A DNA stretch of 41,193 nt from Deltaproteobacteria bacterium. GTDB lineage: Bacteria > Desulfobacterota > JAJRXV01. Both the position numbers and the translations under genes were made by a program. Positions 1 through 41,193 of this stretch are shown here, piece by piece; positions within the stretch are counted from its first letter, which is position 1, and each line of letters begins with the position of its first letter. The notes below the pieces were generated by a model, which did not search any database, had not been told where the DNA came from, and saw only the letters and a list, made by a program, of their open reading frames with translations. The stretch covers positions 1-41,193 of the forward strand of contig JAJRZU010000119.1 in assembly GCA_024275075.1 (NCBI GenBank), given 5' to 3'.

Positions 1-1
1 C

Positions 2-1411
2 TGGGGAGAAAGCCCCGCGGGGTTCCGCATCATCAATATTATGTTCCATTTCCTGACCGCGGTGGTCATCTTCTACCTCACGGCGCTGCTATTTAACAGT
101 GATGTTGTCGCGTTCACAGCTGCCGCGCTCTTCGCCGTGCATCCGGTAAACGTGGAGGCTGTCAGCTTCATCTCCGCGCGCGGTAGCGAGATGTGCGGGT
201 TTTATTACCTCATTGCGCTACTCTTCTTCATCCTGCATAGACAAAAGGGGAAGCGAATGTTCCTGGCGCTTTCCGCGGTCTCTTTCTTCTGGTCGCTTCT
301 ATCAAAAGAATTCGCCGTCACATTGTTTGTCGTAATGATCGGTTATGACATCTCTTTCAAGGATACACCATGGAGGAAAGCCGCCGCTTCATACATACCC
401 TTCGCGGCTCTTACCGGCTTATATCTCTTCGCACGCTCTGTCGCTGCCGGCGGCGGCGGATTACAGGTGGAGATTTTCACCAAGGATATGATGCTAAGGC
501 TGGTAGACGCGCCATTGATTATCGTAAAGTATATGACCTTATTGCTGTTCCCCGCGGGATTGACGATAGATTATAAGTTCAGCAATACTGTTTCGCTGCT
601 CTCTTTTAACACTTTTGCCGCCTTAGCTGTGATTTGCGCAACACTCTTTTTTCTGCTCAAGGTGAGGAGGTCAAACAAGCCCGTATTCGTATGCGCGCTT
701 ATATTTTTAGCGCCGCTTTTTCTGGTGAGCGGTATATTACCCGTGCAGGGTGAATCAGCGCTCGCGGACAGGTGGCTTTACATCCCCGCGGCGGGTTTCT
801 TGATGATCGCGGCATACTATTTACTCTTTGCGTACCGCGGCCATAAACAGCGCCGCCTGCTTCAGAAGCTTGTCACGATAAGTCTTGTGATGATCATTGC
901 TCTTTTCAGCTATGAGACGATAAAGAGAAATCGTGTCTTTAAGGATGAACACGCTCTGTGGCACGATACAGTGCAAAAATCGCCCGCCAGCTTCAAAGCG
1001 CACCTTAACCATGGCTACGCGCTGTACAAAACAGGGGACACGGAGCCGGCATCCGATGAGTTTTACATCGCGCTTGACTTAAAGCCCGGCTCACCAAAGG
1101 CGTACTATAATATCGCCGTTCTTTATCAGAACAATATGGATTATGAAAGGGCGATCGATGAGTATGAGAAGATCATTGTAAGCGGGTATATCTTTGTTGA
1201 CGCGGTAATGAACCTCGCGGAATGTTATCTGAAGACCGGTGATAATATCCAGGCGCTCATATATTATAAACGCGTGCTTAGGATGGATCCCGGCATACCG
1301 AAAGCTCTGCTTGGCATCTCAAATATATATGCCGAATTGGATAATAAAAACAAAGCCATGGAATACAAAGAGATGTATGACCAGGCGCTGCTAAGAAAAA
1401 AACGTCACTAA
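2..1411 (+). CDS. TMTC-like polytopic membrane protein with C-terminal TPR repeats (5' end outside window)
   Basis: The frame is open from the first bases of the window (in-frame residues WGESPAGFRIINI precede the first ATG at 41), so the gene starts upstream and only the last 469 residues are seen. The visible part begins with several hydrophobic segments and carries the motif HPVNVEAVSFISARGSE, typical of the TMTC/GT-C-like family of membrane proteins that join a glycosyltransferase-C-like membrane domain to TPRs. From about residue 315 of the ATG-initiated frame four TPR units follow (for example AHLNHGYALYKTGD and AYYNIAVLYQNNMDYERAIDEY), ending close to the C-terminus. The family is linked to protein O-mannosylation in eukaryotes; in bacteria the function is mostly unproven. 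The manC-manB pair 5 kb away would supply GDP-mannose, but no direct link is visible. The gene ends in TAA, 60 bases before the next promoter. Confidence 0.8.
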   Translation, partial: WGESPAGFRIINIMFHFLTAVVIFYLTALLFNSDVVAFTAAALFAVHPVNVEAVSFISARGSEMCGFYYLIALLFFILHRQKGKRMFLALSAVSFFWSLLSKEFAVTLFVVMIGYDISFKDTPWRKAAASYIPFAALTGLYLFARSVAAGGGGLQVEIFTKDMMLRLVDAPLIIVKYMTLLLFPAGLTIDYKFSNTVSLLSFNTFAALAVICATLFFLLKVRRSNKPVFVCALIFLAPLFLVSGILPVQGESALADRWLYIPAAGFLMIAAYYLLFAYRGHKQRRLLQKLVTISLVMIIALFSYETIKRNRVFKDEHALWHDTVQKSPASFKAHLNHGYALYKTGDTEPASDEFYIALDLKPGSPKAYYNIAVLYQNNMDYERAIDEYEKIIVSGYIFVDAVMNLAECYLKTGDNIQALIYYKRVLRMDPGIPKALLGISNIYAELDNKNKAMEYKEMYDQALLRKKRH

Positions 1412-1470
1412 CCCACGCCCCCTGATACAGGCACAATAATGTAATTTCGTTTCTCATAGTGTAAAAAAGG

Positions 1471-1499
1471 TTGAATTAGGTATATAATTTTGCTATAAT
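1471..1499 (+). promoter_or_regulatory. Sigma-70-type promoter for the citrate/2-oxoglutarate cluster
   Basis: TTGAAT (1471-1476) and TATAAT (1494-1499) are separated by exactly 17 bases, and TGC directly before the -10 makes it an extended -10 element. Transcription would start near 1506, about 25 bases ahead of the synthase start codon. It is the best promoter match I found in the window. Confidence 0.7.
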
Positions 1500-1531
1500 C
1501 CAGCTCATTTGAAAAATGACAGGGAAAAGGG

Positions 1532-3322
1532 ATGAGATCTATGACAGAACGAAAATTTACGTTGAATAACGTACGGGAACCAAATCTATACAGGGAGATA
1601 TTCCCTTATGACACCGTATGCAAGCTGACATTTGAAAACGAATCCGTCGATACTGACATGCCCAAGGATATCTTTATCACTGATACCACTTTCCGTGACG
1701 GTCAGCAGGCGAGGCCGCCGTATAAAATCGAGCAGATCGTGAAAATATACAAATATCTTCACGCCTTGGGCGGCCCTAATGGCGTGATAAGGCAAAGTGA
1801 GTTCTTCTTATATACCGATAAGGATAAGAAGGCGGTGGAGAAGTGTCTTGACAAAGGGTACGAGTTCCCCGAGGTCACAGGTTGGATAAGGGCGGTAAAA
1901 AGGGACTTTCAGATCGTCAAGGAGATGGGTCTCAAGGAGACCGGTATCCTGACCTCGGTATCGGATTATCACATATTCCTGAAACTGAAAAAAAACCGGC
2001 GCCAGGCGATGGACGGGTACCTTGATGTCGTACGCACCGCGCTGGAGGCGGGCATCAAGCCAAGGTGCCACTTCGAGGACGTAACGCGGGCGGATATCTA
2101 CGGTTTTTGTATCCCGTTCGCTATCGAGCTGATGAAGCTGTCCAAAGAGAGCGGCATACCGATCAAGGTAAGGCTTTGCGATACGATGGGTTATGGTGTG
2201 CCATTCCCGACGGCGACGCTGCCAAGATCAGTCCCTAAGCTTATCCACGCGTTCAGGAAGGACGCCGGTGTACCAGCCGCCCTGCTTGAGTGGCATGGTC
2301 ACAACGATTTCCACAAGGTGCAGGTAAACGGCGCGGCGGCGTGGCTGTATGGTTGCGGCGCTGTCAACGGCGCTCTGTTAGGGCTCGGTGAGAGGACGGG
2401 CAACCCACCGATAGAGGGCATGATCATCGACTATATCAGCATAAAGGGCGAAAACGGGATCGATACGCCTGTCATCACGGATATCGCCAACTATTTCAGG
2501 AAAGAGATGCGGGTACACATACCGCATAATTACCCCTTCGTCGGTGAGGAGTTCAATTCCACAAAGGCGGGTATTCACGCTGACGGTATCTCGAAGAACG
2601 AGGAGATATACAACATATTTGATACAAAGAAACTGTTGAAGCGGCCGGTGGTCGTCGCGATAACCGATAAATCCGGTCTCGCCGGTATCGCCCACTGGTT
2701 CAACAGCCAGTCGAATATAATCAATGTAAGGCGGGTCAGCAAACTGCACCCGGGAATCGCGAAGATGAATGAGTGGATCCAGAAGCAGTATCTCCACGGA
2801 AGGGTCACGTGCGTCTCGAATGAAGAGATGGAGAAGCTCGCGAAGAAGTACCTCCCTGAATATTACGTTTCACAGCTTGACAGGATAAAAGATCGTGCGC
2901 GTCATCTCGCAGAGGGGATAATAAAGGCTGTCTGCAAAAAATCAGGTATCCGGTCGATGGATCACGAGCTTCAGGAACCTGTCCTTAAAACCCTCATCTA
3001 TGATAATCCGTTCGTGCAGTTCGCCTACATCACAAACGACGCCGGTATCAAGACGACGCGAAACATCACCGCGCATGTGAACAAATCGATCTATGAGAAG
3101 ATCGGTCTGCATGAGGACTTTTCGAACAGGGAGTGGTTCTTAGGCCCGATAGAGGACGGGAAGGTGCATATCAGCGACCTGTTCTCGTCTTACTTCACCG
3201 GTGAGCTGTGCCTCACGGTATCCGCACCGATACGCGACAAAGCCACGGGCATCATCAAAGGTGTTGTCGGGCTGGACATAAAGTTTGAACATTTAGCGAA
3301 AACAGAGGATGAGAAAGAGTAA
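1532..3322 (+). CDS. DRE-TIM acyltransferase (isopropylmalate/homocitrate/Re-citrate synthase family) with C-terminal Cache-like domain
   Basis: A 596-residue enzyme that condenses an acyl-CoA with a 2-oxo acid. The DRE-TIM barrel shows DTTFRDGQQ (51-59; catalytic Arg and metal-binding Asp), the metal-binding pair HGH (255-257) and GLGERTGN (284-291). A helical linker follows to about residue 490. Instead of the LeuA regulatory domain, residues 492-596 look like a Cache/PDC ligand-binding domain: DFSNREWFLGP, HISDLFSSYFTGELCLTVSAP and GVVGLDIKFEHL are in the usual Cache order. There is no signal peptide or membrane segment, so the domain would be cytosolic. The gene is first in a cluster with LeuC- and LeuD-type subunits 3 and 21 bases apart, and an isocitrate dehydrogenase downstream. 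No leuB is present. My inference is a Re-citrate-synthase-like enzyme; homocitrate or isopropylmalate synthase are alternatives. Start is ATG 1532 behind AGGGAAAAGGG; ATG 1541 is also possible. Confidence 0.85.
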   Translation: MRSMTERKFTLNNVREPNLYREIFPYDTVCKLTFENESVDTDMPKDIFITDTTFRDGQQARPPYKIEQIVKIYKYLHALGGPNGVIRQSEFFLYTDKDKKAVEKCLDKGYEFPEVTGWIRAVKRDFQIVKEMGLKETGILTSVSDYHIFLKLKKNRRQAMDGYLDVVRTALEAGIKPRCHFEDVTRADIYGFCIPFAIELMKLSKESGIPIKVRLCDTMGYGVPFPTATLPRSVPKLIHAFRKDAGVPAALLEWHGHNDFHKVQVNGAAAWLYGCGAVNGALLGLGERTGNPPIEGMIIDYISIKGENGIDTPVITDIANYFRKEMRVHIPHNYPFVGEEFNSTKAGIHADGISKNEEIYNIFDTKKLLKRPVVVAITDKSGLAGIAHWFNSQSNIINVRRVSKLHPGIAKMNEWIQKQYLHGRVTCVSNEEMEKLAKKYLPEYYVSQLDRIKDRARHLAEGIIKAVCKKSGIRSMDHELQEPVLKTLIYDNPFVQFAYITNDAGIKTTRNITAHVNKSIYEKIGLHEDFSNREWFLGPIEDGKVHISDLFSSYFTGELCLTVSAPIRDKATGIIKGVVGLDIKFEHLAKTEDEKE

Positions 3323-3325
3323 AAT

Positions 3326-4585
3326 ATGGGAAAAACTATAGTTGAAAAAATAATTTCCGCACATACCGGTAAAGAAGTGAGCGCCGGTGATTTTGTCGTA
3401 GCCGACGTTGACGTCGTGCTGGCTCAGGACGGGACGGGGCCGCTGGCGGTCAGGCAGATCGAAAAGATGGGGTTCGATACGGCGGCGCTGCCGGAAAAAA
3501 CGGTGCTGTTCTTAGACCATGCCGCGCCCAGCCCGAAAAAGGAGCTCTCTAACGACCACATCACCCTGCGAAACTTCGCGAGGAAGACCGGTGTGCAGGT
3601 ATCTGACATCGGTGACGGTGTCTGCCACCAGGTGATCCCTGAAAAGTACCTTAACCCGGGCGAGATACTCATCGGCGCTGACTCTCACACATGTACAGGC
3701 GGCGCGCTGGGCGCTTTCGCGACCGGTATGGGCTCAACGGATGTCGGTGTCGGGATCGCCATGGGCAAGACATGGCTCAGGGTACCCGAAACATTCTTGT
3801 TCAGGATAACCGGTGAGTTCCAAAAGGGTGTCTACCCCAAGGACCTCATCCTGCACATTATCGGTACTATCGGTGCGGACGGCGCCACATACAAGGCGAT
3901 GGAGTTTGCCGGCCCCGCTATTAAGGCGATGGAGATGACCGACAGGATGACGCTGAGCAATATGGCGGTGGAAGCCGGTGCGAAGTGCGGACTCATCGCG
4001 TCCGACGCTGTGACGAAGACGTTCCTTGTCGAGCGCGGCAGAGGCGATAAATTCGTCAGCATAACCGCCGACGAGGACGCGGTTTACGAGAAGGTGTTTG
4101 ATATCGATGTCTCGGGGCTGAAACCAACCATATCGTTCCCGCATAAGGTCGATAATACAAGGACGATCGATTCTCCTGACTGCGCCGGCGTAAAGATAGA
4201 CCAGGTATTTATCGGTACCTGCACGAACGGCCGCATCAAAGACCTTCGGATCGCGGCGGGTATGCTCAAGGGCAGGAAACGGCACCCGGACACGAGGCTG
4301 ATAGTCACCCCTGCATCAAGGGAGATATACGGCCAGGCGCTCGAAGAAGGTGTTTTGAAGATATTCAACGATTTCGGCGCGTCGATCAACACGCCCGGTT
4401 GCGGCGCCTGCGTCGGTGTCCACCAGGGCGCGCTCGGTGACGGTGAGCGGTGTCTCGCTACCCAGAACCGGAACTTTCAGGGCAGGATGGGTAACACAAA
4501 AGGGTTCATATACTTAGCGTCACCGGCTGTTGCCGCGGCAACGGCGATCGAGGGCGTTATCGCAGACCCGAGAAAATACTTATAA
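3326..4585 (+). CDS. LeuC/HacA-type hydro-lyase large subunit (probable aconitase of the citrate cluster)
   Basis: A 419-residue [4Fe-4S] dehydratase large subunit of the aconitase superfamily, in the short prokaryotic LeuC/homoaconitase form. Cluster ligands are C299 (IGTCTNGR), C359 and C362 (TPGCGACVG); GADSHTCTGGALGAFATGMG (118-137) is the conserved active-site stretch. With the small subunit encoded next it would isomerise a 2- or 3-hydroxy tricarboxylate. Family members act on isopropylmalate, homocitrate, citrate or methylmalate analogues, and the large subunit does not decide which. The partner synthase and the isocitrate dehydrogenase downstream favour citrate to isocitrate. It starts 3 bases after the synthase stop, so it is surely co-transcribed. 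Confidence 0.9.
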   Translation: MGKTIVEKIISAHTGKEVSAGDFVVADVDVVLAQDGTGPLAVRQIEKMGFDTAALPEKTVLFLDHAAPSPKKELSNDHITLRNFARKTGVQVSDIGDGVCHQVIPEKYLNPGEILIGADSHTCTGGALGAFATGMGSTDVGVGIAMGKTWLRVPETFLFRITGEFQKGVYPKDLILHIIGTIGADGATYKAMEFAGPAIKAMEMTDRMTLSNMAVEAGAKCGLIASDAVTKTFLVERGRGDKFVSITADEDAVYEKVFDIDVSGLKPTISFPHKVDNTRTIDSPDCAGVKIDQVFIGTCTNGRIKDLRIAAGMLKGRKRHPDTRLIVTPASREIYGQALEEGVLKIFNDFGASINTPGCGACVGVHQGALGDGERCLATQNRNFQGRMGNTKGFIYLASPAVAAATAIEGVIADPRKYL

Positions 4586-4606
4586 GCTTGAAGGGATAAA
4601 GGATAA

Positions 4607-5104
4607 ATGATATTACAGGGAAATTCATGGAAATTTGGTGACGATATAAGCACAGACCACATTGCGCCCGGGCGGCTCTTCCATCTCAGGTCAAACCTGC
4701 CGGAATTAGCGAAGCATGTTCTGGTGGACGCAAGGGAGGATTTCGCCCCGAACGTGAAAAAGGGCGATTTTGTCGTTGCCGGCAGTAATTTCGGGCTCGG
4801 CTCCTCGCGGGAACACGCCCCGACAATAATAAAGATAGCCGGTGTGAGCGCGGTAATCGCAAAATCGTTCGCACGGATATTCTTCAGGAACTGCGTAAAT
4901 ATCGGCCTGCCAGCGATCATCGCGGATACGGATAAGATAGATGAGGGCGACAAGCTTGAGGTCGAGCTCTCCGCGGGTGTGATCAACAACGTGACAAAGG
5001 GTATAAAGCTGACCTTTTCTCCGCTGCCTGACGTAATGACCAGGATCCTCGCAGATGGAGGGCTGGTGGAGCATATCAAAAAGAACCAGGGATTTAACCT
5101 ATAA
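4607..5104 (+). CDS. LeuD/HacB-type hydro-lyase small subunit
   Basis: A 165-residue small subunit (swivel domain) partnering the preceding gene. It begins with DDISTDHIAPGRLFHLRSN and carries the substrate-binding motif GSSREHAP (65-72). In archaeal relatives the loop after the first PG sets specificity: hydrophobic residues favour isopropylmalate, an Arg favours tricarboxylates such as homoaconitate. Here the loop (about 22-30) is RLFHLRSNL, with Arg residues, which fits a citrate-like substrate better than isopropylmalate, although the loop is one residue longer than the archaeal ones I compare with from memory. The gene sits 21 bases after the large subunit, with AAGGAT before its ATG. 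Length is normal for the family. Confidence 0.88.
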   Translation: MILQGNSWKFGDDISTDHIAPGRLFHLRSNLPELAKHVLVDAREDFAPNVKKGDFVVAGSNFGLGSSREHAPTIIKIAGVSAVIAKSFARIFFRNCVNIGLPAIIADTDKIDEGDKLEVELSAGVINNVTKGIKLTFSPLPDVMTRILADGGLVEHIKKNQGFNL

Positions 5105-5164
5105 TAAATATCTTGACCGCGGGCTGCGCGGATTTACAGGATAAGTAAACCTCTAAGAACATAG

Positions 5165-5256
5165 ATGGATTTGCAAAGTTCACCAAGAAAGCTCTTTTAT
5201 AAGTAAATCTCGAAGCTCTCTGTGTTGTACCCAGCGCCTCTGTGGTTAATAAATTT
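5165..5256. repeat. Degenerate copy of a widespread intergenic repeat
   Basis: The spacer between the LeuD-like gene and icd includes a stretch with GTTCACCAAGAAAGCTC and GCGCCTCTGTGGTTAAT. I recognise this style of sequence from intergenic regions of many environmental bacterial genomes. It has no open frame. The assignment rests on memory, so confidence is low. Confidence 0.35.
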
Positions 5257-5267
5257 TAATAAGGAGA

Positions 5268-5280
5268 TGGCATGATGCCA
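5268..5280. repeat. Palindromic repeat P1, copy 1
   Basis: TGGCATGATGCCA has 6-base perfect arms around a single G and is followed by CAATA at 5284-5288. It is the same core as the copies near 6753, 9398, 15662 and 24149. It lies about 90 bases upstream of the icd start. Confidence 0.6.
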
Positions 5281-5372
5281 TAAACAATAATGAGAAAAAT
5301 TCTCTGGTTATGTACAATATTTATATCATTAACAAAATTATTTCGGAGTGGAATTTTATCATAGGAGATACC

Positions 5373-6620
5373 ATGTCAGAATATAAATTATCAAAGCCGC
5401 CGGTAGTCGGGGAGAAGATAACCGTAAGGAGCGACAATTCATTAGCGGTGCCCGATAACCCGATAATACCTTTCATAGAGGGGGACGGCATCGGGGCGGA
5501 CGTCACGAAGGCCGCGCTTTTTGTGATCGATTCCGCGGTCAAAAAAGCTTATGGTGACAAAAAGATGATCTCATGGTTTGAGATATTCGCCGGTGAGAAG
5601 GCGTACAATCTATGCTGTGAGTGGCTGCCGGCGGAGACGCTCAGGGCGATAACGGAATATTGTGTGGCGATAAAAGGGCCGCTCACCACACCGGTCGGCG
5701 GCGGGATAAGGAGCCTTAACGTCGCTATCAGGCAGAAGCTTAACCTGTACGCGTGCGTCAGGCCGATACGGTACTTTCGCGGGGTACCGTCACCGGTGAA
5801 AGAGCCTGAAAAAGTGGACGTTGTCATATTCAGGGAGAACACCGAGGACGTATACTCTGGTATAGAGTTCGCACAAGGGAGTGACGAGTGCGTAAGATTG
5901 ATAGAGTTCCTGCGCGACAGTTTTGGCATAAACGTCCTGCACGATTCTGGTATCGGCATCAAACCGATCAGCAAGACAGCGACGAGCAGGCTCATGAAGA
6001 TGGCGGTTTTATACGCTAAGAAGCACGGTTTGAAGAGCGTGACGTTAGTCCACAAGGGTAACATAATGAAATTTACCGAGGGCGCCTTCAAAGAATGGGG
6101 ATATGAACTTGCAAAATCAGAATTTGATGATATAACTATAACAGAGGATGAAGTTTATAAAGATCATGACGGTAAAGTCCCTGAAGGGAAGATACTCATC
6201 AAGGACAGGATCGCCGACGCGATGTTCCAGCAGCTTTTGCTAAGACCAGAAGAGTATGACGTCCTTGTAATGCCGAACCTGAACGGTGACTATATGTCAG
6301 ACGCCGCGATCGCACAGGTAGGCGGGCTCGGGCTCGGACCCGGTGCGAACATCGGTGAGAAGGCGGCGGTATTTGAGGCGACGCACGGCACGGCGCCAAA
6401 GTACGCGGGTATGGATAAGGTGAATCCGGGCTCGCTCATACTCTCGGGAGTGATGATGTTAGACCATCTCGGTTTCAACGAAGCGGCGACGGTAATAGTG
6501 GACGCTTTGCAGAAAACGATTTTACAAAAGCGGGTCACCTACGATTTAGAACGGCTCATGGACGGCGCGACGCTTCTGAAGTGTTCGGAGTTTGCCAAGG
6601 CGATCGTTGAAAATATGTAG
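5373..6620 (+). CDS. icd: NADP-dependent isocitrate dehydrogenase
   Basis: Converts isocitrate to 2-oxoglutarate with reduction of NADP. The 415-residue protein is close to the Escherichia coli type (416 residues). It shows the substrate loop [14 protein letters not shown] with the Ser that is phosphorylated in E. coli (S114 here), [21 protein letters not shown]-like [12 protein letters not shown], and [15 protein letters not shown]-determining residues are present: Lys-Tyr in APKYAG and Tyr and Arg in [10 protein letters not shown]. The open frame extends 21 codons further up, but MSEYKL at 5373 has AGGAG (5363-5367) at the right distance and matches the family N-terminus. With the preceding three genes it completes a route from oxaloacetate to 2-oxoglutarate, although a 268-base spacer suggests it may have its own promoter. 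Confidence 0.95.
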
Positions 6621-6708
6621 TTCATTACGATGCACCATTATGTGACTGTTGTCAGATAGAATATTTCGCATATTAAAAGCCTGCGTTGCAAGTTATTGAT
6701 ATTGCGGG

Positions 6709-6768
6709 GTGCCGACAACGGAGGCGAAGGGGCCAAGCCCCTTAAATTGGACTGGGCATCATGCCCAC
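6709..6768 (+). repeat. 60-nt two-hairpin repeat element, copy A (contains P1)
   Basis: Aligns without gaps to the reverse complement of 15661-15720, about 47 of 60 positions identical by eye. A block of 21 identical bases starts with GCCGACAACGGAGG (6711-6731). It is followed by a hairpin AAGGGGC/GCCCCTT and then by the palindrome TGGGCATCATGCCCA (6753-6767). The element ends 17 bases before the manC start codon. Confidence 0.75.
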
Positions 6769-6784
6769 ATGAAAGCGGCGGAAT

Positions 6785-7891
6785 ATGCAGATCGATGCGA
6801 TAATATTAGCGGGCGGCGCGGGTAAGCGGCTCTGGCCGCAGAGCCGGAAAACGTCACCGAAACATCTTCTTAAGCTAAGTGACGACGGTGACACCCTTTT
6901 GTATATGACTATCATAAGGACACTGCTCCTTGCCCCGCAAAGGGTGCTCATTATAACGAACAAGGATTATTCAAAAGAGGTCTACTGGGAGATCGATAAA
7001 GTCAAGGGCTCTGAAGAGTACCTTAAGCTGATTGAGAAGCAGGATATCCTTTTTACAGTAATACAAGAGCCGCAAAGCATGAACACCGCACCGGCGGTCG
7101 CTACCGGCGCGTACGTCTTAAACAGTGACAACAACTCGAATGTCGCTGTCATGTTCCCCTCAGATCACCTCATCACAAACGAACAGTTCTTTTTGCAGGC
7201 GATAAAGAGCGCCTATTCCATCGCGAAAAAGGGGTATGTCGTCACGTTAGGGATCGCCCCGACAGGACCGGCGACCGGCTACGGCTATATTGAGACCGAG
7301 AACAGAAAAGGTAAGCGCTGGTATACCGTGAAAAGTTTCAAGGAGAAGCCTGACGAGAAGACCGCAAATAAATACTTTAACAGTGAGAATTACTATTATA
7401 ACAGCGGCATGTTGATCTTCAGGCCGGTTGACATGATAAAGGAATTTGATAAGCACATGCCCGGGCTTTCTAATGAGATGCGCAAGATAAAGGGTGTCAA
7501 TGTCGCCGACCCGGCCTTTGGCAGGCTGCTGGCGCAGATATACAAGGATATCGAACCAGAATCCATCGATTACGGTATCCTTGAAAAATCAAAGAATGTC
7601 GCTGTCGTACCCGCGGGCTTCAAGTGGAGCGATTTAGGTTCATGGGCAAGCTTGTATGATGTGCTGGAAAAGGATGATAACGGGAATGTCCTTACCGGTG
7701 ATGTCATTCAGATCAACTCAACGGGTTCGTTTATAAGGGGCGGCAAGAGACTGGTAGCCGCCGCCGGTATAAACGATCTTATCGTGATCGATTCTGACGA
7801 CGCTTTATTGATATGTGACAGAGGCAGCGCTGAGGGCGTGAAGGCTATAGTCAACCTCTTAGAAGAGAAGGGGCACAAAAAACTCACTTGA
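6785..7891 (+). CDS. manC: Mannose-1-phosphate guanylyltransferase
   Basis: Makes GDP-mannose from mannose 1-phosphate and GTP. The 368-residue protein is the single-domain form without the C-terminal isomerase domain. The N-terminal nucleotidyltransferase signature is AIILAGGAGKRLWPQSRKTS followed by PKHLL. Further family motifs are TAPAVATGAYVL, FPSDHLI, GYGYIE, the F-K-EKP stretch, YNSGMLIF and WSDLGSW. The stop codon overlaps the start of the phosphomannomutase gene (TGATG), indicating translational coupling and a shared GDP-mannose pathway. A GGCGGA ribosome-binding site precedes the ATG, and a P1 palindrome ends 17 bases upstream. Confidence 0.95.
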   Translation: MQIDAIILAGGAGKRLWPQSRKTSPKHLLKLSDDGDTLLYMTIIRTLLLAPQRVLIITNKDYSKEVYWEIDKVKGSEEYLKLIEKQDILFTVIQEPQSMNTAPAVATGAYVLNSDNNSNVAVMFPSDHLITNEQFFLQAIKSAYSIAKKGYVVTLGIAPTGPATGYGYIETENRKGKRWYTVKSFKEKPDEKTANKYFNSENYYYNSGMLIFRPVDMIKEFDKHMPGLSNEMRKIKGVNVADPAFGRLLAQIYKDIEPESIDYGILEKSKNVAVVPAGFKWSDLGSWASLYDVLEKDDNGNVLTGDVIQINSTGSFIRGGKRLVAAAGINDLIVIDSDDALLICDRGSAEGVKAIVNLLEEKGHKKLT

Positions 7892-9291
7892 TGTTCAACG
7901 AAAAGATATTCAGGAAGTATGATATAAGGGGCGGATTTGAGCGCGATTTTGACTTGGACTTTGTAAACTTGCTGGCAAAAGGGTACTGTAGTTACATAAT
8001 CAACAACTCAAACGAACCATATCCGCCGGTTATCTCGATCGGGTATGATGCAAGGCTCTCATCGTGCGCGATAAAAGACGCGTTCATCAGCGGGATCATC
8101 GAGTCCGGGCTGAGCGCCGTAGATATCGGGCTGGCGCCGACGCCGCTTCTTTATTATTCACTGCAAGGCGGTGACTTTGCCGGTGGCGTGATGATCACCG
8201 GAAGCCATAACCCGCCGGAGTATAACGGGTTCAAGATGTGCATCGGCGCCGATTCCATTTTCGGCGGTGCGATTGACGAAATAAAGGGGATTGTCCAGAG
8301 CGGCGCTTTCGTCAGCGTGAGCAGCGTTGCGGCAAAAAGTACCCGACGCGATTATAACACCCACTACCTTGATTTTTTCAAGGGGCATTTCACAGATAGC
8401 GGTAGAAGTATTAAGGTAGCGGTGGATGCCGGTAACGGGGTCGGCGGTGAGTTGCTTGTGCAGGCTCTCGAGGACTATGGCTGCGATGTGACGCCGATGT
8501 ATACTACGCCAGACGGCAGTTTCCCGAACCATCACCCTGATCCTGCGAAGATAGAGAACATGCGGGATCTCATAAATTGCGTCAGGGAAAACGGGCTTGA
8601 TATCGGGATCGCGCTTGACGGTGACTCAGACAGGCTCGGGGTGATCGACAACGGCGGTGGGATAGTCGCACCGGATATTTACATGATACTCTTCGTGAAA
8701 GAGATATTGACGCGGGCGCCGGGCGCTACATTCATCGCGGAGGTGAAATGCTCGAAAGTCCTTTATGATGAGGTCAGAGCCGCCGGCGGTAAGATAATAA
8801 TGTACAAAACCGGGCACTCGCTCATCAAGGATAAGATGAAGAGGACGAACGCGTTATTGGCCGGTGAGATGAGCGGACATATCTTTTTCAAGGACGGCTA
8901 CTTCGGTTTCGATGACGCTATATACTCCGCCATGAGGCTTGTCAATATCTTGCGCCAGAGCGGCAAGAGCCTGCGTGATCTTACCAGTCAGTACATGATA
9001 TATAAGACGACACCTGAGCTGCGCATAGCCGTACCAGATGAGGTAAAGTTCGAGCTTATGGAGAAGCTAAAAGACCGGTTCTTTGAATTAATGAGAACAG
9101 GTAGTGACATCAAAGATATCGCGACTATAGATGGTGTCCGCATATCTTTTGATGCTGGCTGGGGGCTCGTCCGCCCCTCAAACACGGAACCTCACTTTGT
9201 CTTGAGGTTTGAAGCGATTGATGCGTTATCCTTGGAAAAGATCAGGGATTTCATCTTGAATGAAGTAAGCAAAGTAACTGGGTTTACTTGA
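7891..9291 (+). CDS. manB: Phosphomannomutase/phosphoglucomutase
   Basis: Interconverts mannose (or glucose) 6-phosphate and 1-phosphate, feeding manC. The alpha-D-phosphohexomutase signatures are complete: the phosphoserine loop TGSHNPPEYNGFKM (Ser near 105), the magnesium loop DGDSD (243-247), the sugar-binding motif GEMSGH (325-330) and the phosphate-binding RPSNTEP near the C-terminus. About 466 residues, normal for the bacterial PMM/PGM group. I choose ATG 7891, which overlaps the manC stop, over the TTG three bases earlier. The dual PMM/PGM type and a strict phosphomannomutase cannot be told apart here, but the manC neighbour points to mannose. Confidence 0.93.
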   Translation: MFNEKIFRKYDIRGGFERDFDLDFVNLLAKGYCSYIINNSNEPYPPVISIGYDARLSSCAIKDAFISGIIESGLSAVDIGLAPTPLLYYSLQGGDFAGGVMITGSHNPPEYNGFKMCIGADSIFGGAIDEIKGIVQSGAFVSVSSVAAKSTRRDYNTHYLDFFKGHFTDSGRSIKVAVDAGNGVGGELLVQALEDYGCDVTPMYTTPDGSFPNHHPDPAKIENMRDLINCVRENGLDIGIALDGDSDRLGVIDNGGGIVAPDIYMILFVKEILTRAPGATFIAEVKCSKVLYDEVRAAGGKIIMYKTGHSLIKDKMKRTNALLAGEMSGHIFFKDGYFGFDDAIYSAMRLVNILRQSGKSLRDLTSQYMIYKTTPELRIAVPDEVKFELMEKLKDRFFELMRTGSDIKDIATIDGVRISFDAGWGLVRPSNTEPHFVLRFEAIDALSLEKIRDFILNEVSKVTGFT

Positions 9292-9397
9292 GTCGTGACC
9301 ATGGTCTATATAAAAAAGATACACGAATACAAATTATGGATTGATTTTTTACCGTTTATCTATTAAACTGTTTCAAAACGAATGATTTTTTTAGGAG

Positions 9398-9412
9398 GCG
9401 GCATGATGCCGC
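9398..9412. repeat. Palindromic repeat P1, copy in the cheY leader
   Basis: GCGGCATGATGCCGC has perfect 7-base arms around G and is followed by CAATA (9416-9420), as in the other copies. It is preceded by AGGAGG. It lies about 90 bases upstream of the receiver gene in a 213-base spacer that otherwise shows only AT-rich sequence. Confidence 0.6.
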
Positions 9413-9504
9413 AGTCAATATGTCAGCAAAATGCGTGTATTTCACGTAAATTGAAACTTTTATGGTTTGTTGCTTGACTTGTTTCATTAAAAGAGGAGGA
9501 AGTG

Positions 9505-9864
9505 ATGAAGATACTCGTTGTTGATGATTCTTCTACAATGAGAAGGATAATTAAGAACACCCTGGTGCGGATCGGTTATGATGACATTGTCGAGGCGGAG
9601 CATGGCGTTGACGCGCTGTCAAAGTTAGACGGCGTCGGAATGGTGCTCACAGACTGGAACATGCCGGTGATGGACGGACTCACTCTGGTGAACTCTATAA
9701 GAAGCAATGACCAGTATAAAACCGTACCGATCATTATGGTGACGACGGAGGCCGCGAAAGAGGAGATCGTCGTCGCGATTAAGGCGGGAGTGAACGATTA
9801 TATCATCAAACCGTTTAATCAAAATACTCTCCAGGAAAAAATAAGTAAGATATTAGGAGGGTAG
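9505..9864 (+). CDS. CheY-like single-domain response regulator
   Basis: A 119-residue receiver domain without output domain. Acidic pocket D7-D8, phosphoacceptor D50 ([11 protein letters not shown]), T80/T81 and K102 (IIKPF) are all present. The TDWNMP...KPFNQ pattern and length are those of chemotaxis CheY rather than of transcriptional regulators. No chemotaxis or flagellar genes are in the window. I choose ATG 9505, which has a strong GAGGAGG 6-8 bases upstream, over the GTG just before it. A transaldolase gene follows after only 5 bases, so the two are co-transcribed although functionally unrelated. Confidence 0.9.
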
Positions 9865-9869
9865 TCCAG

Positions 9870-10526
9870 ATGAAATTTTTTATCGACAGTGCGGATATCA
9901 ACGAAATAAAAGAGGGGATCGAGCTTGGTTTAGTCGATGGAGTAACGACGAACCCGTCATTGATATCAAAAGTCAACAAGGATTTTGATACTATTGTAAC
10001 AGAGATATTAGAGGCGGTGGACGGGCCGGTCAGCCTCGAAGTCATCGGCAGTGAACACACGCAGATGATAGCTGAGGCGCAAAACCTTGTAAAGCTCGGC
10101 GGCAACGTCGTAGTCAAGGTACCGATGACCGAAGAGGGGTTAAAGGCTGTCAGGGTCTTGAGCAAGGAAGGCATCCGCGCGAACGTGACGCTGATATTCT
10201 CACCGCTTCAGGCGCTGTTGGCGGCAAAAGCGGGCGCCGCTTTCATCAGCCCCTTTATCGGCAGGTTAGACGATATCGCTTATGTCGGTATGGAGCTTAT
10301 CGAGAAGATCCAGCATATTTTAAGCAACTATGATTATACGTCAGAGGTAATTGTCGCAAGTATAAGGAATCCGCTTCATGTATTAGACGCGGCTCTTATC
10401 GGCGCTGATATTGTCACAGTACCTCTGAAAGTGATAAAGCAGCTTGCCCGACACCCATTGACCGATGTCGGGATCAAGAAGTTCTTGCAGGATTGGGAGA
10501 AAGTACCCGGAAGCAAGAACTTTTAA
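9870..10526 (+). CDS. tal: Transaldolase (short MipB/TalC type)
   Basis: Transfers a dihydroxyacetone unit in the non-oxidative pentose phosphate pathway. The 218-residue length and [26 protein letters not shown] and [15 protein letters not shown] place it in the small transaldolase/fructose-6-phosphate aldolase family; K83 is the Schiff-base lysine. The C-terminal portion keeps [11 protein letters not shown] and the HPLTD...FLQDW tail of bacterial Tal proteins. Fructose-6-phosphate aldolase activity cannot be excluded, but transaldolase is usual for this subgroup. The start lies 5 bases behind the receiver gene, whose last bases GGAGG serve as its ribosome-binding site. Confidence 0.93.
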
Positions 10527-10537
10527 TCCGCAGAACA

Positions 10538-10553
10538 ACAGGCGAGCCTGCTA
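10538..10553. repeat. Palindromic repeat P2, copy 1 (imperfect)
   Basis: AACAGGCGAGCCTGCT is an imperfect version of the 16-base palindrome AACAGGCGCGCCTGTT seen at 23634. It lies between the transaldolase stop and the 15-haem cytochrome start and could equally be a weak terminator hairpin. Coordinates may be off by one. Confidence 0.45.
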
Positions 10554-10572
10554 AATTTGATTGTGGGGGAAT

Positions 10573-12246
10573 ATGAAAGTGTGCCTGAAGGCAAGCTTAT
10601 TGCGTCTCTTTTTATGCAGTGTTTCCGTGGCGTTTGCCTGCTTCCTTGTGTCTATTGACAGCTCATTTGCCAGAGATACTCTCGATCAGGGCTTGAACCT
10701 TATAGAAGAGACCTCAAAGATGACCAGGGAGATCGTCACTTATGACAACCCGCACCTGAAACTTGACTGCAATAAGTGCCATAAAGGCAAGGTAACCAGG
10801 CGTACAAAGAAAAGGGATGTTAAGCTTAAGTTTAAATATGTAGTGGAGCTTTGTGATTCATGCCATAAAGGAGCGAACCTTCATCCCGTCGGTGTTACCC
10901 CCTCAAAAGTGGAGCCGCCGATAGAAGTGCCTAATTATCTGCCCTTAGGTAAAAAGGGTAAATATAAGAATAAAGTCATCTGCACGACATGCCATGAGAT
11001 ACACGTCAAGAGGACGTCAAATTACTTGTTAAGAGGTTTTGCGGGCAGCTCGTCCGCGATGTACGCTAAGTTCAAGAACCACCAGGATTTCTGCTTTTCA
11101 TGCCATAAGGAGAACCTTACTAAGCGCTCGCCTCATGAGGGTGATGAAAAGGCCTGCGTCTTTTGTCACATCACTGACCCTGAGTCTTCTGACAATCCAG
11201 AGACGACTGTCAGGCTGGATATAATAAGGCGATGCAATTTCTGCCACATGAAATTGCAAGGGGCGCATTTCCTTGCCGTAAACGCTTTTGCCGATAAGAC
11301 ACTTCAAGAAGATATACCCGGCCTGAAACTCCCGTTCATCGGTGGGAACATCACTTGCGTCACATGTCATGACCAGCACTTCGAATCAACGCTCCCGCAT
11401 AAATTGCGGCCCGCGTTCGTCAGTTTCGCCGAGCAATCGGTCAGGATCAACCCGCACTGGACTGGTACGTTTTGTCTGACATGCCATGACAAGGTGCCGA
11501 AGAAGGGCGAGAAACCGACATTCCTGTTTGACGGTGACATAACGCTTGTCTGCAACAGGTGCCACGAGACTGAGGAAGCGACGGCAGACATTCACCCTGT
11601 GGACATGGCGCCGCCGGACAATGATTTTGTACAGGTACCGAAGAAATTCCCGTTATGGAACGGGGTTGTGACTTGTACGACGTGCCATGACCTCTCCACC
11701 CAGACCGAAATAAATGATAAGGAGCGGCGGCGGAACCCGCTATTCTTGCGCTACGGCCCTTACGAGACCAGAAACGACATCTGCTTTAGCTGCCATAACC
11801 CGCAGACTTACGAACAGCAGTCTCCCCATGTTCAGCTTGATGACGATGGTAATATTGTCGATGCGAAATGCCTCTTTTGCCACTCTTCGCGCCCTGATGT
11901 AAAGGTGGCCGGGATCAGGCCGAAGATGTTCAAAGGCGATGTATCCACGTTTTGTTTCGGCTGTCACTCCGGTAAAGATGAGAAACATCCAGTGGGGGTA
12001 ACGCACCAAGGCGTGACGCCATCAAAAGACAGGGTGAAATGTATGAAAAAATCCGAGAAAGTAAGAAACCTGTCTCTTCCTTTATACGAGGGGAACCTCT
12101 TTTGCGGGACTTGCCATAACCCGCACCAGGCGGGCGTATTAAAAGGGAACGCCGCCGCGGGTGCGGGGAAAGCGGAGAAACTGAAACTCCCCAAAGGTTT
12201 TGAGATGTGCGTCGCCTGCCACTGTGATAAAGGTTCCTTGGAATAG
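10573..12246 (+). CDS. Exported 15-haem c-type cytochrome
   Basis: A 557-residue protein with an N-terminal signal peptide (hydrophobic core LLRLFLCSVSVAFACFLV, likely cut after SSFA). It has fifteen CXXCH haem-attachment motifs (CNKCH, CDSCH, CTTCH, CFSCH, CVFCH, CNFCH, CVTCH, CLTCH, CNRCH, CTTCH, CFSCH, CLFCH, CFGCH, CGTCH, CVACH), so it acts in the periplasm or at the outer membrane in electron transfer. The chain is built of repeats: a module with HPVG/HPVD, a G-x-V-x-CTTCH motif, FCFSCH and C-x-FCH recurs, the last copy being shorter. No enzyme-specific motif of nitrite, sulfite or hydroxylamine reductases was seen. ATG 10573 is chosen because GTGGGGGA lies just upstream; the TTG at 10561 has no ribosome-binding site. 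Confidence 0.92.
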   Translation: MKVCLKASLLRLFLCSVSVAFACFLVSIDSSFARDTLDQGLNLIEETSKMTREIVTYDNPHLKLDCNKCHKGKVTRRTKKRDVKLKFKYVVELCDSCHKGANLHPVGVTPSKVEPPIEVPNYLPLGKKGKYKNKVICTTCHEIHVKRTSNYLLRGFAGSSSAMYAKFKNHQDFCFSCHKENLTKRSPHEGDEKACVFCHITDPESSDNPETTVRLDIIRRCNFCHMKLQGAHFLAVNAFADKTLQEDIPGLKLPFIGGNITCVTCHDQHFESTLPHKLRPAFVSFAEQSVRINPHWTGTFCLTCHDKVPKKGEKPTFLFDGDITLVCNRCHETEEATADIHPVDMAPPDNDFVQVPKKFPLWNGVVTCTTCHDLSTQTEINDKERRRNPLFLRYGPYETRNDICFSCHNPQTYEQQSPHVQLDDDGNIVDAKCLFCHSSRPDVKVAGIRPKMFKGDVSTFCFGCHSGKDEKHPVGVTHQGVTPSKDRVKCMKKSEKVRNLSLPLYEGNLFCGTCHNPHQAGVLKGNAAAGAGKAEKLKLPKGFEMCVACHCDKGSLE

Positions 12247-12318
12247 TAATAAAAATGAATCTCCTCATAGCAAGTTGTGGGGAATAAAAATCCACAAAAA
12301 CAGGCAAGCCCCATAAAA

Positions 12319-12334
12319 AACAGGTGCGCCTGTT
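12319..12334. repeat. Palindromic repeat P2, copy 2
   Basis: AACAGGTGCGCCTGTT differs at one position from the perfect palindrome at 23634 and shares ATAAAAA before and TTGA after it. It is located 58 bases upstream of the H1-like gene. A partial copy (AACAGGCAAGCCC) lies about 20 bases before it. Confidence 0.55.
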
Positions 12335-12392
12335 GACAATCAATGATTTATAAGATAGCCTTTTAAAAAGAACAGGAAAAGGAGGAGGGTTT

Positions 12393-13016
12393 ATGAGCCA
12401 GGATGATATAAACAAAATTGCTGAGATGATAAAAAAAGGGGTTAAGAATGCTTATGATGAAATTTCAAAATCGATCTCTATCTTCACTAACAAAGCAAAC
12501 AAAGGTGCGAGAGAGATCGCTTTGAAGCTTGAGATCCCAAGGCTGGAGAAGAAGAGAACGGAAGTCCTTGAAAAAATCGGCAAGATAATTTCTGATACGG
12601 CAGACGTTAAGCTTAAAGACGAGTCGGCAAACAAAAAGTTAAAAAAACTGCTGAAAAACGCGAAATCCATCACCAATGAAATAAGCAGTATCGATTCTGA
12701 GATAAGCGAATTGGATAAGGAGTTAAAAAACGCGCCGAAACCGGCAAAGAAAAAGGCAACCGCGAAAAAACCGGCTGTCAAAAAGACGGCGGTAAAAAAG
12801 GTTGCTACGAAAAAAACTACCGCCAAGAAAACCCCAGCAAAGAAGGCTGCGCCTAAAACTTCGACTAAGAAGACAACGACCGCAAAAAAATCCGTGACTA
12901 AGAAACCAGCGGCAAAGAAATCCGCGGTAAAGAAGGCTACTGTGAAGAAACCAGCGGTAAAGAAAGCGGCTCCGAAGAAAAAGAGCGAAGAGAAGGCAGA
13001 AACAAAAAGTTCTTAG
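12393..13016 (+). CDS. Histone H1-like Lys/Ala/Pro-rich DNA-binding protein
   Basis: A 207-residue protein in two parts. Residues 1-115 are charged and helical with heptad-like stretches (EIPRLEKKRTEVLEKIGKII, ISSIDSEISELDKEL), probably a coiled coil. Residues 116-207 are almost only Lys, Ala, Pro, Thr and Val in short repeats such as AKKPAVKKTAVKK, the make-up of eukaryotic H1 tails and of bacterial H1-like nucleoid proteins. It presumably binds DNA or another polyanion non-specifically through the tail. A very strong ribosome-binding site (GGAGGAGGG) precedes ATG 12393, suggesting abundance. The gene ends 3 bases from the stop of the convergent cytochrome gene. Confidence 0.8.
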   Translation: MSQDDINKIAEMIKKGVKNAYDEISKSISIFTNKANKGAREIALKLEIPRLEKKRTEVLEKIGKIISDTADVKLKDESANKKLKKLLKNAKSITNEISSIDSEISELDKELKNAPKPAKKKATAKKPAVKKTAVKKVATKKTTAKKTPAKKAAPKTSTKKTTTAKKSVTKKPAAKKSAVKKATVKKPAVKKAAPKKKSEEKAETKSS

Positions 13017-13019
13017 GGG

Positions 13020-14825
13020 TCATATTCCGTGGCAGTATTGGGTGCAGCCCGGGTTCGCCTGGGGCAGGACTGTCTCCACGTTCCTCATGTGGCATTCCTG
13101 GCACTCGCTGTCCCCTTTAAGCGTGACGTAGAGTATGTGGTACGTGTTCCGCCACACTGCGTCCTGCTCGTGCGATTCATGTATCGCTGCGTTATCTCCG
13201 GTATACTCGACCAATATGTCATACTTTTGCGCACCATAATCATCGGTATCCGTATGGCAGTCGCTACATGGGTGCGGTACCGGCGTCATCCCCAAATCTG
13301 CCATATTATCACTTGAGTGCGGGGATATCACGTTAAACGTATGGCTTCTTATGTCATATTCATCCGCCGAGCCAGCTGTTTTAAACATGTGGCATTCAAT
13401 GCAGTTACTCGTATGGAACTCATCTGGCGAGTATGGGTGCTTAGTGTGCTTTATCACCTCTGTCTTAATATTGTCATACGAATCCTCATTGGTTACAGCC
13501 GCTACATCGTTCGTTGAGATATTCTCGAAAGGTTCGCGCCCCGCGTGGCACGCAAGGCAGAGTGTATTGTCATCGGCGCTCACATTCACCGTCTGACCTG
13601 ATACAGTCAAGCTACTTACGAGATCCGCCTTGTTATCCGAGCCATGCGGGTCATGGCATGTGAAACATGTCGGCAGCGATGACGGGTCGCCGCCGGCGCC
13701 CGGTGAATGGGCGCCATTGTTCAGGTCAAGGAACTGCTGGTAGTTTGAGCGTGATGTTATGAAGGAGCCGTCTGACGAATCATAGCCCCAATAGTCGCCC
13801 GGGTCGCTCGTCGGTGTGATGTAATCGCTTAGTACGCCGCCTAAGGGGTAGCCCAGGATATCGCCTGACGCGTCGTCATACGCCGGGAACAAGAGCCTGT
13901 TTTTCGATACCGGTCCCGCTGTCGCCGCCGCGCTCTCTCCCCTGATATGGCAACTGCCGCACACTTCATTCGCTCTTTTTAGGCCGCTGACACTGCCATC
14001 TGCGAGGTCTTTCGGGTTTAATGTGTCAACGCCGACCCCGCCGCCTTTGTCGTTGTGACTCCTCCCCGCGCCGTGGCATGTCTCACAACCGGTGTTCAGC
14101 TCGACATAACCGGTCAGATATTCACCGGTTGCGTTGTCGTACCAGATGAAGATACCGGTGTTGTGGCAGCCGGCGCACATCCGTTCGAAGGAATCGTACG
14201 CCCGCCCGGCGGATACCGGCGTCTTGCCGGCGGTGTCGTATATCGGCGAGTCGCTCTCGTCGTACCAGTTATCGCCCATGAATAGTGAATATGTCTTCGA
14301 TGCTTCGTTGTAGCGAACGGGTAGGATATAGTAGCACTTACCTATCTTTGTCATGTAGACCTGCGAAAAAATACCGTTACCGCCATATACCCTGTCCACG
14401 TTGTAGCTGACCTCACCGATTGTCATCGTATATTTTCCGGCGCCGGAGTCATACCCCAAAACCGGTGCGTTTGCGCCGTACCTGTGGAATTCTGAGGAAC
14501 TGTCATCGCCGCCTAAATCAAGGCCATCTTTGAAATCATCCGTACCATTATCGTTGGCGTCGGCGACGATACCTTTACCGGTCAGACCGCGCTGGTCGGC
14601 GTCCCTTACGGACATGTTGTGCAGTGTGCCGCGCCAGCTCTCATATTTTACCAGATGGCAATCTTTGCATGAATGCGAACCGGCGTATTCTGACGGCTCA
14701 CCGAGCTGCGGGTCACCGGGGTTGACGTACCCGACGAGAGTCTCGGATATATTGTTGCCGCCGCAGGCAACGATAAAAGCGATTAGTGATATCGCCAGCG
14801 CGATAAGGTTTCTATTTTTTCTCAT
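13020..14825 (-). CDS. Ten-haem c-type cytochrome lipoprotein
   Basis: A 601-residue lipoprotein: the signal ends in a lipobox IVAC-GG, so it is anchored in a membrane facing the periplasm or cell surface. Nine CXXCH motifs (CKDCH, CAGCH, CETCH, CGSCH, CFTCH, CLACH, CIECH, CSDCH, CQECH) are followed by a C-terminal CTQYCH with three residues between the cysteines, giving up to ten haems. SCKDCHLVKYESWRGTLHN resembles the entry haem of cytochrome c554-like multihaem proteins. Long haem-free stretches (about residues 60-210) contain Gly/Asp/Tyr-rich sequence, perhaps a separate beta domain. The start overlaps the end of the upstream helical-repeat gene by 14 bases, so both are expressed together. 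It ends in TGA. Confidence 0.9.
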   Translation of the reverse strand: MRKNRNLIALAISLIAFIVACGGNNISETLVGYVNPGDPQLGEPSEYAGSHSCKDCHLVKYESWRGTLHNMSVRDADQRGLTGKGIVADANDNGTDDFKDGLDLGGDDSSSEFHRYGANAPVLGYDSGAGKYTMTIGEVSYNVDRVYGGNGIFSQVYMTKIGKCYYILPVRYNEASKTYSLFMGDNWYDESDSPIYDTAGKTPVSAGRAYDSFERMCAGCHNTGIFIWYDNATGEYLTGYVELNTGCETCHGAGRSHNDKGGGVGVDTLNPKDLADGSVSGLKRANEVCGSCHIRGESAAATAGPVSKNRLLFPAYDDASGDILGYPLGGVLSDYITPTSDPGDYWGYDSSDGSFITSRSNYQQFLDLNNGAHSPGAGGDPSSLPTCFTCHDPHGSDNKADLVSSLTVSGQTVNVSADDNTLCLACHAGREPFENISTNDVAAVTNEDSYDNIKTEVIKHTKHPYSPDEFHTSNCIECHMFKTAGSADEYDIRSHTFNVISPHSSDNMADLGMTPVPHPCSDCHTDTDDYGAQKYDILVEYTGDNAAIHESHEQDAVWRNTYHILYVTLKGDSECQECHMRNVETVLPQANPGCTQYCHGI

Positions 14826-15588
14826 ACAGCTTCTTTTTCTTCGTTATCATGTTTTTTGCCGCCCGTCGTATGGAATAGTGCAGGCCTGTATCGGCGGCGA
14901 TATCTTTCAAGTCCTGTAATAGCATAAAGTGAAGCAGATTTAAAGACAAATCTGTCGGGGTGAACGGGTTGCGGATGACAGCCTTTTTTATTATATGCCG
15001 GCTTATCCACTTCTTCGAGTTTATTACCTCTAATATCACCGCTTTGGTAAGCGGCTTTTTTGTGACTATCTTTAAGACATCCTTCTCGGTTATCCTTGAG
15101 TTATTAAGGAGATTCCTTATAACCACCGGATGCTCCTCATATATCAGCTTGTCGATTGTATGCTTTAGCTGAGACTTTGCCAACGCTTTCTTTGTCCCAA
15201 GCGGTACGTCCGCCATCTGCGGGAACCCGATCTTCTCCTCCTCGATCCTGACCCGCTTCTTATGCGGATACGATACCAGCAGCTCCCTTACGTTGTAATA
15301 CCCCTTCTCTCCAAGGTATTCGTATATATCGCTCATCATCTCGTTACCAAGAACCGATACCAGGAAGGGCGGGTCGATGAGGGTTTTCATCACCGGTTTG
15401 AACCGCATATCGTCCGCCTCTGATCTGCTGACGATAAAGTGCAAAAGCTTTGCGACAGTCTTTGCGTCCAATTTTGCGAGCCGCCAGGATAAAGCCGCCT
15501 GCCGTATCTTCCCCCCCTTTAGCGATGACAGCGATTTAACGAAGGAATCCGCGATACTTATAATAAGCTTTTCGTCATTTTCCGCCAT
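14812..15588 (-). CDS. Uncharacterised helical-repeat protein, cytochrome gene partner
   Basis: I do not recognise this 258-residue protein. It has no signal peptide or membrane segment, is rich in Lys and Leu, and appears all-helical. Its second half shows HEAT-like repeat spacing: HPVVIRNLLNNSRITEKDVL, then KKPLTKAVILEVINSKKWIS, then RNPFTPTDLSLNLLHFMLLQ, each unit holding a Pro and a turn between two helices. The C-terminus is strongly basic (ITKKKKLYEKK). It overlaps the lipoprotein cytochrome by 14 bases and precedes it in the same transcript. A scaffold or cytosolic accessory role is only a guess. TTCTTTTTC-rich sequence at its 3' end also encodes the start of the cytochrome. Confidence 0.75.
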   Translation of the reverse strand: MAENDEKLIISIADSFVKSLSSLKGGKIRQAALSWRLAKLDAKTVAKLLHFIVSRSEADDMRFKPVMKTLIDPPFLVSVLGNEMMSDIYEYLGEKGYYNVRELLVSYPHKKRVRIEEEKIGFPQMADVPLGTKKALAKSQLKHTIDKLIYEEHPVVIRNLLNNSRITEKDVLKIVTKKPLTKAVILEVINSKKWISRHIIKKAVIRNPFTPTDLSLNLLHFMLLQDLKDIAADTGLHYSIRRAAKNMITKKKKLYEKK

Positions 15589-15660
15589 GAGTTACTATTA
15601 TCACAATCACCGTTATTTTTCAAGCCAGTGACGGTTTACTGGCTACGAAGATGATTTTTC

Positions 15661-15720
15661 ATGGGCATGCTGCCCAATGCAATAAAGGGGGGATTCTCCC
15701 TTCGCCTCCGTTGTCGGCCC
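15661..15720 (-). repeat. 60-nt two-hairpin repeat element, copy B (contains P1)
   Basis: Read on the minus strand this matches 6709-6768 base for base without gaps. It shares a 21-base block (15698-15718) and ends in the palindrome TGGGCAGCATGCCCA (15662-15676). The middle hairpin is kept (AAGGG pairs with CCCTT) although its bases differ from copy A. It fills the 266-base spacer between the divergent helical-repeat and dinG genes. Confidence 0.75.
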
Positions 15721-15812
15721 CCCTTTTTTCAGGTACTTACAGCGATGGCTTTTGCGAAAATATGAAAAATTTGCTATTTGACAACAGTCCCTTCATGGCT
15801 ACCAACCCTAAT

Positions 15813-15818
15813 TATAAT
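15813..15818 (+). promoter_or_regulatory. Possible -10 element for dinG
   Basis: A perfect TATAAT lies 37 bases before the dinG ATG. The nearest good -35 (TTGACA, 15778-15783) is 29 bases away, too far for sigma-70, so only the -10 is claimed. Confidence 0.3.
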
Positions 15819-15854
15819 AGTGAAAAAACGCATCGTTTATGTTAATGTTTCGTT

Positions 15855-17861
15855 ATGAAACGATTGGTGATAGAAGATTACTTCATGAAAGACGGCGTGT
15901 TGAAAAAGACGCTAGCGTATTTTGAGTACCGCCGCGAGCAGCTTGTGATGGCAAAGCGCGTCTACAGCGCCTTTGAGAAGGGCGGCCTGCTCATCGTCGA
16001 GGCTCAGACCGGTACTGGTAAGACGCTCGCGTATCTCATCCCCGCTATCCTTTCTGGTAAGAAGACAGTAATATCAACGGGTACGAAGAATTTGCAGGAG
16101 CAGATATTCAAAAAGGACATACCGTTTTTGCAAAAGGAGCTCGGGCTGAATTTCAGGGCGTCGTGCATGAAGGGTAGCGCGAACTATATATGTTATAAGA
16201 AATTTAAGTATTTCATGAAGCAGGGCAGTTTCGAGTTTAAGCGTGAATTCAGGTACTTTGGGAAGGTGGTCGACTGGTTGGAGACGACGGACAGTGGTGA
16301 CATAGAGGAGCTCACCGATATCCCGGAAAAGCTTTCATTCATCCGGCAGATAACGTCGTCGAGCGAGCAGTGCACCGGTCAGAAGTGCCCGAACTTTAAG
16401 GAGTGCTTCATCACCAGGATGCGGGAGCGGTCGCTGGCGGCGGATATTATCATCATCAACCACCACCTCTTTTTCGCGGATCTCGCCGTAAAGGAGAAGT
16501 CCGCGATGTTTGTCGTGCCGCACTATCAGGCGGTCATATTTGACGAAGCGCACCAGCTCGAGGATACGGCGTCCTCATACTTCGGTGTCTCCACGAGTAA
16601 CTATAAGGTGGATGAGCTTTCGCGGGATATAAAGTTCGCGATGAGCGCCCAGTCCATAGCTGACAAGAGGCTGACCGATATTTTAAGTGAGCTTGTGCAG
16701 CGTGGCACGGAATTCTTCAACCAATTCAGCGGTTTCGCGCGGTTTGACAAGGTGACGTTCAAATTGAAGGATCTGCTCAGGGCAAACAGGCAACCGGTTT
16801 TTCACGCGCTTGAGAAGCTCCTTACCTCGCTTGATATACTGATATCGCATATCCAGGTGATGAATGATAAAAAGGATGATATGCTGAACTGCCTTCACAG
16901 GGCGAAGGAGTGTAAGGATGAGCTGATGTTCGTAATGGATATGTCAGATGATAATTACGTATACTGGTGCGAGGTGCGACGGCGCGGTAGCTTTGTGAAA
17001 GCGACACCGATAGACGTTTCGGGCATTTTGGAGGAGGCGCTTTTCAATAAGCAGGAGAGGATCGTTTTGACCTCGGCCACTCTCGCCGCGGATAACGGTT
17101 TTGAGTATATCAAGGAGCGGCTGGGGATAACGCGGCATGGCGCGCAGGGTGAGGATGCGGTGGTTGACGACAATCGGTGCGCGCAGGATGAGCTGATCCT
17201 GCCGTCGCCATTTGACTTTTCTAACCGCGCGCTGTGTTACCTGCCTCGCGTGAAGTGCGAACCGAACGCGCCGGGCTTCGCGAGGGAGTCTGCCGGCCAT
17301 ATATTGGAGTTGATAACGGCGTGCAGGGGGCGTACATTCGCGCTCTTTACCAGCAACCGGAACATGAACGAGGTGTACGGCCTGATAAAGGACAAGATAC
17401 CGTTCAGGACATTCATTCAGGGGGAGAAACCGAAATCCACTATCTTGAAGGAGTTCATAAAAGATAAATCCTCCGTGCTGTTTGCTACGATGAGCTTCTG
17501 GGAGGGGGTGGACGTTCAGGGTGACGCACTGGTATGCGTTATCATCGACAAGCTGCCGTTCGCGTCCCCGGGTGACCCCTTGGTGGAGGCGAAGATAAAC
17601 CTGATAAAACACGCCGGCGGCAACCCGTTCTTCGATTTCCAGCTGCCACAGGCGGTAATCACGTTAAAACAGGGGCTTGGCAGGCTGATAAGGAAGACGG
17701 ACGATTACGGCATCCTGTGCATTTTGGATAAGAGGCTTGTCACAAAAGGGTATGGCAGGAAATTCAAGGCGAGCATACCGAACGCCAGGACTACGAGCGA
17801 TATAAGGCAGGTAACCGAATTTTTGACAAAGATTCAGAGTCAGTGTGAAAAGGCGCTATAA
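15855..17861 (+). CDS. dinG: DinG-family Fe-S DNA helicase
   Basis: A 668-residue superfamily 2, XPD-like 5'-3' helicase. Walker A is EAQTGTGKT (49-57), the DEAH box is IFDEAHQLED (228-237), and motif VI is QGLGRLIRKTDDYG. Cysteines at 113, 173, 178 and 184 have the spacing of the iron-sulfur cluster ligands of E. coli DinG. There is no N-terminal exonuclease domain, so it is the helicase-only type. It unwinds DNA structures such as R-loops and D-loops in repair. No ribosome-binding site is obvious at ATG 15855; ATG 15885 is an alternative, but the first start gives a more typical N-terminus. It converges with the kinase remnant at a 6-base gap. Confidence 0.92.
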   Translation: MKRLVIEDYFMKDGVLKKTLAYFEYRREQLVMAKRVYSAFEKGGLLIVEAQTGTGKTLAYLIPAILSGKKTVISTGTKNLQEQIFKKDIPFLQKELGLNFRASCMKGSANYICYKKFKYFMKQGSFEFKREFRYFGKVVDWLETTDSGDIEELTDIPEKLSFIRQITSSSEQCTGQKCPNFKECFITRMRERSLAADIIIINHHLFFADLAVKEKSAMFVVPHYQAVIFDEAHQLEDTASSYFGVSTSNYKVDELSRDIKFAMSAQSIADKRLTDILSELVQRGTEFFNQFSGFARFDKVTFKLKDLLRANRQPVFHALEKLLTSLDILISHIQVMNDKKDDMLNCLHRAKECKDELMFVMDMSDDNYVYWCEVRRRGSFVKATPIDVSGILEEALFNKQERIVLTSATLAADNGFEYIKERLGITRHGAQGEDAVVDDNRCAQDELILPSPFDFSNRALCYLPRVKCEPNAPGFARESAGHILELITACRGRTFALFTSNRNMNEVYGLIKDKIPFRTFIQGEKPKSTILKEFIKDKSSVLFATMSFWEGVDVQGDALVCVIIDKLPFASPGDPLVEAKINLIKHAGGNPFFDFQLPQAVITLKQGLGRLIRKTDDYGILCILDKRLVTKGYGRKFKASIPNARTTSDIRQVTEFLTKIQSQCEKAL

Positions 17862-17867
17862 CGGGAT

Positions 17868-18044
17868 TTACGGTCTCTTTTTAAATGATACCGTAAAAGT
17901 CGATCCGACATCTCTTTGACTGCTGACGGTGATCCGCGCGTCATGATCCGCGACAACCTTCTTTACAATCGCCAGCCCGACACCGGCGCCGGCTACCTCG
18001 ATGTCTTTAACCATGTGGAATAATTTGAATATTTCGCCTGTCAT
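17868..18044 (-). pseudogene. C-terminal remnant of a histidine kinase ATPase domain
   Basis: A 58-codon frame encodes the end of a GHKL ATPase domain: EIFKLFHMV, then GAGVGLAIVKKVVADHD (the G2 box) and DVGSTFTVSF, the usual final strands. The start ATG overlaps the stop of the sensor fragment (ATGA), in a different frame. The dimerisation (HisKA) domain and the N and G1 boxes are missing between the two pieces, so about 150 or more codons have been deleted from one kinase gene. The piece cannot bind ATP alone. Confidence 0.75.
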
Positions 18045-18568
18045 ATCCGCCCTGCCTTCTTAAATACCCCCATCGAGAAGAGCAGGCCTGTGTCACCCTT
18101 ATCCACGCCTTTAAATTGAATAAGCTGTATGTTCATATAATCAGGGTCCTGTTTCTCTTTGATTTTTATAAAATATTTCCTTGAAGAGAAGTTTTCATTG
18201 ATAAGCTGCGGGGCACTCATGGTGTACTTAAGTATGCCGTCCCCATCTAAAAAACCAAGATCATTGGCGTTTAGCCTCTCGGCGTTGCGGTAGATATTTG
18301 CAAATTCTTTGGCTAAATTTTTTTCTCCTGAATAATAACCATGTGTTATAATTTCTTCTGCAACAAACGATAAGAGCAGCCTAATTGAATTGATATCGTT
18401 TTTGACTGCAATTACAGGAGTTTTCGATACTTCTGTCATTAAGTTTAAGAACTCTTTTTTTGCGCCGTCATGAACTCTATTTTCTGTAAAGTAAGAGAAC
18501 CAGATAACTAACACGATGATGGAGGTCATTATTATCGAGATAAAAACAATGTATTTTTTTCCTAACAT
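18041..18568 (-). CDS. Sensor (Cache) half of a truncated histidine kinase
   Basis: A 175-residue protein with an N-terminal transmembrane helix (YIVFISIIMTSIIVLVIWF) followed by an extracytoplasmic Cache/PDC-like domain: EEIITHGYYSGEK, LGFLDGDGILKY and NFSSRKYFIKIKEKQDPDY are in the usual order. It stops at KKAGRI, before the second transmembrane helix and the kinase core expected after such a domain. The next 58 codons encode only the tail of a kinase ATPase domain in another frame, so this is the surviving front of a kinase with an internal deletion. GGAG precedes the ATG. It might still be made as a membrane-anchored binding protein, but it cannot signal by phosphotransfer. A receiver gene lies 148 bases upstream. 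Confidence 0.7.
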   Translation of the reverse strand: MLGKKYIVFISIIMTSIIVLVIWFSYFTENRVHDGAKKEFLNLMTEVSKTPVIAVKNDINSIRLLLSFVAEEIITHGYYSGEKNLAKEFANIYRNAERLNANDLGFLDGDGILKYTMSAPQLINENFSSRKYFIKIKEKQDPDYMNIQLIQFKGVDKGDTGLLFSMGVFKKAGRI

Positions 18569-18716
18569 GCTTTTTCTCCTTGCCTATACTATAAATGTTA
18601 CCGTATTCCCCTGTTTATTACAAGTGGGATAGTACAATAAAAAGGGCGGTTACAAGAAGTATCCTAATTGCACATAGTTATATATAACGTTATTTTATTT
18701 TGAGGGAAGCTTTCGG

Positions 18717-19082
18717 TTATTCGGTATGCTTCTTAACGATTTCCAATACTTTTTTGGGGCTGAAAGGTTTATATATGTAATCAGAAGCGCCTAACCGTTC
18801 CGCCTTCAGGGTATCGTCCTGCTGTGTTTTGACAGTGACCATCACCACCGGTATATCTTTTGTGCCCTTGTTTTCCTTAAGCAGTTCAAGCACTTTGAAC
18901 CCGTCCAGCTTTGGCATCATAACATCTAACAATACCAGATCAGGTAACTCTTTAATCGCTGACTGAAGGCCTTCTTCTCCATCTAACGCCTGTATGACCT
19001 CATAACCTTCACTCGCAAGGATATATTTGATTATCTTGGTTATATGTATCTCATCATCGATTATTAATACTTTCTTCCCCAT
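18717..19082 (-). CDS. Single-domain response regulator
   Basis: A 121-residue receiver domain only: D9-D10 and E11 pocket, phosphoacceptor D53 (LLDVMMPKLDG), and K in YIYKPFSPKK. It is of the PilH/DivK-like type without DNA-binding domain. It lies upstream of the broken kinase on the same strand, which was probably its partner before the deletion. GGGGAAA precedes the ATG. The same MMPKLDG motif occurs in the second receiver at 19610, so the two may be paralogues. Confidence 0.9.
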   Translation of the reverse strand: MGKKVLIIDDEIHITKIIKYILASEGYEVIQALDGEEGLQSAIKELPDLVLLDVMMPKLDGFKVLELLKENKGTKDIPVVMVTVKTQQDDTLKAERLGASDYIYKPFSPKKVLEIVKKHTE

Positions 19083-19392
19083 AGTATTTCCCCTGGATTC
19101 GTTTTAAGTGTCTTAGGAGATACATATCAAAGATTCCTGCACAGCCTCTTAAAGCCCCCCCTTTGATCGTGAAGGGGTAGGGCGGGGGTGCCGTCCCTTG
19201 ATATTGTTAACGTTTTCACCCACCCCGTTGTCCTCGTGCACCCGGGATGTCCCATCAAGGCAGGGGGCAGTTTATAAGCCGCGCAAAGATCTTATATCAG
19301 ATCTTATATCATATTATAGAATCTATATAATACAACGGAATATGTCAATAAAAAACGGCGGCTCCTGTATGGCCAGAAAGAGGCGCTCTTTA

Positions 19393-19506
19393 TGTCATTG
19401 CGAGACGCTTTCGCGCTTTTTTGAAAGTGCCGTGGCAATCCCGCGTTTAGTGATATCAATGAGTTATTATGAGATTGCTTCGTCGTTACCTCCTCTAAAT
19501 GACGGG
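19393..19506. repeat. Degenerate TGTCATTGCGAG-type inverted repeat element
   Basis: Starts with TGTCATTGCGAGACG and ends with GAGATTGCTTCGTCG... AAATGACG. Terminal GTCATT pairs with AATGAC and internal GGCAATC pairs with GATTGC. This layout is that of a non-coding repeat common in environmental bacterial genomes. The arms have many mismatches, so the copy is old. Confidence 0.55.
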
Positions 19507-19554
19507 TCGTACCGGGGTGTATAAAGGGGAAACCGAAAAATCAATAAAAATTTA

Positions 19555-19582
19555 TTGCAAATATAAATATTTGTGGTACTAT
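19555..19582 (+). promoter_or_regulatory. Promoter for the receiver gene at 19610
   Basis: TTGCAA (19555-19560), 16 bases, then TACTAT (19577-19582) preceded by TGG as an extended -10. It lies 27 bases before the start codon. Confidence 0.45.
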
Positions 19583-19609
19583 GAGTTAATTTGAAAGTCA
19601 GGAAGCTTT

Positions 19610-19975
19610 ATGAGTAAGATATTAGTAGTGGATGACAGCCCGAATATAAGACGATTAGTGGTCAATGCTTTAGAGGGTGCAGGCTATGAAGTCACCTCAT
19701 TTGAGAATGGTTTTGAGGTAATCAAGAACATTGAGAGTGTAGGGCCTGACCTCATTATCGCGGATATTATGATGCCGAAATTAGACGGGCTTAAGATGTT
19801 GATGGCGCTTAAAAACCGCAAAGAGACAAAAGAGATTCCCGTTGTCTTTTTAACAGCGAAGAGCGATGTGAAAAGCGTCGCCGAGGGTATCAACTTAGGC
19901 GCCAAGAGTTACCTCACAAAACCTATCGTGTTAGAAGAACTTATCGATAAAGTCAGGTCAATATTAAGCGATTAG
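19610..19975 (+). CDS. Single-domain response regulator
   Basis: A 121-residue receiver domain: D8-D9, phosphoacceptor D52 (IADIMMPKLDG), T in VVFLTAKSD and K in SYLTKPI. It has no output domain, so it acts through protein contacts. AGGA precedes the ATG and the gene has its own promoter. It converges with pmbA (7-base gap). Only the neighbouring truncated kinase could be a cognate kinase in the window, so its partner is probably elsewhere. Confidence 0.9.
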   Translation: MSKILVVDDSPNIRRLVVNALEGAGYEVTSFENGFEVIKNIESVGPDLIIADIMMPKLDGLKMLMALKNRKETKEIPVVFLTAKSDVKSVAEGINLGAKSYLTKPIVLEELIDKVRSILSD

Positions 19976-19982
19976 ACCACCA

Positions 19983-21338
19983 TCACTCACCGGCAATATC
20001 AGCCCCCGCTATCAGGATTGATGGCGCGGCGCTTTTTTCGTAGAACTTCAAATCGTTCGCTATCTCCTTGACATCGTTAAGTATCTTGAATATATTGCCC
20101 GAAAATACAAGCCCCTTCACAGGGAACGCTACCTCGCCGCCCTCTACCATAAAACCGGATATGCCGATGGAAAAGTCACCGGAAATCGGGTTCGCCGTGT
20201 GTAGCCCCATCGCCTCTGTGACCCAGAGACCGCGCCCCATATCCTTTAGCAGACCGGCTCGGCTCTTCGTGCCCGGTACCAGGTAGAAGTTGGTGATACC
20301 CACAGATGGCGGGGCAAACAGTGACCGCTTCACGCTGTTCGATGTGTTCGCCAGTCCCATCTTCGAGCTCGTGTAAGTGTCGGTGAGGTAACTGGTCAAG
20401 ACGCCGTCCTTTATCACCTCAGTCCTTTGCGACGCGCTCCCCTCCGCGTCAAAAGGGAATGACGCGATCCCGCCGTCATATAGCGGGTCATCGACAATGC
20501 TGACGTTATCGCTTAGCACACGCTCCCCTGACTTACCGATGAAAGCGGATTTTTGCTTCATTATGTAATCGGCGTAGAAAGATGTGGCAAGCACACCTAA
20601 AAGCTCCGAAGCGATTAACCTGTCTAAGACGACCGGTAGGTTCGCGCTCTTTATCACCCGTCCCCCCAACTGGTCACAAGCTTTCTTCGCCGCGTCGCCG
20701 CCAATCTTGGGCGGGTCTAACTTGCTGTATATATTACTGTAATCGCTCTCCCAGCTTATCTCGGAACTGCTCCCGTCGCTCGCCGCGACAATTGCGGAGA
20801 AGGAGAAAATGGTCTTGGTGTGGGCGCAGTCGATACCGTGGGTATTAAATATCCTGACGCTCTTTAAGGATTGCCTGAATGACAGTTTCCGCGCGCTCTT
20901 TACCCGCTCGTCATAACCGTACGCCGCGTCCTCTAAGGCCTGTAGCGCCGCCACCTTCTCATCAAAGGTGATATCCAGTATACTCTCGTCGTAATCGTTC
21001 AACTTCGGCGGGGTGTCGTACCCCTTTCGCGCAAAGGCGTTGCTGGCGTCGGCCTTAGTCTTTAGCGATGTCTGGCGGGCGCTTTGCGCCATCTGGATGA
21101 TCCCGTCATTCGTGAGCTTTGTACAGTACGAGAACCCGAGACGACCCTCATCGAGAACCCTCAAAGAGACGCTTTTATCGATCGCCTTCTCTAAAGAATC
21201 GACTTTTTTCTCCTTCAACTCTATCGTCAGGTCGTCAGATTCCACGTAAAACAGCTCATAATCACTGATCCCGCTACCGCGAAGCTCCTTGCCGGCTATG
21301 TCAATGATATCTTTAAATTGCAATTTTTTGTTCTGCAA
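19983..21338 (-). CDS. pmbA: TldE/PmbA-family protease subunit
   Basis: A 451-residue protein of the TldD/PmbA family. In known systems TldD and TldE (PmbA) form a heterodimeric metalloprotease that cuts unfolded peptides, including microcin B17 precursors. The N-terminal part has the usual ELFYVESDDLTIELKEKKVDS; the C-terminal half shows GGIASFPFDAEGSASQRTEVIKD... (positions about 290-315), TSSKMGLANTSNS and the final SGDFSIGISGFMVEGGE. The zinc-binding HExxxH of TldD is absent, as expected for the TldE partner. No tldD is next to it. Start is TTG 21338 with GGGAGGA eight bases upstream; no in-frame ATG gives a better N-terminus. Confidence 0.9.
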   Translation of the reverse strand: MQNKKLQFKDIIDIAGKELRGSGISDYELFYVESDDLTIELKEKKVDSLEKAIDKSVSLRVLDEGRLGFSYCTKLTNDGIIQMAQSARQTSLKTKADASNAFARKGYDTPPKLNDYDESILDITFDEKVAALQALEDAAYGYDERVKSARKLSFRQSLKSVRIFNTHGIDCAHTKTIFSFSAIVAASDGSSSEISWESDYSNIYSKLDPPKIGGDAAKKACDQLGGRVIKSANLPVVLDRLIASELLGVLATSFYADYIMKQKSAFIGKSGERVLSDNVSIVDDPLYDGGIASFPFDAEGSASQRTEVIKDGVLTSYLTDTYTSSKMGLANTSNSVKRSLFAPPSVGITNFYLVPGTKSRAGLLKDMGRGLWVTEAMGLHTANPISGDFSIGISGFMVEGGEVAFPVKGLVFSGNIFKILNDVKEIANDLKFYEKSAAPSILIAGADIAGE

Positions 21339-21399
21339 AGATATATCCTCCCTTTTAGTTGTTTTACGTTAAAACATTTGCACCGTCTGAAAAAGCTCT

Positions 21400-21422
21400 C
21401 TCCCCCATCAGGGGAGGGGGAG
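21400..21422 (-). terminator. Possible terminator hairpin downstream of argA
   Basis: CTCCCCC and GGGGGAG form a 7-base stem; on the minus strand it is followed by AGAGC and then TTTTT. The gap before the T-run makes it a weak candidate, and it may instead be a GC-rich repeat remnant. Confidence 0.3.
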
Positions 21423-21487
21423 TTTTGGTTGCCCCCGTGCACCTGGATGCCTCATGGGCATTGCATCTGCGCAAGCCGCATGAACCG

Positions 21488-21934
21488 TCAAGGCATATTT
21501 ATCATAGCCGTCTCGTCACAGTCCGGGAACTTCACGCATTTTACGCAGTCGCTCCAGACCTTGTGTGGCAGCTCACTCTTGTCTATCGTATTAAACCCGA
21601 ATTTCATAAAATAATCAGGTATATATGTCAGAACGAAGACCTTGGGCAACCCCAGCTCACGCGCCTCCTCAAGGCACGCGTCGAGGAGCGCCCTACCTGC
21701 TCCGCTTCCCTGGTGCCCGCTTGTGACGACAAGGGAGCGGATCTCGGCGAGGTCCTCCCATGAGATGTGGAGGGCGCACGCAGCGATCACCTCACCATCT
21801 TTTATATATACGAAGAAGTCCCGCAGGTGCTCGTATATTTCGCTTAGCGAGCGTGGGATAACAACGCCCTCATCGCAGCTGTCAAGCAGTTTATGGATTA
21901 TCTTCACATCACCTATCTTTGCTTTGCGTATCAA
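21488..21934 (-). CDS. argA: Short-form N-acetylglutamate synthase (GNAT)
   Basis: A 148-residue GNAT acetyltransferase. Its pattern is that of the short ArgA found in mycobacteria and many deltaproteobacteria, which makes N-acetylglutamate, the first step of arginine synthesis: IPRSLSEIYEHLRDFFVY, LAEIRSLVV, GHQGSGAGRALL (acetyl-CoA loop), LPKVFVLTY, YFMKFGF, then ELPHKVWSDCVKCVKFPDCDE with three conserved cysteines. Start is TTG, overlapping the recN stop as TTGA, with GAAGGAAGG upstream, so it is translationally coupled to recN. Acceptance of glutamate is inferred from family resemblance. Confidence 0.85.
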   Translation of the reverse strand: MIRKAKIGDVKIIHKLLDSCDEGVVIPRSLSEIYEHLRDFFVYIKDGEVIAACALHISWEDLAEIRSLVVTSGHQGSGAGRALLDACLEEARELGLPKVFVLTYIPDYFMKFGFNTIDKSELPHKVWSDCVKCVKFPDCDETAMINMP

Positions 21935-23613
21935 TTTTCACCTTCCTTCACGTTTTTACTTATCATGTCCGCGGCGTGCCGTAAGCTGTGGTCTGTGACT
22001 GCTTCACCGCTCAGGAGCCTCGCGACCTCGCATACCCTCTCATCATCGGTGAGCCTCACGACCTTCGTTATCGTTCTGCCCTCTCTTTGCGCCTTTGTGA
22101 CAAAATAGTGAGAATCGGAGTAGGACGCGATCTGCGGGAGATGCGTAATACATATCACCTGATCCTTTGACGAGAGGGCCTTCAATTTCGCGCCGACTAT
22201 GTGCGCGGTCTTACCACCGATACCGGCGTCCACCTCGTCGAAGATCAGGGTGACCGGCGCCTCCCCGCTCGTCGTGATATTCTTCAGCGCGAGCATTATC
22301 CGCGAGAGCTCGCCGCCGGACGCTACCTTCATCAGCGGCTTGTCATCCTCTCCGGGGTTGGCGGAGAAGTAAAACTCCACCTCGTCAGTACCGGTATCGG
22401 TCAGAGCCGCCTCATCCTTTTCGGCAAATTTCGCGAAGAAACCGGCGTGCGCCATCCCCAATGACTTAAGCTCACGCTCCATCTTTGCTGTCATGGCGCC
22501 GGCTGATTTTTTCCGCCTGACCGACAGTTTTTTCGCCTCCGCCTGTGCCTGAGCGAAGAGCTTAGCCCGCCGCGCCTCTAACTCCTCACAACTTTGGGTG
22601 ACGCTTTTCAGCTCATTCAGCCGCCGCTCGAGTTCGATCTTTGTATTAAATATGCTGTCTACCGTACCGCCATACTTCTTCTTCATACCGCTTATCACGT
22701 TTAGGCGCGATTCTATGTCGTCAATGGAACTACCAGAAAAGTCAACCTGTTTCGGGTAGTCCCGGAAAAAGAAGGCGGCATCCTCCAACGAATAAACAGC
22801 TTCTTTTATCTCATTGTGATAGTTTTCAAAGGAGCTGTCAAGCGCTTTTACCGACTCGAGCCGTGAAAGCACTTCACTCAGGATAGCGTTGACACTGCCC
22901 GCCTTCTGGTACAGCTGCTCAAAGCCGAATGAGCATGTATCAAGTATCTTCTGGGCATTATTAATGATTTCACGCCCCCTTATCAGCTCGTCCTCCTCAC
23001 CGGCTTCTATCTTTGCCGCCGCGATCTCTGAGAGCTGGTACTCAATAAAACCGATCTCCTTATCCTTGTTCTCTGCGGCGCTCTTCAAGTCCGAAAGCTT
23101 CTCCTCGACCTCCTGCAACGCGGAAAACGTCACTTTGTACACACTGGTAAGGGTGGTTACCCCCGCGAACTCATCGAGCATATCCAGGTGCTTCTCCTTG
23201 TTCAGGAGTTCCTGGTGCTCGTTCTGGCCATAGACATTGATGATGAGCGGCGTGATCCTTGAAAGGGTGTTCACCGTGCTGAAGGAATCGTTGATGATAA
23301 CCTTGCTCTTACCGGTGGCTAACAGCCGCCGCTTTATGATGAGCTCGTGCGCAGGCCGGTACCCAAGCTCGCGCAGGGCGTTCTTCGCGGCATCGTTCGC
23401 GCCGATGTCAAAAAGCGCCTCGATCGACGCCTCAGGGCAACCGGTACGGATATAATCCGTGGAGCCGCGTCCGCCAAGGATCAGGTTCACCGCGTCGATG
23501 ATTATCGACTTACCGGCGCCGGTCTCACCGGTCAGGATGTTCATGCCACCGTCAAAGCTGATTGTAAGATCATCGATGATGGCAAAGTCCCGTATTTTCA
23601 GTTCTATTAACAT
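21931..23613 (-). CDS. recN: DNA repair protein RecN
   Basis: A 560-residue SMC-like ATPase for recombinational repair of double-strand breaks. Walker A GETGAGKS (29-36) follows LKIRDFAIIDDLTISF. A long coiled-coil region spans about 160-360, then ASGGELSRIMLALK (ABC signature) and LIFDEVDAGIGG (Walker B), and the C-terminal CITHLPQIASYSDSHYFV. The open frame runs 24 codons further up, but that part covers the atp terminator and a palindrome; MLIELKIRDFA at 23613 matches the family start. It heads a two-gene unit with argA. A perfect 16-base palindrome lies 20 bases before the start and might be an operator. Confidence 0.94.
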   Translation of the reverse strand: MLIELKIRDFAIIDDLTISFDGGMNILTGETGAGKSIIIDAVNLILGGRGSTDYIRTGCPEASIEALFDIGANDAAKNALRELGYRPAHELIIKRRLLATGKSKVIINDSFSTVNTLSRITPLIINVYGQNEHQELLNKEKHLDMLDEFAGVTTLTSVYKVTFSALQEVEEKLSDLKSAAENKDKEIGFIEYQLSEIAAAKIEAGEEDELIRGREIINNAQKILDTCSFGFEQLYQKAGSVNAILSEVLSRLESVKALDSSFENYHNEIKEAVYSLEDAAFFFRDYPKQVDFSGSSIDDIESRLNVISGMKKKYGGTVDSIFNTKIELERRLNELKSVTQSCEELEARRAKLFAQAQAEAKKLSVRRKKSAGAMTAKMERELKSLGMAHAGFFAKFAEKDEAALTDTGTDEVEFYFSANPGEDDKPLMKVASGGELSRIMLALKNITTSGEAPVTLIFDEVDAGIGGKTAHIVGAKLKALSSKDQVICITHLPQIASYSDSHYFVTKAQREGRTITKVVRLTDDERVCEVARLLSGEAVTDHSLRHAADMISKNVKEGEN

Positions 23614-23633
23614 GTCATAAACCAACAGATAAA

Positions 23634-23649
23634 AACAGGCGCGCCTGTT
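23634..23649. promoter_or_regulatory. Perfect 16-base palindrome (P2) ahead of recN
   Basis: AACAGGCGCGCCTGTT is perfectly symmetric and sits between the atp terminator and the recN start. On the minus strand it is followed by TTTTATC, so it could be a second terminator. Symmetry and recurrence at 12319 and 10538 also fit an operator or a dispersed repeat. Confidence 0.55.
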
Positions 23650-23653
23650 GAAA

Positions 23654-23681
23654 CAAAAAAGGGGCAAGTCACACTCGCCCC
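23654..23681 (-). terminator. Rho-independent terminator of the atp operon
   Basis: On the minus strand GGGGCGAGT pairs with ACTTGCCCC around a GTG loop (23661-23681), followed directly by a run of seven T. It lies 28 bases after the atpC stop. This is the clearest terminator in the window. Confidence 0.88.
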
Positions 23682-23708
23682 GCAATTACAATTTGTAGAT
23701 ATAGTTAA

Positions 23709-24128
23709 TTATTTTATCAACTTAGAACCTACCGTTATCCTTGTGACAGCTTTTTTCAGTGATGTGTGCGTGTCAACATATTCCTGCTCGGAGGCAAGGT
23801 CACCCTTTAACTTCGCTTCGGCGCGTTCTTTTGCTGTGGAGGCTCTTGCGATATCTATTTCATGAGCGATTTCAGCGGTTTCAACGAGTAGCGTGACTTT
23901 ATTGTTCAACACTTCCGCAAAGCCCCCGCTGACGCACAGGAGGTCTTCCTTTGCGCCGGATTTGTACAAGACTTCACCGACTTGCAAAGAAGTCAGAAGA
24001 GGCGTATGCCCATACAGAACACCAAGCTGCCCTTCGGAGCCGGGTATCCGCACTTCATCGACATACTCATCGACGACCATCTTATAAGGCGTCACTATCT
24101 GTAATAATATCTTCTCTTCAGTGCTCAT
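23709..24128 (-). CDS. atpC: ATP synthase epsilon subunit
   Basis: The 139-residue epsilon subunit of F1, part of the central stalk and a regulator of ATP hydrolysis. The N-terminal beta-sandwich shows LQIVTPYKMVVDEYVDEVRIPGSEGQLGVLYGHTPLLTSL in its order (residues 8-47), and GGFAEVLNNKVTLLVETAE. The C-terminal helical hairpin is present (ASTAKERAEAKLK). It is the last gene of the operon, 100 bases after atpD, an unusually wide gap that holds a P1 palindrome 20 bases ahead of this start. The terminator follows the stop. Confidence 0.95.
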   Translation of the reverse strand: MSTEEKILLQIVTPYKMVVDEYVDEVRIPGSEGQLGVLYGHTPLLTSLQVGEVLYKSGAKEDLLCVSGGFAEVLNNKVTLLVETAEIAHEIDIARASTAKERAEAKLKGDLASEQEYVDTHTSLKKAVTRITVGSKLIK

Positions 24129-24148
24129 ACTTAGTCAACGATTCCTTA

Positions 24149-24163
24149 TGGGCATGATGCCCA
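24149..24163. repeat. Palindromic repeat P1, copy between atpD and atpC
   Basis: TGGGCATGATGCCCA is a perfect palindrome with 7-base arms, followed on the plus strand by ATCCAATATAATA as in the other copies. It sits inside the atp operon in the leader of atpC. Confidence 0.65.
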
Positions 24164-24228
24164 ATCCAATATAATACAAAGCCACGTTTTTTGGGAATAC
24201 AAATTTTTTCTATTTGGCTTAAGTCCCC

Positions 24229-25638
<1,410 letters not shown>

Positions 25639-25680
25639 TTATTTTCTCCCCCGTTAATGTGCTTGAGCATATTCTAACCT

Positions 25681-26550
25681 TTAAGCGCCCTTAAGCGCTT
25701 CAGCGCCGCTGACTATTTCAACAAGCTCAGTCGTGATAGTCGCCTGCCTTGCTCTGTTATATATTAGCGTTAATCTCTTTATCATATCCGTCGCGTTGTT
25801 AGTCGCCGCGCCCATCGCAGTCATACGCGCCCCGTGTTCGCTTGCGACGGAATCTAACATAGCGCGTAATATCTGAATAACAATATGGTTTTCCAATAAG
25901 TTGTTCAAAAGCTCCTTCGGTGACGGCTCAAATATATACTCTACGATATTTTCACCTTTCCCGGGCTCTTTTGAGGCGAGAGGCAACAACCGGTCAGTTA
26001 CTACATCTTGTGAAATGGCAGACTTAAAATGAGTGGAGACAATAAAGACCTCGTCAAGTTCACCATCGAGGAACAGGCTGATAACATCCTCGCTAACTGC
26101 TTTTGCGGACTGGTAAGACAGTTCGCCCAATACATCCTCGTAATATTTCAGTATCTTGATCTCTCTTCTTTTAAAGTACTCGTTCGCCTTTTTACTTAAA
26201 GCGATGATCGATATATCTTCATATTTATCTTTGTCCCGCAGGACATAACTCTCTGTTTTCTTTAGGACATTGGCGTTAAACCCTCAGCAGAGCCCCCTGT
26301 CGGAAGTAAGCACTATGTAAGCTATCTTTTTTATCTCCCGCCTTGCGAGCAGCGGGTGCAGTTTCGGGTCAGTCTGCAGGGCGAGGCTTGAGATAACTTC
26401 AGACATCTTGTCAGCATACGGCCGCGCCTCGGTGATCCTCTCCTGAGCTATCCTGAGCTTCGCGGCAGCTACCATCTTCATCGCCTTGGTAATCTGCTGA
26501 GTATTCTGGATACTCTTAACCCGTTTCTTTATGTCACGTAAATTTGCCAT
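25681..26550 (-). CDS. atpG: ATP synthase gamma subunit, interrupted by one in-frame TGA
   Basis: The central rotor shaft of F1. The frame from ATG 26550 reads MANLRDIKKRVKSIQNTQQI and continues to TSDRGLC, where codon 89 (26284-26286) is TGA instead of the glycine codon of the conserved GLCGGFN motif. The same frame then goes on with GFNANVLKKTE and ends normally in IYNRARQATITTELVEIVSGA at 25681. The total of 289 codons is the usual length and no frameshift is needed. A single G to T change (GGA to TGA; plus-strand 26286 A where C is expected) explains it. Both halves look under normal coding constraint. A sequencing or assembly error, or a recent nonsense mutation, is most likely; a general recoding of TGA is not, because other genes stop with it. 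Confidence 0.9.
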
Positions 26551-26563
26551 TTATAAACTTCGC

Positions 26564-28072
26564 CTAATATTTGAATTCCTCTTTAAGTTCACCCAAAGCG
26601 TCCTTAAGCCTGGCTTTCAAATCGGTGTCGAGCACCTTTTTCTCTTTCAGGTCGCTAAGAATCGCAGGGTGCCTGTTCTCGAGCATATTGAGCATCTCTT
26701 TCTCGTAGCGCTGTATTTCAGATACAGGGAAGTCATCCAGATAGCCGTTGATTGCGGCAAATATCGTGACCACCTGCCTCTCCACCGGCTGCGGCGAGTA
26801 CTGCCTCTGCTTCAGGATCTCCACTAACCTGCCGCCCCGCGCTAACTGCGCCTGCGTAGCCTTGTCCAGATCAGAGCCGAACTGGGCGAAAGCCGCCATC
26901 TCCCTGTACTGTGCGAGGTCAAGCCGCAGTGAGCCGGCTACCTGTTTCATCGCTTTCACCTGGGCTTTACCACCGACCCGCGATACGGAGAGCCCGACGT
27001 TGATAGCAGGCCGGACACCTGAGTAGAAGAGGTCTGCCTCAAGGTATATCTGACCGTCTGTGATCGAGATGACGTTTGTAGGTATGTATGCCGATACGTC
27101 ACCCGCCTGCGTCTCGATTATTGGGAGCGCGGTAAGCGAACCGCCGCCAAGGGCATCGCTTAACTTTGCGGCGCGCTCTAAGAGCCTTGAATGTAAATAG
27201 AAAACGTCTCCTGGATACGCCTCACGTCCCGGTGGCCTCCTTAGCAGCAGCGAGAGCTGTCTGTAGGCGACCGCGTGTTTACTAAGGTCGTCATAGACTA
27301 TCAGCGCGTGCATACCATTATCCCGGAAGTACTCACCCATCGAGGCACCAGAATATGGCGCGATAAACTGAAGCGGCGCAGAGTCAGAAGCCGTTGCCGC
27401 GACAACGACCGTATATTCCATCGCACCGGTTTTCTTCAGCCTTTCCACTATTTGGGCAACCGTTGACTTCTTCTGTCCGATTGCGACATATATACAATAA
27501 ACGCCTGTTTCTTTCTGGTTGATAATGGTATCGAGCGCAACAGCGGTCTTGCCGGTCTGCCTGTCACCGATTATGAGCTCCCTTTGCCCCCTGCCGATCG
27601 GTACCATGGAGTCGATCGCTTTCAGGCCGGTTTGAAGCGGTTCATCAACGGATTTTCTGGCGACGATACCAGGCGCTTTGAGCTCAATCCGCCGGAACTC
27701 CTTCGCGTCGATCGCGCCCTTACCATCAAGAGGCTGCCCTAAGGGGTCTACAACCCTGCCGATAAGCTCCTTGCCGATCGGTACCTCGATGATCCTGCCG
27801 GTACGGCGAACCTCATCACCCTCTTTTATCAGGTAATCCTCGCCCAGCAGGGCGACTCCCACGCAGTCTTCCTCAAGGTTCAACACCATTCCGCTGACCT
27901 CACCGGGGAAGTCCAGCAGCTCACCGGACATCGCTTTTTCAAGCCCGTTGACTTTCGCGATACCGTCACCGACGGCAACCACCCTACCGGTCTCGACCAC
28001 GCTCACTGTCTGTTTTCTTGTTTTCAAACCCTCTTCAATCGCCTGTTTGACCTCTTGAGCTTTCTGGTTCAT
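26564..28072 (-). CDS. atpA: ATP synthase alpha subunit
   Basis: The 502-residue non-catalytic F1 subunit. GDRQTGKTA (Walker A), the [14 protein letters not shown] region, [12 protein letters not shown] and the conserved ITDGQIYLE and [10 protein letters not shown] are all in place. AGAGGTGAT lies before ATG 28072, inside the 4-base gap and the end of the preceding fusion gene. atpG follows after 13 bases. Nothing unusual in the sequence. Confidence 0.97.
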
Positions 28073-28076
28073 ATAT

Positions 28077-29108
28077 CTATATCACCTCTTTTTTGAGATT
28101 TACACGCATATTTTCAAGCTGTGTCCTAACGCTTGCGTCAAAGACCAAGCTGCCGATCTTTGTGACAATGCCCCCGATAATGGCAGGGTCCTGCACGACC
28201 TCGATTTCGATATCCTTATTGATAGCCTGCTTTAGGCTGGAGGTTATTTTATTTAACGCTGTGTCGCTCAGATCAGTGGTCGTGTAGACGAAAGTCTTTG
28301 AAGTGCCAGTGATCTCGCTTAGATAAGAATCGTATGCTTTCTTGATATCATTTATGTGTTTCTTTATATCATCATCAGAGGCCAAAAGGATCTTGATAAA
28401 ATCCATCGTGACGCTCGATACATTTTTAGACGTGTCGATCTCCAGCGGCACCTTCTTCCTTAATCCCGCGCTGATAGGGTTTTGTAAGAAGATGTCTATA
28501 TCACCGATCTTTGGTATCTCCTGTGCTATCATCTGCGCGGCTTTGTCCTGATCCGCCGGGGTGAACTTACCCTTTAGCACTTCCTCCACGGCATCGATCG
28601 CTTTATCGAAAGTCTCTTCTTTTATTTTCCGGTGAGCAAGATCAAGCTCCCGCTTGATCGTCTCCTTGGTCTGGGACTTTATCTTTTCCGCGAGCTCTTG
28701 CGCCCGTTCGATGATCTTCCTCTTCTCCGTTTCCCCTTCTTTTCTTATCCGCTCCTCGATCTGCGCGATCTCCTGGCTGATATTGCTTAAGCGCGCCTTA
28801 GTGTCGCTACTCTCTTTTAATGCGTCCTGCAGTGAGGAATCCGCGTCTTTCATTGACTTCTCAATGTTGTCGCGGCGGGATATCAGGAAGTTTTTAAACG
28901 GTTTTTTTATGAAATAGATTATGATTGAGAGATAGATTGTCAGGTTTATGACCTTCAAGAGCAGGTCTTTGACCATCGCACCCGTTATGCCGCCCTCTGC
29001 GGAGCCGCCGTTAGACGCGAAAGCCAAAGTGGAGGCAATAACCATTACAGCTAAGCAAAGTAAAAAGAGTGCGCATTTTTTAACAGGGCTGTTTTTTAAA
29101 CCTTTCAT
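28077..29108 (-). CDS. atpFH: Fused ATP synthase b-delta subunit
   Basis: A 343-residue protein joining the membrane stator subunit b with subunit delta. It starts with a hydrophobic segment ([20 protein letters not shown]), then the b-type membrane helix [27 protein letters not shown], then a long charged coiled coil to about 200. From about 205 it follows delta: [25 protein letters not shown], then near the end [25 protein letters not shown] (given here in two parts: [10 protein letters not shown] and [15 protein letters not shown]), the typical OSCP C-terminus. The first 40-50 residues of a normal delta are missing. There is no separate atpH in the operon. The start overlaps the atpF' stop by 4 bases (ATGA). 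Confidence 0.88.
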
Positions 29109-29533
29109 GATATCTTCCTTTGTAATATTTTTTCAGAGATTGAAAGCGATATTTCCTTAGCCTGAGCGCTTATATCTTTCGACGCTTCCTCAAGCTCCTT
29201 CCTTGCTCTCTGCTTCGCTTCATGGATAGCGTCTGCGTGTTCCGCATGTATCTTCTCCAATATTTCCCGCTCTTTTTCAAGCCCCTCTTTTTTGACCTGT
29301 TCCATGTTTTGGTAAGCCTTCTCTTTCGCGGCAGCAATAGCGGCTTCATATTTCTCGACCAGGGCGGCTACCGCTTTTACCTTCTCTTCTTTTTCATTGT
29401 TCGCTTTCTCGATGTGTTCCTGGCGAGCGGTAAGGATATGTAAGATAGGTTTAAAAAAGAGTTGGCCAAGGACAAGAAACAATACAAAAACGACACCCAT
29501 TTGAATAAGTAAAGTTGCATCAAGACTAATCAT
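29105..29533 (-). CDS. atpF': ATP synthase b-prime subunit
   Basis: A 142-residue stator subunit. One N-terminal membrane helix (LLIQMGVVFVLFLVLGQLFF) precedes KPILHILTARQEHIEKA and a charged coiled coil to the end, the b-prime architecture. With the b-delta fusion next to it, it would make a heterodimeric b/b-prime stalk as in photosynthetic bacteria, deltaproteobacteria and chloroplasts. It is the first gene of the operon; subunits a and c must be encoded elsewhere. The start codon has the GAGAGGA ribosome-binding site upstream. Confidence 0.92.
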   Translation of the reverse strand: MISLDATLLIQMGVVFVLFLVLGQLFFKPILHILTARQEHIEKANNEKEEKVKAVAALVEKYEAAIAAAKEKAYQNMEQVKKEGLEKEREILEKIHAEHADAIHEAKQRARKELEEASKDISAQAKEISLSISEKILQRKIS

Positions 29534-29662
29534 TTACGCGTCCTCTCATGATGAAAATTGTTAAAACATGCTGCCCCTTAAAACATTAAAATAAGCCGTA
29601 AACCGGATAATAACCAGGGTTTTAAACTAAAAACAGCTCATTTAGTCAGGAAAATCCTGTAC

Positions 29663-29691
29663 TTTATACTATAAAAGAATGCAATTTGCAA
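29663..29691 (-). promoter_or_regulatory. Promoter of the atp operon
   Basis: On the minus strand TTGCAA (29691-29686) and TATAAA (29668-29663) are separated by 17 bases. This would give a leader of about 120 bases before atpF'. Confidence 0.5.
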
Positions 29692-29887
29692 TATTTTTTT
29701 TGATTTTTTTCGCGATTTTATCAGCTATAACTCAAATAAAACAATATTTTATTGTTTTGCCTGCCAGCTAATGCCGATATATTCATGGTCTTTGTAAAAT
29801 GGAGCTGATTAAGCCATCGAATAAATAATTAAATCAAAACACTTTTTAAATAAATATAAACACCCAGAACAACCTGGCAAAGGTAGT

Positions 29888-29913
29888 CTTTATGTCACGG
29901 CAATGACATAAAG
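29888..29913 (-). repeat. Perfect 10-base inverted repeat downstream of the YfcE-like gene
   Basis: CTTTATGTCA and TGACATAAAG are separated by 6 bases. It lies 24 bases after the phosphodiesterase stop and may act as its transcript end. On the minus strand it reads CTTTATGTCATTGC, the same 14 bases as at 19388-19401. Confidence 0.6.
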
Positions 29914-29936
29914 TTTCTTAGATCGCGCAAGGTATT

Positions 29937-30413
29937 TTATAGTGTAACGACTTGCGTTTTCTTCTCGTCGAGGTTGCAGATGGCGACGGTAGAGTTCCCC
30001 GACAGCCAGCCGCCGCACTCACCGGGGTTTATGATAATCGTCTTATCGACCACCCTTGAATCCACCTGGTGGGTGTGCCCGAAGACGATCAGGTCATAGT
30101 ATTGGCTCTGTATCAGTGCTTCCAATGGCAGTTCGTGAGAGATGATCGCCCTTTTGTCGCCCAGATTTATCGTATGCGGGGAGTTGTAGATACTCCCTTC
30201 GGACATCTTTTTTAACATCAGTTTGTCGCCGTCATTATTCCCGAAAACACCAATAAGCTTACAGCTGAGCTCCTTTAGCATCATCAGCGTGAATGGCGAG
30301 ACAAAATCACCGGCATGAAGGACTAAATCAACCTGCTCGCTGTTAAAAAACTTCACCGCCTTGTTTATCGCGTTAAGATTATCATGAGTGTCTGATATGA
30401 CCCCTATTCTCAT
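29937..30413 (-). CDS. YfcE/MJ0936-type metallophosphoesterase
   Basis: A 158-residue calcineurin-like phosphoesterase. Metal-binding motifs are complete: GVISDTHDN (D-x-H), LVLHAGDFVS (GD), VFGNNDGD (GN-D), IISHELPLE and VFGHTHQVD (GHTH). Related proteins hydrolyse phosphodiesters such as bis-pNPP with manganese; the natural substrate is unknown. GAGGTG precedes the ATG. It is a single gene, with a separate LOG-like gene 172 bases upstream on the same strand. Confidence 0.9.
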   Translation of the reverse strand: MRIGVISDTHDNLNAINKAVKFFNSEQVDLVLHAGDFVSPFTLMMLKELSCKLIGVFGNNDGDKLMLKKMSEGSIYNSPHTINLGDKRAIISHELPLEALIQSQYYDLIVFGHTHQVDSRVVDKTIIINPGECGGWLSGNSTVAICNLDEKKTQVVTL

Positions 30414-30449
30414 TCTGCACCTCTTCTAAGTCTTTTTTTATCACAGCGT

Positions 30450-30486
30450 ATTGTTGCGTTGCGCTTCGCTTAACAGCAACCTACTC
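30450..30486. repeat. Remnant of a widespread GTTGCG/AAGCGAAGCGCAAC-type repeat
   Basis: The minus strand reads GTTGCTGTTAAGCGAAGCGC followed by AACGCAACA, which I recognise as a non-coding repeat found between genes in many bacteria. It is flanked by sequence without open frames. Confidence 0.4.
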
Positions 30487-30585
30487 GCTGGTAGAGCCTG
30501 AGTCAAGCTAAGGATGACGTATTTCTTTTTCCCCGTAAACTCTGTGGTTCGTTTTGTTTTCTGATGGGCACAGCCCCCGCTACGG

Positions 30586-31029
30586 CTATGACTCATAAGT
30601 ACCGGCTAACTCTACCGCTTCTTTCGGGGAGGCCGCCCTGATGACGCCCTTTATGTCCCATGTATCGATACCGATGACCTTTTTCCCGAGTTTAAGCGCG
30701 ATCGCGACTTCTGATAAGGTGCCGTAGCTGCCGAAGATCGCGATGATCACGTCGGCGGTATTCGCGATTATGATATTTCGCATGTGTGAGGCGGCAGTCA
30801 CTATCGGTATGTCTATGTACGGATTCGCGTCCTCTTTGCGAGAGCCCGGCAGGATGCCGATTGTAACGCCGCCGGCATCTTTCGCACCGTGCGACGCGGC
30901 TTCCATGACACCGGTGAGCCCGCCGGAGACTAACATAGCGCCGCTCTTCGCGATCAGCCGACCGACCTCATGCGCAATATCATATTGCTCCTGCGAGCAC
31001 TGCCCCGCACCGATAACAGCCACAATCAT
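30586..31029 (-). CDS. LOG/DprA-like nucleotide-binding protein (TIGR00725-type)
   Basis: A 147-residue Rossmann-like protein: VAVIGAGQC at the start, SGGLTGVMEAASHGAKDAGG in the middle, GILPGSRKEDAN and the nucleotide-site motif IFGSYGTLSEVAIAL. This matches the small SLOG-fold family related to lysine-decarboxylase-like cytokinin LOG proteins and DprA. The canonical PGGxGTxxE of true LOG enzymes is replaced by FGSYGTLSE, as is typical for the TIGR00725 subgroup, whose ligand is not established. No operon partner. Confidence 0.82.
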   Translation of the reverse strand: MIVAVIGAGQCSQEQYDIAHEVGRLIAKSGAMLVSGGLTGVMEAASHGAKDAGGVTIGILPGSRKEDANPYIDIPIVTAASHMRNIIIANTADVIIAIFGSYGTLSEVAIALKLGKKVIGIDTWDIKGVIRAASPKEAVELAGTYES

Positions 31030-31130
31030 CTTATCCCGCCGCTCCTTGAGCTAAAATGCAAAGGGGCGACTGCCCGCCGCCCATGTATTCATTCAATACA
31101 AATATTTTTTCATATTGCCGCACCTGTTCG

Positions 31131-32936
31131 TTACATGTGCTCGTCAGAACCCATATCAAAGCCTGCGCCTATCGGCCTCGCGTCACCGTCAATATCGTCA
31201 TACGGCGCGCCAGAGGATGTCCCGGTATCTATGCAGGGGGAAGCGTCCGTCAGGTGAAAATCGGTGCCGCTGACAAAAAGCGGATCTGAATTTATATTAC
31301 CGGTTGCCGTCCATCCGCCTTCAATATCAGAATACGTTATAGTAAGCGAAGAATCAGACGTCGCATAAATCCCATCACCTTCGTATGCGGTGTTCCCCCA
31401 GACAATGCAGTTAATTACCGTACATGCATACGATCCTGACCAGTCAGCGTATATCCCGCCGCCATACCAGATTGCGGAATTGTTGGCGATCGTGCAGTTT
31501 GTAAGATATACGGCAGAGTGCTCAAAGTAAACCCCGCCGGTATCATCACCGGATGTATTATTAGTAATAGTACAGTTTGTCAGAAACGCTCCATTCTCAT
31601 GACTATGGTTAATAAAAACCCCGCCCGCATCGTCACTTGCCGAGTTGCTGTCTATCGTGCAGCTTGTCATTGTTAATGAGACGCCCCAATCAGTGAAGAT
31701 CCCGCCGCCGTCACTGCCGCAGGAGTTGTTGCTGATATCAGAATTAGTTATAGTCAATATCGTATCATCTGAAGCGAAGATCCCGCCGCCGTCATCTGAA
31801 CAGGCGTTGTTAGTGATCGAGGAGTCGGTAATAACACCCGTTGAGGGGGCGCCGCTTGAATAGCTGTAGGCAAAGTATATTCCGCCGCCGTCATACCAGT
31901 CACCGGTTATTGTGTTCCCCGAGATTGTCGAGCCCGTTATAGTTATGGTCGAGCTGTCAACGTAAATTCCCGCGCCATGCTCTGCGGAAGTGTTGTTAGA
32001 TATCGTACAGTTCTCAAGTGTAGGGGTGGAGTTACTGATGCTGTAGACGCCGCCGCCGCTACCCGAAGAAGCGGAGTTGTTTGTGATTACGCAGTTCTTT
32101 ATCGTTGGTGACGCGCCGCTGATATATATCCCGCCGGCGAATGCCGATGAACCGTTAGTGATAGTAAATCCGTCTAACACTGTAGCAACGCCCTCGCCCT
32201 GGGAAAAGATTATCGCGGTACCTGCCCCGCCAGCGTCGATAGTGGTCACATCCGCGCCGTTCACTGATTTGATGATGAGAGTTTTCCCTTTAAAATCGAT
32301 TGTCTCTGTGTATGTCCCGTCATTTACTACTATCGAAGCGCTGCTCGCCGCCGCGTCAATGGCTGCCTGGATAGTCAGGTACTCCTCGGGTACAAGCATA
32401 CAAGTGTCATCGATCAGGCCGTCACAGTTGTTGTCTATATTGTCACAAAGCTCTGTCGCTCCAGGATTGATCGAAGCGTCAATATCATCGCAGTCACTGT
32501 CATTGGTAACGTAACCGTCTGGACGTGATGAATCGGTGACCGAGTCATTCGGATCACCATATCCGTCACCATCGGCATCATTATAATAAGTGCTGCACGG
32601 CTCGTCTATCTGTCCGTCACAATCCTCATCGATACCATCACATGTCTCCACGGCATCAGGATTTATTTCGGCATCGTTATCGTTGCAATCATCATTGTTA
32701 ATGACATACCCATCTGGTGCATCTGTTCCGGCCGTGGTAAAGGAGTTCGGGTCGCCATACCCGTCACCGTCGGCATCCTGGTAGTATGTTATCTCTACTC
32801 CGCCGCCACTGTCGCCACCGGAGCTTCCACCGCTGTCATTGCCGCCGCTACTGCTGTTGCAGCCATAAATACCAAGACTCCCCGCAATTATAAGCAAAAC
32901 AAAGGTTCTTATAAAAAGATATAGTTTTTTGTTCAT
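31131..32936 (-). CDS. Surface lipoprotein with MopE-type calcium motifs and parallel beta-helix
   Basis: A 601-residue lipoprotein: signal with lipobox IYGC (Cys 26), then a Ser/Gly-rich linker. Residues about 45-180 hold two MopE/thrombospondin-3-like units (DADGDGYGDP, DCNDNDAEINPDAVETCDGI, DEDCDGQID) rich in Asp and with paired cysteines, probably binding calcium. From about 185 a right-handed parallel beta-helix starts with YLTIQAAIDAA and continues in repeats of the type GGGIYxxxS-TITNCTISNNT. The C-terminus INSDPLFVSGTDFHL...SPCIDTG is the usual end of such helices. It is presumably on the cell surface and may bind or cleave polysaccharide or bind a surface; no catalytic residues can be named. 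GGGGGG precedes the ATG. Confidence 0.85.
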   Translation of the reverse strand: MNKKLYLFIRTFVLLIIAGSLGIYGCNSSSGGNDSGGSSGGDSGGGVEITYYQDADGDGYGDPNSFTTAGTDAPDGYVINNDDCNDNDAEINPDAVETCDGIDEDCDGQIDEPCSTYYNDADGDGYGDPNDSVTDSSRPDGYVTNDSDCDDIDASINPGATELCDNIDNNCDGLIDDTCMLVPEEYLTIQAAIDAAASSASIVVNDGTYTETIDFKGKTLIIKSVNGADVTTIDAGGAGTAIIFSQGEGVATVLDGFTITNGSSAFAGGIYISGASPTIKNCVITNNSASSGSGGGVYSISNSTPTLENCTISNNTSAEHGAGIYVDSSTITITGSTISGNTITGDWYDGGGIYFAYSYSSGAPSTGVITDSSITNNACSDDGGGIFASDDTILTITNSDISNNSCGSDGGGIFTDWGVSLTMTSCTIDSNSASDDAGGVFINHSHENGAFLTNCTITNNTSGDDTGGVYFEHSAVYLTNCTIANNSAIWYGGGIYADWSGSYACTVINCIVWGNTAYEGDGIYATSDSSLTITYSDIEGGWTATGNINSDPLFVSGTDFHLTDASPCIDTGTSSGAPYDDIDGDARPIGAGFDMGSDEHM

Positions 32937-33074
32937 GCCACCACCCCCCCTTTAAAGCGTTTATTTAACTGACATTAATTTGTTAGTTTAATATCAATAA
33001 AGAAAAAAGTAAAGGCATTTTTTAAGATAAACCACTATTTTTATTAAAAATGGCGGTTATTCACAGTTTAAACC

Positions 33075-33103
33075 TTGACTGCGATTAATAATTTTGGTAG
33101 TCT
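33075..33103 (+). promoter_or_regulatory. Possible promoter of aroF-tyrA-aroA
   Basis: TTGACT (33075-33080), 17 bases, TAGTCT (33098-33103) with TGG before it as an extended -10. The -10 itself is weak. Confidence 0.4.
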
Positions 33104-33153
33104 TGCAATTATTTTTTCATAAATTACAAAAAACTATTAAAGGATAAACAAAA

Positions 33154-34167
33154 ATGATAATCGTACTAAAAAAAGGCGCGACAAAAGAAGAGAAAGAGAA
33201 CATAATAAATAAAATTGAGTCGTTAGGTCTTTCTGTCCATGTCTCAGAAGGTAAGGAACGAACGATAATCGGTGCTATAGGGGACGAATCGATATTAAGG
33301 GAAAGACCGATAAACTCTATGCCCGGAGTGGAGTCTGTTATGCCAATACTAAAGCCGTTCAAACTCGTATCACGCGAGTTTCAAAAAGAGGATTCTATAA
33401 TAAACATCAGTGGGGATGAGATCGGCGGGAACAAGATACAGATCATCGCAGGGCCGTGCTCTGTTGAGGATAAAGAGTCTCTTTTGACTACCGCGAAGGA
33501 TGTTGCAAAGACCGGTACCGCTTTCCTGCGTGGCGGCGCGTTCAAGCCACGGACATCCCCTTACAGCTTTCAGGGTCTTGGAGAAGAGGGGCTGAAATAC
33601 CTGAAGGAGGCGAAAGAAGCCACGGGTATGCGTATCGTGACCGAACTGATGGACCCGCGGGATTTGGACGTAATATATAAATACGCTGACGTGATACAGA
33701 TAGGTGCGCGGAATATGCAGAACTTTAGGTTGTTAAAGGAAGTTGGCGGAATGGATAAACCGGTTCTGTTGAAACGCGGCCTGAGCGCCACAATAAAAGA
33801 GTTTCTGATGTCCGCGGAATACATCGCGTCTGAGGGCAACCGCCAGATCATCCTTTGTGAGCGCGGGATCAGAACGTTTGAGACGGAGATGCGCAACACT
33901 CTGGATGTCTCTGTAATACCGGCGATAAAGCGACTTAGCCACCTGCCGGTAGTCATTGACCCGTCACACGCGGTTGGCAGGTGGGATCTGGTCAGCGCTG
34001 TCTCAAAGGCGGCGATTGCGGCCGGTGCGGACGGTCTCTTGATAGAGGTGCACTGTGATCCGCTAAACGCGCTCTGTGATGGCTCCCAGTCATTGAAACC
34101 GAATAAATTCGCCAAACTATATGAAGAGCTCAAAAGGATAGCCAAGGCTGTCGACCGGAGCTTATAG
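33154..34167 (+). CDS. aroF: DAHP synthase, type I beta with N-terminal ferredoxin-like regulatory domain
   Basis: The first enzyme of the shikimate pathway: condenses phosphoenolpyruvate and erythrose 4-phosphate. Residues 1-70 form the ferredoxin-like (ACT-like) regulatory domain (MIIVLKKGATKEEKENII, VESVMPILKPFKL) found in the Thermotoga-type enzyme. The barrel shows IIAGPCSVED, RGGAFKPRTSPYSFQG, IGARNMQNF, LLKRGLSATIKEF, CERGIRTFE and VIDPSHAVG. 337 residues, normal. AAAGGA precedes the ATG. It directly abuts tyrA, so tyrosine or phenylalanine may feed back on it through the N-terminal domain. Confidence 0.95.
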   Translation: MIIVLKKGATKEEKENIINKIESLGLSVHVSEGKERTIIGAIGDESILRERPINSMPGVESVMPILKPFKLVSREFQKEDSIINISGDEIGGNKIQIIAGPCSVEDKESLLTTAKDVAKTGTAFLRGGAFKPRTSPYSFQGLGEEGLKYLKEAKEATGMRIVTELMDPRDLDVIYKYADVIQIGARNMQNFRLLKEVGGMDKPVLLKRGLSATIKEFLMSAEYIASEGNRQIILCERGIRTFETEMRNTLDVSVIPAIKRLSHLPVVIDPSHAVGRWDLVSAVSKAAIAAGADGLLIEVHCDPLNALCDGSQSLKPNKFAKLYEELKRIAKAVDRSL

Positions 34168-35049
34168 ATGGAGAGCGATTTTAAACTCTTCAATAAGATG
34201 GCGGTAATAGGTGTCGGGCTCATAGGCGGCTCCATGGCGATAAGGTCAAAGGAGATCGGGCTTGTCGATAAGGTGATAGGGTTCGGCAGGAGCGTGGAGA
34301 ACCTCGAGACCGCCATGAAGCTGAACATAATCGATGAATATCACCGTGATTTCACGCACTTAAAAGACGCCGACATCGTTGTCATCGCGACGCCGGTCTC
34401 CTCTATTGTACATATAGTCAAACAGGCGGAGCGGTACTGCGAAAGAGGCGCAATAATCACCGATGTCGGGAGCGTCAAAGAAGAGATAGTAAAAAAGATA
34501 GAGCAGCTTAACCCTAAGCATATCCACTTTGTCGGCGCCCACCCGATCGCCGGCACTGAGCATTCTGGCGCTAGCGCTGCTTTCGGCGCATTATTTGAGG
34601 GTAAGCGGTGTGTGTTGACCCCCACAAAGAAGACGGATCAGCCGGCGCTGACAAAAGTGCGGCTCTTGTGGGAGCGCTTAGGCGCCGAGGTCGTTTTGAT
34701 GGAACCGAAACTTCACGATACGATCTTCGCGGCAATAAGCCACCTGCCTCACATAATCGCCTACTCCTTAGTGAAGTGCACAAACGACATGAAAGATATC
34801 GATGAGGATATTATGAGCTACTCCGCCGGCGTTTTCCTGGATTTTACGCGGATAGCCTCAAGCGACCCTGAGATGTGGCGCGACATCAGCCTGCTGAACA
34901 AAGGCAATCTGATCGAGATGATAAAGCGCTTTGAAATCGCGCTGGGCGAGATGAAGAAGGCGATCGGCAGCTCAGACGGGCACAGGTTGTATGAGGAGTT
35001 TCACGCTTCCCAGCAGGCGAGAAATAAACTTATAAAAAGCAAATCTTAG
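34168..35049 (+). CDS. tyrA: Prephenate dehydrogenase
   Basis: Oxidatively decarboxylates prephenate (or arogenate) with NAD(P) in tyrosine synthesis. The N-terminal Rossmann motif is VIGVGLIGGSMA, followed by ADIVVIATPVSS, ITDVGSVKEEIV and GAHPIAGTEHSGASAA with the catalytic His. The helical dimerisation domain has HDTIFAAISHLPHIIAYSLV and SDPEMWRDI. At 293 residues it lacks ACT or chorismate mutase domains. The start codon follows the aroF stop without any gap. Whether prephenate or arogenate is used cannot be read from the sequence. Confidence 0.94.
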   Translation: MESDFKLFNKMAVIGVGLIGGSMAIRSKEIGLVDKVIGFGRSVENLETAMKLNIIDEYHRDFTHLKDADIVVIATPVSSIVHIVKQAERYCERGAIITDVGSVKEEIVKKIEQLNPKHIHFVGAHPIAGTEHSGASAAFGALFEGKRCVLTPTKKTDQPALTKVRLLWERLGAEVVLMEPKLHDTIFAAISHLPHIIAYSLVKCTNDMKDIDEDIMSYSAGVFLDFTRIASSDPEMWRDISLLNKGNLIEMIKRFEIALGEMKKAIGSSDGHRLYEEFHASQQARNKLIKSKS

Positions 35050-35052
35050 ATT

Positions 35053-36345
35053 ATGAGTATTATCCTGAATAAATCAAATGGAATCAATGGCGAGATCACC
35101 GTACCCGGGGACAAATCGATATCCCACAGGGCTGTCATTTTCGGTTCTATCGCGAATGGAATTACTTCTGTGCGCGGCTTCCTCGCCGGTGAGGATAATC
35201 TGCGCACTGTCAACGCGTTTAAGATGATGGGTGTCAATATCCGCGCGAAAGACGATACACTCACAATAAACGGTGTCGGGCTCAGGGGGCTAAAGGAGCC
35301 TGATGACGTCATCTATGCCGGTAATTCGGGTACCACGGCGCGCCTTCTCCTCGGCCTTTTGTCGCGCCAGCCGTTCTTCAGCGCGTTGACCGGTGACGAG
35401 TACCTGAGAAAGCGCCCGATGAAGCGGATCGTTGAGCCGTTGCGACGGTTCGGCGCACACTTTACCGGCAGGAACGGCGGCGCCAACCTCCCGATCTGCG
35501 TATCACCAGGGGGAGCGCCCGCACCGGTAACGTATGATATGACAATAGCCAGCGCTCAGCTAAAGAGCGCGTTGATGCTGGCTGGGCTGTATTCAACCGG
35601 TGAGAATGTGATAACAGAGCCAGCTTTGTCACGTAACCATACCGAAAACATGCTGCGTGCGATGGGGGTTGACATAAAAGTAACCGGTAATGAAATCCGG
35701 TTCGATGGCGGGCAGGAGCCAAGCGGGCTTGACATCGAAGTGCCCGGCGATATCTCGTCGGCCGCTTTTTTCATTGTCGCCGCCTCTATCGTCGAAGGCT
35801 CGAACCTGCTCATCAACAATGTCGGTATCAACCCGACGAGAACCGGCATCATAGACGTTCTAAAAGAGATGGGCGCCGATATCTCACTGGGCAACCTGCG
35901 CGAGAGCGCCGGTGAGGCGACAGCGGATATCACAATCAGATCGAGCGCGCTGAGAGGTGTGGATATATCCGGTGACATGATACCCAAGATGATCGATGAG
36001 TTCCCGATAATCTCCTTGGCGGCGGCGAAAGCGACCGGTGTGACGCGGATACGCGACGCGGCGGAACTGCGCGTGAAAGAGAGCGACAGGATCATGACTA
36101 CCGCGGACAGCCTGAGGCGGCTGGGCGTGGAGGTTAAGGAGTTTGATGACGGTATGGACATTACCGGCGCACCGGTTTTGAAATGTGATGATACCGCGGA
36201 GTTTGACAGCTGTGGAGACCACAGGATCGCGATGATGCTCTGCATAGCCGCGGCGGCGGCCAGCACCCCTTTAAAGATAAATGATATTCAGTGTATAAAT
36301 ACTTCCTTCCCAGATTTCCTTGATATCCTTGAGTCATTCAAATAA
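35053..36345 (+). CDS. aroA: EPSP synthase (3-phosphoshikimate 1-carboxyvinyltransferase)
   Basis: Transfers the enolpyruvyl group of phosphoenolpyruvate to shikimate 3-phosphate. 430 residues with PGDKSISHRAVIFGS, GNSGTTARLLLGLL, the RKRPMKRIVEPL stretch, SAQLKSALMLAGLYS, DEFPIISLAAAKATG and RVKESDRI. It begins 3 bases after tyrA and completes the aroF-tyrA-aroA unit. The other shikimate genes are not in the window. Confidence 0.95.
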   Translation: MSIILNKSNGINGEITVPGDKSISHRAVIFGSIANGITSVRGFLAGEDNLRTVNAFKMMGVNIRAKDDTLTINGVGLRGLKEPDDVIYAGNSGTTARLLLGLLSRQPFFSALTGDEYLRKRPMKRIVEPLRRFGAHFTGRNGGANLPICVSPGGAPAPVTYDMTIASAQLKSALMLAGLYSTGENVITEPALSRNHTENMLRAMGVDIKVTGNEIRFDGGQEPSGLDIEVPGDISSAAFFIVAASIVEGSNLLINNVGINPTRTGIIDVLKEMGADISLGNLRESAGEATADITIRSSALRGVDISGDMIPKMIDEFPIISLAAAKATGVTRIRDAAELRVKESDRIMTTADSLRRLGVEVKEFDDGMDITGAPVLKCDDTAEFDSCGDHRIAMMLCIAAAAASTPLKINDIQCINTSFPDFLDILESFK

Positions 36346-36352
36346 TAAATTC

Positions 36353-36380
36353 TTGCGAACTTTTTATTTGAAGGTATACT
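36353..36380 (+). promoter_or_regulatory. Possible promoter of the HD-GYP gene
   Basis: TTGCGA (36353-36358), 16 bases, TATACT (36375-36380). The ATG is only 7 bases after the -10, so the transcript would be nearly leaderless unless translation starts further on. Confidence 0.4.
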
Positions 36381-36387
36381 TAAATCT

Positions 36388-37731
36388 ATGAACATTATTA
36401 AAAACTATATCTACAAGTTCAAGGATCCGAAAGACCCTGCGGCGAGGTTGACAATGATCAGCTTTACGCTTATCTTTTGCGCGGCAATCATCATCGGGAG
36501 TTTCTTGAGCTACTACTTGTCGTACCAGCTACAAAAACATTACGCTAACACTACGAGTCACCTGATAAAGCAATATGTAAAAGAACGTTTCAAAGAGACC
36601 GACTTCATAGCGAAGGAGAAAAAAATTGATTCATCCAACCGGTACTTCAGCGATTCATTGCTGCAGATGAAGAGTCTGTTGCAGATCGTGGGGCTTAGTA
36701 TCTTCGATGCTTCTGGTAAACTCATCTGGGCAGACGAGGGGCTGAAAAGAGCCGGTGAGATAACTGACATAGAAGAAGCCTTAAATGGCGAAATAGATTA
36801 CGGGTTTGCCAGAATACCAACTAATGGGAAGAAGAAAGTGTTTTATGTGACCGTACCTGTAAGCTTTGCCGGTACGGATGAAGTAACCGCTGTTTTTGAA
36901 GTCATGATGAGCCATTACGATTTTTCAAAAAACACGTTGATCGGCTGGATAATAATCTGGCTCTTCAGCATCATAGGCGGCGCGATTATCTATTTCATGT
37001 TCACTGGTGCGATACGGAGGACGTACCAGCAGAACCTGGTGCTGCAACATGAGCTGATCCAGTACTCCCAGGAGCTGGAGTCTAACATACAGGTGATCAC
37101 CGATGTGCAAAACGTCGCTATCTTAGGGCTGTCGAAGCTGGCGGAGTACCGTGACAAGGAGACCGGTCAGCACCTTGAGAGGATGAGCCTGTATAGCAGG
37201 ATGCTGGCCGAAGAGCTCTCCATGTGGGACGGATACAAGTTCTACATAACGAAATACTATGTTGACTCCATATTTACCTCCGCCGTGCTGCATGACATCG
37301 GTAAGGTCGGGATACCTGACCATGTCCTTTTGAAGCCGGGTAAATTAAACCCCGAGGAGTGGGAGATAATGAAAAAGCACACGACAATCGGCGGCGACGC
37401 CCTGAAAGCGGCAGACAGGCAATTAGGCATCGAGTCGTTCATGACAATCGGTAAAGAGGTCGCTTACTTCCACCATGAAAAATATAACGGCGCGGGCTAC
37501 CCGAATGGCCTGAAAGGCGAGGATATTCCGCTCTCCGCACGGATCGTCGCGTTTGCCGATGTCTTTGACGCGTTGACTTCGAAGCGGGTATACAAACCGG
37601 CATTCGATTTTGATAAGACCAAGAAGATATTATTAGCGAGCAGGGGGGAGCATTTTGCACCGGATCTCGTCGACGCGTTCCTGAAGATCGAGAGCACATT
37701 CTTAGAAGTGGCTGATAAATTTAAAAACTAA
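36388..37731 (+). CDS. Membrane-bound HD-GYP protein (probable c-di-GMP phosphodiesterase)
   Basis: A 447-residue protein with two membrane helices (about 23-45 and 184-206) around an extracytoplasmic sensor region of about 140 residues. A cytoplasmic HD-GYP domain follows: HDIGKVGIPDHVL (HD at 302-303), KHTTIGGDAL, FHHEKYNGAGYPNGL (GYP at 370-372) and FADVFDALTSKRVYK, all metal ligands present. HD-GYP enzymes of this type cleave cyclic di-GMP to pGpG or GMP. The sensor region (SIFDASGKLIWADEG) resembles a Cache/PAS-like fold but is not assigned. GAAGG is 13 bases before the ATG, farther than usual. Confidence 0.9.
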   Translation: MNIIKNYIYKFKDPKDPAARLTMISFTLIFCAAIIIGSFLSYYLSYQLQKHYANTTSHLIKQYVKERFKETDFIAKEKKIDSSNRYFSDSLLQMKSLLQIVGLSIFDASGKLIWADEGLKRAGEITDIEEALNGEIDYGFARIPTNGKKKVFYVTVPVSFAGTDEVTAVFEVMMSHYDFSKNTLIGWIIIWLFSIIGGAIIYFMFTGAIRRTYQQNLVLQHELIQYSQELESNIQVITDVQNVAILGLSKLAEYRDKETGQHLERMSLYSRMLAEELSMWDGYKFYITKYYVDSIFTSAVLHDIGKVGIPDHVLLKPGKLNPEEWEIMKKHTTIGGDALKAADRQLGIESFMTIGKEVAYFHHEKYNGAGYPNGLKGEDIPLSARIVAFADVFDALTSKRVYKPAFDFDKTKKILLASRGEHFAPDLVDAFLKIESTFLEVADKFKN

Positions 37732-37847
37732 GGTAATGTCAAGAATTTTTTTGTCAGTGTCAACACAAAATCTTGTTAGTAAGCCAAAGCCCCTCCTGAA
37801 AAACCGTGAAAACTGACCGATAAAGCTTGCATAAAAAAAACTTTTCT

Positions 37848-37853
37848 TATAAT
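37848..37853 (+). promoter_or_regulatory. -10 element ahead of the WalJ-like gene
   Basis: TATAAT with TTGCAT 15 bases upstream (37827-37832), a slightly short spacing. The leader includes a small hairpin CCACC-TTCTTC-GGTGG at 37872-37887. Confidence 0.4.
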
Positions 37854-37926
37854 ATAGAAGCAGATAAACGACCACCTTCTTCGGTGGCTTCTGGTGGGGC
37901 TCTGTGACTAAAATGAGTGGAGATAG

Positions 37927-37932
37927 AAGGAG
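37927..37932 (+). promoter_or_regulatory. Ribosome-binding site that points to an ATA start
   Basis: AAGGAG is a perfect Shine-Dalgarno sequence. Six bases later comes ATA (37939), in frame with the metallo-hydrolase; no ATG, GTG or TTG follows at a usable distance in that frame. Confidence 0.6.
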
Positions 37933-37938
37933 ATTGCA

Positions 37939-38715
37939 ATAAAATTCAGGTTCTGTTCAATTGCAAGCGGCAGCAAGGGTAACTGCTACCTTTTGCAGAC
38001 AAAGGAGTCTACTCTGCTGATCGATCTCGGGCTCCCTGTAAAGGGGCTCGCGATGAGGTTAGCTCTTACCGGCGCCGCCCCGGAAGATATAGACGCTGTT
38101 ATCGTCACGCACGAACATAGTGATCACATAAGGGGTATCGGGGCTTTTTCCAGGAAATATGGCGCGAAGATATATGTCAATTACCCGACTCTGAAAGCGA
38201 CCCCTAAGATGGATAAAATAAAGAATATCCACGAGTTTGATTCCGCAGAGTCGTTCACTATAAAAGATATGACAATAACGCCTTTCTCTGTATCACATGA
38301 TGCCGCGGACCCTGTGGGGTTTTGTATCTCCACGCATGATAAGAAAATAGCGATAGCAACGGATATGGGGATCGCAACCAACCTTGTAAAGACTAACCTT
38401 AAAGATTGCGATATATTGGTCGTGGAATCGAACCATGATAGAAAACTTTTGACTGACGGGCCTTATCCGTGGTTTCTGAAGCAGCGAGTGACAAGCAGGC
38501 ACGGGCATCTTTCTAATGACGAAGCTCTCGCGCTGATAAATGAAGTTGTCAGCCCGAAGACAAAGCATGTGCTTTTCGCTCACCTTAGCGAGACAAACAA
38601 CAACGAAGCAAAAGTACATAGCGATGTGATCGATATGTTCAGAAGTGAAATAAACGATGATGTGCTGTTTACCATTACCAACCAACACAAACCATCGCAT
38701 ATGATTGAAGTATAA
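37939..38715 (+). CDS. WalJ/YycJ-like metallo-beta-lactamase-fold hydrolase, apparent ATA start
   Basis: A metallo-beta-lactamase-fold protein of the WalJ/YycJ group. With an ATA start at 37939 it has 258 residues and begins MKFRFCSIASGSKGNCYLL, the conserved family N-terminus. Metal-binding motifs follow: VIVTHEHSDHIRGI, FSVSHDAADPVGF, ATDMG, VESNHD, SRHGHLSN and FAHLSETNN. Family members are nucleases or regulators of cell-wall signalling; the substrate here is unknown. The first canonical start (TTG 37993) would remove the conserved ASGSKGN strand. An in-frame TAG at 37924 excludes an upstream start. Either ATA is used, or the ATG was changed by mutation or sequencing error. A DUF-type membrane protein follows 29 bases later. 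Confidence 0.85.
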   Translation: MKFRFCSIASGSKGNCYLLQTKESTLLIDLGLPVKGLAMRLALTGAAPEDIDAVIVTHEHSDHIRGIGAFSRKYGAKIYVNYPTLKATPKMDKIKNIHEFDSAESFTIKDMTITPFSVSHDAADPVGFCISTHDKKIAIATDMGIATNLVKTNLKDCDILVVESNHDRKLLTDGPYPWFLKQRVTSRHGHLSNDEALALINEVVSPKTKHVLFAHLSETNNNEAKVHSDVIDMFRSEINDDVLFTITNQHKPSHMIEV

Positions 38716-38744
38716 CATAAAAAAGTTGAAAGAGGGGGAGCGCA

Positions 38745-39485
38745 ATGGAAACAAGATTTATGGGTGATATCGGGCAGTCATTGAAGCTTGGGTGGCAGAC
38801 TATGAAGACGAATTTCTGGTTTTTTCTCGTCCTTCTCATTGCCGTGGGTGTAATTTCTTCGTTATTACAAGGGATTGCCGAAAAGGCGCAAAATGTGGCG
38901 ACGATCTTTGTCCTTATAAATATTGTATTCACCGTTATATACCGGATGGGGTTTATCAGGATATTCCTGAACTATGTCGATAATGATGAAGTCGATGCAG
39001 GTACTGTCTTCTCATGTATCCCTTTGTTCTTTAAATTTATCGCGGGGACGATTCTGTTTGCTCTGGCTGTGGCCGGCGCGCCGGCGCTGACTATGATATT
39101 ATATGTTAAAACCATGAGCCCGATATTCGCGATCGCGTCTGCGGCGCTCGTTATTCTAAGCATTGTTTACGCTATCAGGTTCAGCTTCTATGGCTGGCTC
39201 ATCATCGACGAGGAGCTTGGGCCGGTGGAGGCGCTAAGGGTGAGCGCCGAGATAACAGACGGTATAAAATGGGATCTGCTGGGCTTTTACATCGTCATCG
39301 GTATAATTAACATGCTCGGGGCGATGGTTCTCGGGATCGGACTGCTCGCGACGATACCGGCCACCGGTGTCGCTATGGCCTTTGTTTATCGAAACCTGAT
39401 CGGGGAAACAAAAGTACCTGTGGCGCAGGGCACAATACCGCCAGAGAAAATAATCAACGCCCGAAAGAGCCCTTACCAGCCATAG
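38745..39485 (+). CDS. Uncharacterised polytopic membrane protein
   Basis: A 246-residue integral membrane protein of unknown function. The N-terminus (GDIGQSLKLGWQTMKTNFWFF) is amphipathic, then about five or six hydrophobic segments follow (roughly 24-44, 52-74, 96-119, 125-152, 178-212). The motifs ALRVSAEITDGIKWDLLGFY and the final AFVYRNL recall DUF975- or GDPD-membrane-domain-like proteins, in which a similar S-x-x-x-T-G-x-x-W motif lies before the last helices; I cannot assign it firmly. GAGGGGGAGCGC precedes the ATG. It follows the WalJ-like gene closely and may be co-transcribed. Confidence 0.78.
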   Translation: METRFMGDIGQSLKLGWQTMKTNFWFFLVLLIAVGVISSLLQGIAEKAQNVATIFVLINIVFTVIYRMGFIRIFLNYVDNDEVDAGTVFSCIPLFFKFIAGTILFALAVAGAPALTMILYVKTMSPIFAIASAALVILSIVYAIRFSFYGWLIIDEELGPVEALRVSAEITDGIKWDLLGFYIVIGIINMLGAMVLGIGLLATIPATGVAMAFVYRNLIGETKVPVAQGTIPPEKIINARKSPYQP

Positions 39486-39494
39486 TAAAATGTA

Positions 39495-39532
39495 TTGGGC
39501 AACATGCAAAAAATACGGGCAGCGCGCCCATG
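39495..39532. repeat. Degenerate P1-like palindrome ahead of purB
   Basis: TTGGGCAACATGC (39495-39507) and GGGCAGCGCGCCCATG (39517-39532) resemble the two arms of P1 split by an insert. On the minus strand the first part reads GCATGTTGCCCAATACA, close to the intact copies. Confidence 0.4.
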
Positions 39533-39550
39533 AAATGAAAAGGATATTTG

Positions 39551-40855
39551 ATGATTCAAAGATACTCAAACGAAGAGATGGCGAAAATATGGTCTGACGA
39601 GAGCAAGTTCGACGCGTGGCTGAAGGTCGAGATATTAGCCTGCGAAGCGATGAACAAGTTAGGGATTGTCCCTGACAGCGCGATGAAGACCATCAAGAAA
39701 AAAGCACGATTTGACGCAAAAAAGATACTTGAGATAGAAAAAGTGACAAAGCACGATGTAATCGCGTTCCTCACCAACGTGGAGGAGTATGTCGGTGAGG
39801 ACTCCCGCTTCATACATCTTGGCCTTACCTCCTCTGACGTTCTGGACACCTCGTTCGCGTATCTCCTGAAAAAAGCGAGTAACATTATCATAAAGGATAT
39901 CAACGGGTTAATGGACGCATTGAAGGAGCGCGCGTTCGAGCACAAGGATACCGTCATGATCGGGCGCTCGCACGGGATACACGCCGAGCCGGTCACTTTC
40001 GGGCTCAAGATGGCGCTCTTCTATGAGGAGATGCGGCGGAATCTGGCGAGGATGAAGCGCGCGAAAGCCGCGATCAGCTGCGGTAACATCTCCGGCGCCG
40101 TCGGTACGTTTGCCAACATCGACCCGTCTGTCGAGGAGTATGTCTGCAAGAAGCTCGGCCTGAGCGTAGAACCGGTATCGACGCAGGTAGTACAAAGGGA
40201 CAGGCACGCCGAGTTCTTCACCACTCTGGCGTTGATCGCAGGCACAATCGAGAAGATATCCGTTGAGATACGGCACCTTCAGCGTACGGAAGTCTATGAG
40301 GCTGAGGAGTATTTCTCGAAGGGGCAGAAGGGCTCGTCGGCAATGCCGCACAAGCGCAACCCGGTGCTCTCAGAGAACCTTACAGGGCTCGCGCGTATAA
40401 TCAGGTCGAACTCGATCGCCGCGATGGAGAATGTCGCGCTGTGGCATGAACGAGATATCAGCCACTCATCCGTCGAGCGCGTCATCGCACCAGACAGCAC
40501 CATATTGATGGACTTTATGCTAAAAAGGATGACCGGTGTCATCAAAAAGCTCATCGTCTACCCGAAAAACATGAAAGAGAATATGAACAAGCTATGCGGG
40601 CTTGTGTTCTCGCAGAAGATACTGTTAGACCTTGTAAGCAAGGGCGTGAAGAGGCAGGACGCCTACCTGTTGGTGCAGCGAAACGCAATGGAAGTCTGGA
40701 AGAAGCGGGTACCGTTTTTAGAGCTGCTCCTGAAAGACAAGGAGATCACGAAGTACCTCACAAAGAAAGAGATAAGGGAATCATTTGACCTTAACTATCA
40801 CCTGAAACATGTTGATACAATATTCAAGAGGGTCTTCAACCAAGCTATCGCTTGA
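39551..40855 (+). CDS. purB: Adenylosuccinate lyase
   Basis: Acts twice in purine synthesis, splitting fumarate from SAICAR and from adenylosuccinate. The 434-residue protein has IHLGLTSSDVLDTSFA, GRSHGIHAEPVTFGLK (catalytic His), TQVVQRDRHAEFF and the fumarase/lyase signature GSSAMPHKRNP. The C-terminal domain is complete. I choose ATG 39551 over the TTG three bases earlier; AAAAGGA lies upstream. The last codons (Gln-Ala-Ile-Ala-stop) are CAAGCTATCGCTTGA, exactly the unit that is then repeated ten more times downstream. Ends in TGA. Confidence 0.96.
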   Translation: MIQRYSNEEMAKIWSDESKFDAWLKVEILACEAMNKLGIVPDSAMKTIKKKARFDAKKILEIEKVTKHDVIAFLTNVEEYVGEDSRFIHLGLTSSDVLDTSFAYLLKKASNIIIKDINGLMDALKERAFEHKDTVMIGRSHGIHAEPVTFGLKMALFYEEMRRNLARMKRAKAAISCGNISGAVGTFANIDPSVEEYVCKKLGLSVEPVSTQVVQRDRHAEFFTTLALIAGTIEKISVEIRHLQRTEVYEAEEYFSKGQKGSSAMPHKRNPVLSENLTGLARIIRSNSIAAMENVALWHERDISHSSVERVIAPDSTILMDFMLKRMTGVIKKLIVYPKNMKENMNKLCGLVFSQKILLDLVSKGVKRQDAYLLVQRNAMEVWKKRVPFLELLLKDKEITKYLTKKEIRESFDLNYHLKHVDTIFKRVFNQAIA

Positions 40856-41104
40856 CCCAATATACAAGCTATCGCTTGACCAAATATACAAGCTATCGCT
40901 TGACCAAATATACAAGCTATCGCTTGACCCAGTATACAAGCTATCGCTTGACCTAATATACAAGCTATCGCTTGACCCAGTATACAAGCTATCGCTTGAC
41001 CAAATATACAAGCTACAGCTTGACCTAATATACAAGCTACAGCTTGACCTAATATACAAGCTACAGCTTGACCTAATATACAAGCTACAGCTTGACCCAG
41101 TATA
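40841..41104 (+). repeat. Tandem array of eleven 24-base hairpin repeats
   Basis: CAAGCT recurs at 40841, 40865, 40889 and so on to 41081, always 24 bases apart. The first seven units carry CAAGCTATCGCTTG, the last four CAAGCTACAGCTTG (a perfect inverted repeat); linkers vary among ACCCAATATA, ACCAAATATA, ACCTAATATA and ACCCAGTATA. The first unit is the end of purB including its stop codon. There are no unique spacers. The array stops 36 bases before the next start codon. Confidence 0.95.
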
Positions 41105-41140
41105 GGGTGACATAATAAAATAAAATAACCAGGAGTTACA

Positions 41141-41193
41141 ATGAAGATAGGTATAGCCGGCTACACAAATACCGGCAAGACGACGATATTCAA
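41141..41193 (+). CDS. P-loop GTPase, Obg/YchF-like (3' end outside window)
   Basis: Only 17 codons are visible: MKIGIAGYTNTGKTTIF. The P-loop GYTNTGKT directly at the N-terminus after one beta strand is the arrangement of TRAFAC GTPases, most like YchF/Obg-type proteins. AGGAG (41131-41135) precedes the ATG. The exact family cannot be decided from this fragment. Confidence 0.6.
   Translation, partial: MKIGIAGYTNTGKTTIF

Follow-up and report, generated by a model that had tools for sequence, protein, structure and literature searches.

Re-citrate synthase (EC 2.3.3.3; C. kluyveri/Syntrophus type) is the enzyme of anaerobes that lack Si-citrate synthase, and it uses the same DRE-TIM barrel as the protein described here. 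LeuA, CimA, and homocitrate synthase belong to the same catalytic superfamily, and Re-citrate synthases are frequently misannotated as homocitrate or isopropylmalate synthase (PMC12016533). LeuA and CimA likewise have a C-terminal regulatory domain, LeuA_dimer. In the gene studied here an unrelated Cache domain occupies that place. Re-citrate synthase orthologues of Planctomycetes and Firmicutes end near residue 440–460, whereas this gene adds a Cache domain of 150 residues.

Cache domains have been described as the chief extracellular sensors in prokaryotes, with signaling outputs only (PMC4822843). PctA, Tlp3, and Mlp37 (dCache_1/MCP-like_PDC_1), together with KinD, have the same fold as the domain found here and the same R-x-W-[FY] ... 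[YF] ... D pocket pattern. Their Caches are extracytoplasmic parts of membrane receptors, whereas here a single cytosolic Cache sits on an enzyme. The C-terminal domain of YkuI (PF10388) is likewise an intracellular Cache joined to a catalytic (EAL) domain, and it is among the top fold matches. YkuI, however, is a c-di-GMP signaling protein and not a metabolic enzyme, and the PF10388 match in our protein falls below the cut-off.

We read the gene at 1532–3322 (+) of the window, the 41,193-nucleotide stretch of DNA that was analyzed, as a Re-citrate synthase carrying a cytosolic Cache domain, a variant of a known enzyme. Its 596 codons are open throughout, with neither stop nor frameshift, and an alternative in-frame start lies at 1541. 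The HMGL-like (DRE-TIM) catalytic domain (1673–2491, residues 48–320) matches PF00682 with an E-value of 3.6e-27. A helical region follows the barrel (2492–2866, residues 321–445), and Cache-less orthologues stop within or just past it. Together with the long helix at its N-terminus, the Cache domain occupies 2867–3310 (residues 446–593). PF22673 (MCP-like_PDC_1) matches residues 507–589 (E 5.1e-10; 40.2 bits, the curated cut-off being 27), while a dCache_1 match is sub-threshold (29.3 bits against 45). The Pfam search found no match to LeuA_dimer (PF08502) anywhere in the synthase. Hydropathy reveals no membrane segment, the 19-residue maximum being 1.22.

The predicted structure agrees with these profiles. 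An AlphaFold model of residues 440–596 has a mean pLDDT of 86.9, and its best 50 PDB matches are all Cache/PDC-type sensor domains. The fold consists of a long N-terminal helix (448–468) and then a PAS-like sheet, as in the Cache superfamily. The full-length model (pLDDT 89.3) most closely resembles homocitrate and isopropylmalate synthase structures. At E ≤ 0.001, each of the 69 non-redundant homologues matches PF22673 as well as dCache_1, and a profile built from their C-terminal 157 residues matches the sensor domains of Tlp3, KinD, PctA, PctC, and YkuI among solved structures.

A preliminary description of this DNA had proposed an intact DRE-TIM catalytic domain, supported by the PF00682 match and the conserved catalytic positions, and a tail unlike LeuA_dimer that is instead a Cache domain, within a cytosolic protein. 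Each of these points is borne out by the Pfam profiles, the homologue profiles, the predicted fold, and the hydropathy plot. Both the fold search on the predicted structure and the comparison of Cache with LeuA_dimer profiles, which it had named as checks, came out on the side of Cache. Its placement of the domain at residues 492–596 needs correction. Because the modeled helix at 448–468 runs into the Cache fold, the domain begins at about residue 446 (nucleotide 2867), and it ends at 593 (nucleotide 3310). The synthase–Cache architecture departs from both statements in PMC4822843, as it has no membrane segment and its partner is an enzyme. An extracytoplasmic location and a signaling output are the usual context of Cache domains and not part of the definition of the fold.

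The pocket of the domain can be compared residue by residue with that of PctA. The motif R533-x-W535-F536 (3128–3139) aligns with PctA R126, W128, and Y129. The F551(Y)-x-S553 step (3182–3190) aligns with Y144 and D146, and D582 (3275–3277) aligns with D173. Among the 69 homologues, W535, S553, and D582 never vary, F536 and R533 hardly vary, and 66 have Y or F at position 551. When the 146 Cache columns are ordered by conservation, five of the motif positions take ranks 1, 3, 5, 15, and 24 (Mann–Whitney p 3e-4; p 0.003 when the sixth, non-conserved position is included). That sixth position, the place of PctA Y121, is E528 here and ranks 118 of 146. The dCache_1AA motif (PctA Y121, R126, W128, Y129, Y144, D173) is therefore kept at five of six positions, and the protein falls outside the full motif.

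In PctA, R126 binds the amino-acid carboxylate, and D173 is a key ligand contact common to amino-acid and amine receptors (PMC10104139). Since the pocket residues R533, W535, F536, S553, and D582 belong to the most conserved ones, the bound ligand is likely a carboxylate. It is not securely an amino acid, because PctA Y121 has no conserved equivalent and PctA D146 is replaced by serine. The KinD sensor domain, one of the fold matches, was crystallized with pyruvate. It has the Y-x-S step in common with our Cache, and the position mutated in KinD R131A aligns with R533. Retention of D582 would point to an amino acid and S553, as in KinD, to an oxo- or hydroxy-acid; the residues are compatible with both.

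The synthase heads a citrate-to-2-oxoglutarate operon, and we consider it likely that it is a Re-citrate synthase whose Cache domain is a small-molecule regulatory site. Through this domain a metabolite probably acts as a switch for the entry reaction of the citrate pathway, in what would be allosteric control. The synthase, a Re-type anaerobic enzyme with a homocitrate/isopropylmalate-synthase-type fold, would condense acetyl-CoA and oxaloacetate. A cytosolic carboxylate metabolite would bind the Cache domain, held by R533 and an aromatic box of W535, F536, and F551 and touched by S553 and D582. Binding would then alter the activity or assembly of the synthase by way of the helix at residues 448–468. 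The leading candidates for ligand and direction of control are glutamate, 2-oxoglutarate, or citrate, as products of the branch acting in feedback, and pyruvate or oxaloacetate acting in feed-forward. Glutamate feedback is attractive because glutamate is one end product of the branch supplied by the operon, but this is a guess.

Cache domains commonly dimerize. The domain might be a structural or dimerization module that has lost ligand binding and merely stabilizes the synthase oligomer, which we regard as unlikely. Consistent with such a role, evolution is faster in the Cache (mean column entropy 1.75) than in the catalytic part (1.11). The domain has also been gained or lost several times; some lineages can therefore do without it, and its role could be mostly structural. 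Cache-less orthologous Re-citrate synthases exist, and the domain is therefore optional for catalysis. The 22 sampled conserved catalytic positions, including R55, D56, H255, and H257, are identical in 91 homologues with the Cache and 30 without, a set of 30 that includes one Lentisphaeria sequence (L099) actually cut by an assembly gap. A pure scaffold, however, would be expected to keep its core and interface, whereas the best conserved Cache columns here are ligand-pocket positions.

A tree built from the catalytic part shows five changes of the Cache label, with at least four of them forced by well-supported branches. The tree is unrooted, as the LeuA/CimA outgroup is too distant and its branches are saturated (length about 10), so that gain and loss of the domain look alike. 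The Lentisphaeria homologue L099 (6001–7975) has runs of N interrupting its Cache. We rejected it as a Cache-less case, since the end of its Cache lies behind the assembly gap and this is no true loss, and it was left out of the set of label changes. Distances in the catalytic part and in the Cache are correlated (Spearman 0.77, where 300 permutations peak at 0.22), as expected of a long-lived unit. This fits an old fusion passed on as one piece, with losses in places or with losses combined with transfer.

Where the domain came from is suggested by its nearest non-enzyme relatives. A search of 39 genomes, our own and its relatives, with the C-terminal profile (E ≤ 1e-8) returned, besides synthases, one protein: an MCP-type chemoreceptor with a C-terminal Cache (E 7e-33). 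In this protein, L127:3452–5041 (−), the Cache stands at the extreme C-terminus. Through its Cache domain we reached six further members of the same group in other genomes of the phylum (L148–L153). L149–L152 have an MCP signaling domain and then a terminal Cache, with no obvious membrane segment. L153 is an MCP with a C-terminal Cache and a membrane segment near its N-terminus, and L148 is a fragment. These chemoreceptors, mostly predicted to be cytosolic, carry the closest non-enzyme Caches found, and they have the RxWF, the YxS, and the final D in common with the synthase Cache. Their output is chemotaxis signaling, whereas that of the synthase is catalysis.

The C-terminal Cache chemoreceptors look like sensors of an intracellular metabolite. 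Because most of them lack a membrane segment, the Cache domain was probably already cytosolic. The preliminary description had seen an extracellular sensor reused inside the cell; with these relatives in hand, we judge the transplantation of a periplasmic sensor to be less likely. A more speculative extension, possible but doubtful, is that one cytosolic C-terminal Cache subfamily reads a single intracellular metabolite for both chemoreceptors and Re-citrate synthase. If so, the same sensor would set chemotaxis in some anaerobes and gate the entry of carbon into the oxidative citrate branch in others. Finding the ligand of the synthase Cache would also inform on the cytosolic chemoreceptors with the same domain.

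The identity of the enzyme itself depends on several lines of evidence. The genome contains no Si-citrate synthase (PF00285). Across the 39 genomes, Re- and Si-citrate synthase genes are nearly mutually exclusive, with 17 genomes having only the Re gene, 15 only the Si gene, 3 both, and 4 neither (Fisher p 9e-5). The three relatives with both genes (G006, G008, and G021) run against this general exclusion. LeuA and CimA are encoded by separate genes elsewhere in the genome, each passing its own cut-off and each with a clear LeuA_dimer match. The synthase reaches none of the NCBIfam equivalogs for isopropylmalate, homocitrate, or citramalate synthase, with a best score of 137 of 463 bits.

An indirect link to a characterized enzyme comes from Kuenenia. 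The Kuenenia homologue (L107) is 59% identical in the catalytic part and lies directly 5' of genes that read as sucCD. A K. stuttgartiensis gene in a sucCD setting has been proposed as Re-citrate synthase, with a reported identity of 55.1% to its C. kluyveri counterpart (PMC8027424). Tracer data in the same paper partly conflict with that proposal and call for biochemical proof. The tie to a biochemically proven Re-citrate synthase would thus run through the published identity of the K. stuttgartiensis gene.

Would another product fit better? Homocitrate, 2-isopropylmalate, or citramalate in place of citrate is very unlikely. Among NCBIfam models and PDB structures, homocitrate and isopropylmalate synthases do come closest, and the aconitase subunits of the operon are LeuC/LeuD-like and match homoaconitase-type models. 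The scores, however, fall far under every equivalog cut-off, the genome has its LeuA and CimA elsewhere, and the operon dehydrogenase is isocitrate-type by an equivalog model. Moreover, with Si-citrate synthase missing from the genome, the aconitase and isocitrate dehydrogenase of the operon would have no citrate synthase to serve them. On these grounds we rejected all three assignments. Given the operon, the lack of Si-citrate synthase, the separate LeuA and CimA, the equivalogs that were not reached, and the Kuenenia homologue, Re-citrate synthase is by far the best reading and the most likely one, its Re-stereochemistry included by inference. The preliminary description gave a generic label, acyl-CoA/oxo-acid synthase; the operon, the missing Si-type gene, and the LeuA and CimA genes elsewhere narrow it, most likely to Re-citrate synthase.

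The downstream genes are arranged as a citrate-to-2-oxoglutarate series on the same strand. An aconitase large subunit of LeuC/HacA type (3326–4585) starts 3 bases past the synthase stop codon. A LeuD-type small subunit (4607–5104) follows, and then an NADP-dependent isocitrate dehydrogenase (5310–6620) that scores above the cut-off of the equivalog model TIGR00183. A promoter-like site, TTGAAT-17-TATAAT with a TG ahead of the −10 box, lies at 1471–1499 (+); such sites are not above chance region-wide. An identical or similar gene set lies 3' of the synthase at four other loci (L048, L061, L062, and L067), and isocitrate dehydrogenase follows the synthase in several Desulfovibrio loci. At many other loci the synthase stands without that downstream set.

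The fusion of synthase and Cache recurs widely, within the phylum and beyond it, as a survey of homologues establishes. Across 198 genomes of the same phylum, the full architecture is present in 92 of 94 full-length homologues (50–82% identity; counted by hand from the homologue list), and the C-terminal part is missing from the other two. When named genomes were scanned, the full architecture turned up in Thermodesulfobacteriota, Nitrospirota, Spirochaetota, Elusimicrobiota, Omnitrophota, Lentisphaerota, Auribacterota, and Margulisiibacteriota. The fusion is kept across at least eight phyla. Cache-less versions of about 450 residues occur in Planctomycetota (Brocadiales), Bacillota (Lachnospiraceae, Paenibacillus), and a few lineages in between. 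That a frameshift or assembly error united two genes in this fragmented assembly (179 contigs) can be dismissed, because the reading frame is uninterrupted and the same architecture recurs in nearly all full-length homologues within the phylum, with at least seven further phyla showing it too, isolates among them. We found no description of the fusion in the literature searched, which largely excluded subscription literature, and it may be visible in domain databases.

In many anaerobes, a Cache domain is here conserved within an enzyme of central metabolism. This suggests how organisms lacking Si-citrate synthase control the entry into the citrate pathway. The natural orthologues with and without the domain, which have the same catalytic residues, make the question of regulation directly testable.

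Several other genes of the window were noted. Two proteins rich in CxxCH heme motifs, at 10561–12246 (+) and 13020–14825 (−), are multiheme cytochromes by eye. A 175-residue ORF at 18041–18568 (−), without a Pfam match, looks receptor-like and has a membrane stretch at its N-terminus; it may be the truncated N-terminal portion of a membrane sensor. The membrane protein encoded at 36388–37731 (+) has an HD domain (PF13487) at its C-terminus and is HD-GYP-like.
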